Source: Actinocorallia populi | GTDB taxonomy: Bacteria; Actinomycetota; Actinomycetes; Streptosporangiales; Streptosporangiaceae | Assembly (NCBI RefSeq): GCF_002995495.1 | Contig: NZ_PVZV01000004.1 | Coordinates: forward strand, 62,001-126,000 | Direction of reading: 5' to 3' | Length of the DNA: 64,000 nt | In this document: positions 1 through 64,000 of the stretch, one piece after another | Layout of the letters: each line of letters begins with the position of its first letter | Position numbering within the stretch: position 1 is the stretch's first letter | Notes under the pieces: model-generated | The model's database searches: none | What the model saw: the letters and a program-made list of their open reading frames with translations, nothing else | Told to the model about the DNA's origin: nothing | Translations under genes and position numbers: made by a program

Positions 1-316
1 CCACATGGCCGGTGCGCGCCAGGTAGAAGTCCACCAGCGCACCGCGGTCGGCGCCGCGGGCCGTGCGCACCTGCTCGGCGAGGACCAGCAGTCCGGCGAA
101 ACGCTCGTCATGGACCCTGCTGCGCAGCAGCGAGTCCACTTCGTCCAGCGTCAGGTCCCGGTAGGTCCGGGCCAGCCCGCGCAGCACGGGGACCCGTACG
201 CCGAGCAGTTCGTCGCCGTCCGCGGGAGCGAGCACCCTCTCCTGCTGGGCGCGCACCCGAGGCTCGGCCAGTTCGCGCAACTCGGCCCGCAACCGCTCAA
301 GAGGTGCATCCGCCAT
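1..316 (-). CDS. DNA alkylation repair protein (AlkD-like), C-terminus cut by window edge
   Basis: Only the first ~105 residues lie in the window; the gene runs off the left edge. The ATG at 316 begins MADAPLERLRAELRELAEP. The stretch LGVRVPVLRGLARTYRDL followed by alternating helices (ERFAGLLVLAEQ) matches the N-terminal HEAT-like repeats of the AlkC/AlkD family, which excise N3- and N7-alkylated purines from DNA as glycosylases without flipping the base. The catalytic Trp/Asp region lies beyond the edge, so activity cannot be judged. The next gene, a hemerythrin-domain protein, lies upstream on the same strand with a 66-bp gap. Confidence 0.8.
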   Translation of the reverse strand, partial: MADAPLERLRAELRELAEPRVRAQQERVLAPADGDELLGVRVPVLRGLARTYRDLTLDEVDSLLRSRVHDERFAGLLVLAEQVRTARGADRGALVDFYLARTGHV

Positions 317-382
317 ATCTGGACGATAGTGCAGCACGCAGCCGCCGTCTCGGAGAGCGGCGCACGGCAGGCCGGGACAAGG

Positions 383-856
383 TCAGAGCGGTCCGAAGTA
401 GTCGTGAGGGTCCGCGTCGGATTCCAGTGCGGACAGGATGCCGAGGAGTTGCCGCTCTTCGTACCGGAAGTGGGATTCCATGATCGCCGAGATCCCGTCG
501 AGGTGGAGTGCCACTTCGCTCACCGGGGCGTCCGAGGCGAGCACGCGTTCGAGCCGGCCGAGCAGGGACGCGATCATCCCGTGGTCCTGCTCGAGTTTCC
601 CGATCGTCGGGCGCAGCTCCGGATGGCGCGCGGACAACTCGGGGAAGAGCGCGACGTCCTCGCTCACATGGTGCCTGCTGAGGGCGGCACAGAATCCCTT
701 GCAGTACAGCAGGAGGTCGGCCCGTGCCGAAGCGGGGTCCTCTCCGTCACCGGCGAGGGAATCTCGCACGAGTCGCAGTGCTCGGCGCAGCCGCTCGTGC
801 GCGGCCGTCATCTCACGATTCCAGGCGATGAGCCTGTTCTTCTCGCCCTCACTCAT
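383..856 (-). CDS. Hemerythrin (HHE) domain protein
   Basis: 157 aa from the ATG at 856 (MSEGEKNRLIAWNRE). Four helices carry the hemerythrin ligand pattern: His in AAHERLR, HxxxE in SRHHVSEDVALF, His in EQDHGMI and HxxxE in ESHFRYEERQLL. Such proteins bind a di-iron centre and sense or store O2, NO or iron, or respond to oxidative stress; no DNA-binding or partner domain is present. The frame stays open to a GTG at 937, but that extension (MPVADCVRHGG) is compositionally odd and adds nothing to the four-helix fold, so the ATG is preferred although its ribosome site is weak. Confidence 0.82.
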   Translation of the reverse strand: MSEGEKNRLIAWNREMTAAHERLRRALRLVRDSLAGDGEDPASARADLLLYCKGFCAALSRHHVSEDVALFPELSARHPELRPTIGKLEQDHGMIASLLGRLERVLASDAPVSEVALHLDGISAIMESHFRYEERQLLGILSALESDADPHDYFGPL

Positions 857-1025
857 GCGTGAGGAGCAGGGAAAGGGCCATGACGACCACCTTCCTGGTC
901 CCACGCCTCCATGCCTGACACAGTCCGCCACCGGCACGCGACGCTGCCTTCACTCTAGAGGAAGCGGCACCCGAACCGAACGGGAGAGCTACAAAACGCC
1001 GCATCCGGCAGAGGGCAGAAGCGCC

Positions 1026-1217
1026 TCAGATTCGGTCGCGGAGGCGGCGGGTGAAGGCGGCCCATTCGGTGCGGGTGAACTCCAGGACGGGGCCGCTGTC
1101 CTCGGCCTTACTGTCGCGGACGCCGACAGTACGTGCTGTGGAGCGGCCGACTTCAACGCAGTCGGCACCGGGGTCGCTGTGGCGGGATTTCCGCCAACCG
1201 CGGTACTGCTGGGTCAT
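1026..1217 (-). CDS. DUF397 small protein
   Basis: 63 aa. Diagnostic DUF397 pattern: WRKSRHSDPGADCVEVG, then VGVRDSK, then a C-terminal EFTRTEWAAFTRRLRD. DUF397 proteins are small companions of XRE regulators in actinomycetes (whiJ/abaA-like loci) and are thought to modulate their partner. Its ATG overlaps the stop of the upstream XRE gene by 4 bp (ATGA), so the two are translationally coupled. A second copy of the same pair is at 59765-60840. Confidence 0.9.
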   Translation of the reverse strand: MTQQYRGWRKSRHSDPGADCVEVGRSTARTVGVRDSKAEDSGPVLEFTRTEWAAFTRRLRDRI

Positions 1218-2095
1218 CCGTGCGTTCCTGTCTCGTGTGAGATGTGGTCGGCGATCTCTTCGAGCATCGCCAGGCTTGCTACCTCTGATAGTGCCTCATC
1301 TCGCACCGTTTCATAGCGGTGTACGTGGTGTGCGACTTCCGCAGGGTCGGTGTACATGACGTCTGCGGAAGTCGTTTCCGACACGGCCATGGCCGTGTCG
1401 GCCGGGTCGATGAAGGTGAGGAGCTTGATCTGTCTCATCGGCCATGGGATGCGGGTCCGGCCCGTTCGGAAAGGAAGGACTCGGACGGTCAGCCGGGCAT
1501 GCTGATGGGACAGGCCGACGATGTGCTTCAGCTGACGTGCCATCAGGTGGGCCGGGATGTTGAATCGGCGAAGCCCGATCTCGTCGACGATCACTTCGTA
1601 TGAAGGTCCATTTTCCCGGAAGACGGTGGCTTGGCGGCGTAGCCGTGCTTCGATCATGCGTTCCGGAATGTAGGTGATCTGGTGTTCGGCTTGTTCTCGC
1701 TCTATCAGCGCCCGCGTGAACTCCGGTAGCTGCATCAGGCCGGGCATCGAACCGTAGTGGTATTCGCGGATCGTGGCGGCGCCGGACTCCAGGTCGGCGT
1801 AGAGGCGTTGGCGGTCGCCCATGGCGACGCCGTAGGCGTCCCACCAGCCTCGGGCGGCGGCCTCGCGGGCGATGCGGAGGATCTGGGCGCGTTTCTCCTC
1901 GGTGGGCTCCAGGAGGTCGAGGAGGTCCATGACCTCGGCGAGGTCGGGGCGGACCTGGGCGTTCTCCAGGCGGGAGATCTTCATGCGGGACCGGTGGAAC
2001 AGCGCACCGAGCTGCTCGGTCGTCAGGTTCCTGCTCAGGCGGAGCGCGCGCAGTTCCGCGCCGAGTCGTCGGCGTCGTACGAACGGGCTGGACAC
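1214..2095 (-). CDS. XRE-family regulator with DUF5753 domain (whiJ-like)
   Basis: 293 aa from a GTG (MSSPFVRRRRLG) preceded by GGAGG. Residues ~10-70 form the XRE helix-turn-helix (LRLSRNLTTEQLGALFHRSRMKISRLEN); the rest is the DUF5753 effector-like domain (AYGVAMGDRQRLYADLESGAATIREY and MPGLMQLPEFTRALIE). It is the paralog of 59959-60840: same length and near-identical first 60 residues. Such regulators with a DUF397 partner and a nearby anti-sigma-type ATPase control development or antibiotic production in Streptomyces (established for whiJ/abaA-type loci). Five 15-bp-spaced iterons lie 128-195 bp upstream and may be its operator (inference). Confidence 0.9.
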   Translation of the reverse strand: MSSPFVRRRRLGAELRALRLSRNLTTEQLGALFHRSRMKISRLENAQVRPDLAEVMDLLDLLEPTEEKRAQILRIAREAAARGWWDAYGVAMGDRQRLYADLESGAATIREYHYGSMPGLMQLPEFTRALIEREQAEHQITYIPERMIEARLRRQATVFRENGPSYEVIVDEIGLRRFNIPAHLMARQLKHIVGLSHQHARLTVRVLPFRTGRTRIPWPMRQIKLLTFIDPADTAMAVSETTSADVMYTDPAEVAHHVHRYETVRDEALSEVASLAMLEEIADHISHETGTHG

Positions 2096-2456
2096 GGGCC
2101 TCCCTCACGGGGCGTCGTTCGGGCCGACGGTCCATCACTCAACGCGATCCACCGGCTGCTCACCGCATCGAAGCCCACCGCTCTCACCTGCCGCAACCGC
2201 TTCCGCGCACCTTCTCGAATCGGTTCGCACCCCCTTCGTGCGCACCCGCTCCGTGCGCACCCGCTCCGTGCGCACCCGCTCCGTGCGCACGTGGACCGTG
2301 CGGGCTCGACGGGCGTGTTCCGCGTTCGTGCGGAAAGGGGGCCGTGCGAGCGGAGAGAGTGCGAACTTTCTTCTTGTCTGGGGTGTTTCCGGGGGCGCGG
2401 GCGGACGCGGAGTGTGACCATGTGGGTCGTTCCGGTTTCGCTGCGTGAGGAGTCTC
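2096..2456. other. Intergenic region between divergent XRE and ATPase genes
   Basis: 361 bp without a convincing gene. It holds the ribosome sites of both flanking genes and a tandem array of GTGCGCAC palindromes (2223-2290). Segments near 2161-2203 (CCGCATCGAA, CCGCAACCGCTTC) recur at 60911-60948 upstream of the paralogous XRE gene, so the two upstream regions appear homologous. Confidence 0.6.
2223..2290. repeat. Five iterons of GTGCGCAC at exact 15-bp period
   Basis: The 8-bp palindrome GTGCGCAC starts at 2238, 2253, 2268 and 2283, with a degenerate copy GTTCGCAC at 2223; the 7-bp spacers are CCCCTTC and then CCGCTCC three times. The same period and motif, with fewer copies, lie at a matching distance upstream of the paralogous XRE gene (60970-61007). 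Likely cooperative operator sites; the regulator identity is inferred. Confidence 0.75.
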
Positions 2457-2963
2457 GTGTTCATCGAACTCATCGAAGAGGGTGACGGCGACGGCTGGCG
2501 GCGGGAGTTCGCCGGGGTGCCGGAGGAGGCGCGGGAGGTGCGGAGGTTCCTGCGGTCGCTGCTGGCCGACTGCCCGTTCCTGGACGACGTGCTGCTCGGC
2601 GTGGACGAGCTGGCCGTCAACACGATCCGGCACACGCGGTCGGGGAGGCCCGGCGGGAGGTTCGTCGTGGAGGTGCGCCGGTGCCATGGAGTGCTCGGGG
2701 AAGCCGGGGTGCGAGGGGAGAAGGTCGTCGTCTGGGTGCGGGACGAGGGCGGGCCGCGCGAGCCCGCGATCCCGCCCGGCGGCGACGGGTTCGCCGAGAA
2801 CGGGCGCGGCCTCCTCACGCTCTCGCGGACCGCCGAGAGCTGGGGATGGTTCGGCGACGCCCATGGCCGGACGGTCTGCGCGGTCTTCGCCGAGCCGGGT
2901 GCGTCAGGCGAGCACGCGGCGGACGCCCGCGGCTCGGAGGCGCATCGGGCGCAGCGCGGATAG
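2457..2963 (+). CDS. ATP-binding protein, anti-sigma/SpoIIAB-like HATPase
   Basis: 168 aa from a GTG with AGGAG 4 bp upstream; a GTG 12 bp earlier lacks a ribosome site. The fold is a lone GHKL ATPase (HATPase_c_2): the N box is DELAVNTIRHT, the G1 box is VRDEGGPREP, and GRGLLTLSRTAESWGW completes the ATP lid. There is no phosphoacceptor domain, so it resembles the RsbW/SpoIIAB anti-sigma kinases often found next to XRE/DUF397 pairs. It is divergent from that pair, with the iteron array between. The C-terminal ~20 residues are low complexity, and the stop codon starts the first of three ~100-bp repeats. Confidence 0.85.
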   Translation: MFIELIEEGDGDGWRREFAGVPEEAREVRRFLRSLLADCPFLDDVLLGVDELAVNTIRHTRSGRPGGRFVVEVRRCHGVLGEAGVRGEKVVVWVRDEGGPREPAIPPGGDGFAENGRGLLTLSRTAESWGWFGDAHGRTVCAVFAEPGASGEHAADARGSEAHRAQRG

Positions 2964-3307
2964 ACCCCGTCCAGCCCGGTCCAGGCGGTGCACGCCGGGG
3001 GTCGAGCGCGGGGGGCCAGAGGTGCGGTCGGGTGTGTGAGGCGGTCAGAGGAGACCCGGCCGGTAGACCCCCTCTAGCCGGTCCAGGCGGCGCGCAAGGT
3101 GCTCCGGCCGGGGAACGAATGCCGGGGGTCGAGCGCGGGGGCCAAGGACGCGGTCGGGTGTGCGAGGTGGTCGGAGGCGGTCCGGCCGTAGACCTCGTTC
3201 GGCCCGGTCCGGGTGGCGCGTGCGGCGCTTCGGCCGGGGCCGAATGGCGGGGGAACGGTCCAAAGGTGCGGCCGGGTGTGCGAGGCGGTCAGAGATGGCC
3301 CGGCCGG
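2961..3307. repeat. Three imperfect tandem repeats of ~103-125 bp
   Basis: Units start at TAGACC: 2961-3063, 3064-3188 and 3189-~3307. Shared blocks in order: TAGACCnC, CCGGTCCaGGcGG, CCGGGGGTCGAGCGCGGGG, GGTGCGGTCGGGTGTG, GAGGCGGTCAGAG and CCCGGCCGG. Units 2 and 3 add a CTTCGGCCGGGG-type insert that unit 1 lacks. The first unit begins in the stop codon of the ATPase gene and the third runs into the C-terminal codons of the DUF5519 gene. No protein is evident from them. Confidence 0.75.
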
Positions 3308-3705
3308 GGGAGGGGGACGCGGTGGCGGATGAGGGAGGCGTGGGGGCAGAGGGCGGGGGGCTGGAGGCGGGCGGGGTCGTTGGCCTGGATGGCGAGGCTG
3401 ACGAGGGACTCCAGGAGGGAGAGGTCGCTGTCGGAGTCGAGGCGGACGCGGATCCAGGAGGAGTGCGGGGGGACGTCGACGCGGCCGGAGCCCAGGAGGG
3501 CGGGGGCGAGGCGGTGGATGAGGGGGTGGGCGAGGCGGACCTCCGCGCGGTCGTCGTGGTGGAAGTGCACGATCTGGCGGCCGGCGAGGGCCAGGGCGTG
3601 GCCGGGCGGGGCGTCGGCGCGGCACGGGGTGAGCGGCCAGTCGCGGAAGCGGTCGATGGCCGGTTCGATGTACGAAGCGGTGCTGGGGAGGCGTCCTCGG
3701 CTCAT
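3289..3705 (-). CDS. Luciferase-domain (DUF5519) family protein
   Basis: 138 aa. Core residues: IDRFRDWPLTPCRADAPPGH, then LAGRQIVHFHHDDRAEVRL, then HPLIHRLAP, then SGRVDVPPHSSWIRVRLDSD, ending SLLESLVSLAIQAND. This matches the small actinobacterial DUF5519 family, named after a domain of eukaryotic luciferases; the biochemical role is unknown. The extreme C-terminus (RHRVPLPRPGHL) is encoded by the third tandem repeat, so the native stop may have been replaced by repeat expansion (inference). Confidence 0.72.
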   Translation of the reverse strand: MSRGRLPSTASYIEPAIDRFRDWPLTPCRADAPPGHALALAGRQIVHFHHDDRAEVRLAHPLIHRLAPALLGSGRVDVPPHSSWIRVRLDSDSDLSLLESLVSLAIQANDPARLQPPALCPHASLIRHRVPLPRPGHL

Positions 3706-3896
3706 GCCGCCAGCGTGGCCGAAGACGGGGCGCGGCGGCCGGGAGCAGGGCGTCTTAGTGGGATTCCGCGGTTCCTGGTGGCTTCCAGGAAGTCGTGGTC
3801 CGGCACGGGAGGCGTCCTGGAAGCGGCGGGGAGATGACCGGTCGGCGAACTCCCGACCAAGTAGATGATCTCCCCTGGATCTGGTGGCATCCTGAT

Positions 3897-3916
3897 GTAC
3901 CGCATCGGGGTGGTAC
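3897..3916. promoter_or_regulatory. Inverted repeat GTACC/GGTAC upstream of the HTH-PstS gene
   Basis: GTACC (3897-3901) and GGTAC (3912-3916) are separated by 10 bp, 34 bp before the GTG of the next gene. It could be an autoregulatory site for that protein's HTH domains; short arms keep this tentative. Confidence 0.3.
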
Positions 3917-3949
3917 GGATCGGAAACCTGCGAGAGGGACAGATAGGGC

Positions 3950-6127
3950 GTGAACTCCTATCTCGCTCTCAAGGCGGAGTTCGCCGGTGAGCTCGTCGCA
4001 TGCCTGCGGGGCGTGGCCCCGGACGTGCTGGCCGAACGCACCGGGCTGCTGGAGACGACGGTCCGGGCGCTGACGGCCGGGGAGCCGGCGTCCTGGGAGG
4101 TCGTCAGCGCGTGCCTGGCCGCGGCGGGCGCCGACGGCGACGCCGTGAGGCGGATGCGCGACCGGTGGTCGGCGGTCGAGCGGGCCATGTGGGACGAGCG
4201 GGGGGACGGGCCGCGCGCCGCGTTCGAAAGGGACCCGCGCGGCAGGCCCGCCGGGATCGTCGACCTGTTCCAGCCGAAGGTCCCGTGGCGGCGGCTGACC
4301 GCGCGGCACCCGGTGACGTTCGAGCCGTGGGCCGAGCCGGTCTTCGACGCCGTCCGGCGGCTGCCCGACCCGGCCTCGGCCGGTGACCTCCGCGAGTTCT
4401 ACGGGCTGCTCGCCCTGCTGCGGACCTGGGCGGGCTCCCCGCGCCAGACCGAGATCGAACGCCGCTCGTGGGGTGCGCTCCCCGACGCCACCGTCAGCGC
4501 GATGCTCCAGAAGGACAGGTGGCGGACGGCCAACGACAGGGAACGGCGCCGGATCGGCTACTTCGCCGCCGCCTGCGGCCTGCCCGAACCCGAGATCACC
4601 CGCTGGGTCGAGAACTACGACCGTGTCCGCCGCCTCCCCCCGCCCGACGACCTCTCCCGGGCCCGCGCCGAGGCCGCGGAGACCGCCGGGCGGCTGGCCG
4701 AGGCCACGGCCGAGAACGCCGGACTACGCGACCGCCTCACGGCACTCCAGGCCGAAGCCGCGGAGCGGCTCGCCGAAGCCCGCGCCGAGGGCATCGGGCT
4801 GCGCGACCAGCTCATGGCGCTCCAGGCGGAGAGCGCCGAGCGGTCGGCCGCCCTCAGAACGCAGAGCACCGAGCTGCGAGAGCGGCTGGCCGAGGCCGTC
4901 GAGCGGTTGAGCACGGCCCGCGCCGAAGCGGACGAGCGGTTGAACGCGGCTCGCGCCGAGGCGGACGAGCAACTGGGTGCGGTCCGCGCCGAGGCGGTCG
5001 AGCGGTTGAACGCGGTCCGAGCCGAGGCGGACGAGAAGCTGAGCGCGGCTCGCGCCGAGGGTGCCGAGCTGCGCGAACGCCTCACGGCGGTCGAGGCCGA
5101 GAACACCGGGTTGAGCGAGCGTCTCAGCGAGGCGGTGGGGAAGCCGGCCGGATGGCGGCGGGCGGCGGCCGTGGCGGTCGGCGTGGTGCTGTTCGCCTGC
5201 GGGACGCTGGCCGGTCACGTCGTGCGCGGCCCGTCCGACGGCTCCTGCTTCCGGGGGACCCTCCGCCTCGTCGGCTCGACGGCCTTCGAGCACATGGCGC
5301 GCACCCTGGCGGCCGGTTACGGGGAGCACTGCCCGGACGCGACCGTCGAGGTGGAGGCGATCGGCTCCAACGAGGGGGTGCGCGCCCTGGCCGACCCCGA
5401 CACCGACGCCGCGACGACCATCGCGATGCACGACGGGCATCTGAGCCCCGGCTCCGCGGAAGTCCGGCTCCGCGGCTTCCAGGGCCTGGCGGTCTCCCTG
5501 GTCTCGTTCGCCGTCGTCGTCAACAAGGACACCGGTGTCACCGGCCTGTCGGCCGCGGACCTGCGCTCGGTCTACGCCGAGGACGGCGGCCCGGTGAACT
5601 GGAAGCGCCTGGGCGGCGCCGACCTGCCCGTCCGCCTGATCGGCAGGACCGAGGGCAGCGGCACCCGCACGATCTTCGAGGAGCGGGTCCTCGCCGGACC
5701 CGAGCCGCGCCTGTCGTCCCGCGACTGCCTCACCCGAGACGAGCTCCACGACGACGCCCGCCTCATCCGCTGCGAACGCAGCAGCCAGAGCCAGGTGCTC
5801 GACCTGGTCGGCCGCACCCCCGGCGCGATCGGCTACTCCGAGCTCCGCGAGGCCGCCGACGCCCGCAGGCACCCGAACCTGCGCGTCCTCGCCCTGGACG
5901 GCAGGAAGCCGGACGTCTCCGCCGACCCCGCCCGCTACCCCTTCGTGGCCCCCGAGGTCTTCTACACCCGGGGCCTTCCCGCCAACGGCACCCCCGCCTC
6001 GGCCTTCCTCACCTTCCTGGCCACCGCCCCGGCCCGCCGCCTCCTGGAACGCCTCGGCGCCCCCGTGTGCGTCGCCCCCGCGGAGCCCCTGGCCGCCTTC
6101 TGCGGCCCCGGAACAGGCCGCATATGA
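3950..6127 (+). CDS. HTH / coiled-coil / transmembrane / PstS-like sensor protein
   Basis: 725 aa. Residues 1-80 resemble an XRE-like HTH (DVLAERTGLLETTVRALTAG, SWEVVSACLAAAG). A second such region spans ~145-230 (WGALPDATVSAMLQK, RRIGYFAAACGLPEPEITRW). Residues ~235-385 are an Ala/Glu/Arg-rich coiled coil with 11-residue repeats (AEADERLNAAR). A single membrane helix lies at ~404-424 (AVAVGVVLFACGTLAGHVV). The rest is a phosphate-binding-protein fold (LVGSTAFEHMA, IGSNEGVRAL, VVVNKDTGVTGLSAADLRSVY, IGRTEGSGTRTIFEE, GAIGYSEL). Topology suggests an outside ligand module linked to a cytoplasmic, possibly DNA-binding, head. No Pst transporter gene is nearby. The function is inferred, not known. 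Confidence 0.8.
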   Translation: MNSYLALKAEFAGELVACLRGVAPDVLAERTGLLETTVRALTAGEPASWEVVSACLAAAGADGDAVRRMRDRWSAVERAMWDERGDGPRAAFERDPRGRPAGIVDLFQPKVPWRRLTARHPVTFEPWAEPVFDAVRRLPDPASAGDLREFYGLLALLRTWAGSPRQTEIERRSWGALPDATVSAMLQKDRWRTANDRERRRIGYFAAACGLPEPEITRWVENYDRVRRLPPPDDLSRARAEAAETAGRLAEATAENAGLRDRLTALQAEAAERLAEARAEGIGLRDQLMALQAESAERSAALRTQSTELRERLAEAVERLSTARAEADERLNAARAEADEQLGAVRAEAVERLNAVRAEADEKLSAARAEGAELRERLTAVEAENTGLSERLSEAVGKPAGWRRAAAVAVGVVLFACGTLAGHVVRGPSDGSCFRGTLRLVGSTAFEHMARTLAAGYGEHCPDATVEVEAIGSNEGVRALADPDTDAATTIAMHDGHLSPGSAEVRLRGFQGLAVSLVSFAVVVNKDTGVTGLSAADLRSVYAEDGGPVNWKRLGGADLPVRLIGRTEGSGTRTIFEERVLAGPEPRLSSRDCLTRDELHDDARLIRCERSSQSQVLDLVGRTPGAIGYSELREAADARRHPNLRVLALDGRKPDVSADPARYPFVAPEVFYTRGLPANGTPASAFLTFLATAPARRLLERLGAPVCVAPAEPLAAFCGPGTGRI
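4915..5055 (+). repeat. 33-bp tandem repeats encoding 11-residue coiled-coil units
   Basis: Four to five consecutive 33-bp units within the coiled coil, each starting GCCGA(A/G)GCGG and encoding AEAxExLxxxR. An 11-residue period is that of right-handed (hendecad) coiled coils. High DNA identity between units suggests recent expansion and a possible length polymorphism. Confidence 0.7.
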
Positions 6128-6140
6128 GACTTGTCACCAC

Positions 6141-6178
6141 ATAGGTATTTTGACATACCTATAGCTTCATAGCTTAAT
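6141..6178 (+). promoter_or_regulatory. MarR operator overlapping a sigma-70-type promoter
   Basis: A perfect inverted repeat, ATAGGTAT (6141-6148) and ATACCTAT (6155-6162), is separated by TTTGAC. The consensus -35 TTGACA (6150-6155) sits inside it, and a -10 CTTAAT (6173-6178) follows after 17 bp. The MarR start codon is 10 bp after the -10. A repressor bound here would cover the -35, as expected for MarR autoregulation. Confidence 0.8.
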
Positions 6179-6188
6179 CTGGATTCCC

Positions 6189-6668
6189 ATGAGCGCTGAT
6201 GAGCACGAGGCCGGAGGCACGGACCCGCGGGACGTCGCCTCCGCCCTGGCTCGGGCGCTTCCCGGGCTGCACCGGGCGATGGAACGGCGGCTCGCGCGGG
6301 ACTTCGGGCATCCCAAACCCCCGGAGAACCAGCTCGCGGTGCTGCGGCTGGTCCGGGCCCGCGACGGGATCACCGTGCGGGAGGCGGCAGAGGCTCTGCT
6401 GATGAAGCCGAACAACCTCAGCGCGCTGGTCTCGCAGATGGTCAACGCCGGGATGCTGCGCAAGGAGCAGGACCCGGACGACCGGCGCATCGTCCATCTC
6501 CACGTGGCCGAGGAGTCCCTCGGCCACCTCAACGCGGTGGACACGTTCTTCCGCGACTACGTCACCAGGGCGCTCGAAGCCCTGGGCGCCGAGGAAAGGG
6601 CGGACATCCGCAGGGCGCTACCCGCGCTCGAGGAACTCGCCCGGCACATCGACCCGGCCGCCGACTGA
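6189..6668 (+). CDS. MarR-family transcriptional regulator
   Basis: 159 aa. Winged helix: ENQLAVLRLVRARDGITVRE, recognition helix region LLMKPNNLSALVSQMVNAGM, wing DPDDRRIVHLHV. The N- and C-terminal helices form the usual dimer interface. MarR proteins release DNA when they bind phenolic or other small ligands. The gene is 57 bp upstream of a multidrug exporter gene on the same strand, and a perfect 8-bp-arm operator overlaps its own promoter, so it probably represses itself and the exporter. Confidence 0.92.
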   Translation: MSADEHEAGGTDPRDVASALARALPGLHRAMERRLARDFGHPKPPENQLAVLRLVRARDGITVREAAEALLMKPNNLSALVSQMVNAGMLRKEQDPDDRRIVHLHVAEESLGHLNAVDTFFRDYVTRALEALGAEERADIRRALPALEELARHIDPAAD

Positions 6669-6725
6669 CCGTCGCCGCCGTTTTCTCGCTTCTCTCTCAC
6701 CCAGAACCATGAGGAGTACCCCCGT

Positions 6726-8315
6726 ATGTCCGCAAGCTCTCCCGACCTTGCCGTGCCTCCGGCGCACTCGCCGCCGGAGGCGCGCAGAAGCGCACGGTCC
6801 AACCCCTGGCTGACGCTGATCGCCGTCGCGTTCGGCCTGTTCATGGTGGGTCTCGACGGCAGCGTGGTCTCGATCGCCAACCCCGAGATCGGCCGCGACC
6901 TCAACGCCTCCACCGCCGACCTGCAGTGGGTCACCAACTCCTACCTCCTGGCCCTTGCCGCCGCGCTGATCCTCGGCGGCAAGCTCGGCGACCGCTTCGG
7001 GCGGCGCACGTACTACCTGATCGGCGTGGCCGGGTTCACCGTCGCGTCCGTGGCGATCGGCCTGGCCGGGTCGATCGAGGGCGTCATCGCCTTCCGTGCC
7101 GCGCAGGGCCTCTTCGGCGCGCTGCTGATGCCCAACACCCTCGGCCTGCTGCGCGCGGTCTTCCCGCCGAGGAAGTTCGGCATGGCGGTCGGCATCTGGG
7201 CGATGGTCTCGTCCGTCTCCACCGCGCTGGGTCCGATCGTCGGCGGCCTGCTCGTGCAGCACGTGAACTGGGAGTCGGTCTTCTACATCAACGCGCCCAT
7301 CGGCGTCATCGCCCTGGTGTTCAGCGCGATGGTGCTGCCGCAGAGCAAGAATTCCACCGGCCACCACCGGTTCGACGTCCCCGGCGTCGTCCTGCTGGCC
7401 GCGGGCCTGATCCTGCTGGTCTTCGGCATCGTCAAGGGCGAGACCTGGGGCTGGACCGCGGGCGGCACCCTGGGCTCCATCGCCGCGGGCCTGGCCGTCC
7501 TGGCCTTCTTCGGCTGGTACGAGACGCGCCAGGAGCACCCGCTGCTGCCGATGCGGCTGTTCCGCAACACCGCGCTGACCATCGGCACGGTCATCACGGC
7601 CGTCAACTTCTTCGTCCTGCTCGGCGTGATCTTCTTCGTGATGCTCTACCTGCAGAACGTCCGGGGCTTCAGCCCCGTCGAGGCGGGCGTCCGCACCCTC
7701 CCGCTCAGCCTGGCCTCGGTGGTCGCCGCCCCGCTGGGCGCCGCGCTCACCGAGCGGTTCGGGCCGCGCCTGACGATGCCGCTCGGCATGGCGCTGCAGG
7801 CCGCCGCGTCGTTCGGGATCCTCACCTGGGGCACCGACTCCTCCTACGCCGCCATGTGGCCGCCCTTCATCGCGCTGGGCCTGGGCGTCGGCATGGTGAT
7901 GTCGGCCTCGTCCGAGGCGATCGTCGGCAACGCGCCCGTCAAGGACGCCGGTGTCGCCGGAGGCCTCCAGGCGACGGCGCTGCAGATCGGCGGCGCGATG
8001 GGTACCTCCGTCCTCATCTCCCTGATCGCCGGCCGCGTCGGCTCCACCTTCACCGGCGAGCTGCACGACGCGGGAGTCCCCGGCCCCGTGGCCCACGCCC
8101 TGTCGGAGGCCGAGGACGCCGTCACGATGGGCGTCTCCCCGGTCTCGCCCGACATGCCCCTCCAGCTGAAGACCGCCGTGACCGAGGCCGCGGGCAGCGC
8201 CTTCATGAACGGCGCGCACACCGCCGTCCTCGTCACCGGCATCCTGTGCGTCGCCGGCTGCGTCGTCGCCGCCGTCGGCCTACGGTCCGACCCGAAGGCC
8301 GTCCAGGACGCCTGA
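6726..8315 (+). CDS. MFS drug transporter, DHA2 (EmrB/QacA) family, 14 TM
   Basis: 529 aa. Motif D1 region FMVGLDGSVVSIANPEIGRDL, motif A GGKLGDRFGRRTYYLIG and the antiporter motif C region SSVSTALGPIVGGLLV are visible, and the length fits 14 membrane segments. These proton antiporters export dyes, antibiotics and other amphiphiles from the cytoplasm. GAGGAG lies ~10 bp before the ATG. It is co-transcribed with the MarR gene. Its stop codon lies inside a hairpin shared with the convergent LysR gene. Confidence 0.92.
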   Translation: MSASSPDLAVPPAHSPPEARRSARSNPWLTLIAVAFGLFMVGLDGSVVSIANPEIGRDLNASTADLQWVTNSYLLALAAALILGGKLGDRFGRRTYYLIGVAGFTVASVAIGLAGSIEGVIAFRAAQGLFGALLMPNTLGLLRAVFPPRKFGMAVGIWAMVSSVSTALGPIVGGLLVQHVNWESVFYINAPIGVIALVFSAMVLPQSKNSTGHHRFDVPGVVLLAAGLILLVFGIVKGETWGWTAGGTLGSIAAGLAVLAFFGWYETRQEHPLLPMRLFRNTALTIGTVITAVNFFVLLGVIFFVMLYLQNVRGFSPVEAGVRTLPLSLASVVAAPLGAALTERFGPRLTMPLGMALQAAASFGILTWGTDSSYAAMWPPFIALGLGVGMVMSASSEAIVGNAPVKDAGVAGGLQATALQIGGAMGTSVLISLIAGRVGSTFTGELHDAGVPGPVAHALSEAEDAVTMGVSPVSPDMPLQLKTAVTEAAGSAFMNGAHTAVLVTGILCVAGCVVAAVGLRSDPKAVQDA

Positions 8316-8325
8316 CGTTCAGGCG
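8309..8325. terminator. Hairpin shared by two convergent stop codons
   Basis: CGCCTGA and TCAGGCG with a 3-nt loop; the TGA of the exporter gene and the TGA of the LysR gene (read as TCA) occupy symmetric places in the two arms. Only 3 bp separate the two genes. A bidirectional terminator or stall site is plausible; there is no U tract. Confidence 0.5.
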
Positions 8326-9257
8326 GAGGACGCGATCTCCGCCCCCACCTCGGCCATGAGGCCGCGCAGCCAGACGTGCCCCGCGTCGTGGGTGTGGACG
8401 GGATGCCACCACATGGCCTCGACGAAGGGGACCGGCTCGTAGGGCGGGGCCATCGTGCGGACCGCCGCCCGCCCCTCCAGCCGCCGGGCGAGGCGCTCCT
8501 GGACCAGGGCGATGCGGTCGGTCCCCGCGACGAAGAACGGCAGGGACTGGAAGCTCTCCACCACCACCTCCACCCGCATGTCGAAGCCGAGCAGCTCGAG
8601 CTGCTTGGCCGCCGGCGTGTAGGCGGTCGGGCGGTGGTACAGCCCCGCCCAGGGCGACCTCGCCAGGTCGTCCATCGTGAGATCCACGACCGGGTTGTCG
8701 GCCGCGACCATGCACAACCACCGGTCGTGGAACAGGTCGACCGACGGGTAGCCCGAGATGACGCCGTGCGGCATGAACAGCCCGTCGACCGTGCGCAGGG
8801 CCGTGTCCAGGACGTCCTCGGTGACCGAGGCGACCTGGGTCAGCCGCAGGCGCACCCCCGGGGCCCGCCGCCGGACGGTCCGCGACAGCTCCTCGCCGAG
8901 CACGGCGAGCGCGTAGTCGGACGTCATGATCACGAACTCGCGCTCGGAGGTGAGCGGGTCGAAGTCCGGCTGCGCCGAGAAGACGCGTTCGAGCATCTCG
9001 CAGGCCGACTCGGCCGGCTCCCGCAACGACAACGCCAGCGGGGTCAGCTCGTAGCCGCCGCCGCGGACCCGCACCAGGAGCTCGTCGTCGAAGTGGCGGC
9101 GCAGCCGGGCCAGCGCCGCGCTCATGGCGGGCTGGCTGAGCCCGATCTCCATGCCCGCCCTGGTCACGCTGCGCTCGCGCAGCAGGGCGCGCAGCGCCAC
9201 CACCAGGTTGAGGTCGAGGCTCGCCAGCTGAAGCGACCTGATCATTGGCACATCCAT
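8319..9257 (-). CDS. LysR-family transcriptional regulator (NodD-like)
   Basis: 312 aa. N-terminal HTH: LDLNLVVALRALLRERSVTRAG, GLSQPAMSAALARLRRHFDD; the effector domain begins near residue 95 (EFVIMTSDYALAVLGEEL). This subgroup regulates aromatic catabolism and nodulation genes in response to aromatic ligands. It is divergent from the ring-cleavage operon that starts at 9346, the classic arrangement for a LysR activator of that operon. A TAGTAT element 7 bp before its ATG with no ribosome site suggests a leaderless message. Confidence 0.9.
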   Translation of the reverse strand: MDVPMIRSLQLASLDLNLVVALRALLRERSVTRAGMEIGLSQPAMSAALARLRRHFDDELLVRVRGGGYELTPLALSLREPAESACEMLERVFSAQPDFDPLTSEREFVIMTSDYALAVLGEELSRTVRRRAPGVRLRLTQVASVTEDVLDTALRTVDGLFMPHGVISGYPSVDLFHDRWLCMVAADNPVVDLTMDDLARSPWAGLYHRPTAYTPAAKQLELLGFDMRVEVVVESFQSLPFFVAGTDRIALVQERLARRLEGRAAVRTMAPPYEPVPFVEAMWWHPVHTHDAGHVWLRGLMAEVGAEIASSA

Positions 9258-9294
9258 GTCGTGAATACTAAGTATGGGAACTATCTATTTCCCA
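9258..9294. promoter_or_regulatory. Divergent control region with two inverted repeats
   Basis: ATAC-TAA-GTAT lies at 9265-9275; its reverse strand supplies a TTAGTAT -10 for the LysR gene. TGGGAA (9275-9280) and TTCCCA (9289-9294) are perfect 6-bp arms with an 8-bp spacer on the operon side. These are candidate binding sites for the LysR protein. Confidence 0.5.
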
Positions 9295-9345
9295 AATTCC
9301 GTGATCGGAGCCACATTAGAGGACACCATCACGGAAGGAAACCTC

Positions 9346-10308
9346 GTGGAATCACATTCGTCACCGGCGGGCCCGTTCGCCCTGGGCTCCTTCGCCCTGG
9401 CCGGCCGGGAGTTCGCCGGCCTCGTCGTCGGGGACCGGGTACGGGAGCTGTCCGGTCCTGAGCTGCCCGCCACCACCCGCGGCCTGCTGGCGGAGTGGGA
9501 CCGCGTCCTGCCGCTGCTGACCGGGCTGGCCGCCGCGGGGGACGGCGACTGGCACGACCTGGCCGACCTGAAGGTCCTGGCGCCCGTCGAGCCGCGGCAG
9601 ATCTTCCAGTCCGGCGCCAACTACCGGACCCACGTGATCGACCTGGCCGTGGCCCACCGCCAGAAGGACGACTCGCGCAGCGACGCGGAGATCCGCGAAG
9701 AGGTCGCGGCGATGATGGACCGCCGCGCCGCCGAGGACCTCCCGTACGTGTTCATCGGCCTGCCGAGCGCGATCACCGGCCCGTACGACGACGTCGTCGT
9801 CCCCGGCTGGTGCGCCAAGCCGGACTGGGAGCTGGAACTGGCCGCCGTCATCGGCGAGCCCGCCTATCAGGTGAGCGTCGAAGAGGCACTCGACCACGTC
9901 GCGGCCTACACGATCGCCAACGACGTCACCGCCCGCGAGGCGGTGTTCCGCCGCGACATGCCGGAGATCGGCACCGACTGGATGCGCAGCAAGAACGCCC
10001 CGACGTTCACCCCGCTCGGCCCCTACCTCGTCCCGGCCGCCTTCCTCGGCGACACCGGCGACCTGCGGGTGACCCTCAAGGTCAACGGCAGGGCCTACCA
10101 GGACGAGTCCACCAAGGACATGATCTTCGGCGTCGCCCGGCTGGTCTCCTACATCTCCCAGACCTCCCGGCTGCTGCCCGGCGACCTCGTCCTGACCGGC
10201 AGCCCCGCCGGCAACGGCATGCACTGGGGCGTCCTCCTGCAGGACGGCGACCTCATGGAGGGCTCCATCACCGGCCTCGGCGTCCAGCGCAACCGGGTCG
10301 TGCGATGA
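9346..10308 (+). CDS. Fumarylacetoacetate hydrolase-family protein (first of two)
   Basis: 320 aa. The GTG at 9346 is chosen because AAGGA precedes it by 6 bp; the frame is open further upstream but runs into the operator. C-terminal FAH domain: SGANYRTHVIDLA, metal-ligand acidic residues in KPDWELELAAVIG, NDVTAREAVFRRD, LVLTGSPAGNG. Members hydrolyse or hydrate acyclic products of aromatic ring cleavage such as 2-hydroxymuconate derivatives and acylpyruvates. First gene of a six-gene operon; it overlaps the next start by 4 bp. The exact substrate is unknown. Confidence 0.88.
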   Translation: MESHSSPAGPFALGSFALAGREFAGLVVGDRVRELSGPELPATTRGLLAEWDRVLPLLTGLAAAGDGDWHDLADLKVLAPVEPRQIFQSGANYRTHVIDLAVAHRQKDDSRSDAEIREEVAAMMDRRAAEDLPYVFIGLPSAITGPYDDVVVPGWCAKPDWELELAAVIGEPAYQVSVEEALDHVAAYTIANDVTAREAVFRRDMPEIGTDWMRSKNAPTFTPLGPYLVPAAFLGDTGDLRVTLKVNGRAYQDESTKDMIFGVARLVSYISQTSRLLPGDLVLTGSPAGNGMHWGVLLQDGDLMEGSITGLGVQRNRVVR

Positions 10309-11267
10309 CCCTCGACCGCACCGACCCCGAGGGCGAGATCGCCAAGGCCGCCGAGAAGTACTCCAACTGGGGCCGCTGGGGCGACGACGACGTGCTGGGC
10401 ACCGTCAACTTCCTCACCGAGGCCAAGCGCCGCGAGGGCGCCGCGCTGGTGCGGCGGGGCGTGTCCTTCTCGCTGGCGCAGAGCTTCGACATGAACGGCC
10501 CGCAGAAGGGCTGGCGGCGGCGCACCAACCCCGTCCACACCATGCTCGACACCGGCACCGACGCCGCCCTGGGCAACCAGGGCTTCCCGCACGGCATCGG
10601 CGGCGCGGACGACGTCATCGCGATGCCGCTGCAGTGCTCCACCCAGTGGGACGGCCTCGGCCACATCTTCGACCACGGCAGGGCGTGGAACGGCCGCCCG
10701 GCCGAGAAGGTCGTCACCTCCGACGGCGACCTGGTGACCGGCATCGAGACGCTCGCCGCCCCCATCGTGGGCCGCGGCGTGCTCCTCGACGTCGGCCGGG
10801 TGATCGGCACCGACGGCGAGCTGCCCGACGGCTTCGCCATCACCGAGGAGCACCTCGTCGCGACGGCGGAGGCGCACGGCGTCGCCGTCGGCCGCGGCGA
10901 CATCGTCTGCGTCCGCACGGGCCAGCTCGCCCGCGCCCGCCGCGACGGCTGGGGCGACTACGCCGGAGGCCCCGCACCCGGCCTGTCGTTCACCTCCGCG
11001 GGCTGGCTGCACCGCACCGAGATCGCCGCGATCGCCACCGACACGTGGGGCTTCGAGGTGCGCCCCAACGAGTTCGACGAGGCCTTCCAGCCGCTGCACC
11101 AGGTCGCCATCCCCAACATGGGCCTGCTCATCGGCGAGATGTGGGACCTGGAGGCACTGGCCGCCGACTGCGCCGAGGACGGCGTCCACGAGTTCTTCCT
11201 CACCGCTCCGCCCCTGCCCGTCACCGGAGCGGTGGGCTCCCCCGTCAACCCCCTCGCAGTGAAATGA
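10305..11267 (+). CDS. Cyclase-family hydrolase (PF04199 type)
   Basis: 320 aa from the ATG overlapping the upstream stop (ATGA). The family signature is partly visible: GTVNFLTEAKRREGAALVRRG near the N-terminus, the metal region STQWDGLGHIFDHG at ~105-118 and GRGVLLDVGRVIG. Large members of this family are metal-dependent hydrolases or amidases of aromatic acid pathways and are distantly related to kynurenine formamidase. Its place between an FAH hydrolase and a flavin monooxygenase supports a catabolic step, possibly opening or deacylating a substrate (inference). Confidence 0.82.
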   Translation: MTLDRTDPEGEIAKAAEKYSNWGRWGDDDVLGTVNFLTEAKRREGAALVRRGVSFSLAQSFDMNGPQKGWRRRTNPVHTMLDTGTDAALGNQGFPHGIGGADDVIAMPLQCSTQWDGLGHIFDHGRAWNGRPAEKVVTSDGDLVTGIETLAAPIVGRGVLLDVGRVIGTDGELPDGFAITEEHLVATAEAHGVAVGRGDIVCVRTGQLARARRDGWGDYAGGPAPGLSFTSAGWLHRTEIAAIATDTWGFEVRPNEFDEAFQPLHQVAIPNMGLLIGEMWDLEALAADCAEDGVHEFFLTAPPLPVTGAVGSPVNPLAVK

Positions 11268-11274
11268 GCCCCCT

Positions 11275-12390
11275 GTGAACAGAGTCCTCATCGTCGGCGG
11301 CGGCATCGCCGGCTCGGCCCTGGCGATCCTGCTGGGCCGCGGCGGCCTCGACGTCGAGATCGTGGAGATCAACTCCGACGTCACCGCGCTCGGCTCCGGC
11401 ATCACCCTGCAGGGCAACGCGCTGCGCGTCCTGCGCGACCTGGGCGTCTGGGACGAGGTGCTGCCCCTGGGGTACCCCTTCGACGAGCTGGGCCTGCGCG
11501 CCCCCGACGGCACCGTGCTCGCCGAGCTCCCCGACGCCCGCACCGGCGGCCCCGACCTGCCCGCCACGCTCGGCATGAACCGGCCCGAGCTCGCCGCGGT
11601 CCTGCACAAGGCCGTCAAGGACGCCGGAGCGAAGATCCGGTTCGGCCTGACCGTCGACTCCCTCACCCAGGACGGCGACAGCGTGGAGGTGGCCTTCCGG
11701 GACGGCACCACCGGCACGTACGACCTGGTCGTCGGCGCGGACGGCATCAGCTCCCACATCCGCGGCCTCCTCGGCATCGAGGCCGAGCGCAGGCCCGTCG
11801 GCATGGGCATCTGGCGGATCCACACCCGGCGGCCGCAGGCCGTCCGGCGGACCGACCTCATCTACGGCGGCCCCTGCTACATCGCGGGCTACTGCCCGAC
11901 CAGCGAGACCGAGATGTACGCCTACCTCGTGGAGAAGGCTCGCCCCAAGGGCGCGGTCGCGCCCGCCGACATGGCGGCCGAGATGCACCGGCTCGCGCAG
12001 GGCTACGGCGGCCCGTGGGAGGAGATCCGCGCGGACCTCGCCACCGCGGACCCCGCCCGCATCAACTACACCTGGTTCGAGGCGCTGCTGGTCGAGCGCC
12101 CCTGGAACCGCGGCCGGGTCGTGCTCATCGGCGACGCCGCGCACGCCTGCCCGCCCACCATCGCCCAGGGCGCCGCGATGTGCCTGGAGGACGCGTCCGT
12201 GCTCGCCGAACTGGTCCTGGCCGGTGAGCCCGACCTGTTCGAGAGGTTCATGGACCGCCGCCTCGACCGCGTCCGCGCGGTCGTCGACGCCTCGGTCCAG
12301 CTGTGCGAGTGGCAGCTCGAAGGCAGGCGGGACGCCGACGTCCCCGGCCTGATGGGCCGCGTCGCCACCCTCCTGACGGAGCGCCCATGA
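11275..12390 (+). CDS. FAD-dependent aromatic monooxygenase
   Basis: 371 aa, GTG start. Group A flavoprotein hydroxylase: N-terminal dinucleotide motif VLIVGGGIAGSALAILLGRG, the DG motif TYDLVVGADGISSHIRG and the second FAD motif GRVVLIGDAAHACPPTIAQG. It would hydroxylate an activated aromatic ring using NAD(P)H and O2 and so supply the diol for the downstream extradiol dioxygenase. It overlaps the amidohydrolase start by 4 bp. Confidence 0.9.
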   Translation: MNRVLIVGGGIAGSALAILLGRGGLDVEIVEINSDVTALGSGITLQGNALRVLRDLGVWDEVLPLGYPFDELGLRAPDGTVLAELPDARTGGPDLPATLGMNRPELAAVLHKAVKDAGAKIRFGLTVDSLTQDGDSVEVAFRDGTTGTYDLVVGADGISSHIRGLLGIEAERRPVGMGIWRIHTRRPQAVRRTDLIYGGPCYIAGYCPTSETEMYAYLVEKARPKGAVAPADMAAEMHRLAQGYGGPWEEIRADLATADPARINYTWFEALLVERPWNRGRVVLIGDAAHACPPTIAQGAAMCLEDASVLAELVLAGEPDLFERFMDRRLDRVRAVVDASVQLCEWQLEGRRDADVPGLMGRVATLLTERP

Positions 12391-13379
12391 CCACGATCGA
12401 CGTCCACGCCCACGTCATCCTGCCGGAGATCGAGCAGGCCGTCGCCGGGCGGCCGGGACTGGCCGAGCACAAGGCGCTCGACGCCCGCCGCAACGGCGCC
12501 GAGGCCCTGGCCGTCAGCGGCCCCATGGTCGGCTCGCGGATCCCGAAGCTGACGCAGGTCCCGGTGCGGCTGGCCGACATGGACGCCCAGGGCGTCGACG
12601 TCCAGATCGTCAGCCCGTCCCCGTCGCACTACCACTACTGGGCCGACGCCGACCTGGCCCGCGAGGTGTGGGAGCTGGCGAACAAGGGCACCGCCGCGCA
12701 CTGCGCGCAGGCCCCCGACCGGCTGCGCGGCCTGGGCCTCGTCCCGCTCCAGCACCCCGAGCTGGCGCCGCGGGCCCTGGACCACGCGCTGGAGCAGGGC
12801 CTGCTCGGCGTGGAGATCTCCTCGCACGCGCCGGGCGTCGAGCTGTCCGACCCGCGCCTGGAGGCCTTCTGGGCGCACGCGGCCGAGACGGGCGCGGTCG
12901 TCTTCCTGCACCCGTTCGGCTGCACCCTGGACGAGCGGCTCGACCGCTGGTACCTGTCCAACATCGTCGGGCAGCCCACCGAGAACGCCGTCGCGCTCTC
13001 CCACCTGATCTTCTCCGGGGCGCTGGACCGGCACCCCGAGCTGAAGATCGTCGTCTCGCACGGCGGCGGCTACCTGCCCACCTACCTGGGGCGCGCCGAC
13101 CACGGCTGGCAGGCGCGCCCCGACGCGCGCGGCTGCGCCGAACGCCCCAGCAGCTACCTGCGGCGGCTGTACTTCGACTCCCTCGTCCACGACCCGGGCG
13201 TGCTGCGCGCCCTCGTCGCCGCGGCCGGAGCCGACCGGATCGTCCTCGGCTCGGACTACCCGTTCGACATGGGCGTGGAGGACCCGCTGGAGCGGCTCGC
13301 CGAGGCGGGCCTGTCCGACGCCGACCACCGGGCCATCGCCGGCGCGACGGCCGCCCCTCTCTTCGGAATCAAGGAGTGA
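12387..13379 (+). CDS. Amidohydrolase-family decarboxylase (ACMSD/resorcylate type)
   Basis: 330 aa. N-terminal metal motif TTIDVHAHVILPE (HxH), middle His in FLHPFGC, IVVSHGGGYLPT, and the late Asp in LGSDYPFDMG. This set is typical of ACMSD-like non-oxidative decarboxylases and related hydrolases (2-amino-3-carboxymuconate semialdehyde, gamma-resorcylate, 5-carboxyvanillate). Here it would remove a carboxylate from an aromatic acid or ring-fission product. Tightly coupled in the operon. Confidence 0.87.
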   Translation: MTTIDVHAHVILPEIEQAVAGRPGLAEHKALDARRNGAEALAVSGPMVGSRIPKLTQVPVRLADMDAQGVDVQIVSPSPSHYHYWADADLAREVWELANKGTAAHCAQAPDRLRGLGLVPLQHPELAPRALDHALEQGLLGVEISSHAPGVELSDPRLEAFWAHAAETGAVVFLHPFGCTLDERLDRWYLSNIVGQPTENAVALSHLIFSGALDRHPELKIVVSHGGGYLPTYLGRADHGWQARPDARGCAERPSSYLRRLYFDSLVHDPGVLRALVAAAGADRIVLGSDYPFDMGVEDPLERLAEAGLSDADHRAIAGATAAPLFGIKE

Positions 13380-13381
13380 CC

Positions 13382-14314
13382 ATGCGTCTCATCACGCATC
13401 TGAGGCACGTCGACCTGGCGGTGCCCGACTACGACAAGCAGCGCGAGTTCTACGCCGGAGTCTGGGGGCTGACCGAGGTCGCCAACGACAGCGGCCTGTC
13501 CTTCCTGGCCGCCGAGGGCTCGCCCGAGCAGTACATCATCCGGCTGCGCCAGGCCGACGACAAGCGCCTCGACCTCATCGCGTTCGGCGCCGAGACCCCC
13601 GCCGACGTCGACGCCCTGGCCGAGCGCCTCGGCGGCGCGGGCGTCCGGCTGATCTCCACGCCGGGCGCGATCGACACCCCCGGCGGCGGCTACGGCTTCC
13701 GGTTCTTCGACCTCGACGGCCGCACCGTCGAGATCTCCGCCGACGTGGCGCTGCGCGCCCACCGGAAGCTGGAGCCCAAGGAGTCGGTGCCCGTGCGGCT
13801 CTCGCACGTGGTGCTCAACGCCCCCGACATCGACGCCACGCGGGTCTGGTACGAGACCCATCTGGACTTCGCCCTGTCGGACACGCTGTCCTCGCCGCAC
13901 ATGGGCAAGGTCATGCACTTCATGCGCTGCAACCCCCAGCACCACAGCATGGCCATCGCCAGGGGCCCGCACACCTCGCTGCACCACATCAGCTTCGAGC
14001 TGCGCGGCCTGGACGAGTACATGTACGGCACCGGACGGCTCCTGCGCTCGGGGACCCGCATGATCTGGGGCCCCGGACGCCACCTGGCCGGCGACAACAC
14101 CTTCTCCTACTTCCTCGACCCGCACGGCAACACCGTCGAGTACACCACCGAGCTGGAGGAGCTCGACGAGGACACCTGGCACCCCGGCGTCCACGACTTC
14201 TCCCAGCCCGAGGTCACCGACCAGTGGGGGACGGCCAACCCCATGAACGAGCTGGTGGCCAAGGAGTCCTTCAACGACCCCGACCGCGGCGTCTTCGTCG
14301 CCCCGCCCGTCTGA
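13382..14314 (+). CDS. VOC-family extradiol ring-cleavage dioxygenase
   Basis: 310 aa, AAGGAG 5 bp before the ATG. Two vicinal-oxygen-chelate modules: residues ~5-115 (THLRHVDLAVPDYDKQREFY) and ~140-270. The second holds the Fe(II) ligands: His in VRLSHVVLNAPD, His in TSLHHISFELRG and Glu in PHGNTVEYTTELE. It is a type I extradiol dioxygenase that cleaves a catechol-type diol next to one hydroxyl group. It provides the key evidence that the operon performs meta-cleavage. Confidence 0.92.
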   Translation: MRLITHLRHVDLAVPDYDKQREFYAGVWGLTEVANDSGLSFLAAEGSPEQYIIRLRQADDKRLDLIAFGAETPADVDALAERLGGAGVRLISTPGAIDTPGGGYGFRFFDLDGRTVEISADVALRAHRKLEPKESVPVRLSHVVLNAPDIDATRVWYETHLDFALSDTLSSPHMGKVMHFMRCNPQHHSMAIARGPHTSLHHISFELRGLDEYMYGTGRLLRSGTRMIWGPGRHLAGDNTFSYFLDPHGNTVEYTTELEELDEDTWHPGVHDFSQPEVTDQWGTANPMNELVAKESFNDPDRGVFVAPPV

Positions 14315-14322
14315 GGAGGACC

Positions 14323-15276
14323 ATGCGCTACGCGACCTGCGAACACCGCGGGCGGACCTGGTCCGGCGTCGTCTCCGGCGACGCCGTCCACCCGCTCGGC
14401 ACGCCCCTGCTCCGGCTCATCCAGGAGGGCGGCGAGGCGCTGCGGCGCCACACCGAGGAGGCGCTCGCCGCGCCGGGGATCCCGCTCGCGGACGTCCGGC
14501 TGCTCGCGCCGATCGAGCCCCCAGCCGTCCGCGACTTCGTGGCCTTCGAGGAGCACGTCGAGGGGGTGCGGCGCAGCGTCGACGGCGTCAGCGGCGTCCC
14601 CGACCAGTGGTATGCGGCACCGACGTTCTACTTCACCAACCCCTACGCCGTGATCGGCACCGGGGCGGACGTGCCGGTGCCGCCCGGCAGCGAGGTCCTG
14701 GACTTCGAGCTGGAGGTCGCCGTCATCATCGGCGCGGAGGGCCGCGACCTGACGCCGGAGGAGGCGCGCGACCACATCTTCGGTTACGCGATCTTCAACG
14801 ACTGGTCGGCACGCGACCTGCAGTCCGCCGAGATGAAGGTCGGGCTCGGCCCCTGCAAGGGCAAGGACACGGCGACCACGCTCGGCCCGTGGATCGTCAC
14901 CGCCGACGAGCTGGAGCCCTACCGCGACGCCGACGGCTTCCTGCGCCTGGGCATGTCCGTCGAGGTCAACGGCACCGAGGTCGGCCGCGACCTGCTGTCC
15001 AACATGGGGTGGCCGTTCGAGGAGCTCGTCGCCTACGCCTCGCGCGGCACGGCCGTGCGCCCCGGCGACGTCCTGGGCTCGGGCACCTGCGGCAACGGCG
15101 GCTGCCTGGCCGAGCTGTGGGGTCTGTCGGGGAAGCAGGACCCGCCCCCGCTCCGGCCCGGCGACGTCGTCACCATGACGGTCGAGGGCATCGGCACCAT
15201 CGCCAACACCGTCGTCGAGGGCGTCCCCGTCCGCCCGGTCCCGGCCGCCCGGCCGAGACCCCGCACCCGCCCCTGA
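14323..15276 (+). CDS. Fumarylacetoacetate hydrolase-family protein (second of two)
   Basis: 317 aa, GAGGAGG before the ATG. FAH domain with metal ligands in EVLDFELEVAVIIG and NDWSARDLQSAEM, followed by GPWIVTADELEPY and GDVLGSGTCGNGG. It is clearly different from the first FAH protein (9346-10308), so the pathway probably needs two such steps, for example hydratase and hydrolase. Last gene of the operon, followed by a strong hairpin. Confidence 0.9.
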   Translation: MRYATCEHRGRTWSGVVSGDAVHPLGTPLLRLIQEGGEALRRHTEEALAAPGIPLADVRLLAPIEPPAVRDFVAFEEHVEGVRRSVDGVSGVPDQWYAAPTFYFTNPYAVIGTGADVPVPPGSEVLDFELEVAVIIGAEGRDLTPEEARDHIFGYAIFNDWSARDLQSAEMKVGLGPCKGKDTATTLGPWIVTADELEPYRDADGFLRLGMSVEVNGTEVGRDLLSNMGWPFEELVAYASRGTAVRPGDVLGSGTCGNGGCLAELWGLSGKQDPPPLRPGDVVTMTVEGIGTIANTVVEGVPVRPVPAARPRPRTRP

Positions 15277-15281
15277 GGAAC

Positions 15282-15306
15282 GCGGCCCCGGCCTGGCCGG
15301 GGCCGC
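15282..15306. terminator. Bidirectional terminator between convergent genes
   Basis: GCGGCCCCGGCC and GGCCGGGGCCGC are perfect 12-bp arms around a single T, in the 38-bp gap between the stops of the second FAH gene and the isomerase gene. A U tract is absent, as is usual at this GC content. Confidence 0.75.
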
Positions 15307-15314
15307 GCTCGTTC

Positions 15315-16322
15315 TCAGTCGCGGCTGAAGGCCGCGTCGAACGAGGAGGCGGGCGGTTCGATGCGGGTGAGGGAGCGGATGTAGGACAGGGCGTCGGGCG
15401 CGCCGACCAGGCGGTCCATCCCGGCGTCCTCCCACTCGATGGAGATCGGGCCCGCGTAGCCGATGGAGTTGAGGGCGCGGAAGCAGTCCTCCCACGGGAC
15501 GTCGCCGTGGCCGGTGGAGACGAAGTCCCAGCCGCGGCGCAGGTCGCCCCACGGCAGGTGGGAGCCCAGCCGCCCGTTGCGCCCGTTGCCGGTGCGGCGG
15601 CGGGTGTCCTTGCAGTCGACGTGGTAGATCCGGTCGGCGAAGTCGAGCAGGAAGCCGACGGGGTCGAGGTCCTGCCAGACGAAGTGGCTCGGGTCCCAGT
15701 TGAGGCCGAAGGCGGGACGGCGGCCGATCGCCTCCAGGGTGCGGGCGGTCGTCCAGTAGTCGTAGGCGATCTCGCTGGGGTGCACCTCGTGGGCGAACCG
15801 CACGCCGACCTCGTCGAAGACGTCCAGGATCGGGTTCCAGCGGTCGGCGAAGTCGGCGTAGCCGCGTTCGATCATCTCCGGCGGGACGGGCGGGAACATC
15901 GCCACGGTGTGCCAGATCGACGAGCCGGTGAAGCCGACGACGGTGTCCACGCCCAGCTTCGCCGCGGCCCGCGCGGTGTTCTTCATCTCCTCGGCGGCAC
16001 GTTGCCGCACGCCCTCGGGCTCCCCGTCGCCCCAGACCCGGTCGGGGACGATGGCGCGGTGCCGCTCGTCGATCGGGTGGTCGCAGACGGCCTGCCCGAC
16101 GAGGTGGTTGGAGATGGTCCAGACGCGCAGCCCGTGCCGTTCCAGCAGGTCGCGGCGCCCCTGGAGGTAGTCGTCGTCCTCCAGCGCGCGCACGACGTCG
16201 AAGTGGTCGCCCCAGCAGGCGATCTCCAGCCCGTCGTAACCCCAGGAGGAGGCGAGCCGGCACACTTCTTCGAACGGCAGGTCGGCCCACTGGCCGGTGA
16301 ACAGGGTGATCGGGCGGGACAT
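15315..16322 (-). CDS. Sugar phosphate isomerase/epimerase family protein (TIM barrel)
   Basis: 335 aa from the ATG at 16322 ([20 protein letters not shown]). AP-endonuclease-family-2 TIM barrel: metal ligands in [32 protein letters not shown] and [11 protein letters not shown]. Such enzymes isomerise or epimerise keto sugars and inositol derivatives. It neighbours a ROK regulator, a ribose-type ABC importer and a Gfo/Idh oxidoreductase, a common combination for uptake and oxidation of an unusual sugar or cyclitol. A GTG at 16364 is possible but lacks support. Confidence 0.88.
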
Positions 16323-16432
16323 GCGCACGGATCCCTTCGGGAGAGGGACGTGTGCGTCGACCACGTCGCAGCGGATGCGTCACCGGCGCCTCGGGCGTGC
16401 CACCGCCGTCGACCCCGGTCGCGCCATTGTTA

Positions 16433-17641
16433 CTAGCCGACCGCCGCCGGGTCAACGGTGACCGCGTGGTCGATGGATCCGGGCGCCAGGACGTGCTCGA
16501 CGACCATGACGGCCGCGCCGATGACGCCCGCGCGGTCGCCGAGGGTGCTGGCGCGGATCGTCAGGTGCTGCGTGGCCAGCGGCAGCGACCTGCTGTAGAT
16601 GGTCTCGCGGACGCCCGCCAGCAGGTGTTCGCCCGCCTCGGCGATGTCCCCGCCGAGCACGATCGTCGACGGGTTGAAGAAGTTCACGATCGACGCCATG
16701 ACGCGGCCGACCTCGCGCCCGGCCTGGCGGATGAGCTGGGCCGCGCGGGAGTCCCCGGCGCGCAGCAGCGCCACCACGTCCCGGCTGCCCCGGGCGTCGA
16801 CGCCCTGGGCGCGCAGCGCCGCCGCCATCGACGCGCCGGACGCCACCGCCTCCAGGCAGCCGACGTTGCCGCAGCGGCAGACCGTGTCGACGGCCGAGGG
16901 GACCTGGATGTGCCCGACGTCCCCGGCCGCGCCCTGGGCGCCCCGGTGCAGGTCGCCGCCGGCGATGATGCCGCAGCCGATGCCGGTGCCGATCTTGATG
17001 AAGATGAGGTGGTCGACCGCGGGGCGGGCGGTCCAGTGCTCGCCGAGCGCCATGATGTTCACGTCGTTGTCGGCCAGGACCGGCGCGCCGATCCGCTCGC
17101 CCAGCCACTCGGGCACGGGGAAGGCGTCCCAGCCCGGCATGATCGGCGGGTTGACGGGCCGGCCGGAGGAGTGCTCGACGGGTCCGGGCAGGCCCACCCC
17201 GACCCCGCACACCTGGCCGAGGTCGCGGCCGGTCTCGGCGAGCATCTCCTCGAAGGCGCCCACCAGCCAGCCGAGCGTCGCCTCGGGCCCGGCGTCGATG
17301 CGCAGCTCCACGGCGCGTTCGGCCAGCACGGTCAGGCCGAGGTCGAGCACGGCCAGCCGCGCGTGGGTGGCGCCCAGGTCGGCCGTGAGCACCACGCGCA
17401 CGTTCTCGTTGAACGCGAAGGCCACTGCCGGACGCCCGCCGGAGGAGATCGCGTCCTCGGTGGGGACCACCCAGTGCCGGCTCATGAGCGCGTCGAGCCG
17501 GTGGGACACCGTGGAGCGCGCGAGCCCGGTGAGCTGGGCGAGCTCGGCGCGGGTGCGGGGGCGGCCGTCTCGGAGGATCGCGAGGAGGGCTCCCGCCCCC
17601 GTAGCCGCCTGACCGCTGGGTTCACTAGCCATGCCGGACAT
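16433..17641 (-). CDS. ROK-family transcriptional repressor
   Basis: 402 aa. N-terminal winged HTH (RPRTRAELAQLTGLARSTVSHRLDAL), then a ROK kinase-like fold: LTADLGATHARLAVLDLG, GVGVGLPGPVEH, KIGTGIGCGIIAGGDLHRGA, the GHIQ motif DVGHIQVP, and the Cys cluster CRCGNVGCLEAVASG that binds zinc. ROK repressors respond to sugars or their phosphates. It is divergent from the ABC transporter, whose promoter carries an ATAAG/CTTAT repeat. The start could be 17632 instead; neither has a clear ribosome site. Confidence 0.9.
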   Translation of the reverse strand: MSGMASEPSGQAATGAGALLAILRDGRPRTRAELAQLTGLARSTVSHRLDALMSRHWVVPTEDAISSGGRPAVAFAFNENVRVVLTADLGATHARLAVLDLGLTVLAERAVELRIDAGPEATLGWLVGAFEEMLAETGRDLGQVCGVGVGLPGPVEHSSGRPVNPPIMPGWDAFPVPEWLGERIGAPVLADNDVNIMALGEHWTARPAVDHLIFIKIGTGIGCGIIAGGDLHRGAQGAAGDVGHIQVPSAVDTVCRCGNVGCLEAVASGASMAAALRAQGVDARGSRDVVALLRAGDSRAAQLIRQAGREVGRVMASIVNFFNPSTIVLGGDIAEAGEHLLAGVRETIYSRSLPLATQHLTIRASTLGDRAGVIGAAVMVVEHVLAPGSIDHAVTVDPAAVG

Positions 17642-17668
17642 CTTACTGCGATCATCGGCTGACTTTCG

Positions 17669-17706
17669 TTGACAGAAATCATAAGTCACTCTTATCGTCT
17701 CGAAAC
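17669..17706 (+). promoter_or_regulatory. Leaderless promoter and operator of the sugar transporter operon
   Basis: A consensus -35 TTGACA (17669-17674) is followed after 18 bp by TATCGT (17693-17698); the ATG is 8 bp further on with no ribosome site. ATAAG (17681-17685) and CTTAT (17691-17695) form a perfect inverted repeat over the -10 region and are a candidate ROK operator. Confidence 0.6.
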
Positions 17707-19215
17707 ATGCCGGACATTAAGGATCCGCTGCTCGTTATGAGCGGGATCGTCAAGCAGTTCCCCGGGGTGCGCGCCCTCGACGGCGTCGACCTCGAGGTCC
17801 TGCCTGGCGAAGTGCACTGCCTGCTCGGCCAGAACGGCGCGGGCAAGTCGACGCTCATCAAGACGCTCGCGGGCGCCCACCAGCCCGACGAGGGCGTCAT
17901 CCGCCTGGGCGGCGAGGAGGTCCGGCTCACCGGGCCGGTCGCCGCGATCAGGCTCGGCATCTCGACCATCTACCAGGAGCTCGACCTGGTGGACGGGCTG
18001 AGCGTCGCCGACAACGTCTTCCTCGGCCACGAGAAGGCGAGGTTCGGCTTCACCCGCACCGCCGACGCCCACCGGGCGGCGAGCGAGCTGCTCACCCGGC
18101 TCGGCCACGGCGAGATCCCGCCCGCCACCGAGGTCGGCTCGCTGCCGCCCGCCGGCAAGCAGGTCGTCAGCATGGCCAGGGCGCTCTCCCACGAGGCCCG
18201 CCTCATCGTGATGGACGAGCCCTCCGCGGCCCTGGCGCACGACGAGGTGGACAACCTCTTCCGCACCATCCGCGAACTGACCGCCCAGGGCGTGGCCGTC
18301 GTCTACATCTCCCACCGGCTGGAGGAGATCCGCGAGATCGGCGACCGGGTGACCGTGCTCAAGGACGGCCGCACCGTCGCGGTCGGCCTGCCCGCCGACA
18401 CCCCCACCCGCGAGATCGTGTCGCTGATGACCGGCAGGGACGTCGAGCACGTCTTCCCGGCCCGCCCGGCCCCCGGCTCCCACGAGGGGCGGGCCGAGGT
18501 CCTGCGGGTCGAGGGCCTGAGCGTCCCCGGCGTGTTCCAGGACGTCTCCTTCGCCGTGCGCGAGGGCGAGATCGTCGGGCTGGCCGGGCTGGTCGGCTCG
18601 GGCAGGTCGGAGATCCTCGAGGCCGTCTACGGCGCGCGCAGGGCGTCCGGGAAGGTCCTGGTGGACGGAGAGCCCGTCCGGGGCGTCTCCTCCGCCGTCC
18701 GGCTCGGCCTCGGCCTCGCCCCCGAGGAGCGCAAGGCCCAGGCCCTGCTCCTGGAGGAGAGCGTCGCCCGCAACATCACGCTGGGCGGGCTCGCCCGCTA
18801 CGCCCGCCTCGGCTGGCTCGACCGCGGCCGCGAGCTCGCCGACGCCGGGAGGCAGATCGACGAGCTCGGCATCCGCCCGGCGGACCCCGGGCGGCCCGTC
18901 CGCACCCTGTCCGGCGGCAACCAGCAGAAGGCCGTCCTGGCCCGCTGGCTGGTGGACCGGCGCCGGCTGCTGCTCCTGGACGAACCCACCCGCGGCGTGG
19001 ACGTCGGCGCCCGCGCCGACCTCTACGCGGTGATCCGCCGCCTGGCCGACGAGGGCATCGGGGTCCTGCTGGTCTCCAGCGAGATCCCCGAGGTCCTCGG
19101 CCTCGCCGACCGGGTCCTGGTGATCCGGGACGGCCGCAACGTGCACGAGTCCGACGCCCGCGAGCTCGACGAGCACCGGGTGCTCGACCTGATCATGGAA
19201 GGAAGCGCGCTGTGA
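17707..19215 (+). CDS. Sugar ABC transporter ATP-binding protein (RbsA-like, two domains)
   Basis: 502 aa. First nucleotide-binding domain: Walker A GQNGAGKSTLIKTLAG, Walker B LIVMDEPSAAL. Second domain: degenerate Walker A GLVGSGRSEILEAVYG, signature LSGGNQQKAVLARWL, Walker B LLLLDEPTRGVDVGARAD. This duplicated architecture is that of ribose/xylose/galactose-type (CUT2) importers. Its stop overlaps the permease start by 4 bp. Probably a leaderless message. Confidence 0.95.
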   Translation: MPDIKDPLLVMSGIVKQFPGVRALDGVDLEVLPGEVHCLLGQNGAGKSTLIKTLAGAHQPDEGVIRLGGEEVRLTGPVAAIRLGISTIYQELDLVDGLSVADNVFLGHEKARFGFTRTADAHRAASELLTRLGHGEIPPATEVGSLPPAGKQVVSMARALSHEARLIVMDEPSAALAHDEVDNLFRTIRELTAQGVAVVYISHRLEEIREIGDRVTVLKDGRTVAVGLPADTPTREIVSLMTGRDVEHVFPARPAPGSHEGRAEVLRVEGLSVPGVFQDVSFAVREGEIVGLAGLVGSGRSEILEAVYGARRASGKVLVDGEPVRGVSSAVRLGLGLAPEERKAQALLLEESVARNITLGGLARYARLGWLDRGRELADAGRQIDELGIRPADPGRPVRTLSGGNQQKAVLARWLVDRRRLLLLDEPTRGVDVGARADLYAVIRRLADEGIGVLLVSSEIPEVLGLADRVLVIRDGRNVHESDARELDEHRVLDLIMEGSAL

Positions 19216-20207
19216 ACGACACGCGCACGCCGCCCGTCGGCAAGCTCCCCGCACCGGTGCGGACCCTGCGCGACCGCGGCGGGCTGCGGCACCTGGGACT
19301 GGTCGGGGCGCTGGTCCTGCTGTGCCTGGTCGGGCTCGTCACCCGGCCCGACACCTTCGCCACCTCCTCCAACCTGGTGACCCTGCTGGCGCTGGCCTCC
19401 ACCATCGGCGTGATCACGGTCGGCATGACCTTCGTGATCATCGGCGGCGGCATCGACCTGTCGGTCGGCTCGGTGATGGCGCTGGCCTCGGTCTGGGCGA
19501 CGACCGTGGCGACCCAGTCCTACGGCCCGTGGGTGATGGCGCTCTGCGCGCTCCTGGTCGGCACCGCGACCGGCGCGGTCAGCGGACTGCTGATCTCCTA
19601 CGGCAGGATGGTCCCCTTCATCGCCACGCTGGCGATGATGGCGGCGGCCAGCGGCCTGGCCCAGCGGCTGTCGGACCGCAGGACGCAGCTGGTCGCGCCG
19701 GAGAACGACGCGATCGTGGCGCTGTCCACGACCCGCGTGCTCGGGCTGCCGATCCTCGTCTACATCTTCGCCGCGGTCGTGGCCGCGGGCTGGGTGCTGC
19801 TCAACCGCACCACCTTCGGCCGCCGCACCTACGCCGTCGGCGGCAACGCCGAGGCCGCGCGCCTGGCCGGCATCGACGTCAGGAAGCACACCGTGCTGCT
19901 GTACGCGCTGTCCGGCCTGTGCTGCGGCATCGCCGCCCTCATCATCATGGCCCGCACCACCGCGGGCTCCTCCACCCACGGCTACCTCTACGAACTGGAC
20001 GCCATCGCCGCGGTGATCATCGGCGGCACCCTGCTGACCGGCGGGCGCGGCACCATCATCGGCTCGATCCTCGGCCTGCTCGTCTTCACGGTCATCACCA
20101 ACCTGTTCATCCTCAACGGCCTGGACACCAGCGACCAGCTCATCGCCAAGGGGCTGATCATCGTCGCCGCCGTCCTGCTCCAGCAGCGCACCGCGAACAC
20201 GGGTTAG
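19212..20207 (+). CDS. Sugar ABC transporter permease (RbsC-like)
   Basis: 331 aa, GTG start in a GTGA overlap. About 8-10 hydrophobic helices; the CUT2 permease signatures are GITVGMTFVIIGGGIDLSVGS (only the central part of this stretch is diagnostic), GRRTYAVGGNAEAARLAGID and GYLYELDAIAAVIIGGTLLTGG-like text near residue 255. It forms the membrane channel with the RbsA-like ATPase and the binding protein downstream. Confidence 0.95.
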   Translation: MNDTRTPPVGKLPAPVRTLRDRGGLRHLGLVGALVLLCLVGLVTRPDTFATSSNLVTLLALASTIGVITVGMTFVIIGGGIDLSVGSVMALASVWATTVATQSYGPWVMALCALLVGTATGAVSGLLISYGRMVPFIATLAMMAAASGLAQRLSDRRTQLVAPENDAIVALSTTRVLGLPILVYIFAAVVAAGWVLLNRTTFGRRTYAVGGNAEAARLAGIDVRKHTVLLYALSGLCCGIAALIIMARTTAGSSTHGYLYELDAIAAVIIGGTLLTGGRGTIIGSILGLLVFTVITNLFILNGLDTSDQLIAKGLIIVAAVLLQQRTANTG

Positions 20208-20260
20208 CGCTGCGCCCACGACCCGTCCGTTCCACCACCCCCACCCCCCAGGGAGACCCC

Positions 20261-21313
20261 ATGTCCCACAGCCCCGGACGCCGCGGATTCCTGTTCGGCG
20301 GAGCCGTCATCGGCGGCGGCCTGCTCGCGTCGGCCTGCACCAGCAACGCCTCCAACGACGAGAAGTCCGCCTCGGCCCCCGCCCTGGCCGGCACCGACAA
20401 CGAGAAGCCGGGTCAGAAGGTCGTCATCGGCTTCTCCGCCCCGGCCGCCGACCACGGCTGGATCGCCGCGATCGCCAAGAACGCCGAGGCCACCGCGAAG
20501 CTGTACTCCGACGTGGAGTTCAAGGCGGTCGAGCCCACCAACGACATCAACCAGCAGATCGCCGCGGTCGAGTCCCTCATCGACGCCAAGGTCGGGGCGC
20601 TCGTCATCCTGCCCAACGACGGCCAGCAGCTCAACCAGGTCGCCCGCAAGGCGTCCGACGCGGGCATCCCGGTCGTCAACCTCGACCGGGTCTTCCCCGA
20701 CAAGCTCTCGTACCGGACGTGGATCGGCGGCGACAACTACGGCATGGGCGTGGCGGCCGGCCACTACATCGGCGCGAAGCTCAAGGAGAAGGGCGTCGCC
20801 GAGCCCGTCATCCTGGAGATCCAGGGCATCGCCACGCTCCCGCTCACCCAGGACCGCAGCAAGGGCTTCGCCGACGCGCTGAAGACCTACGGGTTCACCG
20901 TGACGGCCCAGCAGGACGCCCAGTTCACCGTCCAGTCCGGCACGGACGTGGCCACCAACCTCCTGCAGGCGCACAAGAAGATCGACGCGCTGTGGAACCA
21001 CGACGACGACCAGGGCGTCGGCGTCCTGGCCGCGATCAAGGAGGCGAACCGCAACGAGTTCTTCATGGTCGGCGGCGCCGGTTCGGCCAACGCCATGCGG
21101 GAGATCAAGAGCGGCTCGTCCGTGCTGGAGGCGACCGTCACCTACAGCCCCAGCATGGCCTCGTCGGCGGTCAAGCTGGCCCGTCTGATCGCCCAGGGCA
21201 AGGGTATGAGCGACCTGGTCGAGCAGGGAGTGCCGCAGTCGATCACGCTGGCCTCGGAGACGATCACCAAGGACAACGTCGACACCTACCTGCCGCTCGG
21301 CTTCGAGTCCTAG
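20261..21313 (+). CDS. Sugar-binding lipoprotein of the ABC transporter (RbsB-like)
   Basis: 350 aa. The N-terminus RRGFLFGGAVIGGGLLASAC combines a twin-arginine-like start with a lipobox (LASAC), so it is probably a lipidated surface protein, possibly Tat-exported. The mature part is a periplasmic binding protein type 1 fold (VVIGFSAPAADHGWIAAIA, ALVILPNDGQQLN, GIPVVNLDRVF, LWNHDDDQGVGVLAAI). It delivers the ligand to the upstream permease and ATPase. The ligand is probably a pentose, hexose or cyclitol. Confidence 0.93.
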   Translation: MSHSPGRRGFLFGGAVIGGGLLASACTSNASNDEKSASAPALAGTDNEKPGQKVVIGFSAPAADHGWIAAIAKNAEATAKLYSDVEFKAVEPTNDINQQIAAVESLIDAKVGALVILPNDGQQLNQVARKASDAGIPVVNLDRVFPDKLSYRTWIGGDNYGMGVAAGHYIGAKLKEKGVAEPVILEIQGIATLPLTQDRSKGFADALKTYGFTVTAQQDAQFTVQSGTDVATNLLQAHKKIDALWNHDDDQGVGVLAAIKEANRNEFFMVGGAGSANAMREIKSGSSVLEATVTYSPSMASSAVKLARLIAQGKGMSDLVEQGVPQSITLASETITKDNVDTYLPLGFES

Positions 21314-21325
21314 GAGAGGCTTTCC

Positions 21326-22477
21326 GTGACGGAGAACAGGCCCGCGCTCGGGGTCGGCATGGTCGGACACGCCTTCATGGGCCGCGTGCACTCGCAGGCG
21401 TGGCGCAGTGTCGGCGCCTTCTTCGACCTGCCCGTGCGGCCTAGCATGACGGTCCTGGCCGGCCGGTCGCGGCAGCGCACGAGCGCCGCCGCGGCCGAGC
21501 TCGGCTGGGCCGGCGCCGAGACCGACTGGCGGCGGCTGCTGGAACGCGACGACGTGCACGTCATCGACATCTGCACGCCGGGCGACACCCACGCCGAGAT
21601 CGCGATCGCCGCCCTGGCGGCGGGAAAACACGTGCTCTGCGAGAAACCGCTGGCCAACTCCGTGGCGGAGGCCGCGGAGATGGCGGCGGCCGCCGAGGCC
21701 GCCGCGGCCCGCGGGGTGCGCAGCATGGTCGCCTTCAACTACCGGCGGGTGCCCGCGGTGGCGTTCGCCCGCAAGCTCGTCGCCGACGGGCGGATCGGAA
21801 CGGTCCGCCACGTCCGCGCCCAGTACCTCCAGGACTGGATCGTCGATCCGCAGCACCCGCTGGTGTGGCGGCTGCGCCGGGAGAAGGCCGGGTCCGGCGC
21901 GCTGGGCGACATCGGCGCCCACATCGTCGACATGGCCCAGTACATCACCGGGGAGGCGCTGACCGGGGTGTCCGGGCTCAGCGAGACCTTCGTCAAGGAG
22001 CGCCCGCTGCCGGACGGGACCGGCACGGGAGCCGTCACCGTCGACGACGCGGTCGTGTTCATCGGCCGGCTGGAAGGGGGAGCGCTCGCCTCGTTCGAGG
22101 CCAGCCGGTTCGCGCCGGGGCGCAAGAACTCCCTGCGCCTGGAGGTCAACGGCTCGCTGGGCAGCCTCGCCTTCGACTTCGAGTCGCTCAACGAACTGCA
22201 CTTCCACGACGACACCCTGCCCGCGGAGGAGGCGGGCTTCCGCCGCATCCTCGTCACCGAACCCGGGCACCCGTACGCGGGCGCCTGGTGGCCCCCCGGC
22301 CACGGCCTCGGCTACGAGCACACCTTCACCCACGAGGTGCGGGACTTCCTGGCGGCGATCGCCGAAGGCGCCGATCCCGCCCCCTCGTTCGCCGACGGGC
22401 TGCGCGTCCAGCAGGTCCTGGACGCCGTCGAGCGCAGCGCCGCCGACGAGAGCCGCTGGACCCCCGTGGGGGGCTGA
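21326..22477 (+). CDS. Gfo/Idh/MocA-family NAD(P)-dependent oxidoreductase
   Basis: 383 aa, GTG start with AGGAGAG upstream. Rossmann motif GVGMVGHAFMGRVHSQA (variant GxGxxG), then VIDICTPGDTHAEIAIAALA, catalytic EKP in GKHVLCEKPLANSV, and GDIGAHIVDMAQYI in the substrate domain. These enzymes oxidise hydroxyls of sugars or inositols at the C1-C4 positions. With the upstream importer and the isomerase, it likely starts degradation of the imported ligand. A very stable hairpin follows. Confidence 0.93.
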   Translation: MTENRPALGVGMVGHAFMGRVHSQAWRSVGAFFDLPVRPSMTVLAGRSRQRTSAAAAELGWAGAETDWRRLLERDDVHVIDICTPGDTHAEIAIAALAAGKHVLCEKPLANSVAEAAEMAAAAEAAAARGVRSMVAFNYRRVPAVAFARKLVADGRIGTVRHVRAQYLQDWIVDPQHPLVWRLRREKAGSGALGDIGAHIVDMAQYITGEALTGVSGLSETFVKERPLPDGTGTGAVTVDDAVVFIGRLEGGALASFEASRFAPGRKNSLRLEVNGSLGSLAFDFESLNELHFHDDTLPAEEAGFRRILVTEPGHPYAGAWWPPGHGLGYEHTFTHEVRDFLAAIAEGADPAPSFADGLRVQQVLDAVERSAADESRWTPVGG

Positions 22478-22604
22478 ACCCCCGGGCTTCGCCGTCCGGA
22501 GGGCCTGCCGGGTCCCCGCCCCAGCGCCGCGTCGAGGCGAGGGGGCAGGGGAGTGCCACCCCGGCCGGATCCTCCGGGCGGCGAGAACACCGCTGAAGGG
22601 GGCG

Positions 22605-22629
22605 AAAGTCCCCCGGGGCGGGGGACTTT
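22605..22629 (+). terminator. Strong hairpin after the sugar operon
   Basis: AAAGTCCCCC and GGGGGACTTT, perfect 10-bp arms with a 5-nt loop (GGGGC), 128 bp after the oxidoreductase stop. The rest of the 226-bp gap (22478-22703) is GC-rich with minor repeats and no gene. Confidence 0.7.
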
Positions 22630-22703
22630 GGGGTCTGCGGCCGAAGGAGGGGAGGTGGGAGGCTCGAGGCCCAGCCGTCGGGAGAAGGCGAAGGAGGCGG
22701 GCC

Positions 22704-23699
22704 ATGGAGCCGATGAGCCGCGAAGAGGTCCTGGCCTGTGTGGAGGCGGCCGTGCGGGCGCCTTCGATCCACAACACGCAGCCCTGGCTGTTCCTGCCCG
22801 AAGGCGACCGGATCGAGGTGCACGCCGACCCCTCGAGGCGGCTGCCGTCCGTCGACCCGCAGGGGAGGGCGCTGCACCTCAGCCTGGGCGCGGCCGTGCT
22901 GAACCTCTGCCTGGCCGTGGCGGCGACGGGCCGCCGGCCCTTCCTCGCACTGCTGCCCGCGCCGGGGGACGGGCGGCACGTCGCGACCGTCACGGCCGAC
23001 GGGCCCTACACGATGGACGAGCGGGCCCTGTACGAGGCGATCCCGGTGCGGCGCACCAGCCGCCGCCCGTTCCGTGACACGCCGGTGCCGCCGGACGCGC
23101 TGCGGAGGCTGGAGGAGGCCGCACTGCTCCAGGGCGGCGAGCTGAAGTTCACGAGGGCGCCCGAACGCGAGCTGCTGCTGGGCCTGGTGCGGACCGCCGA
23201 CGAGCGGAAGAGGAACGACGTCGCCTACCGCGCGGAGCTGCGCACCTGGACGACCGACGACCCCTACCGCGAGGACGGGATCCCGCTGGCGGCGATGGGG
23301 CCCTGGAGCAGGGACGACACCGTCCCCGTCCGGGACTTCGCCCCCGATCTGGAGCGGCCCGTGCCGTCCGTCCGGGAGTTCGAGTCCGAGCCGGTGATCG
23401 CCGTGCTGGCGGCCATCGGAAGGGACACGCCGGCCGACTGGCTGCGGGCGGGGCAGGCGCTGCAGCGCGTCCTGCTGGAGGCGACCCGGCTGGGACTGGC
23501 GACCGGCCTGTTCACCCAGCCGCTGGAGCACCCCGACCTGCGGGCGCTCCTGGCCGACCCCGCGCGGCGCACGCACGTCCAGGCGATCCTGCGGTTCGGC
23601 CACGCCGCCGAGGAGACGCCGCCGACGGCGCGGCGGCCCGCCGAGGACGTCGTGGCCCGGACCAGGCCGCTGCCGTTGCGGCCGACCAGGCCGGGCTGA
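22704..23699 (+). CDS. Acg-family FMN-binding protein (nitroreductase-like)
   Basis: 331 aa. Signature APSIHNTQPWLFLPEGDRIE, then DPQGRALHLSLGAAVLNLCLA, PVRRTSRRPF and ATRLGLATGLFTQPLEHP. This matches the Acg/Rv3131 family, related to nitroreductases but with a lid that buries FMN; members are induced under hypoxia or dormancy and may sequester flavin. MSREEV (6 bp downstream of the first ATG) is an alternative start. Confidence 0.88.
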   Translation: MEPMSREEVLACVEAAVRAPSIHNTQPWLFLPEGDRIEVHADPSRRLPSVDPQGRALHLSLGAAVLNLCLAVAATGRRPFLALLPAPGDGRHVATVTADGPYTMDERALYEAIPVRRTSRRPFRDTPVPPDALRRLEEAALLQGGELKFTRAPERELLLGLVRTADERKRNDVAYRAELRTWTTDDPYREDGIPLAAMGPWSRDDTVPVRDFAPDLERPVPSVREFESEPVIAVLAAIGRDTPADWLRAGQALQRVLLEATRLGLATGLFTQPLEHPDLRALLADPARRTHVQAILRFGHAAEETPPTARRPAEDVVARTRPLPLRPTRPG

Positions 23700-23707
23700 G
23701 GGACCCC

Positions 23708-23740
23708 GGACGGCCCGGCCGCGCCGGGCCGGGCCCGTCC
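23708..23740. terminator. GC hairpin between convergent genes
   Basis: GGACGGCCCGGC and CCGGGCCGGGCCCGTCC pair imperfectly in the 51-bp gap between the Acg-type and DUF4383 genes. Probably a bidirectional terminator. Confidence 0.5.
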
Positions 23741-23750
23741 GGCCGGGGTG

Positions 23751-24323
23751 TCAGCGCATGTCGCGCGGGCCGCGTGCGCCGCCGCGCGGCTCCTGGCGGC
23801 CGCGGGGAGCGGTCGACCCCGGAGGCAGGTCGCCCCTGGAGTGCGCGCCGCCGCCGACCGCGGACCTGGACTTGACCTTGCGGGCGGTCAGGAGGCCGAG
23901 GGCGATCATGCCGAGGCCCAGGAAGAAGTGCAGCCAGTCGTCCGCCCGGTTGAACGGGACGAAGTTGGCCTCGTGGTTCTTGTTGACGAGCAGGCCGTAG
24001 ATCCAGAAGAGCAGGTAGGCGGCGCCGCCCCACACGAGGAAGGCCTTGGCCGTGCCGGGTGAGCGGCCCAGGGTGAGGCCCAGGACGCCGAAGAGCAGGT
24101 GCACGATGTTGTGCAGGACCGACACCTGGAAGAGGCCGAAGAGCTTGGCGTTCGAGTCGTGTCCGGCGAACTGCATGGTGTCGTAGTTCGTGGTGATGCC
24201 CGGGATGAACCCGAGGATGCCCACGAGCAGGAAGAGCGCGCCCACCCCCATGGCCGCCTTGCAGACGGGCGGCTTGCCGGGGCGGGTGATCGTCGATCCG
24301 GTTGATCCAGATGTTCGCGTCAT
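23751..24323 (-). CDS. DUF4383 membrane protein
   Basis: 190 aa. Four hydrophobic helices: AAMGVGALFLLVGILGFIPG, LFGLFQVSVLHNIVHLLFGVLG, FLVWGGAAYLLFWIYGLLV and WLHFFLGLGMIALGLL. The pattern VLHNIVHLLFGVLGL and DDWLHFFLGLGM is typical of DUF4383, an uncharacterised actinobacterial family. The C-terminal ~45 residues are Gly/Arg/Pro-rich and probably disordered in the cytoplasm. Confidence 0.88.
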   Translation of the reverse strand: MTRTSGSTGSTITRPGKPPVCKAAMGVGALFLLVGILGFIPGITTNYDTMQFAGHDSNAKLFGLFQVSVLHNIVHLLFGVLGLTLGRSPGTAKAFLVWGGAAYLLFWIYGLLVNKNHEANFVPFNRADDWLHFFLGLGMIALGLLTARKVKSRSAVGGGAHSRGDLPPGSTAPRGRQEPRGGARGPRDMR

Positions 24324-24358
24324 GATGACCGACCTTCCGGTGAATTCGGATTCCTTAA

Positions 24359-24373
24359 TTATATCGAAATTCC
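24359..24373. promoter_or_regulatory. AT-rich motif upstream of the type III PKS gene (copy 1)
   Basis: TTATATCGAAATTCC in an AT-rich stretch (24340-24420) between the divergent DUF4383 and PKS genes. A 13/15 match occurs inside the PKS coding sequence at 24667-24681. Candidate regulator binding site. Confidence 0.45.
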
Positions 24374-24490
24374 GCTGATTTCAAGAAAAGTCATTTCGTG
24401 GGATTTATTTTGCTTTTATGGGGGGTGGTTTTGGTGGCCGGGGCTCCATGAACATAGAGACGACCCGTCCGCCCGCTGCCCGAGGTGCCC

Positions 24491-25540
24491 ATGACCCGTA
24501 TAGCCGCCGTCCGCGGCGCGCTGCCGAGGCACCGCTACGCGCAGTCCGAGCTGACCGAGGCCTTCGTCCGGGGCTGGGGGCTGGCGGGCGGGAAGCGGGC
24601 GCTGCTGGAACGGCTGCACCGCAATGTCGGGGTGGACTTCCGGCACCTCGCGTTGCCCGTTCCTCGTTATATTGAAATTTCAGGATTTCGAGAGGCGAAC
24701 GACGCCTATGTCACCGAGGCCCTGGAACTGGGCGCCGAGGCGGCGGGCGCCGCGCTGGCGGCGGCGGGGACCGCGCCCGCCGACGTCGACCTGGTCCTGC
24801 TGACGTCCACGACCGGGGTGGCCGCGCCCTCCCTGGACGCCCGGCTCGTCGAACGGCTCGGGCTGCGCCACGACGTCAAACGCCTGCCGCTGTTCGGGCT
24901 CGGCTGCGCCGCCGGGGCCGCCGGGCTCGCCCGCGTCCACGACTACCTGCGCGGCTGGCCGGAGCACACGGCGCTGCTGCTGTCGGTCGAGCTGTGCTCC
25001 CTGACGCTGCAGCGCGACGACCTGTCCATCGCCAACTTCGTGGGCAGCGCTTTGTTCGGCGACGGCGCGGCCGCGGCCGTGGTGCGCGGCGCGGGCCGCG
25101 CCTCCGGCGGCCCCGCCGTGGTCGCGACCAGGAGCCGCTTCTACCCCGGCACCCAGCACGTGATGGGCTGGCGGGTCTCGGAGAAGGGCTTCCAGGTGAT
25201 GCTGGACCCCGGCATCCCCGACCTCGTCCGCACCCACCTCGCCCGCGACGTGGACGGCTTCCTGTCCGAACACGGCCTGACCGCCAAGGACATCACCGGC
25301 TGGGTCTGCCACCCCGGCGGCCCCAAGGTCCTCGAGGCCATCACCGAGACCCTCGACCTCCCGTCCGACGCCCTCGACGTCACCTGGCGCTCCCTGGCCG
25401 CCAACGGCAACCTGTCGTCCGCGTCCGTCCTGCACGTCCTGCGCGACACCCTCGCCCGGCGCCCCGAACCCGGCGCCTTCGGCCTCCTCCTGGCCCTGGG
25501 CCCCGGCTTCTGCGCCGAACTCGTCCTCCTGCGCTGGTGA
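24491..25540 (+). CDS. Type III polyketide synthase
   Basis: 349 aa from the ATG preceded by CGAGG. Catalytic Cys in LFGLGCAAGAAGLARVHDY, His in GWVCHPGGPKVLEA, Asn in LAANGNLSSASVL. It is an iterative chalcone-synthase-fold enzyme that condenses malonyl-type CoA units on an acyl starter. The next gene is an isoprenylcysteine-methyltransferase-like protein, which parallels srsA-srsB of Streptomyces griseus phenolic-lipid synthesis, so an alkylresorcinol or alkylpyrone product is likely (inference). A short AT-rich codon patch at 24665-24690 is unlike the rest of the gene. Confidence 0.9.
   Translation: MTRIAAVRGALPRHRYAQSELTEAFVRGWGLAGGKRALLERLHRNVGVDFRHLALPVPRYIEISGFREANDAYVTEALELGAEAAGAALAAAGTAPADVDLVLLTSTTGVAAPSLDARLVERLGLRHDVKRLPLFGLGCAAGAAGLARVHDYLRGWPEHTALLLSVELCSLTLQRDDLSIANFVGSALFGDGAAAAVVRGAGRASGGPAVVATRSRFYPGTQHVMGWRVSEKGFQVMLDPGIPDLVRTHLARDVDGFLSEHGLTAKDITGWVCHPGGPKVLEAITETLDLPSDALDVTWRSLAANGNLSSASVLHVLRDTLARRPEPGAFGLLLALGPGFCAELVLLRW
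24667..24681. promoter_or_regulatory. AT-rich motif inside the type III PKS gene (copy 2)
   Basis: TTATATTGAAATTTC, including the perfect palindrome TGAAATTTCA, encodes part of RYIEISGF with codons (TAT, ATT, GAA, TCA, TTT) otherwise rare here. It matches the promoter copy at 24359-24373, so codon choice may be constrained by a DNA-binding site. Confidence 0.4.
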
Positions 25541-26088
25541 CCGCCGTGTCCCCCTGGTACACCGCCCTGGTGCTCCTCATCGCGGCCGAACGCCTGGTCG
25601 AACTGGCCGTGGCCCGCGCCAACACCCGCTGGAGCCTGGCCCGGGGCGGCGTCATCACCGGCGGCGCCCACTACCCCCTGTTCGCCCTCCTGCACACCGC
25701 ACTCCTCGCCGGCTGCCTCCTGGAGCCGCCCCTGGCGCACCGCCCCTTCATCCCCGCCCTGGCCTGGCCCATGCTCGCCCTGGTCCTGGCCGCCCAGGCC
25801 CTCCGCTGGTGGTGCATCCACACCCTCGGCCGCCAGTGGAACACCCGCATCGTCGTCGTCCCCGGCCTCCCCCGCGTCACCCGAGGCCCCTACCGCCTCC
25901 CCTGGCTCCCCCACCCCAACTACCTGGCCGTGGCCCTGGAAGGCCTCGCCCTCCCCCTCATCCACACCGCCTGGCTCACCGCCCTCACCTTCACCCTCCT
26001 CAACACCGCCCTCCTCACCCTCCGCATCCGCCACGAATCCCGAGCCCTCCACCTCCACCTCACCCGCCCCACCCCCGAACACACCTGA
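25537..26088 (+). CDS. Isoprenylcysteine carboxyl methyltransferase-like membrane protein (srsB-like)
   Basis: 183 aa from a GTG overlapping the PKS stop (GTGA). Four to five membrane helices; the ICMT signature is near the C-terminus: GPYRLPWLPHPNYLAVALEG, with the conserved His-Pro-Asn-Tyr and downstream Glu, and RIRHESRAL. Bacterial members next to type III PKS genes O-methylate polyketide phenols at the membrane. The third gene of the classical srs operon, a flavin hydroxylase, is not adjacent. Third codon positions are almost entirely C. Confidence 0.85.
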   Translation: MTAVSPWYTALVLLIAAERLVELAVARANTRWSLARGGVITGGAHYPLFALLHTALLAGCLLEPPLAHRPFIPALAWPMLALVLAAQALRWWCIHTLGRQWNTRIVVVPGLPRVTRGPYRLPWLPHPNYLAVALEGLALPLIHTAWLTALTFTLLNTALLTLRIRHESRALHLHLTRPTPEHT

Positions 26089-26132
26089 CCGCCGACCCCC
26101 TCCAGGGCGGCCGGCGGTTCGAACGGGCGGGA

Positions 26133-26519
26133 TCAGTAACTTCGCAGTACCTCGTTGAGCCCGTCACGGGCTCTGATCTCACGAACGACGAGAGGCTCAC
26201 TGCGTCCGAGCACCGCCCGCCGTGCGATCTCGGACGGCGGCGGCACGACGCCCCCGCCCAGCAGGAGCGCTTCGGCCAGAACGGTGCGTACGCCCTGCTC
26301 GCCGGAGACGAAGCCGCCCACGGCCCAGCCGTGGGTCTCGTTCCAGACCAGCGCCCTGCCACCGGTGACGATCGTCGCGTCGACGGGCTGGCAGGGATCG
26401 AGCCAGAGCCGGTCGACGGCGACGCCGTGCAGGGACAGCTCTCTGGCGACTGCGGTGATGTAGCCCCGGGACTCGTCGACCTCGGGATCGGGATGGGGGT
26501 GCGGGATCTTCTCGGTCAT
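26133..26519 (-). CDS. DUF6292 family protein
   Basis: 128 aa with AGAGG before the ATG. Pattern SRGYITAVARELSLHGVAVD near the start, DPCQPVDATIVTGG, then RALVWNETHGWAVGGFVSGE. This fits DUF6292, a small actinomycete family of unknown function often near XRE or GntR regulators. No membrane segment or signal peptide. Confidence 0.7.
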   Translation of the reverse strand: MTEKIPHPHPDPEVDESRGYITAVARELSLHGVAVDRLWLDPCQPVDATIVTGGRALVWNETHGWAVGGFVSGEQGVRTVLAEALLLGGGVVPPPSEIARRAVLGRSEPLVVREIRARDGLNEVLRSY

Positions 26520-26664
26520 GCGGGCGCCTCTCTGCGGGATAAGAAGCCAGACCTAGAAGGAAAGATACAACTGTCCCGATTGTCCGTCTATATCCTCCAA
26601 TAAGTGTTTTTTGTGATTCGTTTTTGTTCTTAAGAGGGTTATTTGGCGAATGTGGGAGGGGGGG

Positions 26665-26773
26665 CCGAAAGGCCGGGTGGGATCCCGTCCCGCAAAGTCG
26701 GGGTCTCGCGTTTCGGCGGAGGGGCCGCGGCTCCCGCGTGCCTTGGCCGCCCCGCCTCCATCCGGCCTTTCGG
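26665..26773. repeat. Long-range perfect 12-bp inverted repeat
   Basis: CCGAAAGGCCGG (26665-26676) and CCGGCCTTTCGG (26762-26773) are exact reverse complements 85 bp apart. The first arm lies in GGCC-GAAA-GGCC, a potential tetraloop hairpin by itself. Further partly complementary G/C runs lie between. On the minus strand it follows the 32-aa ORF, so it might be a terminator or a structured leader for the DUF6292 gene. Confidence 0.5.
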
Positions 26774-26815
26774 TGCTCTCGTCCCCTCCGGTGCGAAGCG
26801 AGCCGATGCCGGGGC

Positions 26816-26914
26816 CTATCGGCGGTCGATCTTGAGTTCGGCGCGGAGGGTGGGCTCCTCCTCGGAGAGGTCGAGGTGGCCCACCTCCTCCTGGCTCGCT
26901 TCCCTGTTGCTCAC
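26816..26914 (-). CDS. Small acidic peptide of 32 aa
   Basis: GTG start at 26914, TAG stop at 26816. A strong ribosome site, GAGGAGAAAGG, precedes the start. The peptide begins MSNREASQEEVGHLDLSEEE and ends LRAELKIDRR; 9 Glu/Asp in the first 24 residues, a basic C-terminus, no Cys. I do not recognise a family. Codon third positions are biased towards G/C as in real genes. It could be a regulatory or precursor peptide, or the start of something lost; expression would have to be shown. Confidence 0.45.
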   Translation of the reverse strand: MSNREASQEEVGHLDLSEEEPTLRAELKIDRR

Positions 26915-27024
26915 GTGCCTTTCTCCTCGTTCGGCGGTCGTCGGCGGCAGGCCGTCCTGGCCTGGGTCTGGTCCGGCCGGATCGATCTGTCAATCTGTCC
27001 TTGATTTTGCCTCATCCCACCTAT

Positions 27025-27120
27025 ACCAACAAGTGGTCTGTGCCAAACTCCTTCCTGGGTAGGCATGTCAGACCTCTCCTTCGGGTATCCAGGTAGGGAG
27101 ATGCCTGAGGTCCGGCATGC
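27025..27120. promoter_or_regulatory. Inverted repeats upstream of the GntR gene
   Basis: ACCA-ACAAG-TGGT lies at 27025-27037. A larger pair, GCATGTCAGACCTC (27063-27076) and GAGGTCCGGCATGC (27107-27120), matches at 12 of 14 positions across a 30-bp spacer. Either could bind the GntR protein; the larger one could also fold in the mRNA. Confidence 0.4.
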
Positions 27121-27155
27121 CGGCGCTGAGTGGTTCCGAGTGGAGGAGGGGATGG

Positions 27156-28007
27156 ATGGCCAGGCACGCCAAGTGGCGCGAAGTCGCGGAGGACCTGCGC
27201 AGGCGCATCGAGGCCGGCGAGTTCAACGTGAAGACGGGGCGGGCCCAGCTGCCCAAGGAGCTGGACCTCCAGGGCCACTACGACGCCTCCCGCAACACGG
27301 TCCGCGACGCCCTCCGGTGGCTGGCCGATCAGCGCGTGGTGGAGACCGAGGCGGGCAAGGGCACCTTCGTGCTCTTCCGGCCGGAACCGTTCCACGTGAC
27401 GTTGTCGGCGCGCCGCCTGATCCCCGGTGAGGAGAACGAGATCACCGTTCCGGGCGGCGGCGAGGGCGTGGACTACAGCAAGGACGCCTCGGTCCAGGGC
27501 CGCGTCCCCTTCGACACCGAACCCCGGGTCGAGGTGCAGTTCGCCTCCGGGCAGGTGGCTCATTGGCTCGGGCTGCCACCGGAGAGCCAGGTCGTCCTGC
27601 GGCACCAGACACGGTCCATCGAGGACAAGCCCTGGTCGCTGCAGACCTCCTACTACCCGCTCGAATTCGTCACCAAAGGGGCGGTCAAACTGCTGGAGGC
27701 CAAGGACATCCCGCAGGGGGTGGTGGCCTACCTGGGGGAGACCGACCTCAAGATCACCCAGGCCGGCTACCACGACGAGATCAACGTCCGTCCGCCGAAT
27801 CCGGCGGAGGCCGACTTCTTCGGGCTTCCGGAGACGGGTTCGGTTCCCGTTTATGAAACTTTCCGCACCGCCTACGACCAGCACGGCAATGCTTTCCGTT
27901 TCACTGTTACGATATGGCCCTCAGACCGTAACCGTCTCCATTACAACGTCGGCAGAGTCCCCCCGCGAGTGATCGACGAGCCTGGTCAGGCGAGTTCCGA
28001 AGGCTGA
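27156..28007 (+). CDS. GntR-family regulator with UTRA domain (HutC type)
   Basis: 283 aa from the ATG (MARHAKWREVAEDLRRRIEA) with GGAGG upstream. Winged helix: DASRNTVRDALRWLADQRVV, wing ETEAGKGTFVLF. Residues ~115-280 form the UTRA ligand-binding domain (VEVQFASGQVAHWLGLPPES, RSIEDKPWSLQTSYYP). Regulators of this type sense small molecules, and many sit in mobile or integrative-element control regions of actinomycetes. An upstream in-frame start adds 13 residues but lacks a ribosome site. Confidence 0.88.
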   Translation: MARHAKWREVAEDLRRRIEAGEFNVKTGRAQLPKELDLQGHYDASRNTVRDALRWLADQRVVETEAGKGTFVLFRPEPFHVTLSARRLIPGEENEITVPGGGEGVDYSKDASVQGRVPFDTEPRVEVQFASGQVAHWLGLPPESQVVLRHQTRSIEDKPWSLQTSYYPLEFVTKGAVKLLEAKDIPQGVVAYLGETDLKITQAGYHDEINVRPPNPAEADFFGLPETGSVPVYETFRTAYDQHGNAFRFTVTIWPSDRNRLHYNVGRVPPRVIDEPGQASSEG

Positions 28008-28020
28008 CCCTGTCCGTTGT

Positions 28021-28061
28021 CCTCTTTCTCGAAGACGAGAAGAGGCTCGATCGCTTTTTTT
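28021..28061 (+). terminator. Hairpin with U7 tail in the GntR-GNAT gap
   Basis: CCTCTTTCTCG (28021-28031) pairs with CGAGAAGAGG (28036-28045) with one bulged T and an AAGA loop; a run of seven T follows at 28055-28061, just 6 bp before the GNAT start codon. A T tract is rare at this GC content. It could end GntR transcription or attenuate GNAT expression. Confidence 0.5.
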
Positions 28062-28067
28062 GGGAAA

Positions 28068-28697
28068 ATGGCTGAACCATTTGTGCTCCGTCTCGCGACC
28101 GACGATGACGTCGAAGAGATCACCAGGCTCATCGACGAGACGGGAAGCTGGCTGCGCGACAAGATCGGCACCGACCAGTGGAACCGGCCGTGGCCCGACG
28201 AGGCCGCCCGGAACGCCAGGGTCCGCGACGGGGTGGCGCGGGGGCGGACCTGGCTGCTGCGGGACGGCGGGACCCTGGTGGCGAGCGTCACCGTCGAGGT
28301 GTCGGGCACACCCGGGCTGTGGACGGAGCGGGAGCTGCGGGTTCCGGCGGTCTACCTGCACCGGCTGGTGGTCGACCGCCACTACAAGGGGATGCGGATC
28401 GGAGAGTTCCTGATCGGCAGGGGCGCGCAGCGCGGTCTGCTGGAGAGGCCGTCGGCGAGAGAACTGCGCATCGACACCTGGAGCACCAACGACAGGCTCC
28501 ACGAGTACTACATCGGCCTCGGCTTCTCCAAGATCCACGGTATTCGCGTCACCGAGGACGAGACGCCCTCAGGCCAGCTTCTCAGCAAGCCCATCAGGGA
28601 CGTGCGCCCGTGTGAGGAGCTGGCCGGAATCCTCCACGTGCAGGAGGAGGGCGGGCCGGCGCGTGCCGAGCAGGCAGAGCCAGCCGGTCAGCTCTGA
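28068..28697 (+). CDS. GNAT-family N-acetyltransferase
   Basis: 209 aa from the ATG at 28068. Residues 5-180 form the GNAT fold: LRLATDDDVEEITRLIDETG, VYLHRLVVDRHYKGMRIGEF (motif A, acetyl-CoA pyrophosphate loop in variant form YKGMRIG), LRIDTWSTNDRLHEYYIGLG. The substrate is unknown. The last ~40 residues continue past the usual fold end and overlap the 3' end of the convergent cyclase-like gene by 129 bp, so the native stop may have been lost. Confidence 0.82.
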   Translation: MAEPFVLRLATDDDVEEITRLIDETGSWLRDKIGTDQWNRPWPDEAARNARVRDGVARGRTWLLRDGGTLVASVTVEVSGTPGLWTERELRVPAVYLHRLVVDRHYKGMRIGEFLIGRGAQRGLLERPSARELRIDTWSTNDRLHEYYIGLGFSKIHGIRVTEDETPSGQLLSKPIRDVRPCEELAGILHVQEEGGPARAEQAEPAGQL

Positions 28698-29591
28698 CTC
28701 CTTCACGCGGGCGGCGATCGGCCGGTAGGCCTCGGGCCCCAGTCCGTCCAGGGAGTGCTTGATGATCGTCTCGTAGACCAGTACGGAGGCGATGAACGTC
28801 AGGTCGGCGCCGACCCTGCGCTGCTCGTTCTTGGCGGGCGCGGCGTCCAGGAGCCGCGCGGCGTGGATGACCGCCTCGCCGCGCACCGCGTTCCAGGCGG
28901 ATCGCACCGGGCCCACGTGCAGGACCACCCGCAGCTGGATCCGCGTGCCCTCCGTCGCCTGCCGGTTGTGCTCGTCCAGGAACTCGGCCAGAGGCAGGAG
29001 GAAGGGGCTCAGCGCACGCTCGGTGGGGGTGTGCAGGGGCAGGACCAGCAGGATGCCGTCGCCCCTGTCCTCCTGGTGGCAGTGCGACCAGGAGATGCCG
29101 GCCCGGGCGCAGGCCCGGCGGGCGCTCTCGTACATGGCGTCGTGGACCACGGCCCGGTCGGCGTCGGTGCGGCGCGGGGAGCCGAAGCCCACGATGTCCA
29201 GGAACAGGATCGATGCGGGCTGGCCGGTGAAGTGCGGCCGCGTTCCCCGGCGCCGGCCGCCCGGGAAGGCGGCGTGGCCGAGGGCGTTGACGAACGACAG
29301 GATCATGACGTCCATCAGCTGGCGGATCTCCTCGGTGGACGTGGCGAGTTCGGCGCCTCTGCGGACCAGGGTGAACTGGAGCCAGGCGAAGGGGCCGAGG
29401 CAGGCTGTGCCCCACAGCAGGACCAGGCACAGGACCGGGACCGCCGGCCAGGGCTCCCGCACGACGGCGCCTCCGAAGAAGGCGGCGCCGTGGGTGAGGG
29501 CGACCGCGGTCAGCACCCGCGTCCGCCGCCGTGCCCGCCCCTCGCCGGACCTGGTGGGACCGGCCTGTCGGCCTGCTCTGTGTTCCCCCAT
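28569..29591 (-). CDS. Membrane protein with class III nucleotidyl cyclase-like domain
   Basis: 340 aa from the ATG at 29591. Two hydrophobic segments near residues 25-75 (VLTAVALTHGAAFFGGAVV, PVLCLVLLWGTACLGPFAW), then a cyclase-homology region: ASILFLDIVGFGSPRRTD with the first metal Asp, EDRGDGILLVLP with the second, LRVVLHVGPV, and VRGEAVIHAARLLDAA. In active class III cyclases the last segment has Asn in VNxAARL; here that place is Ile, so catalysis is doubtful although both metal Asp remain. It could be a degenerate sensor or signalling partner. An extended start to 29654 would run into the operator palindrome. Confidence 0.65.
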   Translation of the reverse strand: MGEHRAGRQAGPTRSGEGRARRRTRVLTAVALTHGAAFFGGAVVREPWPAVPVLCLVLLWGTACLGPFAWLQFTLVRRGAELATSTEEIRQLMDVMILSFVNALGHAAFPGGRRRGTRPHFTGQPASILFLDIVGFGSPRRTDADRAVVHDAMYESARRACARAGISWSHCHQEDRGDGILLVLPLHTPTERALSPFLLPLAEFLDEHNRQATEGTRIQLRVVLHVGPVRSAWNAVRGEAVIHAARLLDAAPAKNEQRRVGADLTFIASVLVYETIIKHSLDGLGPEAYRPIAARVKESELTGWLCLLGTRRPALLLHVEDSGQLLTRAHVPDGLAEKLA

Positions 29592-29648
29592 GACGTGGAT
29601 TCCTTCCCGGACGTGTCCCGCCTTTGAACCGAACGACAGGCGGGCTTG

Positions 29649-29678
29649 ATGCATCCATCATGCATATGATGTATGCAT
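29649..29678. promoter_or_regulatory. 30-bp near-perfect palindrome upstream of the cyclase-like gene
   Basis: Arms of 13 bp with one mismatch (ATGCATCCATCAT / ATGATGTATGCAT) around GCAT, 58 bp upstream of the start. It is AT-rich against a GC-rich background. A dimeric repressor site is the simplest reading; the RHH-like protein encoded 160 bp away is one candidate binder. Confidence 0.65.
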
Positions 29679-29837
29679 AAAAAGCATGTTCTGTGACACT
29701 TATAGATGAGTAACTGAGCGGAAGCCGGGGGTTTGCTTGTCCAGGATGTGGCAACAAGACATACTGAGCGTGCCTATGCTCCGCGGTCAGCTTGCTGACG
29801 GGCAGAGATGAACCAGTGCCAGGGCGAAGGAGACCGC

Positions 29838-30065
29838 ATGTCCAAGGCCGAGACGTCCATCAAGGAACGGATCACGGTCAACCTGACGCCCAAGACGACG
29901 CTGGCGCTCGACGAGCTCGTCAAGCGGAGCGGGGACACCAAGACCGACACGATCAACCGGGCTCTGCAGCTCTACGAGTTCCTCGACGGCGTCATCCGGG
30001 ACGGCGGCAAGGTCTACGTGCAGGAGCCGGGCTCGGACGAGCCGGAGCGGGTGCGCTTCCTGTGA
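29838..30065 (+). CDS. Small ribbon-helix-helix-like (CopG-type) protein
   Basis: 75 aa with AAGGAGA before the ATG. After a short tail, ERITVNLTPKTTLALDELVK could be the beta strand and helix 1, and SGDTKTDTINRALQLYEFL helix 2 of an RHH domain, as in antitoxins and plasmid repressors. The C-terminal tail (VYVQEPGSDEPERVRFL) may contact a partner. No toxin gene is adjacent, so a stand-alone regulator is more likely. Confidence 0.65.
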   Translation: MSKAETSIKERITVNLTPKTTLALDELVKRSGDTKTDTINRALQLYEFLDGVIRDGGKVYVQEPGSDEPERVRFL

Positions 30066-30130
30066 CGTGCTGAGCTCTCCCGCCGGGGAGGCCGCTTGGC
30101 GGCGCATACCCTGGGTGGACGGGAGGTGCC

Positions 30131-30490
30131 ATGGGCAGGCAGATCACCTATCGCCGCGTGCAGGAGGGGGCGTCGGCCCGCGACGGCAGGCGGGTGCTCG
30201 TCGACAGGGTCTGGCCGCGGGGCGTGAGCAAGGAGAAGGCGCGCCTCGACGAGTGGCTGAAGGACGTCGCGCCCTCGACCGAGTTGCGGCGCTGGTACGG
30301 CCATGATCCGGAGAAGTTCGCCGAGTTCCGTCGCCGCTACCTGAAGGAGCTCCACGACGCGGGCCATCGCGAGGCCGTCGACCATCTGCGGGATCTCGCG
30401 GGCCGCCGGCGCGTCACGCTGCTGACCGCCACCCGCGACGTGGAGCACAGCCAGGCGGCCGTCCTCGCGGAGTGGCTGAATTCTGGCTAG
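30131..30490 (+). CDS. DUF488 family protein
   Basis: 119 aa with GGGAGG before the ATG. Signature RRVLVDRVWPRGVSKEKARLD, then WLKDVAPSTELRRWYGHDPE, then RVTLLTATRDVEHSQAAVLAE. This is the compact DUF488 family (YeaO-like); the molecular role is unknown. Members frequently occur near stress genes. Confidence 0.88.
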   Translation: MGRQITYRRVQEGASARDGRRVLVDRVWPRGVSKEKARLDEWLKDVAPSTELRRWYGHDPEKFAEFRRRYLKELHDAGHREAVDHLRDLAGRRRVTLLTATRDVEHSQAAVLAEWLNSG

Positions 30491-30586
30491 TTATCCCCTT
30501 TTTGTGTGTTTTGTCCGGTTGGGTGGGGCCGCAGTGGGGACGGAGACCCCAGAGACCTGTTCGAACACGGCGAAAGGGGAGAGCAC

Positions 30587-30988
30587 ATGTCCGTCACCAG
30601 GATGCTGGAGACCTACCCGGCCACGATCAACATGGACCGGAAGGCGATCGCCGACACGGTGGAGATCCTTCTGGAGTGCTCGCAGGCGTGCACGGCCTGC
30701 GCCGACGCCTGCCTCAGCGAGCAGGACGTCGCCGACCTCGCCAAGTGCATCCGCACCGACCTGGACTGCGCCGACATCTGCGACACCACCGCCCGCGTCC
30801 TGTCGCGCCACACCGGCTACGACGCCAACATCACCCGCGCCCAGCTCCAGGCCTGTGCGCAGGCATGCTCGGCCTGCGCGACCGAGTGCGAGCGGCACGC
30901 CGGCCACCACGAGCACTGCCGGGCCTGCGCCGAGGTCTGCCGCCGCTGCGCGGAGGCATGCCGGGGGCTCCTGGCGAAAATGAGCTGA
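30587..30988 (+). CDS. Cys-rich four-helix-bundle copper-binding protein (Csp/DUF326 type)
   Basis: 133 aa from the ATG preceded by AAAGGGGA. Many Cys in CxxxC/CxxCxxxC spacing along helices: LECSQACTACADAC, CIRTDLDCADICD, QACAQACSACATECERH, HCRACAEVCRRCAEAC. This is the pattern of copper storage proteins, whose Cys point into the bundle core and bind multiple Cu(I). No Tat or Sec signal is present, so it is the cytosolic (Csp3-like) form. Confidence 0.88.
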   Translation: MSVTRMLETYPATINMDRKAIADTVEILLECSQACTACADACLSEQDVADLAKCIRTDLDCADICDTTARVLSRHTGYDANITRAQLQACAQACSACATECERHAGHHEHCRACAEVCRRCAEACRGLLAKMS

Positions 30989-31000
30989 CCGGGGGGCGGT

Positions 31001-31219
31001 TCACTCGGCCCCGCCGGGTCCGGTGGGGTCGATCGCGGTCTCGGGGCGTTCGTGTCGTTCCCAGAGGACCGATCTGCGGTCGCGGAATTCGCGCGGGGTG
31101 CGCTTCGCCGGGTCGGAGTGGATCACGGTTCGGCGGGTGCGCAGGCCGAATCCGACCACATGGCCGAGATAGAGGCCCAGCAGAAAGGTGGCCGTGATGA
31201 CGGCCAGAATGGTGATCAT
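31001..31219 (-). CDS. Small single-TM protein, paralog of the upstream gene
   Basis: 72 aa. Membrane helix at 1-27 (ITILAVITATFLLGLYLGHVVG), then a basic-polar tail with GLRTRRTVIHSD. Its N-terminal 35 residues align with those of 31216-31602 (VLTFGIRTRKTTFHD). The start overlaps the stop of that gene (ATGA). Function unknown; both have the same orientation and probably form one operon. Confidence 0.6.
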   Translation of the reverse strand: MITILAVITATFLLGLYLGHVVGFGLRTRRTVIHSDPAKRTPREFRDRRSVLWERHERPETAIDPTGPGGAE

Positions 31220-31602
31220 TGATGCCTCGGGTCCTTCGGTTGTTTCGCGAAGGTGATTCCTCGGCGGATCAATGGCAAACGGCGGGGCGTGCCGGGTGCA
31301 CAGGGAAATAAGTCAAGCGGCATAGGGGGAGGAGCGCTCGGGGCCTGTGCGGCGGGAGTGCCGGAAGTGTCGGCTGGCCGGTCGGGACGCCGCGGAGCCG
31401 GTGGTGCCGGGGATCGTCCGGAGTGGGTGTCGTTCTTCTTGCCGACGATCCAGAGGGTGCGCTTCTGGCGGCGGGAGACGGGGGAGCGGGAAGGGTCGTG
31501 GAAGGTGGTCTTGCGGGTGCGGATGCCGAAGGTGAGGACGAGCCAGAGGTAGAGCGCGAAGAAGAGCAGGGATATGAGGGTGATGACCATGACGGTGATC
31601 AT
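31216..31602 (-). CDS. Small single-TM protein with Pro-rich tail
   Basis: 128 aa with a GGAGGGGAG ribosome site. N-terminal helix (MITVMVITLISLLFFALYLW), then FGIRTRKTTFHDPS shared with the downstream paralog, then a long Pro/Ala/Arg-rich tail that is probably disordered. The tail could be read-through of a shorter ancestral gene. No family recognised. Confidence 0.55.
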   Translation of the reverse strand: MITVMVITLISLLFFALYLWLVLTFGIRTRKTTFHDPSRSPVSRRQKRTLWIVGKKNDTHSGRSPAPPAPRRPDRPADTSGTPAAQAPSAPPPMPLDLFPCAPGTPRRLPLIRRGITFAKQPKDPRHQ

Positions 31603-31742
31603 TTCTTCTCCCCTCCTTGCTGGATCGGGGACGCTTCCGTCTTATCTGGAGAAGGAGGGGGACGGGTGGGCTCGGGGCTCAGGAGAAGTGGTCGGGTGAC
31701 ACATTCGGGGTTAATCGGTGGCCGTGGAGGCCGGTGACGGCT

Positions 31743-31755
31743 TAGAGTCCGCGCG
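31743..31755 (+). promoter_or_regulatory. Leaderless promoter -10 of the RNA-repair gene
   Basis: TAGAGT (31743-31748, in cTTAGAGT) is 7 bp before the GTG start, and no ribosome site exists between, so the transcript probably begins at the start codon. Confidence 0.5.
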
Positions 31756-34464
31756 GTGAGGACGAGCGAGGAGATCTACCACCGGGTCAAGTGGGATCCG
31801 CGGTTCGATCCCGCGCGGTTCGTGCTGGGGGTGGCCACCCGAGGGGGGCCCGTCAAGCGGGTGCCGATGGCGGGGTTCACGCCGGGCGGGGACGTTCCGT
31901 GGCACCGGATCGTGTGGATCGAGGCCGACGGGGTGCCGGTGTGGGACCGGGAGCGGGGGATCGATCTCGTCGGGGAGGTCGAGGCCGGGCTCGTCAGGAT
32001 GCCTCGGTTGCTGCCTGCGCGGTTCTTCCAGACCGGTGGGGTGTTCTCCTGGGCGCAGGACGGTGGTTGGCGGACCCGGGAGGACGGGCGGAAGAGCGTC
32101 GGCGGTCCGCTGCGGGTGCTGACGTGGAACACGCTCTGGGACCGGTACGACAGCGACAAGGTCTTCACGGCACGGCGGAGGCCGTGGTTGCTGGATGTGC
32201 TGGAGCAGGCCGACGCGGATGTCGTCGCGCTCCAGGAGGTGGAGAAGCCGCTCCTCGATTCGCTGTTGCAGGCTCCGTGGGTGCGGGAGCGGTACACGCT
32301 CAGCACCGGCATACCCCGGTTGGATGTGGCCGACAGCGGGTTGTTGCTGCTCAGCCGGTTGCCGGTGCGGGAGGTGGGTCGGCATTCGCTGGGGCCGTAC
32401 AAGGCCGTCGCCGCGATGACGGTGGAGACGGTGGGCGGGCCGGTCGTGGTCGCGACGACGCATCTGAGCAGTGACCACTCCCACCGGGGCGAGGCGCGGC
32501 GTCGGGGGCAGCTCGGAAGGCTCGCGGAGATCCTGGCGGGGCTGGACTGCGACGTCGTGCTGATGGGGGACTTCAACGACGGGAGCTCGCTGCCGACGGA
32601 AGTGCTGGGGCTGCGTGACGCCTGGGTAGAGGCACGCGGAGAAGGGGACGTGACGCCGACGTTCGATCCGGTGGTCAATCCACTCGCCGCCGTTTCGTCG
32701 TTGTCGGGGGTTCCCGCGAGGCTCGACAGGGTGCTGTTGCGGGGTCCTGATCTGCATGTCGGAGCGGTGGAGCTGCTGGGGGACGTCCCGGACGGGGAAG
32801 GGCTGTACATCTCCGACCACTACGGGGTCTTCGCGGAGCTGTACGCCGAGGACGCCAGGAGCGCAGGTGTCGGGGTGCGTCCAACGGCGCGTACGGCGGT
32901 GGCGTGGGTGCCCGGCGAGGAGGTCGGGGAGGCGGTGCAGCCGATCCGGCGGGAACGCGACCCGCAGGTGGACAGATGGCCGCCGCACGTCAACGTTCTC
33001 TTCGGTTTCGTGCCGGAATCCTCGTTCGAGGACGCCGCAGCGGGGTTGCGTGACGCCGCGGGCGAAGTGCCGCCGTTCACCGCACGGCTGGAAGGCGTGC
33101 AGACGTTCACGCACCGTCAGGACGCGACGCTCTGGCTCGATCCGGCGGCTGCGGGGGCGGGACCCTGGCGGGACATGCAGCGTGCGCTGGAGAGCAGATT
33201 TCCGCAGTGCAAGGCCCGGACGGAGGGCTACACGCCGCATCTGACGCTGGGGAAGGTGCCTCTGGACGAGCCTGTCGAGGTGAGGCTTCCGGTGATGAAG
33301 GCCCGCGTGGAAGAGCTCCTGCTGCTGTCACGACGCGGAGACGAGCCCATGCAGGCACGCGCGGCCCTCGCCCTGGGCAGCGGGGAACTGCGCTGGCTCG
33401 ACCCGAAAGGCAGCCCTCTACCGGGGAGACCACGCCGTGACGACCGGCCTGAGAACGTTCTGAGGCGGTTGCGGAAAGCAGTCCCGGAAGGCGATTTCAG
33501 AGTGACGGGCTCCCGCCGGATGGGCTGTGAGCTGGAAGATTCGGATCTTGATCTCGTCGTGTCCCTGCCGGAAGGCATCGATCTCCGGCAACGAGTGGAG
33601 AACGCCTTCCCTGAAACACATGTGACGGTCGTCGAAGGAGCCAGAGTTCCGGGTATCAGACTGCGCGTCGCAGCGCTCGGGGTGGACATCGCCGTCGTCC
33701 ACGACGAAGCAGGCTCCGGGGAAGCAGCGAAAATTGCCCTCAGCGCCATCACCGACGCGGACGAGATACTCGCCGCAGTAGGCGAGCGGAAAGAGGAATT
33801 CGCCTCCCTGGCACGTGCCGTCAAGGCATGGGCACGTGCCCGGGGCCTGGATTCGGCGCCCTTCGGAGGGCTGCCGGGGTTGGCATGGGCGGTGCTCGCG
33901 GCGCGGACCGTCCAGGAGGGAGGCTCGGCCGAGGACTTCTTCGCCACGTGGGCGGCTTGGGACTGGCGGCGTCCGATCGCTCTACGTCCGGATGCCCCGG
34001 CGGCTCCGGACGGCTCTCCGCTGCGGATACTGACGCCGACCGAGCCCGTGCGCTCCTGCACTGAGCAGGTCGGCCCCGACATGCTCGACCTGCTGGCACG
34101 GGAACTGTTCCGCGCCTGGGAGCTCCTGGAGGCGGGCGGAGACCCGTGGCCCGAGCTGCTCGCCCCGCCTCCGCTGCACCGCCGGCACGCCGCATGGGCC
34201 GTCCTGACCGTCCAGGATGAGGCGGTGGGCCGGGCGCGGGGCCGCCTCCGGGCGCTGCTCGCCTTCCTGGAGGAGTCCGGGGCGCGGGACGTCCACGCCT
34301 GGCCGCGCCCGTTCGAGTCCGGCCGCGGCCGGACTCGCTACGCGATCGGCCTGGGACGAGACCCCCTGGACGCCGCCGATCTGGCCGAGGTCGCGGAACG
34401 CTGGGCGGTGCCCGGCGCCGAGCTCACCTGGGCCGCGGGCGGGGAGGTCCCCACTCTCCGGTGA
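31756..34464 (+). CDS. Four-domain RNA repair protein (MJ1316 / EEP / 2H / poly(A)-polymerase-type NTase)
   Basis: 902 aa. (1) Residues 1-85, MJ1316 (former DUF504) RNA cyclic-end recognition: SEEIYHRVKWDPRFDPARF. (2) ~115-365, endonuclease/exonuclease/phosphatase: VLTWNTLWDRYD, VVALQEVE, VLMGDFNDGSSLP, ISDHYGVFAEL. (3) ~400-555, LigT-like 2H phosphoesterase: PPHVNVLFGF and TPHLTLGKV; the first HxT is HVN. (4) ~565-800, nucleotidyltransferase: VTGSRRMGCELEDSDLDLVV, third Asp in LGVDIAVVHD, then a helical PAP core. The architecture is one predicted to heal and extend broken RNA ends in conflict settings (Burroughs and Aravind analyses of RNA repair). It stands alone, without an adjacent toxin or ligase. 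Confidence 0.87.
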   Translation: MRTSEEIYHRVKWDPRFDPARFVLGVATRGGPVKRVPMAGFTPGGDVPWHRIVWIEADGVPVWDRERGIDLVGEVEAGLVRMPRLLPARFFQTGGVFSWAQDGGWRTREDGRKSVGGPLRVLTWNTLWDRYDSDKVFTARRRPWLLDVLEQADADVVALQEVEKPLLDSLLQAPWVRERYTLSTGIPRLDVADSGLLLLSRLPVREVGRHSLGPYKAVAAMTVETVGGPVVVATTHLSSDHSHRGEARRRGQLGRLAEILAGLDCDVVLMGDFNDGSSLPTEVLGLRDAWVEARGEGDVTPTFDPVVNPLAAVSSLSGVPARLDRVLLRGPDLHVGAVELLGDVPDGEGLYISDHYGVFAELYAEDARSAGVGVRPTARTAVAWVPGEEVGEAVQPIRRERDPQVDRWPPHVNVLFGFVPESSFEDAAAGLRDAAGEVPPFTARLEGVQTFTHRQDATLWLDPAAAGAGPWRDMQRALESRFPQCKARTEGYTPHLTLGKVPLDEPVEVRLPVMKARVEELLLLSRRGDEPMQARAALALGSGELRWLDPKGSPLPGRPRRDDRPENVLRRLRKAVPEGDFRVTGSRRMGCELEDSDLDLVVSLPEGIDLRQRVENAFPETHVTVVEGARVPGIRLRVAALGVDIAVVHDEAGSGEAAKIALSAITDADEILAAVGERKEEFASLARAVKAWARARGLDSAPFGGLPGLAWAVLAARTVQEGGSAEDFFATWAAWDWRRPIALRPDAPAAPDGSPLRILTPTEPVRSCTEQVGPDMLDLLARELFRAWELLEAGGDPWPELLAPPPLHRRHAAWAVLTVQDEAVGRARGRLRALLAFLEESGARDVHAWPRPFESGRGRTRYAIGLGRDPLDAADLAEVAERWAVPGAELTWAAGGEVPTLR

Positions 34465-35737
34465 GCCGGCGCAGCGCCTCGGCCTGGAAGGGGACCTCCG
34501 CCTCCAGCTGGCACAGGACCCCGATCCCGACGCCCAGAGACCGCTGGGCGTGGACGAAGTCCGGCGGGAACGCCAGGCTCAGGGCGACGGGCATGGACGC
34601 GGTCATACGCCGCACGGTCTCGCGGAGGTGGTCCGGGGTGAAGACGAACGTCTCGGAGTGCGCGGGCAGCCCCGAATGGGCGAACAGCTCCTGCAGGCGC
34701 GCGGCGTCGGCCCGGACCCCCGGCCGTAGGAAGCCGACGTCACGCAGCGTGCGGAGCAGCTCGTCGGGCGTCTCGGCCAGATGGATCCGCATCCACTTGT
34801 GGAGCGGGCTCTCGGTCCCTGGCGTCAGCCGGTACACCGCGCCGAAGTCCAGAACACCCAGAGAGCCGTCGTCGAACAACCGGAAGTTGCCGGGGTGGGG
34901 ATCACCATGCAGGCGGCCGCACAGGACGGGAGCGTCGAACATCAGGCGGGTCAGCAGCAGCCCGGCCCGGTCCCGCTCCTCCTGGGAACCGGAGGCGATG
35001 ACCGCCGACAGAGGGGTGCCTCCCACCCACTCCGACACCAGGACGCGGCCCTGCTGCCACACGACGTCGGGCACCCGGAACTCCGGCGAGCCGGCGAAAC
35101 CCGCGCGGAAGGCACGCTGGGATTCGGCCTCCCGGGCGTAGTCGAGCTCCTCGGCGAGCCGGTCCATGAGGTCCTCGGCCATCGCCCGGCCGTCCAAGGC
35201 GGGCGCGACCAGCCTGGTGAACCAACCCATCACCATGACGAGGGAGTCCCTGTCCCCGAGCAGATCCGCGTGCGCTTCCGGGTACTGCACCTTGACCGCG
35301 ACCTCGCGGCCGTCGCGCCAGACCGCGCGATGCACCTGTGCCAGCGAGGCCGCGGCCACCGGCTCGTCGTCGAACGAGACGAACATCGTCCGCCAGTCCG
35401 CGCCGAGGTCCTCGGCCAGGACACCGTGCACGACGGCCTCGGCCTCGGGACGCGCCGCCTCCTGCAGCCGCGCCAGCCTCTGCCGGTACACGGCCGAGAT
35501 CTCCGGCGGCAGGACCGCCTCGTACACCGACAGCACCTGACCGAACTTCATCACCCCGCCCTTGAGACTGCCGAGTACCTCGAACAGCTGGTCGGCCGTC
35601 CGTTCGTGCAGTTCCAGAGCAGATTCGTCGGTCAATCTGCCCAGCGCTCGCAGAGATCCACCCACGAGGGCCCGCTGTGCGGCTCCCAAGGGGAGCACCG
35701 ACATCCGTGCCATTCGTTTCCACGCCCTGAGTCCCAT
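34424..35737 (-). CDS. ABC1/AarF-family atypical kinase (ADCK/UbiB-like)
   Basis: 437 aa. The family KxGQ motif is present (GSLKGGVMKFGQVLSVYEAVLP), with the Ala-rich nucleotide loop VAAASLAQVHRAVWRDGREV, the Lys in VAVKVQYP, and HGDPHPGNFRLF and GVLDFGAVYRL as catalytic and metal loops. ABC1 proteins are ATPase-like kinases tied to isoprenoid lipid metabolism; actinomycete roles are undefined. The 3' end overlaps the RNA-repair gene by 41 bp, tail to tail. Confidence 0.9.
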   Translation of the reverse strand: MGLRAWKRMARMSVLPLGAAQRALVGGSLRALGRLTDESALELHERTADQLFEVLGSLKGGVMKFGQVLSVYEAVLPPEISAVYRQRLARLQEAARPEAEAVVHGVLAEDLGADWRTMFVSFDDEPVAAASLAQVHRAVWRDGREVAVKVQYPEAHADLLGDRDSLVMVMGWFTRLVAPALDGRAMAEDLMDRLAEELDYAREAESQRAFRAGFAGSPEFRVPDVVWQQGRVLVSEWVGGTPLSAVIASGSQEERDRAGLLLTRLMFDAPVLCGRLHGDPHPGNFRLFDDGSLGVLDFGAVYRLTPGTESPLHKWMRIHLAETPDELLRTLRDVGFLRPGVRADAARLQELFAHSGLPAHSETFVFTPDHLRETVRRMTASMPVALSLAFPPDFVHAQRSLGVGIGVLCQLEAEVPFQAEALRRLTGEWGPPRPRPR

Positions 35738-35856
35738 GTTCTTCAGCGTCGTCCGTGCCGTTCCGCCGTCGCATCGGCCCGCGGTCGCCGCTCACTGTGC
35801 CTCTGGTCTTACTCGCGCTCTGCCCGTGGGGCGATGCCCTATGCGATGGCCGCGCT

Positions 35857-35868
35857 TAGGATCCCGGC
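35857..35868 (+). promoter_or_regulatory. Leaderless promoter -10 of the histidine kinase gene
   Basis: TAGGAT (35857-35862, in cTTAGGAT) lies 6 bp before the ATG; no ribosome site. Confidence 0.5.
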
Positions 35869-37059
35869 ATGGGACGCGGCCGAAGTTCGGGAACGGCACT
35901 TGCGGGTGGTGCGGCGCTGCCGTCTCTGGTGCGTTTCATCTCCTTGGTGGGTGTCGCGTGGGCGGTTCTGGCGGTCGTGCTGTCGCCTGGTCCGATGGCG
36001 CGGACCGTTCTCGTCGGGGCGTTCGTCGGGTTGTGGCTGTGGCAGGCGTGGAGCCCGTGGCTGCCTCCGGAACGGCTGGTGCCGGTCGTGGCCCTCGCGC
36101 TCTTCGGACTGCTCCTCCTGGTCCCCGCCGCGGACGGCGCGCCGGACGGGTTCCGGCCCTTTCCCTTCGCGGAAGGCAGTTACGCCGACGGGGCGCTGGC
36201 AGTGGCGAGCGCTCCGGTGTGGATTCATCTGGCGGTGCTCGGGCGGATACGTGACCTGGCGTGGTGCGTTCCGGTGACGTTGGCGGCGCCGCCTGCCTGG
36301 GATCTGTTCGGCGGAGGACTGCCTCTGTGGCCCGCCTGGACGTTGTGGGAAGTGGGGTTCCTGTTGCTCGGTGGTGCTTTCCGGGTCCACGGGATGGTGT
36401 ACGAGGCGCGGCTGCGGCGGGAGCGCGAGGCCGTCGCGGAGGAGCGGAGGAAGATCGCGCGGGAGGTCCACGACCTGGTCGGGCACGGGTTGGGAGCGGC
36501 GTTGCTGAACATCACGGCTGCTCGGATGGCCGCCAAGCGGGGGGATTCCGATGCCGTCACGGCCGCGCTGGAGGAGGCCGAACGCATCGGCAGGCAGAGC
36601 GTACGCGACGTGCACCGTGGTCTCGTACTGCTACGCGGCCCCGCGCCACCGGACGGGACGGTCGAACCCGCACCGCCGACGGTCGAAGATCTGCCGTCAC
36701 TCGTCGACCGCTGGCGTGCCACCGGTCCTGGCGTCACCCTGACCGTCCGGGGAGAGCCTGCGGGTCTCGATCCCGCGGTGGGGCTGGCGGTCTACCGGAT
36801 CGTGCAGGAGGCGCTCTCCAACACCGCCCGCCACGCACCCGGCGGTGACGCCGCCGTCACGGTGGACGTCGGCGAACGGGTCGTCCGGGTCACCGTCGCC
36901 GACTCCGGGGGGCGTCCGGCACGCGCGAACCCCGGAGGCCTCGGTCTGGTCGGCATGCGCGAACGCGCCGCCGCGCTGGGCGGCACCCTGGACGCCGGGC
37001 CCGGCCCCGACGGCTGGACGGTCCACGCCACGCTGCCCGTCACCGGGGGCAGGCCGTGA
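35869..37059 (+). CDS. Sensor histidine kinase, NarL-type two-component system
   Basis: 396 aa. Five or so N-terminal membrane helices (to ~residue 175) with short loops and no large sensor domain. HisKA_3: EERRKIAREVHDLVGHGLGAA, with the phosphoacceptor His near residue 202. HATPase: LSNTARHAPGGDAAVTVDVG (N box), DSGGRPARANPGGLGLVGMR (G boxes). It would phosphorylate the response regulator encoded immediately downstream, with a 4-bp overlap. The signal is unknown; intramembrane sensing is typical of this class. Confidence 0.93.
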   Translation: MGRGRSSGTALAGGAALPSLVRFISLVGVAWAVLAVVLSPGPMARTVLVGAFVGLWLWQAWSPWLPPERLVPVVALALFGLLLLVPAADGAPDGFRPFPFAEGSYADGALAVASAPVWIHLAVLGRIRDLAWCVPVTLAAPPAWDLFGGGLPLWPAWTLWEVGFLLLGGAFRVHGMVYEARLRREREAVAEERRKIAREVHDLVGHGLGAALLNITAARMAAKRGDSDAVTAALEEAERIGRQSVRDVHRGLVLLRGPAPPDGTVEPAPPTVEDLPSLVDRWRATGPGVTLTVRGEPAGLDPAVGLAVYRIVQEALSNTARHAPGGDAAVTVDVGERVVRVTVADSGGRPARANPGGLGLVGMRERAAALGGTLDAGPGPDGWTVHATLPVTGGRP

Positions 37060-37790
37060 TCCGCCTGCTGCTCGTCGACGACCAGCAGCTCGTCCGCGAG
37101 GGCCTGCTCCGCATCTTCGACTCCGCGCCCGACCTGCGGGTCGTCGGGGAATGCGCGGACGGCGACGAGGTGGAGGCCGCGGTGACCCGCCACCGCCCCG
37201 ACGCCGTCCTCATGGACGTGCGCATGAAACGTGTGGACGGTGTCCAGGCCACCCGCCTTCTGCACCGGCGCGACGATCCCCCTCTGGTGCTGGTCCTCAC
37301 CATGTTCGACGATTCCGAGGTCGTCGCCGCGGCCCTCACCGCGGGCGCCGCCGGGTTCGTCCTCAAGGACGCCCCGGGCGAGGAGATCGTCCAGGCGGTC
37401 CGCGCCGTCGCCGGAGGGCGCGGCTGGCTGGACCCGGCGGTGACCCCCCGGGTCCTGGCCGCCTACCGCGCCCACCACCGGCCCGCGGCGCCGCCCGCCC
37501 TGGCCGCCCTGTCCGCCAGGGAACGGGAGGTGCTGGCGCTCGTCGGCACCGGGGCCATCAACGCCGAGATCGCCGTGCTCCTCCACATCGCGGAGGGCAC
37601 CGTCAAGACCCACATCGGCAGCGTCTTCGCCAAGCTGGACCTGCGGGACCGGCCCGCCGCCGTCGTCTTCGCCCTCCGCCACGGACTCACCCCTGAGGAA
37701 ATGTCAGAGGCGGCTCCTAGGGTGGGGAGATGGCCGATCGCAATCCCGCACGGAGACGACGATCAGATCCCGGGAACGGGAGTTCCGTGA
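37056..37790 (+). CDS. NarL/LuxR-family response regulator
   Basis: 244 aa, GTG start overlapping the kinase stop. Receiver: VDDQQLVREGLLRIF, phosphoacceptor Asp in DAVLMDVRMKRVDGV, Thr in LVLTMFDDSEV, Lys in GFVLKDAPGEE. LuxR HTH: LSAREREVLALVGTGAINAE, GTVKTHIGSVFAKL. The normal fold ends near LRHGLTPEE (~37700); the final ~30 residues run over the promoter and start of the downstream pentapeptide gene, so the original stop was probably nearer. Confidence 0.93.
   Translation: MIRLLLVDDQQLVREGLLRIFDSAPDLRVVGECADGDEVEAAVTRHRPDAVLMDVRMKRVDGVQATRLLHRRDDPPLVLVLTMFDDSEVVAAALTAGAAGFVLKDAPGEEIVQAVRAVAGGRGWLDPAVTPRVLAAYRAHHRPAAPPALAALSAREREVLALVGTGAINAEIAVLLHIAEGTVKTHIGSVFAKLDLRDRPAAVVFALRHGLTPEEMSEAAPRVGRWPIAIPHGDDDQIPGTGVP
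37718..37729 (+). promoter_or_regulatory. Leaderless promoter -10 of the broken pentapeptide gene
   Basis: TAGGGT (37718-37723) is 6 bp before ATG 37730. That ATG is out of phase by one base with the pentapeptide frame that follows, suggesting a frameshift near 37745-37755. Confidence 0.35.
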
Positions 37791-37922
37791 CCTGGGGAGG
37801 GAGACCTTCCGCCGGGTGCTGCTCGTCGACGTCGACCTGACGGAGACGGTGAATCGCGGCTCGGCGTTCGAGGAGTGCACGTTCCGCGGCGTGCGTTTCA
37901 ACGAGATCCAGCAAGGAATCCA

Positions 37923-37936
37923 GGCCGTTCACGGCC
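37923..37936. repeat. Left-end hairpin of the TnpB element
   Basis: GGCCG-TTCA-CGGCC. The TTCA loop is identical to that of the right-end hairpin, which supports both as subterminal transposase recognition structures. Confidence 0.6.
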
Positions 37937-38231
37937 GGGAGGAACTGCTCCCCGCAGAGCGGGGTCAGGCGCCGCGCGCCGGGTCAGGCGGGGCGTTTCT
38001 GCTGTCCGATGCGCTCCTGGACGATCGCCGGTGGCGCGCCGCCGCAGGAAGAGCCGAAGAACGACGGCGACCAGAAACACTCTCCCCACGGACAGCCGGT
38101 CCGGGCCCCGCGCCCGGGGCCCGGAGAAGAGGACGCAACAGAACACGCAGGTCACAGACCACACTTCACCCCTCTTTGCCCATGCCGAGATACAGGAAAC
38201 ACTCTCAGTGCAGTAAAGGAGACGCTACGTT

Positions 38232-39389
38232 GTGCGGGTGAAGCTCGTGGTGCAGGTGAAGCTACTCCCGGACGAGACCGCTCGGGCGGCTCTGCGGGAG
38301 ACGCTGCACACCTGCAACCGGGCCGCCAACCACGCCTCCCGCCGCGCGTTCGAGACCGGGGTGACGGGCAAGCAGTCGCTCCAGCGGCTGGTGTACGCAG
38401 AGGTGAAGGCGATGGGCCTGTCCGCCCAGCCCGCCCTGCACGCGATCCGCAAGACCGCCGGGGCCTACGCCACCTTGAAAGCGAACCTGAAAGCCGGCAA
38501 CTACGGGCGGGAAGGCTCCAAACGGCGCAAGGCCGCAGAGTCCAAACCGATCCGCTTCCGTAAGGAAGCCGCCCAGCCGTTCGACGACCGGTGCCTGTCC
38601 TGGCAGATGGATGCCCGTACCGTGTCGATCTGGACCGTCTGCGGCCGTGTGCGGGGCATCGGGTTCCAGTGCTCGCTGTCCCAGTTGAAGATGCTCACCG
38701 AGCATCGGCGCGGGGAGTCCGACCTGGTATTCCGGGGCGGTAACTGGTACCTGTACGCGACCTGCGAGGTCCCCGAGCCCGAACTGGGTGACCCGGTCGG
38801 CTTCCTGGGTGTGGATCTGGGCATCGTGAACATCGCCACCACCAGCGACGGCCACCGGTATGCGGGCAAGCACCTCAACCAGGTCCGGCACCGCTACCGG
38901 CGGCTACGCCAAAGACTGCAGAAGAAGGGCACCAAGTCCGCCAAACGACTACTGCGCAAACTGTCGGGCCGGGAGGCGCGTTTCGCGGCCGACACCAACC
39001 ATCGCATCGCCAAGCGGCTCGTGACCGAGGCTCAACGCACCTGCCGCGGTATCGCCCTGGAAGACCTGGGCGGTATCCGCGACAGGGTACGGCTTCGTAA
39101 GCCCCAGCGGGTCACGTTGCATTCCTGGTCGTTCGCGCAACTGGGTGGGTTCGTCTCCTACAAGGCGGCCCTGGTGGGGGTGCCGGTGGTGTTCGTCGAC
39201 CCCCGCCACACCTCGCAGGAATGCAGCCGCTGCCACCACATCAGCCGGGGCAACCGGCCCGATCAGTCCACTTTTCTTTGCACGTCGTGTGGCTTCGCTG
39301 AGCACGCCGACGTGAACGCAGGCCGCACCATCGCCCAGCGCGGTGGAGTGGTCTGGGCAGTGAGTCACGCTGCCGGCGACGCGGCCTGA
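38232..39389 (+). CDS. tnpB: TnpB, RNA-guided nuclease of IS605 family
   Basis: 385 aa, GTG start (a second in-frame GTG lies 6 bp on). N-terminal OrfB HTH region (LRETLHTCNRAANHASRRAF); RuvC-like motifs with catalytic acids Asp in FLGVDLGIVNIATT, Glu in RGIALEDLGGIRDR and Asp in AEHADVNAGRTIA; zinc finger CSRCHHISRG...CTSCG between motifs II and III. All catalytic residues are present, so it appears active. TnpB proteins use an omega RNA from the element's right end to cut a target next to a short motif, the ancestor of Cas12. Confidence 0.93.
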   Translation: MRVKLVVQVKLLPDETARAALRETLHTCNRAANHASRRAFETGVTGKQSLQRLVYAEVKAMGLSAQPALHAIRKTAGAYATLKANLKAGNYGREGSKRRKAAESKPIRFRKEAAQPFDDRCLSWQMDARTVSIWTVCGRVRGIGFQCSLSQLKMLTEHRRGESDLVFRGGNWYLYATCEVPEPELGDPVGFLGVDLGIVNIATTSDGHRYAGKHLNQVRHRYRRLRQRLQKKGTKSAKRLLRKLSGREARFAADTNHRIAKRLVTEAQRTCRGIALEDLGGIRDRVRLRKPQRVTLHSWSFAQLGGFVSYKAALVGVPVVFVDPRHTSQECSRCHHISRGNRPDQSTFLCTSCGFAEHADVNAGRTIAQRGGVVWAVSHAAGDAA

Positions 39390-39449
39390 ACACACCCGCC
39401 AGGTGTGGTGAAGAGCTGCGAGCTCGGCCCTTCAGGGCCGAGAAGCTGA
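39388..39449 (+). ncRNA. Right-end omega RNA scaffold of the TnpB element
   Basis: Two hairpins follow the tnpB stop: CACACC-CGCC-(A)GGTGTG at ~39391-39407 and CTCGGCCC-TTCA-GGGCCGAG at 39423-39442, then a short tail. By analogy with IS605 omega RNAs, the scaffold extends upstream into the end of tnpB, and the guide is the ~16-20 nt of host DNA just right of the element, here pentapeptide-gene sequence. Exact ends are inferred. Confidence 0.5.
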
Positions 39450-39855
39450 CCTGCACGTTCATCCGGTGCACGATGTTCGACGCCGAGTTCACCCGGTGCA
39501 AGCTCACCGGGAGCATGTTCGACGGCTGCACGTACGGCGCCCTGAAGGTCTCCGGGGGAGACTGGTCCTTCGTCGGCCTGCCGGGGGCGGACCTGCGGGG
39601 AAGCCGGTTCTCCGAGGTCCGCCTGCGCGAGGCCGACCTGACCGGAGCCCGGCTGCAGTCGGCGGAGCTGCGCGGTTGCGACCTGTCCGGATCATGGCTG
39701 CACAGCGCGGACCTCACCGGGTGCGATCTGCGGGGCAGCGACCTGGCGGTGTTCGACCTGAACGCCACGCGGTTCCAGCGCGCCGTCATCGACCCCTACC
39801 AGGCGGCGACGGTCGCGACGGTGTTCGGTTTCGACGTGCGTCCCGGCTGAGCCCG

Positions 39856-40317
39856 TCACCAGGCCTCGTTGCCGGTGTCGGAGGACAGGTCGCCCTCGCC
39901 CTCCAGCAGGCTCCGGACGTCCTTGGGCAGCTGGTCGAGGGCGTGGTCGAGCGCTCCGCGGCCGAGGTGGCGGCGCATGCAGCGGGTGACGGCGGCCAGC
40001 GAGGGCACGGCGGCCGCGCCGCGGATGGCCGAGGAGTTGCAGAAGGCCTCGAGGTACTGGTCGCGCCCGTACTTCTTGGGGACGTTGCCCGGTGACCAGC
40101 CGTCGTAGTAGACGCCGCGGAAGATCTCGGGGAGCTGGGCGGCGAAGTGCGCGCCGGTCTGGACGGTCAGCCGGTCGCGGAGCGTGTGGAGCCAGCCGCG
40201 CAGTGCGCGGTAGGCCTCGCGGCGGTCCTCGGTGCCGAGTTCCCGGGCGATGTCGTCCAACCAGCGGTTGGTGGTGTCGATGCTGTGGTCGAGGTGCTGG
40301 ACTCCGGTGAAAGGCAT
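39856..40317 (-). CDS. DUF2267 family protein
   Basis: 153 aa with AGGAGG 6 bp before the ATG. Helical pattern: SIDTTNRWLDDIARELGTED, REAYRALRGWLHTLRDRLTV, HFAAQLPEIFRGVYYDGWSP, then a second helical half from VTRCMRRHLGRGALDHALDQ. DUF2267 proteins are uncharacterised and often occur with heat-shock or universal-stress genes in actinomycetes. Here an hsp20 gene lies just upstream on the same strand. Confidence 0.9.
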   Translation of the reverse strand: MPFTGVQHLDHSIDTTNRWLDDIARELGTEDRREAYRALRGWLHTLRDRLTVQTGAHFAAQLPEIFRGVYYDGWSPGNVPKKYGRDQYLEAFCNSSAIRGAAAVPSLAAVTRCMRRHLGRGALDHALDQLPKDVRSLLEGEGDLSSDTGNEAW

Positions 40318-40347
40318 GAATTTCCTCCTGGGTCGTGAACGAACAGG

Positions 40348-40379
40348 AAAAAGGGGCGCCGGAAGGTGCCGACGCCCCT
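40348..40379 (-). terminator. Intrinsic terminator after hsp20
   Basis: Read on the minus strand: AGGGGCGTCGG, loop CACCTT, CCGGCGCCCCT, then a T run. A classic stem followed by five T separates the Hsp20 and DUF2267 genes, so they are probably separately controlled. Confidence 0.7.
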
Positions 40380-40387
40380 GGGACGGG

Positions 40388-40870
40388 TCATTTCCGGGAG
40401 GTCTCGCCCTCTTTCTTCGACTCGCCTGACGGCATCTCCGCCGTCTTCTTCACGGTGATCCGCCGCGCCTCGGGCTTGTCCTGCGGCAGCGGCATCCGGA
40501 CGGTCAGCACGCCCTGGTCGTAGGAGGCCTGGACGTCCTCGGCCTCGACCCCGTGCGGCAGCGCCAGGGAACGGGTGAAGGCCCCGTAGCGGAACTCGGA
40601 GCGCTTGCCCTCCCGCTGCTCCTGGCGGCGTTCGGCGTGGATGCGCAGCACGTCGTCGTCGGAGACGGTGATCTCGACGTCCCGGTCGGGGTCGATTCCG
40701 GGCAGCTCCGCGCGCACCACGTAGGTGCTGTCGTCGACGTAGTCCTCGACCCGGATCGCCTGGGTCTGCTCCGCCAGCGGTGACAGGAGCGACTGCCAGT
40801 CGCCGAAGGGAAGGTCCAGCAGTTCCGACATCGGGAAAAGCCGGCGGGTCTGTTGTGCTGGAAGAGCCAT
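40388..40870 (-). CDS. Hsp20/alpha-crystallin small heat shock protein
   Basis: 160 aa with AGGAGG before the ATG. The alpha-crystallin domain spans ~40-140: IRVEDYVDDSTYVVRAELPG, DVEITVSDDDVLRIHAERR, SEFRYGAFTRSLALPHGVEA, DVQASYDQGVLTVRMPLP. The C-terminal tail is Lys/Glu-rich and lacks a clear IxI motif. It is an ATP-independent holdase for unfolding proteins. I see no HAIR or CIRCE element in the 242-bp upstream region. Confidence 0.93.
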   Translation of the reverse strand: MALPAQQTRRLFPMSELLDLPFGDWQSLLSPLAEQTQAIRVEDYVDDSTYVVRAELPGIDPDRDVEITVSDDDVLRIHAERRQEQREGKRSEFRYGAFTRSLALPHGVEAEDVQASYDQGVLTVRMPLPQDKPEARRITVKKTAEMPSGESKKEGETSRK

Positions 40871-41112
40871 GGTGCACGACCTCCTGAACAGCTCCTCACG
40901 ACGGTTTCACCCCTCCTTGTTAATGCCGATCCGGCCGGTGGTGGGAGTGAAATTCGTCAAACCTCCGAAATAAAGTGCACAATAAAGTTTTGCCGTTTTA
41001 TGGCGGTATGTCCCGCAAGAAGTGTGTATGACGCACTACACGTTGATCATCGGATTAGGTCTGGTTTCCGGGGGCAAGGGAGGAGCAGACGGACACCGAC
41101 CCGGGGGAGAAG

Positions 41113-41319
41113 ATGGAGACCGACGGCAAGAGGGCGCGACTCCAGGAGATCGAGGAGGACATCGCCGGGCTCCGCAGGGAGTTCCCGGACCGGACGGACG
41201 ACCCGCAGGACTACGGGGACGCCGGCGCCGCGCTGGCCCAGCGCCAGGAGATCTCGGCCCAGCTCGAGGTCCTGGCCACCGAGCGCGACCGGCTCAAGGA
41301 GGAGCTCGGGCTCGACTGA
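41113..41319 (+). CDS. Small coiled-coil protein
   Basis: 68 aa (METDGKRARLQEIEEDIAGL...) with GGGGAGA before the ATG. Nearly all charged/Leu helix: RARLQEIEEDIAGLRREFPD and QRQEISAQLEVLATERDRLK, with a DPQDYGDAGAA turn between, so probably an antiparallel helical hairpin. Unknown family. It lies 29 bp before 41349 and is likely co-transcribed with it. Confidence 0.65.
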   Translation: METDGKRARLQEIEEDIAGLRREFPDRTDDPQDYGDAGAALAQRQEISAQLEVLATERDRLKEELGLD

Positions 41320-41348
41320 GCGCGGGCCCGCGGGGAAGGGAGACCGCC

Positions 41349-41723
41349 ATGACCGACCGCCATCACAAAGTGCGCGGGGAGCACAAGTACCAGCAGGAGG
41401 TGTCCTCCCCCGGGCAGCACGAGGAACGGCCGGGGCGCAGCCTCGTCACCACCAGCCACGAGGTGATCCGCCAGTGGGCGGACGAACGGGGCGCCGAGCC
41501 CGCGACGGTGCCGGGCAGCGAGTACGACGGGCGGCCGGGGCGGCTGCTGCTCGACTTCCCGGGAGGCAGGGGCGAGGACCTCCAGCACATCTCCTGGGAC
41601 GACTGGTTCGCGACGTTCGAGGCGCGCAAGCTCAACTTCCTCTACCAGGAGCACCTGGCCGACGGCTCCCAGAGCAACTTCTTCAAGCTGGAGAACCCCG
41701 GCGGCGACCGGCACTCCGGCTGA
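41349..41723 (+). CDS. Conserved hypothetical protein, small HEVIRQWAxxRG domain
   Basis: 124 aa. After a polar tail come TSHEVIRQWADERGAEPATV, RLLLDFPGGRGEDLQHISWD and WFATFEARKLNFLYQEHLAD. I recall many actinobacterial proteins with this pattern, often misnamed 1,4-alpha-glucan branching enzyme, but no catalytic barrel exists here. Function unknown; probably stress-associated from its neighbours. Its 3' end is 6 bp from the convergent kinase-CSD gene. Confidence 0.7.
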   Translation: MTDRHHKVRGEHKYQQEVSSPGQHEERPGRSLVTTSHEVIRQWADERGAEPATVPGSEYDGRPGRLLLDFPGGRGEDLQHISWDDWFATFEARKLNFLYQEHLADGSQSNFFKLENPGGDRHSG

Positions 41724-41729
41724 CGCCCC

Positions 41730-42950
41730 TCAGCGCGGACGGACGTCGCGCGCCTCCGGGCCGCGCTTGCCCGCCACGGTCCGGAAGGAGACGCGCTGTC
41801 CCTTCCTGAGCTCCTTGAAGCCGGGCATGTCGATCCGCGAGTAGTGGACGTAGACCTCCTCGGAGGAGGTGTCCGGGGTGATGAAGCCGTAACCCTTGTC
41901 GGATTTGAACGACCTGACGGTCCCGTGCAGGACACCGTCCTCGGCGTCCCGCACGGGCCTCGGCTCGGGCACCGGCGGCACGCCGCCGCCAGGCGGCGGC
42001 GTGCTCCCGCGGGGCGATGGCGCGTCCCCGCGGGGCGGCGGCGTACTTCCGCAGGGTGGCGCGTCCCGGCGGGGCGGCGGTGCGCCCCCGGCGAGCGGCG
42101 GCGTGTCCCCGGCGGGTGGTGGTGAGCCGCGGCCGAGCAGCGTCCGCAGGGCCGCGGCCGTCCGCGCCGCGGAGGGCCGCAGCTCCGGCTCCTTGCGCAG
42201 CAGGTCGTTCAGCAGCACTCCCAGCGCCCCCGCGTGCCGGGCGGGCCGCGGCGGGTGGTTGAGGATCGCGTTGAAGAGCGCCGCGAGCGTCGGGGCGCTG
42301 AACGGCGTCTCACCCTCCACCGCCGCGTACAGCGTCGCGCCGACCGCCCACAGGTCGGCCGCGCCGGTGACCGGCAGCCCCTCGATCTGCTCGGGCGCCA
42401 TGTAGAGCGGGGTGCCCAGGACGGTGCCCGCCCGGGTGAGGGCGGTGCCGTCGGCGAGGCTGGCGACGCCGAAGTCGGTGATGACGACACGACGGCCGTC
42501 GATCATGATGTTGCCGGGCTTCAGGTCGCGGTGCACGATCCCGGCCGCGTGCGCCGCCCCGATCGCGTCCAGGAGCTCGCACCCGATCGCCGCGACCCGC
42601 TCGGGCGCCAGCCGCCCCTCCCGCTCGATCAGCGCGCCGAGGGAGCCTCCCCTGACGAACTCCATGACCAGCGCAGGCATGCCGTGGTGCTGGACGACGT
42701 CGTGGACGGTGACGACCCCCGGGTGGTTGAGCCGGGCCGCCGCGCGCGCCTCCCGCATCACCCGACCGACCAGCAGTTCCTGCTGATCGGGGGAGATCCC
42801 CGGCCGGACGAAGAACTCCTTGAACGCCACCTCGCGTTCCAGCACCTCGTCCACGGCGCGCCACACCCGCCCCGCCGCGCCCTGCCCGATCGCCTCGACC
42901 AGCCGGTACCGGCCTCCCGCCGACTCACCGGCGACAGCAGCGTTCATCAC
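41730..42950 (-). CDS. Ser/Thr protein kinase fused to a cold-shock domain
   Basis: 406 aa. Kinase domain ~15-270: GQGAAGRVWRAVDE (P loop), VAFKEFF (Lys), IVHRDLKPGNIMI, ITDFGVASL, YMAPEQIEG. A Pro/Gly linker of ~75 residues with 9-10-residue repeats (PPPRGDAPSPRGSTPPP). C-terminal cold-shock domain ~340-406: GTVRSFKSDKGYGFITPD, with RNP1 KGYGFI and RNP2 EVYVHYSRID. No membrane segment. A cytosolic kinase joined to a nucleic-acid-binding module suggests RNA- or ssDNA-dependent signalling (inference). The start at GTG 42950 fits a leaderless TAGGGT promoter. Confidence 0.88.
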   Translation of the reverse strand: MMNAAVAGESAGGRYRLVEAIGQGAAGRVWRAVDEVLEREVAFKEFFVRPGISPDQQELLVGRVMREARAAARLNHPGVVTVHDVVQHHGMPALVMEFVRGGSLGALIEREGRLAPERVAAIGCELLDAIGAAHAAGIVHRDLKPGNIMIDGRRVVITDFGVASLADGTALTRAGTVLGTPLYMAPEQIEGLPVTGAADLWAVGATLYAAVEGETPFSAPTLAALFNAILNHPPRPARHAGALGVLLNDLLRKEPELRPSAARTAAALRTLLGRGSPPPAGDTPPLAGGAPPPRRDAPPCGSTPPPRGDAPSPRGSTPPPGGGVPPVPEPRPVRDAEDGVLHGTVRSFKSDKGYGFITPDTSSEEVYVHYSRIDMPGFKELRKGQRVSFRTVAGKRGPEARDVRPR

Positions 42951-42963
42951 GCCCGCCACCCTA
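42951..42963 (-). promoter_or_regulatory. Leaderless promoter -10 of the kinase-CSD gene
   Basis: On the minus strand, TTAGGGT (-10 hexamer at 42958-42963) is 7 bp before GTG 42950; no ribosome site is present. Confidence 0.5.
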
Positions 42964-43047
42964 ACCGCACCGCCCGCTCCCGATCAGCCCGCTTCCGGTC
43001 CTGCGGTCTGCCGGACACGGCGCGGGGGAGGCCCTCCCGGCGGACGG

Positions 43048-43629
43048 TCAGCGGCGGGTGTACCGGAGGGTGGCGTGGAACTGGTGCTCGCCGTGGTACC
43101 AGCTCTGGCTGGTGCGGAAGGTGAGGGTTTCGGCGGTGCAGGTGTAGGAGGCGCGCTTCAGGACGACCATGTCCCACTGCTTCTTGCGGATGCGCGCAGG
43201 CAGGGAGCGGTGGCGCGAGGGCGCCTGGCTGTGGGTGAAGGTGGCGTCGCCGGACGCGGTCCTCGCCTTCAGGGCGAGGGTGCCTTTCGCACCGCCCCGG
43301 AAAGTGGCGCCGACCTTGAGCCTCCTGTCGTACTTCGTCCATTCGTCGATGGGTTTTCCGCTGTCGGTGCCGGTGGTGACCGCCTTCTTCGAACGGGTGA
43401 AGTCGTAGGAGAGCGAGGACTTCGCGACGGTGAGGCGGACGCCCTTCATGCCTTTGCTGACGGCGGTGTACTCGACGTAGCCGAGATTCCTGGCGGTGAA
43501 CCCCGTGAGCTTCCACTTTCCGACGACACAGGGCCTGGCGGCGGCCGCCCCGGCGGGGGAGGCGACGGCCGGCAGCACGGAGGCGGCGAGGGCGCAGGGC
43601 AGAACGAGGCGAAGGATTCGTTGGGACAT
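43048..43629 (-). CDS. Secreted protein of unknown function
   Basis: 193 aa from the ATG at 43629 with AGAGGAG upstream. Signal peptide ~1-29 (ILRLVLPCALAASVLPAVAS, AGAAAA). The mature part begins ARPCVVGKWKLTGFT and is rich in beta strands (KGTLALKARTASGDATFTHS; HATLRYTRR at the end), with two Cys (CVVGKW and YTCTAET) that could form a disulfide. The start GxWK and beta content suggest a lipocalin-like barrel, but I do not recognise a family. It is divergent from the binding-protein gene at 43779. Confidence 0.65.
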   Translation of the reverse strand: MSQRILRLVLPCALAASVLPAVASPAGAAAARPCVVGKWKLTGFTARNLGYVEYTAVSKGMKGVRLTVAKSSLSYDFTRSKKAVTTGTDSGKPIDEWTKYDRRLKVGATFRGGAKGTLALKARTASGDATFTHSQAPSRHRSLPARIRKKQWDMVVLKRASYTCTAETLTFRTSQSWYHGEHQFHATLRYTRR

Positions 43630-43778
43630 GTCTCCTCTTGGGGTGAAAGCGCAGGTCAGCGGATAACGATGTGACAATCGCGCCGAACCGTGGGGAATAC
43701 GACTTCAGAACAAAGTAGGGGAGGTGTTAAATTGCGGCCAATCCGGCTGGCCGGTCGACGATGTAGAGGAAGAAGTCC

Positions 43779-45341
43779 TTGGCATTGGTCAAAGGTGGCA
43801 AGGCCCTGATCTGGACGGTGGCCGTGGCGGTGGCCCTCAGCCTCGCCATCGTCCTGTCCGTCGCGTACCTCCTCGACCCGTCCGAGGCAAAGGGCTGCGA
43901 GGGGGCGCCCGAGGGCATCCGGCTGAACAGCGCCAGGCACGGTGAGTGCATCGGGATCACCGACGGAAGCTACCTCTTCACCCCCGTGGACGGCGGCCTC
44001 GACGGGGCCGACCGCGCGGCCGCCGCCGAGATCGCCGGGATCCAGAAGAAAATCGTCGAGGAGAACCGGCGCGCCGTCGGTTCGGGGAACCACGTCAAGG
44101 TCGTGCTGCTCTCGCCGCTGACGGTGTCCAAGAGCATCCCGTCGACCATGTCCCTCCAGCAGATCCGGGACACGCTGCAGGGCACCTACACCGCGCTCGT
44201 CCGCGCCAACCGTTCGTCGGCCTTCAGCGACCCGGCGACCGTGCAGATCCAGCTGCTGCTGGCCAACCAGGGCAGCCGGCAGGAGGCCGGGGCGCAGTTC
44301 GTGGACGAGCTGATGGCGGTCTCCGAACCGGGCCACCCGCTCGTGGCCGTCGTCGGGCTCGGCTCCAGCGTGGCGAACACCGAGAAGATCGCCCGGGACC
44401 TGGCGGGCCGCGGCGTCCCGATGGTCAGCGCCGTCACCTCCGCCGACACCCTCACCGGCATCAAGGGGCTGTGGAGCGTCTCGCCGGGCAACAGCCAGTA
44501 CGCGCAGGCGCTCAAGGCGTTCCTCGAGCGGCCCGACCAGGGGGAGCTCAAGACCGGCATCATCGTCCACGACCTCAACGAGGACCCCTACACCACCACC
44601 CTGCGCGCCGCCTACCGGACCGTCCTCGACCCGTACGTGCGCTACCCCGACCAGAGCTACGCGGGCGGCACCGCCGAGCAGCCCCTGGCGCCCAACGCGT
44701 TCAGGCCAGTGATCAACAACCTCTGCGAGGCGGCGGGGCGGCAGAAGGACCCGCTGGACATGGTGTTCTTCGCCGGCCGCCTCGCCGACTTCGAGGTCTT
44801 CGCCCAGTACCTGGACGAACGCATCTGCCGGGACGACCCGATGACGGTCATGGTCGGTGCGACGGGCTTCGCCGGCGCCGAGAGGTACGGCGACCTCCTC
44901 CGGGAGGCCAACATCACCGTCGTCTACGCCACCTCCTCCGACTCGCAGGCCTGGGGCGCGAAGGAGAAGGGCACCCCCCGCTCCTACACCGGCTTCCAGG
45001 AGGCGTTCCTGTCGCACGGCTTCGACGCGGCCGACCTGCGCGACGGGTACGCGATCGCCCACCACGACGCCCTGGCCGCGGCGGCGACGGCGATCGGGCT
45101 CGCGGCGGTCCCCCGCAAGCAGGACACCGCGGCGCGGCTCCCCGCCCCCCAGGACGTCAAGGCGCAGTTCGGCAGGCTGAACCTCGCCAACGTGGTGCAC
45201 GCCGCCTCGGGCGAGCTGAGCTTCGAGCCGGAGGGCGGCAGGGCCGCCGGACGCTCCATCCCGCTGCGGCAGGTCGGGTCGAACTCCCAGGTCCCCGAGC
45301 TCCCCGAGGGGCTCACCCCCTACGTGGTGCCCGGTTCCTGA
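43779..45341 (+). CDS. Membrane-anchored periplasmic-binding-protein-like sensor (LivJ-like)
   Basis: 520 aa. TTG start, supported by AGAGGAAG upstream. Membrane helix ~11-32 (IWTVAVAVALSLAIVLSVAY), uncleaved by appearance, then a type 1 binding-protein fold: VKVVLLSPLTVSKSIPS, PLVAVVGLGSSVANTEKIAR, GVPMVSAVTSADTLTG, LDMVFFAGRLADFEVFAQYL, DGYAIAHHDALAAAATAIG. These resemble branched-chain amino-acid-type binding proteins. No ABC permease or ATPase is near; the next gene, 22 bp on, is a Ser/Thr kinase with its own membrane helix. I infer a ligand-sensing pair. Confidence 0.8.
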   Translation: MALVKGGKALIWTVAVAVALSLAIVLSVAYLLDPSEAKGCEGAPEGIRLNSARHGECIGITDGSYLFTPVDGGLDGADRAAAAEIAGIQKKIVEENRRAVGSGNHVKVVLLSPLTVSKSIPSTMSLQQIRDTLQGTYTALVRANRSSAFSDPATVQIQLLLANQGSRQEAGAQFVDELMAVSEPGHPLVAVVGLGSSVANTEKIARDLAGRGVPMVSAVTSADTLTGIKGLWSVSPGNSQYAQALKAFLERPDQGELKTGIIVHDLNEDPYTTTLRAAYRTVLDPYVRYPDQSYAGGTAEQPLAPNAFRPVINNLCEAAGRQKDPLDMVFFAGRLADFEVFAQYLDERICRDDPMTVMVGATGFAGAERYGDLLREANITVVYATSSDSQAWGAKEKGTPRSYTGFQEAFLSHGFDAADLRDGYAIAHHDALAAAATAIGLAAVPRKQDTAARLPAPQDVKAQFGRLNLANVVHAASGELSFEPEGGRAAGRSIPLRQVGSNSQVPELPEGLTPYVVPGS

Positions 45342-45362
45342 CCGGACGGAAAGGGGGCCGCC

Positions 45363-47030
45363 TTGCGCCGCCACATGGTCCTGGAGGACCGGTACGAACT
45401 GCTCGACCTGGTGTCGAGCGGCGGCATGGGAGAGGTGTGGCGCGGCTTCGACCGGCGGCTGGACCGGCCGGTGGCGATCAAGGGCATCCGGCTCGACCGG
45501 GCCGCCTCGGACACGGTCGTCGCGCTCTTCCAGCAGGAGGCCAGGATCGGCGCCAAGCTGCGGCACCCCGGCCTCACCGTCATCCACGACCTCCTGGAGT
45601 ACCGGCTCGACGAGCCCGGCGGCGGCACCGCCCGTGAGAAGGGCCTGGCCCTGGTCATGGAGTTCCTCGAGGGCGAGGACCTGGGCCGGCTGCTGGAGGA
45701 GCGCACGTTCTCGGTGCGGGAGACCCTGGAGCTGGGCGCGAAGACCATCGAGGCGCTGCGGGCCGCGCACGCCGCCGGGGTCATCCACCGCGACGTCAAG
45801 CCGAGCAACCTCATGGTGCTGCCCGACGGGCAGGTGAAGATCTGCGACTTCGGCATCGCCAAGGCCCGCGACTCCACCAAGGGCCTGACCGCCGACGGGA
45901 TGCTCGGCACCTACGCCTACATCGCCCCCGAGCGCATCAGGCTCGAGAAGACCGACGCGCGGGTGGACCTCTACTCGTTCGGCATCGTGATGTACGAGCT
46001 GCTGCGGGGCAGGCCGCCGTTCGAGGGCGAGCCGGGGGCCGTCCTGCACGCCCACATGGAGGAGCGCCCGCCGAGCCTCCGGGGGACCGGAGGCCCGCCC
46101 GACCTTCCCGAGGATCTCGAAGAGCTGGTCCTGCAGCTGCTGGAGAAGGACCCCGCGGCCCGCCCTCCGGACGCGGAGACGGTCCTGCGCCGCATCAGAG
46201 AGATCGAGCGCTCCCTTCCCCGCCTCCTCCAGGGCCGCTACGAACTCGTCCGCCGCCTCGCGTCCAGCGGGCTGACCGACACCTACCTGGCCAGGGACGT
46301 CCGAGCCCACCGCGACGTCGCGCTCAGGCTCCTGCGCTCGGACCTCCTGGGCGACCCGTCGTCCCGTGAGGAGTTCCTCCACGAGCTGGCCCGCGAGCTC
46401 CCCGGCTCGGTCGCGGCCGTCACGGAGACCGGCGAGAGCCCCGTCGCGGTCACGCTCCCCTTCGCCGTCCTCGACCTGGACCGGGCGGTACCGCTGCGCA
46501 GCCGCCTGGCGGACGGCCCCCTGCCCGCCCAGGAGGCCGTGCGGCTCGCCGACCTCGTGCTGCGGGCGCTGGAACGCGGCCACGCCGACGGCCTGGCCCA
46601 CCCCGGCCTGAGTCCCGACACCGTCCTGCTCTCCGGCGATCCGGACCGTCCGGACGTCCGCTTCCTCACTTTCGCCGCCCGCCCTCCGTCGTCGGCGGAG
46701 CCCGGCGACGACCTGCGCGCCGTCGCCCGCCTCCTGCACGAGCTCCTCACCGGCACGCCGCACCGGCCCGGCGCGGAACCCTCGGCCCTCAACCCCTACG
46801 TGCCGTCGTGGTGCGACGAGCTCGTCCGAAGGGCCCTGTCCTCCGACCGCCCCTACCGTTCGGCCGCCGAGTTCCGCCGCGCCCTCCAGGACCGGCCCGT
46901 CCCCGCCCGGACGACGGCCCGCGACCCCCTCCCGCAGGCGTCCTCCCCTCTCGGCTACCTGGGCGTGGGGCTCCTGATCGTCATCACCCTCGTCTCCACC
47001 GGCCTTCTCCTGCTCACCTGGCTCCGCTGA
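45363..47030 (+). CDS. Membrane Ser/Thr kinase with tandem kinase and pseudokinase domains
   Basis: 555 aa. TTG start with AAGGGGG upstream (ATG 12 bp later is possible). Active kinase ~12-280: SSGGMGEVWRGFDR, PVAIKGIRL, GVIHRDVKPSNLMV, ICDFGIAKA, YIAPERIRL. Second kinase-like domain ~290-520: GRYELVRRLASSGLTDTYLA, VALRLLR, but LAHPGLSPDTVLLSG replaces HRDxKPxN and DFG is missing, so it is a pseudokinase. C-terminal helix ~528-551 (LGVGLLIVITLVSTGLLLL). No extracellular domain follows, so the binding protein encoded upstream may supply it. Confidence 0.88.
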   Translation: MRRHMVLEDRYELLDLVSSGGMGEVWRGFDRRLDRPVAIKGIRLDRAASDTVVALFQQEARIGAKLRHPGLTVIHDLLEYRLDEPGGGTAREKGLALVMEFLEGEDLGRLLEERTFSVRETLELGAKTIEALRAAHAAGVIHRDVKPSNLMVLPDGQVKICDFGIAKARDSTKGLTADGMLGTYAYIAPERIRLEKTDARVDLYSFGIVMYELLRGRPPFEGEPGAVLHAHMEERPPSLRGTGGPPDLPEDLEELVLQLLEKDPAARPPDAETVLRRIREIERSLPRLLQGRYELVRRLASSGLTDTYLARDVRAHRDVALRLLRSDLLGDPSSREEFLHELARELPGSVAAVTETGESPVAVTLPFAVLDLDRAVPLRSRLADGPLPAQEAVRLADLVLRALERGHADGLAHPGLSPDTVLLSGDPDRPDVRFLTFAARPPSSAEPGDDLRAVARLLHELLTGTPHRPGAEPSALNPYVPSWCDELVRRALSSDRPYRSAAEFRRALQDRPVPARTTARDPLPQASSPLGYLGVGLLIVITLVSTGLLLLTWLR

Positions 47031-47067
47031 CGAGATCAGAGGGGCATCGAGCGGGTAAGGGGTCGGT

Positions 47068-47562
47068 ATGGCGATTCTTCGGAGTTATATCGGTGTCCCT
47101 CGGGCGGCCGTCTGGAGGACGCTCGCCGACGGCTGGACGTACGACCGGTGGGTGGTGGGGACCCGGCGGATCGTCGGCGTGGACGAGGGGTGGCCCGCGG
47201 TGGGGGCCGAGCTCCGGTACGTCCTGGGATGGACGCTGCTGAGGTGGAGCGACCGCACGGTGGTGCGGGTCTGCGAGGAGCCGCGGCGGCTGGAGCTGGA
47301 GGCGCGGGCGGGCCGGGCGGGCGCGGTCCGGGTGGCGTTCGAGCTGACCGAGTGGGGGGAGGGCACGCTGGTCACGCTGACGGAGCACCCGCTGAGGGGG
47401 CTGGGCGCCACCCTCTACATGTGGCCGGCGGAACTGGTGATGCGGCTGCGCAACCGGGTGCTGCTGCGGCGGCTGGCCAGGGTCACGGCCGGGAGAGCAG
47501 CCGCCGGGCGGAGGAGAGAGCCGGAGCCAGCAGGAACCGGCGCACGGGGGCTTCGGCACTGA
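47068..47562 (+). CDS. SRPBCC (START-like) family protein
   Basis: 164 aa. The N-terminus MAILRSYIGVPRAAVWRTLA, then VDEGWPAVGAELRY, VAFELTEWGEGTLVTLTEHP and a C-terminal helix (ELVMRLRNRVLLRRLARVT) are typical of polyketide-cyclase/START-type hydrophobic-pocket proteins. The last ~25 residues are low complexity and overlap the convergent flavoprotein gene by 80 bp. The ligand is unknown; the neighbour suggests lipid or isoprenoid (inference). Confidence 0.8.
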   Translation: MAILRSYIGVPRAAVWRTLADGWTYDRWVVGTRRIVGVDEGWPAVGAELRYVLGWTLLRWSDRTVVRVCEEPRRLELEARAGRAGAVRVAFELTEWGEGTLVTLTEHPLRGLGATLYMWPAELVMRLRNRVLLRRLARVTAGRAAAGRRREPEPAGTGARGLRH

Positions 47563-49102
47563 GGGCGGCGCGGGCGGCGTTGGCGCCGCACGCGCCGTGG
47601 ACGCCCCCGCCCGGATGCGCCGAGGCGGAGGCCAGGTAGAGGCCGCGCACCGGCGTTCCGGCGCGGCCCGTCCCGGGCACGGGCCGGAAGAACAGCTGCT
47701 GGTGGACGGCGGCCGTCCCGCCGTTGATGGCGCCGCCGACGAGGTTGGCGTCGTGCTCCTGCATGGTGAGGGGGGACAGGACGCGGCGGTCCAGCACGCG
47801 CCGCCGGAAGCCGGGCGCGTGCCGCTCGACGACGGCCTCGACGCGGTCGGCCATGGCCTGCCGTTCGCGCTCGTCCCAGACGCCGTTGACGCCGTCGGGG
47901 CCGCCGTCGGCCCGCACCTCGTGCGGGACGTGGGTGTAGGCCCAGGCGGACTCGGTGCCGGCGGGGGAGCGGGAGGCGTCGGCCGTCGTCATCTGGCCCA
48001 GGAGCAGGAACGGGTCCGCGGGGACCCGGCCGGTGGCGAGCATGGCGCTCTGCTCGGTCAGGGCGTTCACGCCGTCGGCCACGTGGACCGTCCCGGCCCG
48101 CGCCGCCTCCGGCGCGGACCAGGGGATGGGCCCGGACAGCGCCCAGTCGACCTTGAAGGCGGGGGTGTCCCACTGGAAGCGGCGCATGTCGTCGCGCAAC
48201 CGGGAAGGCAGGTGCTCCCAGCCGACGAGACCGCCGTACAGGTGGGTCGCGGGGACGTCGGCGAGCACGCCCCTGCGCGCCCGTACGGCCTCGCCGTCGG
48301 CCGTCCGGACGCCCAGGGCGCGCCCCTCGCGGACGATCACCGAAGTGACGGCCGCCGAACACCGCACCTCTCCGCCCCGCTCCTCCAGCCGCCGGACGAG
48401 CGCCGCGGTCAGCGCGCTCGCACCGCCTTCGGGGACGGGCCAGCCGTACTGCTGGCCGATCATCGTCAGGATCCAGCCGAAGACCGTGCTGCCGACGGAC
48501 TCGGGTGACAGGTCGGCGTGCAGGGCCGAGCCGGCCAGCAGCAGCCGCGCGCCCTCGCCGGTGAACTCCTCCTCGCCCAGCCGTCGGACGGGCAGGGCCA
48601 GGAGGCGCAGCATCCGCAGCCCGTCCGCCGCCCCGAGCCGGGCGGCCAGCGCCAGCCCCGGGCGGACCGGCGGGAAAGGGGTGAGGACCGCCTGGAGCAG
48701 GTCGTCGGACAGCTCCAGCCACCGCCCGTAGAGCCGGAGCCACGCCTCCCCGTCTCCGGGGGCGAGCGCGTCGAGCCCGGCGGCCGTGCGGTCGGGGTCG
48801 TGCTCCAGCACGGCGCAGCGCCCGCCCGGCAGCGGGTGGGCCAGGACGGCGGGAGCGTGCCGCCACCGCAGCCCGTACCGCTCCAGTTCCAGTGCCCGGA
48901 TCACCGGGGAGGCCACCGCGAGCGGATAGAAGGAGCTGCAGAAGTCGCTGACGTACTCCGGGTGCACGCCGCGGTCGCTGCGCACGCCGCCTCCGGGTTC
49001 GTCCTGCGCCTCCAGCACCAGGACGTCCCAGCCCGCGTCGGCCAGGACGTTGGCCGCCACCAGCCCGTTCGGACCGGCGCCGATCACCACCGCGTCAGGC
49101 AC
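47483..49102 (-). CDS. Phytoene desaturase/CrtI-like FAD oxidoreductase
   Basis: 539 aa from the GTG at 49102 (GGAGG upstream). N-terminal FAD motif DAVVIGAGPNGLVAANVLAD followed by LVLEAQDEPGGGVRSD; C-terminal FAD segment GLYLASASAHPGGGVHGACG. This is the NAD(P)/FAD-dependent family containing bacterial phytoene dehydrogenases and mammalian PYROXD2. No carotenoid genes (crtB, crtE) are nearby, so the substrate is uncertain. Divergent from the polyester hydrolase. Confidence 0.88.
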   Translation of the reverse strand: MPDAVVIGAGPNGLVAANVLADAGWDVLVLEAQDEPGGGVRSDRGVHPEYVSDFCSSFYPLAVASPVIRALELERYGLRWRHAPAVLAHPLPGGRCAVLEHDPDRTAAGLDALAPGDGEAWLRLYGRWLELSDDLLQAVLTPFPPVRPGLALAARLGAADGLRMLRLLALPVRRLGEEEFTGEGARLLLAGSALHADLSPESVGSTVFGWILTMIGQQYGWPVPEGGASALTAALVRRLEERGGEVRCSAAVTSVIVREGRALGVRTADGEAVRARRGVLADVPATHLYGGLVGWEHLPSRLRDDMRRFQWDTPAFKVDWALSGPIPWSAPEAARAGTVHVADGVNALTEQSAMLATGRVPADPFLLLGQMTTADASRSPAGTESAWAYTHVPHEVRADGGPDGVNGVWDERERQAMADRVEAVVERHAPGFRRRVLDRRVLSPLTMQEHDANLVGGAINGGTAAVHQQLFFRPVPGTGRAGTPVRGLYLASASAHPGGGVHGACGANAARAALSAEAPVRRFLLAPALSSARRLLSRP

Positions 49103-49209
49103 AGGCGCCTCCCCCTCCCCGCGAGTCTCCCGGATACCTGCCCGCCGTGTCCTGGTTTCGCACGTGCCAATTCGGGGTGGAAGGCGACTGGTGATTTCCC
49201 CGATGCGCG

Positions 49210-49224
49210 GATCCGGTCCGGATC
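49210..49224. promoter_or_regulatory. Palindrome GATCCGG-T-CCGGATC in the divergent region
   Basis: Perfect 7-bp arms between the flavoprotein and the polyester hydrolase genes (gap 49103-49294). A candidate operator for either gene. Confidence 0.4.
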
Positions 49225-49294
49225 GCAGACTCCTGACCACGGCCCGCGGCACCCTCCGCCCCCGCCCGGGCCATGATCCGCAGAGGAGACCCCC

Positions 49295-50167
49295 ATGTTC
49301 GGCAAGAAGCTCAGGGCACTGCGCCTGGCGCCGCTCGCCGCGGCGGTGGCCGCGGCCGGCCTCGTCGCCGCCCCGCCCGCCCACGCCGCGAACCCCTACG
49401 AGCGCGGTCCGGCCCCGACCGAGAACAGCATCGAGGCGCTGCGCGGTCCGTTCGCGGTGTCGCAGACCTCGGTGTCCTCGCTGTCGGCCATCGGTTTCGG
49501 CGGCGGCACGATCTACTACCCGACGACCACCACCCAGGGCACGTTCGGCGCGGTCGCGATCTCGCCCGGCTTCACCGCCTACGAGTCCAGCATCGCCTGG
49601 CTCGGCCCGCGCCTGGCCTCCCAGGGCTTCGTGGTCTTCACGATCGACACCAACACCACGATGGACCAGCCCGCCAGCCGCGGCGACCAGCTGCTGGCCG
49701 CGCTGGACCACCTGACCGAGCGCAGCTCCGTGCGCTCGCGCGTCGACGAGTCCCGCCTGGCCGTGATGGGCCACTCCATGGGCGGCGGCGGCACGCTCGA
49801 GGCGGCCAAGGACCGGCCCTCCCTGAAGGCCGCGATCGGGATGACGCCGTGGAACCTCACCAAGAACTGGTCGGGGAACCGGGTGCCGACCTTCATCATC
49901 GGCGCGGAGAACGACTCGGTCGCCTCGGTGTCCTCGCACGCCGAGCCGTTCTACAACAGCCTGTCGGCGTCGTCGGAGAAGGCGTATCTGGAGCTGAACA
50001 ACGCCTCGCACTTCGCGCCCAACACGTCCAACACGCCGATCGCGAAGTACTCGATCTCCTGGTTGAAGCGCTTCGTCGACGACGACACGCGTTACACCCA
50101 GTTCCTGTGCCCCGGTCCGAGCCGGAGCACGGACGTGGAGGAGTACCGCTCCAGCTGCCCCGTCTGA
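49295..50167 (+). CDS. Secreted polyester hydrolase (cutinase/PET hydrolase-like)
   Basis: 290 aa with GAGGAGA before the ATG. Sec signal peptide 1-31 with cleavage after PAHA; mature [20 protein letters not shown]. Alpha/beta hydrolase: oxyanion region [20 protein letters not shown], nucleophile elbow [15 protein letters not shown], acid in [12 protein letters not shown], His in [12 protein letters not shown]; terminal Cys pair in TQFLCPGP and YRSSCPV. The text closely follows thermophilic actinomycete cutinases (from memory, Thermobifida and Thermomonospora enzymes) that hydrolyse cutin, polyesters and PET. Difference noticed: TPWNL where those have TPWHL. Secreted, acting outside the cell. 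Confidence 0.93.
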
Positions 50168-50237
50168 TCCGTTCCCGAGTCCGGCGACGGCCGTCCCGTG
50201 CGGGGCGGCCGTCGTCCTTTTCCGGCCGGAGGTTTCA

Positions 50238-50296
50238 CCAAGCGCTTACTTGGCAGCGAACATACTTGTGGGTACGGTTCCGTACCATGAGGTATG
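50238..50296 (+). promoter_or_regulatory. Promoter and nested operators before the acyl-CoA dehydrogenase-like gene
   Basis: -35 TTGGCA (50250-50255), 17 bp, -10 TACGGT (50273-50278), ATG 8 bp later. The perfect 16-bp palindrome GGTACGGTTCCGTACC (50271-50286) covers the -10 and abuts the ATG; outer arms CATAC (50261-50265) and GTATG (50292-50296) share its exact centre. A second pair, CCAAG/CTTGG (50238-50253), overlaps the -35. The TetR gene downstream is the likely repressor. Confidence 0.75.
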
Positions 50297-51453
50297 GAGA
50301 TGAGGTCCTCGACCGCGTGCGCACCCTGACCCCGGTGCTGGCCGAACGCGCGCAGGCCACCGAAGAAGCACGCAGGCTCCCCGACGAGACCATCGCCGAC
50401 CTGGCCGGGACCGGGGTGTTCGACCTCCTGGTCCCCAAGCGGTTCGGCGGCGCGGAACTCGCGCTCGACACCCTGGTGGACGCCTGCCGGGAGATCGGCT
50501 CGGGCTGCGGCTCGACCGGCTGGCTGACGACCATCTACGCCATGCACAACTGGATGCTCGGCCTCTTCCCCGAGGAGGCGCAGCGCGAGGTCTGGGAGGG
50601 CCGCCCGTACGCGCTGATGCCGTGCGCCCTGTCCCCGGGGGGCACGGCCGAGGCGGTGGACGGCGGCTACCGGGTCACCGGGCGCTGGTCGTGGGGGAGC
50701 GGCGTCATGCACGCCGACCACGTGATGGTGATGGCGCTCGTGACCGTCGAGGACACCCTCGAACCCCGCGTCTTCCTGCTGCCGCGCGAGGACGTGACGG
50801 TCCACGACGTGTGGCACACCAGCGGGATGCGGGGGACGGGGAGCAACGACATCGAGGTCCCCGGCCGGTTCGTCCCCGCGTACCGCTCGGTGCCGCTGCA
50901 GGACCTCACCGAGGGCCGGGCGCCGGGCGCGCAGGTCAACCCGGGCGTGATGTACCGCGTCCCGCTGGTGCCGGTGTTCGTCCTGACGGCCGCCGCGCCC
51001 GTCCTGGGCATCGCCGAAGGGCTGCTCGCCGCCTTCACCGGGCGGATGAAGGGCCGCGTGATGGCCTACACGGGCGTCCGCCAGCGCGACCTGATGAGCG
51101 GCCAGATCCGCCTCGCCAAGGCCACCGCGGAACTCGCCGCCGCCCGCCTGCTCCTCGAGGACGAGGTGCGCCGGCTGATCCGCACGTACACCGACGGAGG
51201 CTCCTACGACCTGGCGCAGCGGGCCGGTTCCCGGCTGGTCGCCGGACACGTGACCGCCGTCGCCCGTACTGTGGTGAACGAGCTGTGCGCGGTGTCCGGA
51301 GCCAGTGTGCAGTTCATGCACTCGCCGTTCCAGCGCGCCCAGCGCGACGTGAACACCATCTCGGGTCACGTGGTGTTCGACATGGACGCGACGTACGCGC
51401 TGTACGGCAAGGTCTCCCTCGGCATCACCCCCGACGCGATGACGTTGGTCTGA
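50287..51453 (+). CDS. Acyl-CoA dehydrogenase-fold flavoprotein (group D monooxygenase type)
   Basis: 388 aa from the ATG in the operator. N-terminal helical domain (RVRTLTPVLAERAQATEEAR, DETIADLAGTGVFDLLVPKR, GSGCGSTGWLTTIYAMHNW), middle beta domain (GYRVTGRWSWGSGVMHADHV, GMRGTGSNDIEVPGRFVP), C-terminal helices (MHSPFQRAQRDVNTISGHVV). The GSTGW and W(S)GSG features are those of two-component flavin monooxygenases such as HsaA/HpaB-type and Nphp-like hydroxylases rather than true acyl-CoA dehydrogenases. A flavin reductase partner is not adjacent. In an operon with a TetR gene. Confidence 0.87.
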   Translation: MRYGDEVLDRVRTLTPVLAERAQATEEARRLPDETIADLAGTGVFDLLVPKRFGGAELALDTLVDACREIGSGCGSTGWLTTIYAMHNWMLGLFPEEAQREVWEGRPYALMPCALSPGGTAEAVDGGYRVTGRWSWGSGVMHADHVMVMALVTVEDTLEPRVFLLPREDVTVHDVWHTSGMRGTGSNDIEVPGRFVPAYRSVPLQDLTEGRAPGAQVNPGVMYRVPLVPVFVLTAAAPVLGIAEGLLAAFTGRMKGRVMAYTGVRQRDLMSGQIRLAKATAELAAARLLLEDEVRRLIRTYTDGGSYDLAQRAGSRLVAGHVTAVARTVVNELCAVSGASVQFMHSPFQRAQRDVNTISGHVVFDMDATYALYGKVSLGITPDAMTLV

Positions 51454-51484
51454 GAGCAGGACCGGGCCGGTTCGAGGAGGACGC

Positions 51485-52036
51485 GTGGAAACGGGCAAGC
51501 GGGCCCGCCCCAGGGTGAGCAGGCGCGACTGGGTCGAGGCCGCCTACCAGGAGCTCATCAGGAGCGGCGAGCCCGGCATCGGCATCAACGCGCTCGCCGC
51601 CCGCCTGGGCGTCACCAAGGGCAGCTTCTACTGGCACTTCCGCGACCGCTCCGAACTGCTGCGCGCCCTCCTCGACCGCTGGGCCCACGAACGCACCGAC
51701 GAGGTCCTCGGCCTCGCCTTCGGCACCACCCCCGACCCGCGCGAACGCCTCCGCCGCATCCAGGCGCTCGGCGCCGAGGTGGCGCCCCTGGACCGCGCGA
51801 TGCGCCTGTGGGCCCAGCACGACCCGGCCGCCGCCGAGGCCGTCCGCCACGCCGACCGCGCCATGCTCGCCCACATCACCGCCTGCCTCACCGGCCTCGC
51901 CGTCCCCGACGCCCCCCTCCGCGCCCTCCTCATGCTCCGCGCCTGGGTCGGCGGCTACCTCGTCCCCGCCCCGGACGGCGTCCCCGCCGCCGACCCCGAC
52001 GACCTCCTGGACTTCTTCCTCCGCAACGGTGAGTGA
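51485..52036 (+). CDS. TetR-family transcriptional regulator
   Basis: 183 aa, GTG start with GAGGAGG upstream. HTH at ~12-58: RRDWVEAAYQELIRSGEPGI, LAARLGVTKGSFYWHFRDRS, typical TetR recognition helix. The C-terminal ligand domain is short. It follows the flavoprotein gene by 31 bp and probably represses the operon through the nested palindromes at 50238-50296. Confidence 0.9.
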   Translation: METGKRARPRVSRRDWVEAAYQELIRSGEPGIGINALAARLGVTKGSFYWHFRDRSELLRALLDRWAHERTDEVLGLAFGTTPDPRERLRRIQALGAEVAPLDRAMRLWAQHDPAAAEAVRHADRAMLAHITACLTGLAVPDAPLRALLMLRAWVGGYLVPAPDGVPAADPDDLLDFFLRNGE

Positions 52037-52157
52037 TCGGTCCCCGACCCTCCGGACAGGTCGAGTTCGGCCATTCCGTTGAAGTCGCGGAGGGACTCTG
52101 GTCACATGGGACGGCTCGTTGTCTGCTGTTCCCGGGGGTCGGCGTACGGAGGTCGGA

Positions 52158-54674
52158 GTGGCTCGGCTCGACGTCCCTCAGGAAGTGGCCGGGTACCGGC
52201 TCGGAAGGAAGCTGGGCGAGGGCGGCCAGGCGGACGTCTACCTGGGGGAGAACGCGGCGGGGTCGCAGGCCGCGGTGAAGCTGTACAGGCCGATGCGGGA
52301 CGCCCACGCCCGGTGCGCCAAGGAGATCCAGGTGCTGCGCCGAGTGCCGGCCGAGTACGCCGCCCGGCTGCTGGAATCCGGTGAGGCGAACGGCCGCCCG
52401 TATCTCGTCACCGAGTACATCGAGGGCGACACCCTGCGGGACCGGCTCGAGGAGCTCCCGGCCGGCGCGGACGGCCTGAGGCGGCTGGATCCGGCCGGGC
52501 TGCGCCAGGTGGCGCTCGGGTCGATCACCGCGCTCGCCGCCTTCCACGAGCACGGCGTCGTGCACCGGGACTTCAAACCGGCGAACGTGATCTGCACGGC
52601 GGACCGCGTCCACGTGATCGACTTCGGGATCGCCCACCGGGTCGGTGACGCCACGACCGTCTGGAACGGGCCGGTCGGCACCGTCGCCTACATGTCGCCC
52701 GAGCAGTTCGCCCCGGGCAGGGCGGGGTTCTCCTCGGACGTGTTCAGCTGGGCCGTCGTCATGGTGCACGCCGCGACGGGCAGGCACCCCTTCCGCGACG
52801 AGGACGACGACGCCGACCGGGTGATCGAGCGGATCAGGACGCAGACCCCCGACCTGGCCGCCTTCCCGAGGCCGTGGCGCTCCCTGCTGAAGAAGTGCCT
52901 GCACAAGAGGCCGAACAGGCGCCCTGCGGCCGGGAGGGTCCGCGAGGCCGTCGCGTCCCTGGACGGGCCGGTGCTCGCGGTCCCCGCCGCCCGGCGGGCG
53001 CCGCGGGAGACGGTCCCCGATCCGCGGACCCGGCCGGACGTCCGGCCCGCGCGGTGGTCCGAGAGGCCGGTGGCGGGACTGGCGCTGGGGGCCGTGCTGG
53101 CCGGGACGGCCTGGGCGGGCGCGGTGCTGGCGGGAGACGAGGACACCGGCTGCCCGCAGCCGCTCGTGTTGCGGGCCATGGTCCCGGCCGAGCTGCGGGA
53201 GGAGTTGCACCGGGCGGGGCAGGACTTCGCGGCGGCGGAGGCGGGCGACGGGTGTCGGCCCGTCCAGGTGACGGTGTCGGCCCAGCCGTCGCTGGAGGCG
53301 CTGCGTTCGGGGCTGGCGGCCGGCTGGGCGGACCGGCTGGGCACGGACCCGCAACCGGACGTCCTGCTGATGAGCAGCTCGGCCGAGAAGGCGTACGTCG
53401 ATTCGGCGTCGGCGGAGGGCGAGGCCCCTCCCGGGGCGCGGCCTCCGAAGCTGGTGGACCTCGGGAGCACCGGTGAGAGGTCGGCGATGTCCGTGGCCGC
53501 GACGGCGGCGGCCTGGGACGTCCTCGACGCGGAGCGGCGGGACGGGCGCTGGAACGACCTCCCGGGACTGCTGGAGCGGGCCGAGGCGCACGGGATCGGG
53601 GTGCTGCGCCCCAACCCGGACAGCGCGGCCTCGGGAACGCTCGGCAGCCTGGGCTTCTACGCCGACCCCGCGGTGAACGGGGACGAGGAGCGGCTGAACG
53701 CCTTCGAACGCCAGGTGGCGCGGGTCCCGATCGCCGACGCCGGGACGGCGCTGTGCGCGCTGGAGGAGCGGTCCCAGGCGGTGGCGATCGTTCCCGAGCG
53801 GGTCGTGGACGCCCACAACGCGGCGTCCTCGTCCGGGAGGAGCACCGGGTGCGGGACCGGGCGCAGGCCCACGACGTTCCCCCTGCTGCAGGTCGACGGG
53901 CTCCACCGGCTGGACTACCCGCTCGTCCACGTCGTCTGGCCCGGCGAGCGGGCGGCGGAGCGCGCGGAGTACGCCGAGCGGTTCCGCGACCGGCTCGCCG
54001 GGCGGGCGTCCGGGGGCGACTGGCCCCGCGGCTCCGTCCCCCTGGAGCCCGGCGCGCTCGCCGGCACCCAGGACCTCCTCAAGCGGACCCGCGGCGGGCG
54101 GACCTTCGAGGTCCTGGTCGACCGGTCCGGTTCCATGGAGCGGGACGCCCCGGGCGGCGTCCCGCTGGTCGCCGTCCGGGCACTGACCGGCGACCTGCTG
54201 GGCGAGCTGCGGGAGCACGACAGGATCGGGCTGGCGGCCTTCCCCGAAGAGGGGGGCAGGGACCCGGTCGAGCTCCTGGCGCACGGACCTGCGGGCGTCG
54301 AGGAGGTCCTGGCGGTGCGCGCACGGATGGAGGGGCTCGAGGCGGAGGAGGTGGTCACGCCGCTGCACCGGGCCATCGCGGTCAGGGGGTCGGCGTTGAA
54401 CTCCGCCGATCCCGAAGGCGTGCTCGTCGTCTTCACCGACGGGGTCGACGAGGACGTCTCCGAGGCCGCGGCGCGGGAGGCCGCCGCCGACATGGGCGCG
54501 GAACTCGGCCGCCAGGGCGCCCCGCGGGTCGTCGTGGTGGTGCTGGGCGGCCGCAGGTGCGCCGACGGCGTCAAGGCCATGGACGAGAGGTTCGAGGACT
54601 TCGTGTGCGTCGCGGCCGGGAGGTCGTCCTACGAGGACCTCCGGGCCAGGCTGTTCGTCGAGATCTGGAGATGA
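52158..54674 (+). CDS. Ser/Thr kinase / TM / solute-binding / vWA fusion protein
   Basis: 838 aa from the GTG with GGAGG 5 bp upstream. Kinase ~13-270: GEGGQADVYLGE, AAVKLYR, VVHRDFKPANVI, VIDFGIAHR, YMSPEQFAP. Membrane helix ~307-325 (AGLALGAVLAGTAWAGAVLA). Solute-binding region ~335-625 (LVLRAMVPAELREELHRAGQ, DVLLMSSSAEKAYVDSASAE, VPIADAGTALCALEERSQAV). vWA domain ~645-838 with MIDAS DRSGSM, Thr in EVVTPLHRA and Asp in VVFTDGVDEDV. The topology puts both last domains outside. SBP-vWA pairings occur in actinomycetes; with a cytoplasmic kinase it looks like a receptor kinase for an extracellular ligand or surface partner (inference). Confidence 0.87.
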   Translation: MARLDVPQEVAGYRLGRKLGEGGQADVYLGENAAGSQAAVKLYRPMRDAHARCAKEIQVLRRVPAEYAARLLESGEANGRPYLVTEYIEGDTLRDRLEELPAGADGLRRLDPAGLRQVALGSITALAAFHEHGVVHRDFKPANVICTADRVHVIDFGIAHRVGDATTVWNGPVGTVAYMSPEQFAPGRAGFSSDVFSWAVVMVHAATGRHPFRDEDDDADRVIERIRTQTPDLAAFPRPWRSLLKKCLHKRPNRRPAAGRVREAVASLDGPVLAVPAARRAPRETVPDPRTRPDVRPARWSERPVAGLALGAVLAGTAWAGAVLAGDEDTGCPQPLVLRAMVPAELREELHRAGQDFAAAEAGDGCRPVQVTVSAQPSLEALRSGLAAGWADRLGTDPQPDVLLMSSSAEKAYVDSASAEGEAPPGARPPKLVDLGSTGERSAMSVAATAAAWDVLDAERRDGRWNDLPGLLERAEAHGIGVLRPNPDSAASGTLGSLGFYADPAVNGDEERLNAFERQVARVPIADAGTALCALEERSQAVAIVPERVVDAHNAASSSGRSTGCGTGRRPTTFPLLQVDGLHRLDYPLVHVVWPGERAAERAEYAERFRDRLAGRASGGDWPRGSVPLEPGALAGTQDLLKRTRGGRTFEVLVDRSGSMERDAPGGVPLVAVRALTGDLLGELREHDRIGLAAFPEEGGRDPVELLAHGPAGVEEVLAVRARMEGLEAEEVVTPLHRAIAVRGSALNSADPEGVLVVFTDGVDEDVSEAAAREAAADMGAELGRQGAPRVVVVVLGGRRCADGVKAMDERFEDFVCVAAGRSSYEDLRARLFVEIWR

Positions 54675-56038
54675 GCATGCGCCAGTGGAAGTTCGCCGCG
54701 GGGATGCTCGCCGGGATGCTCCTCGTGGGCGTCGCCGCCCTGGCCGTCCACCGGCCCTGGCAGGGGAGCGGCTGCCCGGAGCGCAGGGGCGGCACGCTCG
54801 TCGTGCTGGGCGACAAGGACGTCAGCTCCGGCAGGCAGCGCAAGGCGGAGATCGAGCGGTGGCGCGGCCCCGGCGGGACGCGGGCCGAGCTGCGCGAGCT
54901 GTCGGGGGTGGCCGACCTCCAGCACGCCCAGCTGGCCGCGACGGCGCAGGACGGGGGCTGCGGCGTCGACGTCTACATCCTCGACGGCCCCTGGGTCGCT
55001 GAGTTCGCCGAGGCTGGGCACCTGGCGCCCCTCGAAGGCGGCGGGGAGCGGCTCGACGGGCTGCTGACGGGGGAGCTGCGCGAGAGCGGGTACCACGACG
55101 GAGAACTGTGGGCGGTGCCCTTCAGCGCCGAAGCCCCGCTGCTGTACTACCGCAAGGACCTGCTGGAGAAGGCGGATCTCGAGCCGCCCGAGAGCTGGGA
55201 CGAGGTGTGGGAGCACTCCCGGACGCTGCTCGCGGACCCCTCCAGCGGGCTCCGCGCCGGGTACGCCGCCCAGCTGGCCCACTACGAGGGCTTCACCATC
55301 AACGTCCTCGAACTGATGTGGATGCACGACCGCAGCGAACTCCTCGACGACGACGGCGAGGTCGAGATCAACACGATCGCGCTCCAGGAGATCCGGGAGA
55401 AGTTCGACGACCCCCGGCTCATCGCGCGGGAGTCCTTCACCTGGCACGAGGACGAGGCGACCCGGGCCTTCGTCGAGGGCGAGACGCTGTTCCTGCGCAA
55501 CTGGCCGACCGCGTACCGGAAACTGGCCGAGGACCCGTCCGCCGAGAACGCCGGGCGGCTCACCGAGAAGTACGGCGTCACGGTGCTGCCCAGGAACGGC
55601 GTCCTGGGCGGGCAGAGCCTGGCCGTCGCCGCGAACTCCCCGTACAAGGCGGAGGCGCGGCGGCTCATCGAGGCGCTGACCGGCTACGGCGCCCAGAACA
55701 GGCTGTTCTGGTGCGGGGGGTTCGCGCCGGTGCACGCCGGGGTCTACGACAGGCGGAGCCCGGAGGCGTGCGACGCCGGGGCCTCCGACGACGAGGGCGG
55801 GTACGTCGCGCAACTGCCGCCGGAGGAGCTGGACACCCTGCGCGCGGCCGTCGAACAGGCCCGCCCCCGGCCGAACACCCCCTACTACACCGAGTTCAGC
55901 CGGGTGTTCCAGGAAGTCCTGTACTGCGATCTCCAACCGGAGGCGCGGGTCACGTCGTGTCCGCAGAAGCCGGGATCGGCCCCGGAGTTCCTCCCCGATC
56001 TGGAGAAGCGGCTCACCGACGCGCTGCGGGGGCGTTGA
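54671..56038 (+). CDS. Membrane-anchored extracellular solute-binding protein (family 1)
   Basis: 455 aa, ATG overlapping the kinase-fusion stop (ATGA). N-terminal helix ~8-27 (FAAGMLAGMLLVGVAALAV) with no lipobox Cys, so an uncleaved anchor. The type 2 binding fold: GTLVVLGDKDVSSGRQRKAE, VDVYILDGPWVAEFAEAGHL, LWAVPFSAEAPLLYYRKDLL (maltose/sugar-family signature), AFVEGETLFLRNWPTAYRKL, GGQSLAVAANSPYKAEARRL. No ABC partners are present. Strict coupling with the kinase/SBP/vWA protein suggests a receptor complex or ligand-presenting subunit. Confidence 0.85.
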   Translation: MSMRQWKFAAGMLAGMLLVGVAALAVHRPWQGSGCPERRGGTLVVLGDKDVSSGRQRKAEIERWRGPGGTRAELRELSGVADLQHAQLAATAQDGGCGVDVYILDGPWVAEFAEAGHLAPLEGGGERLDGLLTGELRESGYHDGELWAVPFSAEAPLLYYRKDLLEKADLEPPESWDEVWEHSRTLLADPSSGLRAGYAAQLAHYEGFTINVLELMWMHDRSELLDDDGEVEINTIALQEIREKFDDPRLIARESFTWHEDEATRAFVEGETLFLRNWPTAYRKLAEDPSAENAGRLTEKYGVTVLPRNGVLGGQSLAVAANSPYKAEARRLIEALTGYGAQNRLFWCGGFAPVHAGVYDRRSPEACDAGASDDEGGYVAQLPPEELDTLRAAVEQARPRPNTPYYTEFSRVFQEVLYCDLQPEARVTSCPQKPGSAPEFLPDLEKRLTDALRGR

Positions 56039-56044
56039 GCGCCG

Positions 56045-56845
56045 TCAGCGGGCCGGACGCAGGAGGGTCTCCTGGGCGACGGAGGCCACGAGGGTGCCGT
56101 CGAGGGTGTGCATGGTGCCGCGGGCCAGACCGCGGGCGCCGTGGTTGAGGAGGGAGTCCATGGAGTAGAGCAGCCACTCGTCGGAGCGGGCGGGGCGGTG
56201 GAACCAGACGGCGTGGTCGAGGCTGACGGCCGTGACGTAGGAGGCGGTCGAGCCGGGGGCGCGCGAGGAGTCGACCACGGCGATGTCGGAGACGTAGGTC
56301 AGCACGCACGGGTGCAGCGACGGGTCGCCGACCGGGTCGAGGGAGCGGAACCAGAACGGGTGGCGCAGCGGGAACTCCTCGTCGCCCGGGGGGTTCACGG
56401 GGCGGACGTCGAAGTTCGGGATGTCGCCGAACCACGAGGGCAGCCGGTAGGCGGGGAGCTCCTCGGGGCGGGGCACGTCGAGCCCGCCGGACGGCTGCCA
56501 GTCCTCGCCGTCCTCCGGCACGTGGAAGGACGCCGTCAGCTCGAAGATCGTCTTGCCGTCCTGGCTCGCGGTGACGTGCCGGGTGGAGAACGTCCGGCCG
56601 TCGCGGGCGCGCCGCACGTCCAGGTGGAGGGGCTTGGCGGGCTGCCCGCCGCGCAGGAAGGAGGCGTGCAGGGAGTGCACGGGGCGGCCGGGGGCCACGG
56701 TCAGCTGGGCCGCGCGCAGGCTCTGCGCGGCGACCTGCCCGCCGAACGTGCGCTGCATCTCCGACTCCACGGGCCGGATCAGGAACCGGTCCTCGTCCTG
56801 CCGCTCCAGCGCGAAGATCTCCGCCAGTGCCCCGCTCATGCCCAT
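56045..56845 (-). CDS. Acyl-CoA thioesterase II (TesB-like), copy 1
   Basis: 266 aa. Double hot-dog fold: RFLIRPVESEMQRTFGGQVA, FSTRHVTASQDGKTIFELTA, DWQPSGGLDVPRPEELPAY, LDHAVWFHRPARSDEWLLYS. TesB enzymes hydrolyse medium- to long-chain acyl-CoA; the catalytic Asp is expected in VSLDHAVWFHRP. It is a tandem paralog of 56922-57749, sharing long identical blocks such as VPEDGEDWQPSGG. Confidence 0.92.
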   Translation of the reverse strand: MGMSGALAEIFALERQDEDRFLIRPVESEMQRTFGGQVAAQSLRAAQLTVAPGRPVHSLHASFLRGGQPAKPLHLDVRRARDGRTFSTRHVTASQDGKTIFELTASFHVPEDGEDWQPSGGLDVPRPEELPAYRLPSWFGDIPNFDVRPVNPPGDEEFPLRHPFWFRSLDPVGDPSLHPCVLTYVSDIAVVDSSRAPGSTASYVTAVSLDHAVWFHRPARSDEWLLYSMDSLLNHGARGLARGTMHTLDGTLVASVAQETLLRPAR

Positions 56846-56921
56846 CTGCCCCGAACCTTTCCTCAGCCTTCGCCGGAATCGTACGGAATCCGGTTCGGCC
56901 GGTTCGCGGTGACCCCGGACC

Positions 56922-57749
56922 TCAGAACGCCAGGCCGCCGCCGGTGCGGTCGGGACGCAGCAGGGTCTCCTGGGCGATCGAGGCGACGAGGGCGCCGTCG
57001 CGGGTGCGCAGGGAGCCCTGGGTCATGCCGCGGGCGCCGTGGTTGCTGACGGGCGCCATCGTGTGCAGGAGCCACTCGTCGGCACGGGCCGGGCGGTGGA
57101 ACCACACCGAGAGGTCGAGGCTGGCGAAGCCGGAGTAGGCGAAGGCCGAGCCGGGCGGGCGGGAGGCGTGGACCAGGCCGATGTCGGTGAGGTAGGTGAC
57201 GAGGCAGGCGTGCAGCGCCGGATCCTGCACGGGGGAGGAGAAGCGGATCCAGTACGGGTGGCGCAGCGGGAAGTCCTCCTCCTCGACGAGCGGGGCCATC
57301 GGCCGGACGTCGATGTAGGGAGCGAGTTTGAAGAAGAACGGCGGGGGCTGGAAGGGGGTGATCTCCTCGGGGGCGGGGACGTCGGGCCCGCCGGACGGCT
57401 GCCAGTCCTCGCCGTCCTCCGGGACCTGGAAGGACGCCGTCATCTCGAAGACGGTCCTCCCGCCCTGGCTCGCGGTGACGTGGCGGCCGGAGAAGCTCCG
57501 GCCCTCCCGGGTCCACCGCACGTCCAGATCGAGCGGCTCGGCGGACTTCCCGACCTGGAGGAAATGGCCGTGCAGGGAGTGCACCGGGCGTTCGCGGCGG
57601 ACGGTGAGGCTCGCCGCCCACAGGCTCTGCGCCGCGATCTGGCCGCCGAAGGAGCGCGGCATCACCCCCGCGACGGGGTCGGCGGTGAACCGGTTCTCGG
57701 CCCGCCGCTCCAGTGTGAAGAGCTCCTTCAACGCCTCGGTCAGGTCCAT
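56922..57749 (-). CDS. Acyl-CoA thioesterase II (TesB-like), copy 2
   Basis: 275 aa from the ATG at 57749 (MDLTEALKELFTLERRAENR), AAGGA upstream. Same double hot-dog motifs as copy 1: VMPRSFGGQIAAQSLWAASL, FSGRHVTASQGGRTVFEMTA, LDLSVWFHRPARADEWLLHT. A 76-bp gap separates the copies. A strong operator-like repeat with a consensus-like -10 lies ~85 bp upstream, so this copy heads the pair. The arrangement suggests duplication and divergence of chain-length preference. Confidence 0.92.
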   Translation of the reverse strand: MDLTEALKELFTLERRAENRFTADPVAGVMPRSFGGQIAAQSLWAASLTVRRERPVHSLHGHFLQVGKSAEPLDLDVRWTREGRSFSGRHVTASQGGRTVFEMTASFQVPEDGEDWQPSGGPDVPAPEEITPFQPPPFFFKLAPYIDVRPMAPLVEEEDFPLRHPYWIRFSSPVQDPALHACLVTYLTDIGLVHASRPPGSAFAYSGFASLDLSVWFHRPARADEWLLHTMAPVSNHGARGMTQGSLRTRDGALVASIAQETLLRPDRTGGGLAF

Positions 57750-57828
57750 GCTCGGCGTCCTTCCGCTCGGTTCCGGAGCCGTTCGCCGGGCCCGGACGGC
57801 CGGGGCGCGAGGCCTCTTCGGAATCTGT

Positions 57829-57854
57829 GTTCTCACTATAGAGAACATAATTCT
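57829..57854 (-). promoter_or_regulatory. TesB operon promoter inside an inverted repeat
   Basis: GTTCTC (57829-57834) and GAGAAC (57841-57846) are perfect arms with ACTATA between; on the minus strand this spacer is TATAGT, a 5/6 match to the -10 consensus. A further half site TTCTC (57850-57854) makes GAGAA-CATAA-TTCTC. A repressor here would occlude the -10 directly. Confidence 0.6.
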
Positions 57855-57870
57855 CGCACCGGTCGCCGGG

Positions 57871-59628
57871 TCAGAACGGAGGCTCGTCGTCCGGGTCCGG
57901 CTCGCCGGCCGCCGAGGCCACCGCCTGGGCCCGGCCCGTCACCGGCGCCTCGTTGAGGATCTCCCCGGTCCGCGGGTCGATGAGCACGCCGTCGACCTCG
58001 ATCGGCCCGGCGTCCGCCGCGTGCCGGTCGGGGCACCAGCGGGCCACCGGGCAGGTCGCGCAGTGCCGTCCGGGCCGGGCGCGGAACTCCACGTCGGTGT
58101 GCCAGTCCCCGGTGAGCCGGACGAGCTCCGCCCGCGCCCGCTCGACGACGCCTGCGTCCCCGGTGTCGAAGGAGAAGAGGGACGCGCCGGCCGGTGACAT
58201 GACCTCCAGTTCGACCGTCCCCGCCACGGGCGCCTCGCCGCCGAACGCTCCGTCGGCGACCAGGCAGACGGCCAGCGCGAGCTGCGGCACCCGTTCGAAG
58301 AGCGTGCCGGCGTCCCACGCGGCGGAGGAGCCCGTGGTCTTCTGCTCCCGGTAGGAGATGCGGCCATCGGCGACGTAGACGAGGTCGGGATGCGCCACGA
58401 CCAGCACGTCGGCCACCGGGTCGTAGGCGGCCGTCGAGGGCTCGGCCGTCACGGAGGTGACGTTCGCGTGCAGCGGGCACACCTCGAGGTGGCTCAGCAG
58501 GAACGGCCGGACCTGGCGGTACTCGTCCGGCGTCATGAGCTCGGCGGCGAACCCCGCGTGCGTCTCGGGCAGGTCCTCCTCGGAGCACGCCCGGTACGGG
58601 AGCCGTGAGTGCGCGACCTCCAGCCAGGTGTGCACGAGCGTGCCCCGGCGGATCGCGGGATGGTCGCTCCAGTCCCCGGGAAGCCGCTGGTCCCGCAGGT
58701 GCGCCTGAGCCGGGCAGATCCGGTACTGCCCCGCCGTGGCCGCCGACCAGACCCGCCGGTGCGTCCCGTTTCCGTCCAGCCCCAGCAGTCCCGGCACGTG
58801 CGGCAGCGCGTCGCACTCGGCCCGCAGCTTGCACTGCGCGCAGTCCGATCCCGGCTGCCTGCTCCCGCCGAACACCACGTCCGAGGCGACCGGCTGCGCC
58901 CGCTCCCGGTACCTCCGGGCGACCTCCTCGGGCGCGGCGTCCACCACGACCTTGGGCACCCGCTCGTCGCTCACCACGATCTCGACGACCCGCACCCGCC
59001 GCGCGGGCCCCGCGTCCCCCTGCACGTCCACCGGCATGTCCCGGTAAACGGACCCGACGGCCCGCGCACCGAACGCCGCCAGCTGCGCCAACGCCAGATT
59101 GGACGGGTCGTCCCCCGCCCCCACCCGGCTCACCCGCAGCCGCCGGACCTCCCGCACGGCCCCGTCGGCGGACGCGTACCACCGCCCCCACCCCGTCAGC
59201 ACGCGCGCTTCGAGCGGAGACGACACATGCTGCAACACCCGGGATTCCCGATGCGGCAGCAGAACGACGTCCCCGAGCTCATCGGCGAGCCACCGGGCGT
59301 CCTCCAGATAGGTGCCGACGGCCTGCCGAACCCACCCCTCGACCCCCGGATGAACGGTCTTCCGCGTTTCTTCGAGCACTTTCTGAACGGCGACCTCGGC
59401 ATCGAGCCCCCCGAACTCCACCCCGTCCAGCGCCGCCATCACCAGCCCGAGCGGAAAATCCTCCCAAGGCGCATCCCGCCGCTCCTCGAACCGCTTAGGC
59501 CACACCCGCGGCCGCGCCTTCAACGCCGCGAACTCCGCACACTTCCCCTCACCCGCGTCAAGCTGCCCGGCCGACAACCGAACCAGCCCGGCAGGCCCTT
59601 TCAGACTGGCATGCGGAACCCAGGACAT
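57871..59628 (-). CDS. PD-(D/E)XK nuclease family protein (RecB/Cas4-like)
   Basis: 585 aa from the ATG at 59628, 6 bp after GGAG. The C-terminal half has the RecB-family nuclease set: His in RRGTLVHTWLEVAHSRLPY, Asp in VVAHPDLVYVADG, ExK in ISYREQKTTG, and a closing Cys cluster CATCPVARWC; the first Cys of an Fe-S set may be in YRICPAQ. The N-terminal half ends with a similar Cys motif (SDCAQCKLRAEC) but lacks the D/ExK acids, so it looks like a degenerate duplicate. No helicase or CRISPR genes adjoin it. It may process DNA ends. Confidence 0.75.
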   Translation of the reverse strand: MSWVPHASLKGPAGLVRLSAGQLDAGEGKCAEFAALKARPRVWPKRFEERRDAPWEDFPLGLVMAALDGVEFGGLDAEVAVQKVLEETRKTVHPGVEGWVRQAVGTYLEDARWLADELGDVVLLPHRESRVLQHVSSPLEARVLTGWGRWYASADGAVREVRRLRVSRVGAGDDPSNLALAQLAAFGARAVGSVYRDMPVDVQGDAGPARRVRVVEIVVSDERVPKVVVDAAPEEVARRYRERAQPVASDVVFGGSRQPGSDCAQCKLRAECDALPHVPGLLGLDGNGTHRRVWSAATAGQYRICPAQAHLRDQRLPGDWSDHPAIRRGTLVHTWLEVAHSRLPYRACSEEDLPETHAGFAAELMTPDEYRQVRPFLLSHLEVCPLHANVTSVTAEPSTAAYDPVADVLVVAHPDLVYVADGRISYREQKTTGSSAAWDAGTLFERVPQLALAVCLVADGAFGGEAPVAGTVELEVMSPAGASLFSFDTGDAGVVERARAELVRLTGDWHTDVEFRARPGRHCATCPVARWCPDRHAADAGPIEVDGVLIDPRTGEILNEAPVTGRAQAVASAAGEPDPDDEPPF

Positions 59629-59764
59629 CATTGTCTCCACACTTCTGAACGAGCCGATCTCCACCGATCAGACATTCAGTAGATCATATGTGTACAGAGT
59701 TAACGAAAGAAATGGCGATATCTGCTCAGGCCCCCTCGCGGGGCCACAACCGCTGCCACCAATG

Positions 59765-59962
59765 TCAACGGCTTCGCACTCGGGAACGGATTCCGCGGGT
59801 GAAGGCCGCCCACTCGGCGCGGGTGAATTCCAGGACGGGGCCGGTGCCGTCGGCCTTGGTGTCCCTGACCCCGATGGTCTCGGCGGTGCAGGCGACTTCG
59901 ACGCAGTTCATGTTGGGTTCACTGCGTGCTGCTTTACGCCAGTTGCTGTACGACCGGGTCAC
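59765..59962 (-). CDS. DUF397 small protein (second copy)
   Basis: 65 aa: YSNWRKAARSEPNMNCVEVA, IGVRDTKADGTGPVLEFTRA, EWAAFTRGIRSRVR. Same organisation as 1026-1217, including the ATGA overlap with the upstream XRE gene. Shared segments such as GPVLEFTR-EWAAFTR show a common origin. Confidence 0.9.
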   Translation of the reverse strand: MTRSYSNWRKAARSEPNMNCVEVACTAETIGVRDTKADGTGPVLEFTRAEWAAFTRGIRSRVRSR

Positions 59963-60840
59963 GGCTGGAATCCCATCTCGTCGAGGATCTGGTGGGCGAT
60001 CTCGTTGAGAAGGTTACGGCTTTCCTCTTCGGAAAGCGCAGCGCTTCTGACGGATTCGTACCTTCGGGTGTACTTCGCCACCTCGTCGGGGCGCGTGCGT
60101 ACGTGGTCGGCTGCGGTCGCCTCCTCGATGGCCACGGCCGGGTCCGCGGGGTCGGGGAACGAGTAGAGGAAGAAGGCCGATTTCGGGAGCGGCGTCGCGG
60201 TCCGTCCGGTCCTGATCGGGAAGACCCTGAGAACGAGCCTCGGCTGGAGAGCCGACTGCTCGACCAAATGCATCAGCTGGTCGTGCATGATCGCAGGAGG
60301 GACGCTGAAGCGTCGGAGACCGACCTCGTCGAGGATGACTTCGTACTCGGGCCCGCCGACCCGGAACACCGTTTCCTGGCGCCGTCGGCGGGCTTCGACG
60401 AGCCGTTCGGGCAGGTAGCTGATGGGGCCCGCAGCGATGTCATCCTCGATGAGGCTTTGCGTATAGGCGGGAAGCTGGAGATTTCCCGGCAGCGCGGTGG
60501 GAAAGTATTCGCGGATCGTGGCGGCGCCGGATTCGATGTCGGCGTAGAGCCGCTGGCGGTCGCCCATGGTGTCGCCGTAGGCGTCCCACCAGCCTTTGGC
60601 GGCACCCTCGCGGGCGATCTGGAAGATTTCGGCGCGTTTGTCGTCCGGCGCCTCCAGCAGGTCGAGCAGATCCATGATCTCGGCGAGGTCGGGCCGCACC
60701 TGCGCGTTCTCCAGCCGCGAGATCTTCATCCGCGACTGCAGGAACAGCGCCCCGAGCCGCTCGGTGGTGAGCCCCCGCTGCAGCCGCAGCGCACGGAGCT
60801 CCGAGCCGAGCCGCAACCGGCGGACGAACGGACTGGACAA
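59959..60840 (-). CDS. XRE-family regulator with DUF5753 domain (second copy)
   Basis: 293 aa from TTG 60840. The TTG is chosen over the ATG 6 bp upstream because AGGAGG lies 7 bp before the TTG but only 1 bp before that ATG, and because the paralog starts at the same codon (MSSPFVRR). HTH: LRLQRGLTTERLGALFLQSR, MKISRLENAQVRPDLAEIMD; DUF5753: RQRLYADIESGAATIREYFP, YEVILDEVGLRRFSVPPAIM. The length equals that of the first copy. Iterons at 60970-61007 probably form its operator. No ATPase partner is adjacent here. Confidence 0.9.
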   Translation of the reverse strand: MSSPFVRRLRLGSELRALRLQRGLTTERLGALFLQSRMKISRLENAQVRPDLAEIMDLLDLLEAPDDKRAEIFQIAREGAAKGWWDAYGDTMGDRQRLYADIESGAATIREYFPTALPGNLQLPAYTQSLIEDDIAAGPISYLPERLVEARRRRQETVFRVGGPEYEVILDEVGLRRFSVPPAIMHDQLMHLVEQSALQPRLVLRVFPIRTGRTATPLPKSAFFLYSFPDPADPAVAIEEATAADHVRTRPDEVAKYTRRYESVRSAALSEEESRNLLNEIAHQILDEMGFQP

Positions 60841-60969
60841 GGGCATTCCTCCTCGCGAACCGCCATCCGTGCAGGTCAAGGGGGTCTTCGTGCACTCTTT
60901 CGACTACACGCCGCATCGAACCGCAACGCTCCGCAGCCCCGCAACCGCTTCGCCGATCCCACCGGAGAA

Positions 60970-61007
60970 AGTGCGTTCGCCATCCGTGCGCACATCCCGC
61001 GTGAGCA
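60970..61007. repeat. Three iterons at 15-bp period upstream of the second XRE gene
   Basis: GTGCGTTC (60970), GTGCGCAC (60985) and GTGAGCAC (61000) start exactly 15 bp apart, 130 bp from the XRE start; the array at the first locus begins 128 bp from its XRE start. The central copy is the perfect palindrome. Confidence 0.7.
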
Positions 61008-61047
61008 CCCGTCTCCCACCGGCCGCGAGAGGGACGAGGCCGTTCCG

Positions 61048-61530
61048 TCAGGCGACTCCCGCGTTCCGCCGCGCAGCGAAGAAGTCGTCGAGTTCGGCCT
61101 GCTGCCCGCCGTCGAAGGCGCACCGGGGAAGGAACCCGTTCCAGTGCCCGTCCACGAAGAACAACCAGGACTCCGGGGTGCTCACGATCTGCCCGAACAT
61201 GGACCACCGCACCGTGGTGGCGGACTGGTCGGTCCGGCACTCGTACCCGTCATCGGTCACCCGGATCGTCGTGGGCACGCAGATGTACGTGAGCTGCCGT
61301 CTGGCGGTCCGGCGAACCCCCCAGCTCATCGCGAAGGGGGCCACGACCGCCCCGGCGAACATGCCGACCCCTGTGGAGACCGCGCCGACCAGGACGCAGA
61401 CGGTCCCCGACGCGACCAGTACCGCCGGAAGCACCAGGCGAACGGTTCTGAGCTGCCGCTTGAGGCCATGCTGAGCCGCCCGCACCACATCGTCGGGAGT
61501 GGGTTGATATCTGACGGTGAAGTCCACCAC
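61048..61530 (-). CDS. YcxB-like membrane protein
   Basis: 160 aa, GTG start with GGAGG 8 bp upstream. Start MVDFTVRYQPTPDDVVRAAQ, two membrane helices ~30-75 (VLPAVLVASGTVCVLVGAVS, GVGMFAGAVVAPFAMSWGV), then a small soluble C-terminal domain: DDGYECRTDQSATTVRWSMF, IVSTPESWLFFVDGHWNGFL, RCAFDGGQQAELDDFFA. This is the YcxB-like family layout; function unknown. Confidence 0.78.
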   Translation of the reverse strand: MVDFTVRYQPTPDDVVRAAQHGLKRQLRTVRLVLPAVLVASGTVCVLVGAVSTGVGMFAGAVVAPFAMSWGVRRTARRQLTYICVPTTIRVTDDGYECRTDQSATTVRWSMFGQIVSTPESWLFFVDGHWNGFLPRCAFDGGQQAELDDFFAARRNAGVA

Positions 61531-61626
61531 GCCATCTTCCTCCGGGCCCGGTCCCGGTGCGCCCGTTTCTTCCTGGCTCGCGCCGGTCGGTTCGTCACCC
61601 GCCGACCATGTCCGGCGTGCGAGGGA

Positions 61627-62628
61627 TCAGGGGGAAGGGGACGGGACGGGCGTCGTGCGGGGAAAGGCGCGGCGGTAGTCGCTCGGGGACACCCCGATGT
61701 GCCTGAGGAAGTGGTGGCGGAGGTTGTTGGCCGTGCCCAGGCCGCTCATCTCGCCGATCTTCTCGATGGGGAGGTCGGTGGATTCCAGCAGGATTCGGGC
61801 ACGTCCCAGGCGTTGGGCGAGGAGCCACTGCAGGGGCGTCGTTCCGGTGGCGGCCTGGAGCCGCCGGTAGAAGGTGCGGGGGCTCATCGCGGCTCGCTGC
61901 GCCAGGTCCTGGACGGTCAGCGGCCGGTCCAGGCGGGCTCGTGCCCAGTCCAGTACGGGGACCAGGCCCTCGTCGTCGGCGGGCACGGGGGCTTCGATGA
62001 ACTGCGCCTGGCCTCCGGGGCGGTGGGCGGGCACGACCATGCGGCGGGCCAGCTGGTTGGCGACGCGGGCGCCGAGGTCGCGGCGCACCAGGTGGAGGCA
62101 GAGGTCGAGGCCCGCGGTCAGGCCGGCGCTGGTGAGCACGTCGCCGTCGTCCACGTAGAGCACCGAGTCGTCGACCTGAACCTTCGGGTAGCGCTCGGCC
62201 AGCAGGGCGGTGTGCATCCAGTGGGCCGTGGCGCGGCGGCCGTCGAGCAGGCCCGCCTCGGCGAGTGCGAAGGCGCCGGTGCACAGGGAGACCATGCGGG
62301 AGCCCGCGTCGTAGGCGCGGCGCAGTGCGGTGATCAGCTCCTGCGGCAGCGGCGCCCCCTCCTCGACGCAGGGGTCGGGGACCGAGGGCACGATGACCGT
62401 GTCGGCGCCGACGAGGTCGTCGAGCCCGTACCGGGTCCGCAGCGACAGCCCGGAGCCGGCGTTCTCCGGCCCTTCCCCCGTCGAGCAGAGCCGCAGGTCG
62501 TACCAGGGATCGGCCAGGTCGGGCTGCGGCTTGCCGAAGACGGTGCAGGGGATGCTCAGCTCGTACAGGTCCCACGAGGGGAGCCCGATCTCCTCGGACA
62601 CGACCACGGCGACGGAACCAGCGCTCAT
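61627..62628 (-). CDS. GlxA-type AraC-family regulator with DJ-1/PfpI domain
   Basis: 333 aa. N-terminal DJ-1/PfpI-like domain (VAVVVSEEIGLPSWDLYELS, nucleophile-elbow-like SLCTGAFALAEAGLLDGRRA, TAHW), then two AraC HTHs: TVQDLAQRAAMSPRTFYRRL and IEKIGEMSGLGTANNLRHHF. This family activates catabolic or stress genes in response to unknown ligands. It is divergent from the imine-reductase-like gene with a 127-bp gap and may control it. Confidence 0.92.
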   Translation of the reverse strand: MSAGSVAVVVSEEIGLPSWDLYELSIPCTVFGKPQPDLADPWYDLRLCSTGEGPENAGSGLSLRTRYGLDDLVGADTVIVPSVPDPCVEEGAPLPQELITALRRAYDAGSRMVSLCTGAFALAEAGLLDGRRATAHWMHTALLAERYPKVQVDDSVLYVDDGDVLTSAGLTAGLDLCLHLVRRDLGARVANQLARRMVVPAHRPGGQAQFIEAPVPADDEGLVPVLDWARARLDRPLTVQDLAQRAAMSPRTFYRRLQAATGTTPLQWLLAQRLGRARILLESTDLPIEKIGEMSGLGTANNLRHHFLRHIGVSPSDYRRAFPRTTPVPSPSP

Positions 62629-62755
62629 GCCTCGAAGCGTATGGCAGGAATTTGGTGTTGTGCGTCATTCGTGTCACTGTTTCCGGCCGTCACGTGCTGC
62701 GAACGTGTCCACAAGTGATCAATCCCCCTCACACGGACACGAAGGAGTCACGGCA

Positions 62756-63640
62756 ATGAACGCTGACCGTCAGGCCGTCACCGTCGTCGGGCTGGGCTCG
62801 ATGGGCTCGGCCCTGGCCGGGGCGCTGCTGGACCGCGGCCACCCGACCACGGTGTGGAACCGCTCGGCCGGCAAGGCACGGCCGCTGGTCGACCGGGGCG
62901 CCCGCGCGGCCGCGGCGCCCCGGGAGGCGATCGAGGCGAGCCCGGTCGTCATCGCCTGCGTGCTGGACTACGCGGCGCTGCACACCGTCCTCGACCCCGT
63001 CGCCGGATCCCTCGCGGGCAAGGTCCTGGTCAACCTCACCTCCGGTTCCCCGGAGCAGGCGCACGAGGCGGCCGCGTGGGCGCGGTCCCACGGCGCCGAC
63101 TACCTCGACGGCGCGATCATGACCACCCCGCCCGGTGTCGGCGACCACGGGATGATGTTCCTCTACAGCGGCCCGCACGCCGTCTTCGAGGCGCACCGCC
63201 CGACCCTGGCGGCCCTGGGCGACCCCCTGCACCTGGGCGCCGACCCCGGTCTCGCCTCGCTCTACGACTCCGCCCTCCTCGGCCTGATGTGGGCGGCCAT
63301 GACCGGCTGGCTGCACGGCGCCGCGCTGGTCGGCGCGGAGAAGGTGCCGGCCGCGGACTTCACTCCCCTCGCGATCCGCTGGCTGACCACCGTGACCGGT
63401 TTCCTCACCACCTACGCGCCCCAGGTCGACGCCGGCCGCTACCCCGGCGACGACGCCACCGTCGACGTGCAGATCGCCGCCATCGACCACCTCCTCCACG
63501 CCGCGAAGGCACGAGGCGTCGACAACGCCCTGCCGGAGCTCCTGAAGTCCGTCATGGAGAGTGCCAAAGCCGCGGGCCACGGCCCGGACAGCTACGCGAG
63601 CGTGATCGAGGTCCTGAGGAAGCCGGTGGAGGCACGATGA
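62756..63640 (+). CDS. Imine reductase-like NAD(P)-dependent oxidoreductase
   Basis: 294 aa with AAGGAG before the ATG. Rossmann motif VVGLGSMGSALAGALLDRGH and NADP-type WNRSAGKA; then VLVNLTSGSPEQAHEAAAWA, GADYLDGAIMTTPPGVG, MMFLYSGPHAVFEAHRP, LHLGADPGLASLYDSALLGL. These are hallmark segments of bacterial imine reductases within the beta-hydroxyacid-dehydrogenase superfamily; the Asp in SLYDSALL is a candidate proton donor. It would reduce a cyclic imine; the natural substrate is unknown. It overlaps the next gene by 4 bp. Confidence 0.87.
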   Translation: MNADRQAVTVVGLGSMGSALAGALLDRGHPTTVWNRSAGKARPLVDRGARAAAAPREAIEASPVVIACVLDYAALHTVLDPVAGSLAGKVLVNLTSGSPEQAHEAAAWARSHGADYLDGAIMTTPPGVGDHGMMFLYSGPHAVFEAHRPTLAALGDPLHLGADPGLASLYDSALLGLMWAAMTGWLHGAALVGAEKVPAADFTPLAIRWLTTVTGFLTTYAPQVDAGRYPGDDATVDVQIAAIDHLLHAAKARGVDNALPELLKSVMESAKAAGHGPDSYASVIEVLRKPVEAR

Positions 63641-64000
63641 CCACCGATCTCATGACGAACCCGACGTCCCCCGCCACACCATGGACGGACCTGCTGCCGT
63701 CCGCCGCCGAGGCCTGCCTGACAGCCCTCCTGAAGGGAGCCGACCAGGACTGGTCGCGCCACGCCCGGGGCCTCGACTGGACCTGCCGCCAGACCCTCGA
63801 CCACCTCGCCCTCGGGCTGACCGGTTACGCGGGCCTGCTCATCGCCCGCCCCCGCGACCGCTACATCACCCTCTTCGCCTCGCTCGACCCGCAGGCGCCC
63901 GTCCCCGACTGCCTGGACGGCCTCCGCATCGCCGCCTCTCTCCTGGCCTCCACCGTCCGCGACACGCCCCGCGACGTGCGCGCCTGGCACCCGTGGGGCC
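63637..64000 (+). CDS. Maleylpyruvate isomerase/DinB-like N-terminal protein, cut by window edge
   Basis: The first 121 codons are present; the gene runs off the right edge. The ATG overlaps the stop of the imine-reductase-like gene (ATGA). Text: TPWTDLLPSAAEACLTALLK, LDWTCRQTLDHLALGLTGYA, DGLRIAASLLASTVRDTP. The W(T/S)xxxTLDHL pattern is that of the DinB/mycothiol-dependent maleylpyruvate isomerase N-terminal four-helix domain, with the metal His expected in LDHLA. The function cannot be fixed from the fragment. Confidence 0.65.
   Translation, partial: MTTDLMTNPTSPATPWTDLLPSAAEACLTALLKGADQDWSRHARGLDWTCRQTLDHLALGLTGYAGLLIARPRDRYITLFASLDPQAPVPDCLDGLRIAASLLASTVRDTPRDVRAWHPWG

Follow-up and report, generated by a model that had tools for sequence, protein, structure and literature searches.

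The receptor kinases PknB and PknD, of the PASTA and NHL kinds, cross the membrane with one helix and carry a sensor outside, and in the ChvE-VirA and LuxP-LuxQ pairs a sugar-type binding protein serves as a co-receptor that signals via a membrane histidine kinase. Within the actinobacteria, the GlnH-GlnX-PknG system joins an outer solute-binding protein to a membrane protein, and the two have been proposed to control a Ser/Thr kinase (PMC6069109); nutrient sensing by this system is also the subject of PMC9769921. Which stimuli switch on the Ser/Thr kinases of bacteria has been called an outstanding question (PMC6069109). Another relevant arrangement is the two-gene EACC1-caspase conflict system, the ‘System 4’ of Kaur et al. 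2020 (PMC7159879). Fusions to periplasmic-binding domains are named in the account of that system, and a cyclase replaces the caspase in it less often (PMC7159879). Our literature search, which took in few subscription papers and no preprints, found no paper on a pair made of a protein with a solute-binding fold and a vWA domain (SBP-vWA) and a sugar-binding protein, or on a form of it with a kinase.

Such a pair is encoded in the window, the whole stretch of 64,000 nucleotides (64 kb) of Actinocorallia populi DNA that was analysed. The explanation we prefer, and consider moderately probable, is that the pair works as a transmembrane receptor for sensing sugars, whose output has been swapped for a kinase. 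The features are as follows.

52148..52152, plus strand: putative ribosome-binding site GGAGG, 5 nt upstream of the GTG of gene 1 (sequence).
52158..54674, plus strand: gene 1, receptor kinase of 838 aa (kinase, membrane helix, type II solute-binding fold, vWA).
52194..52937, plus strand: Ser/Thr kinase domain of gene 1, aa 13-260, catalytic motifs intact (Pfam PF00069, E 9e-40; motif positions).
53076..53135, plus strand: sole membrane helix of gene 1, aa 307-326 (hydropathy scan, sequence).
53151..54095, plus strand: type II solute-binding fold of gene 1, predicted to be outside, aa 332-646.
54096..54671, plus strand: vWA domain of gene 1, aa 647-838, with the MIDAS motifs DxSxS at 54120-54134 and TDG at 54435-54443.
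54671..56038, plus strand: gene 2, membrane-anchored binding protein of the trehalose/alpha-glycoside type, 455 aa, overlapping gene 1 in ATGA.
54677..54748, plus strand: membrane anchor helix at the N-terminus of gene 2, aa 3-26, with no visible lipobox (model secondary structure, sequence, scan).

An earlier note on this DNA had claimed that a kinase, one membrane helix, a solute-binding fold and a MIDAS-containing vWA domain lie in one protein, and this is confirmed by profiles, motifs and hydropathy. The kinase domain spans positions 1-256 of the 263 in the PF00069 profile and contains the K, E, HRD and DFG motifs of a complete Hanks-type domain; by Pfam, it stands at the inner end of gene 1 in the place of a caspase or cyclase, neither of which is found there. 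The helix is flanked by arginines toward the kinase and by acidic residues toward the other side. Taken with the conserved cysteines of the ectodomain, these charges suggest that the kinase lies inside and the binding domains outside the cell; a cytoplasmic binding domain, which the earlier note had considered fatal to its receptor, was not seen. In structure matches, the vWA fold is similar to receptor vWA domains such as those of CMG2 and alpha-2/delta, and it matches intracellular proteins such as Rpn10 equally well; the matches listed from a viral structure library were mostly vWA-annotated proteins. The MIDAS is not universal in the family: a crude pattern finds DxSxS in 114 of 123 members and TD[GTS] in 92 of 123. 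The defence-system label that PADLOC gave the kinase (PD-T4-6, mad6) was dropped, as the matches are to kinase domains in general.

The description of the next gene as an anchored sugar-type binding protein with a 4-bp overlap (ATGA) also holds. Profile, alignment and fold matches give gene 2 an SBP_bac_1 fold with sugar pocket residues, and its top profile and fold matches are binders of maltose, trehalose, alpha-glycosides and sulfoquinovose. As reference we took the LpqY residues D80, E241, W259, G334 and R404, together with the latch E179 (PMC7949145). When these are mapped by alignment onto 121 gene 2 copies, the equivalents of D80, E241 and W259 are each kept in 121/121, that of G334 in 119/121, R404 in 116/121 and the latch in 120/121; judged from this alignment, the glucose subsite of the trehalose-binding LpqY is kept in nearly all of the copies. 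The pocket position corresponding to LpqY N134 is D in 117/121 copies, and the window copy alone has E. Such pocket residues are common to importer binding proteins and are thus evidence for a sugar pocket, not for signalling. The trehalose/alpha-glycoside subsite had been overlooked in the earlier reading. The anchor scan of the gene 2 copies is crude, and four of those it scored as membrane anchored (L092, L095, L137 and L139) resemble lipoproteins by eye.

The conserved unit is the gene 1 ectodomain, i.e., the binding fold and vWA domain, together with the downstream binding-protein gene, and not the kinase architecture. Ectodomain and second gene are paired in 120 of 122 distinct loci (type A), which upholds the proposed coupling of gene 1 to a second binding protein; of the two unpaired loci, L168 lies at a contig end and L256 is a true absence. 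Relatives with a profile score below 190 bits were classed as type B (19 loci, e.g., L217 in the same genome) and served as outgroup, and the second gene is absent from all 19 within the stretches examined. One broken caspase copy, L233, also falls below 190 bits and was counted separately. The module is absent from two other genomes of the window's genus, and plasmid records gave no match to L138, a caspase form, at E 1e-10 or to the window ectodomain at E 1e-5. Separate kinase genes were found near the module, downstream of it, at 2 of 48 loci (L086 and L090), and follow no pattern.

While the outer pair is kept, the inner half of gene 1 is exchanged. Among the 122 loci it is a caspase in 36, a trypsin-like protease in 7, EAD1 in one and a kinase in one, the window; the other 77, the commonest form of the module, have no recognised inner domain and mainly membrane helices. 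Where an inner domain is found it is always N-terminal, and it varies by clade (Peptidase_C14, Trypsin_2, EAD1, kinase). Five of the 77 (L210-L214) have a weak cyclase-like look by eye; three tested gave no Pfam match, and the best PDB match of the group is the Ma1120 cyclase at a weak E of 0.015. In the ectodomain tree the kinase form is nested among helix-only forms, in a clade of six rows (support 99) of which the remaining five carry just helices, with the exact place of the window ectodomain unsure because of its long branch (1.52). The tree program also warned of possible long-branch artefacts at two joins, one linking the two caspase groups and one linking the EAD1 pair to the cyclase-like group. 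Our best reading of these sequences is that the usual multi-helix inner end has been replaced by an intact Ser/Thr kinase in the window, in the position that a caspase or a trypsin-like protease occupies in other lineages. The interpretation in the earlier note is partly supported: the receptor-like arrangement and the pairing with gene 2 stand, but the kinase fusion is not what is conserved, occurring in 1 of 122 loci with the N-terminal partner exchanged elsewhere.

This count of one refers to the 122 distinct type A loci, given how the relatives were read. In the family search, no kinase was found by profile in any row with an open frame of at least 787 aa, shorter frames being assumed to lack the room for one. 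The search of genus g54 gave 34 matches, of which 30 loci and two more were read, with G786 and G766 left out. At class level, a match at E 0.001, mostly a weak one, came from 273 of 394 genomes, and the best 30 loci were read with some weaker ones; weaker loci come to 20 in all, including the two from g54.

Under the sugar-receptor explanation, gene 2 at the outer face of the membrane would bind a disaccharide or the end of a glycan in its trehalose/maltose-type pocket. Once closed and loaded, it would dock on the outer part of gene 1, where the binding fold and the MIDAS vWA domain would provide a co-receptor platform. Docking or clustering would in turn let the kinase domains meet inside the cell and turn phosphorylation on. 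Counting against this explanation are the single occurrence of the kinase form, the two genomes of the genus that lack the module, the E that the window alone has at the N134 position, the sharing of the pocket residues with importer proteins, the gaps in MIDAS conservation, the long branch of the window ectodomain and the want of a recognised inner enzyme in most loci. Signalling by phosphorylation, and possibly adhesion, had been supposed in the earlier note as well. A broader version, which we offer tentatively, sees in the module an actinobacterial plug-in surface receptor, in which a binding protein charged with sugar, together with an unchanging outer SBP-vWA adaptor, would drive the inner enzyme that each lineage has fused on, much like the death and immune receptors of animals, the window being the kinase form. 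The inner partners on that reading are a kinase, a caspase, a trypsin-like protease, perhaps a nucleotide cyclase, or an EAD adaptor.

The strongest rival, in our view possible yet rather unlikely, has the module act as sensor for a conflict or regulated-death system: it would detect sugars released at the envelope by wall damage, an invader or a predator and fire the inner enzyme, the kinase being a local output. It is a narrower version of the sugar-receptor explanation and not its opposite. Inner domains of these kinds occur in the systems described by Kaur et al. 2020, who mention caspase proteins that also carry membrane helices and, outside, a periplasmic-binding domain (PMC7159879). Moreover, a gene upstream of a trypsin form (the one tested among four similar upstream ORFs) matches Trypco2 at E 1.5e-21. 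The L138 caspase has a match to the NCBIfam model for caspases associated with EACC1 at E 3e-31 (108 bits, below the cut-off of 140), and a gene upstream of a caspase form matches EACC1 weakly (E 0.0016, below the cut-off). However, no effector is recognised in the module's commonest form, the PADLOC matches of the window kinase carry the general meaning given above, and no EACC1 or Trypco gene adjoins the window genes. The gene that precedes them (51485-52036) encodes a TetR regulator (TetR_N, E 1e-10, the sole Pfam match at E 0.001). The passages of Kaur et al. on such C-terminal domains also interpret them as effectors rather than sensors (PMC7159879).

The permease context bears on a different idea, that gene 2 supplies a sugar ABC importer whose genes lie elsewhere, with gene 1 as no more than its scaffold or regulator. 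By sequence, gene 2 belongs among importer binding proteins; orphan binding proteins can share importers, and this genome has two BPD_transp_1 permeases beside the nearest gene 2 paralogue, elsewhere in the genome. Searches with the MalF and MalG of this genome (BPD_transp_1) found no match in the window, in keeping with the earlier note, and one of 68 module loci has such permeases nearby, encoded on the opposite strand. At loci of transporter-type gene 2 homologues with wider flanks, both genes were near 9 of 10. Permeases beside the homologs, which the earlier note had named as a finding that would count against it, are rare. With 1.5-kb flanks, too short to decide, permeases had shown at 2 of 12 ectodomain-less loci; the ten others, most with a second binding protein next to them by eye, are the ten of the control with wider flanks. 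The transporter reading was dropped on the 1/68 against 9/10, and with an SBP-vWA protein as the partner kept in 120/122 loci, a shared importer is very improbable too. Slightly less probable still is an envelope adhesion or assembly factor, whose vWA domain and binding fold would grip a wall polymer or a neighbour cell and whose kinase would report attachment with no small-molecule ligand: the MIDAS and the likeness to CMG2 and alpha-2/delta speak for it, but vWA folds are common, a fold match (Rpn10 included) is no proof of function, and the near-invariant sugar subsite and hinge latch of gene 2 fit ligand-driven closure.

The sugar-receptor explanation would give the locus a concrete, testable class of ligand, disaccharide-like sugars, together with a natural domain swap. 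Since the outer pair is also found joined to caspases and trypsin-like proteases that resemble conflict-system enzymes, a ligand would also show what those forms sense at the surface. The one-helix layout with an outer sensor is shared with the PASTA and NHL receptor kinases, although the outer domain in the window is SBP-vWA. The use of a sugar-type co-receptor with a membrane kinase recalls ChvE-VirA and LuxP-LuxQ, which have histidine kinases where the window has a Ser/Thr kinase. Compared with LpqY-SugABC and other trehalose/maltose importers (PMC7949145), the window pair has a membrane-helix anchor and, instead of a MalF/MalG partner, a receptor-like one. The likeness to System 4 lies in the caspase-form relatives, with an N-terminal caspase followed by a membrane helix and a binding domain, and in the weak EACC1 match of one tested upstream gene; this form corresponds to the fusion that the account of the EACC1 conflict systems notes in passing (PMC7159879). 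Section 33 of that paper, however, has no second binding protein and no kinase in that place, and lists vWA and periplasmic-binding fusions apart, while the window has neither an EACC1 gene nor a caspase. The actinobacterial precedent for a Ser/Thr kinase under a separate solute-binding protein is GlnH-GlnX-PknG (PMC6069109). In that system, as described, the kinase forms a protein of its own that includes a TPR domain, and amino acids serve as ligands, whereas in the window kinase and sensor are fused and gene 2 is of the sugar type.

The two genes and the side features around them, in window coordinates, are:

45363-47030, plus strand, a further Ser/Thr kinase gene, about 5 kb ahead of gene 1 (Pkinase E 6e-47), whose second half reads by eye as kinase-like but degenerate, with a membrane helix at the C-terminus
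49295-50167, plus strand, a secreted polyesterase of the PET hydrolase/cutinase type (matches to Pfam PETase at E 2e-125 and to a PET hydrolase of solved structure at E 8e-132)
51485-52036, TetR regulator gene, the 5' neighbour of gene 1
52158-54674, plus strand, gene 1, 838 aa, with a GTG start and GGAGG ahead of it
54671-56038, plus strand, gene 2, 455 aa, starting within the gene 1 stop (ATGA)
56045-56845, minus strand, acyl-CoA thioesterase gene, the convergent 3' neighbour of gene 2
56922-57848, minus strand, the other of these two tandem thioesterase genes, likewise convergent

With the TetR gene before them and the convergent thioesterase gene after them, gene 1 and gene 2 are probably a separate two-gene operon. 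The Ser/Thr kinase and single membrane helix attributed to gene 1 by the earlier note are borne out: the kinase domain is complete (Pfam Pkinase, E 9e-40), with K41, E56, HRD 136-138, DFG 155-157 and SPE 180-182 in place, and there is one hydrophobic segment, at 307-326. The outer part, a solute-binding fold joined to a vWA domain (the ectodomain), contains six cysteines; in an alignment of 26 ectodomain rows, every row has C1, C202, C470 and C486, and 90% or more have C35.

The earlier note proposed a search for the same domain order and gene pair in relatives. It is the pair that is kept, and the kinase fusion that is not. A gene 2 homologue directly follows 120 of the 122 distinct type A ectodomain genes (profile score of 190 bits or more) in the fetched loci, and the window alone carries the kinase. 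The two unpaired loci are L168, which runs into a contig end, and L256, a true absence within 7.9 kb. Since nearly all loci were fetched via the ectodomain and only eight (L039-L046) via gene 2, the pairing is not a selection effect; in the reverse direction, the seven top-ranking gene 2 loci apart from the window (L017-L023) all adjoin an ectodomain gene. At E 1e-55 the ectodomain profile matched 136 of 341 same-family genomes, in 36 of 68 genera, and neither of two other genomes of the window's own genus. In g54, a genus that is probably Streptomyces, 34 of 150 genomes matched at E 1e-40, as did 6 of 296 in a phylum-wide draw, two of these outside the class (best E 7e-46).

Weaker (type B) relatives also occur. 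One is an SBP_bac_11-vWA paralogue encoded in the window's own genome, on contig C3 (L217:10557-12449); it lacks the second binding protein, and the opposite strand carries two kinase-like genes no more than about 8 kb away. Another (L227:3999-6641, minus strand), with an N-terminal helix-turn-helix match under the cut-off (HTH_31, E 2.5e-5) ahead of its membrane helix, may be a membrane-bound transcription regulator whose outer part is similar.

Ahead of the ectodomain, profiles found a caspase at 36 of the 122 loci, a trypsin-like domain at seven, and EAD1 and the kinase at one each, leaving 77 with none of these. Pfam recovered Peptidase_C14 in all four caspase copies examined and Trypsin_2 in all three trypsin-like copies (one of each under the cut-off), and confirmed the single EAD1. 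Two or more membrane helices are predicted in 64 of the 77; a contig end or a frameshift truncates four (L040, L134, L136, L155). The 30 loci first fetched from g54 all have a caspase, in frame except at L155, where it lies just out of frame. Five of the 77 (L210-L214) appear cyclase-like by eye (E 0.015 to Ma1120, weak). Their N-terminal domain, in which an EDRGDG motif is invariant, bears a weak likeness to class III nucleotide cyclases and is possibly a further output type.

In a FastTree phylogeny of 142 ectodomains, the trypsin-like and the cyclase-like forms each make one clade, and the 38 caspase rows fall together with a single contig-cut row (support 99), although the program flags long-branch joins there as possibly false. 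The window belongs to a clade of six rows (support 99), the other five of them helix-only. That clade sits within a set of 56 rows (support 97), of which 54 are helix-only and the other two are the window and a contig-cut row. The window's end branch is long (1.52) and its exact neighbour unsure. As the window nests among helix-only rows, the kinase most likely replaced a multi-helix N-terminus in this lineage.

A study of LpqY, a trehalose-binding importer protein (PMC7949145), gives D80, N134, E241, W259, R404 and the G334 backbone as trehalose contacts and E179 as the hinge partner of R404; E241A, W259A and R404A abolished detectable binding. By alignment, D80, N134, E241, W259, R404, G334 and E179 correspond to gene 2 D105, E154, E260, W278, R400, G314 and E206. 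Of the 121 copies aligned, one is the window's, 119 are further type A partners and one comes from L233, a broken caspase copy. D105, E260 and W278 are present in all 121, E206 in 120, G314 in 119 and R400 in 116; position 154 is D in 117, N in three and E in the window only. Such residues are common to importer relatives, and thus point to a pocket for sugar rather than to a new function.

The near-invariant pocket, the membrane anchor of its protein, the constant ectodomain partner and the exchangeable cytoplasmic domain together make a receptor the simplest and most likely reading, in which everything beyond the domain layout is inference. Sugar would close gene 2; the closed protein would engage the gene 1 ectodomain, perhaps via the MIDAS metal; and clustering would switch on the enzyme inside the cell. 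It is worth noting that the MIDAS is not in all members (by a crude pattern, DxSxS in 114 of 123 and TD[GTS] in 92 of 123), that the commonest form of the module has no known inner enzyme, and that one genome bearing the kinase says little for the fusion being actually used. Kaur et al. 2020 (PMC7159879) assign an effector role to C-terminal partners of this kind in caspase proteins; for the outer binding domain we find a sensing role likelier. The output may be nutritional or protective; a role in conflict seems to us rather unlikely. A transporter is rejected, in agreement with the earlier note: searched with the two BPD_transp_1 permeases that adjoin the nearest paralogue of gene 2 in the window genome, one of 68 module loci gave a match (L044, on the opposite strand; stretches of 4.5 to 17 kb besides the window), versus both MalF and MalG at nine of ten control loci of gene 2 homologues without an ectodomain (12 to 14 kb stretches).

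Another gene 2 subfamily does have MalF/MalG permeases (L024-L031, L034; wider stretches L261-L268, L270). Its members, most of which by eye neighbour a PadR-like gene and another binding protein, are importers with two binding proteins.

Fusions of a caspase, a membrane helix and a periplasmic-binding domain are already in print, in one sentence of PMC7159879. Neither the constant second binding protein with its sugar subsite, nor the ectodomain as an exchange platform with a kinase form, turned up in searches of open-licence literature, outside which most subscription papers lie. Gene 1 would thus be a receptor kinase whose outer half is new and belongs to a module with kinship to a conflict system already described. 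Four similar genes stand ahead of trypsin forms, and the one analysed matches Trypco2 (E 1.5e-21); a small gene ahead of one caspase form weakly matches EACC1 (E 0.0016). In the conflict systems of Kaur et al. 2020, Trypco2 likewise stands ahead of trypsin and EACC1 ahead of caspase (PMC7159879).
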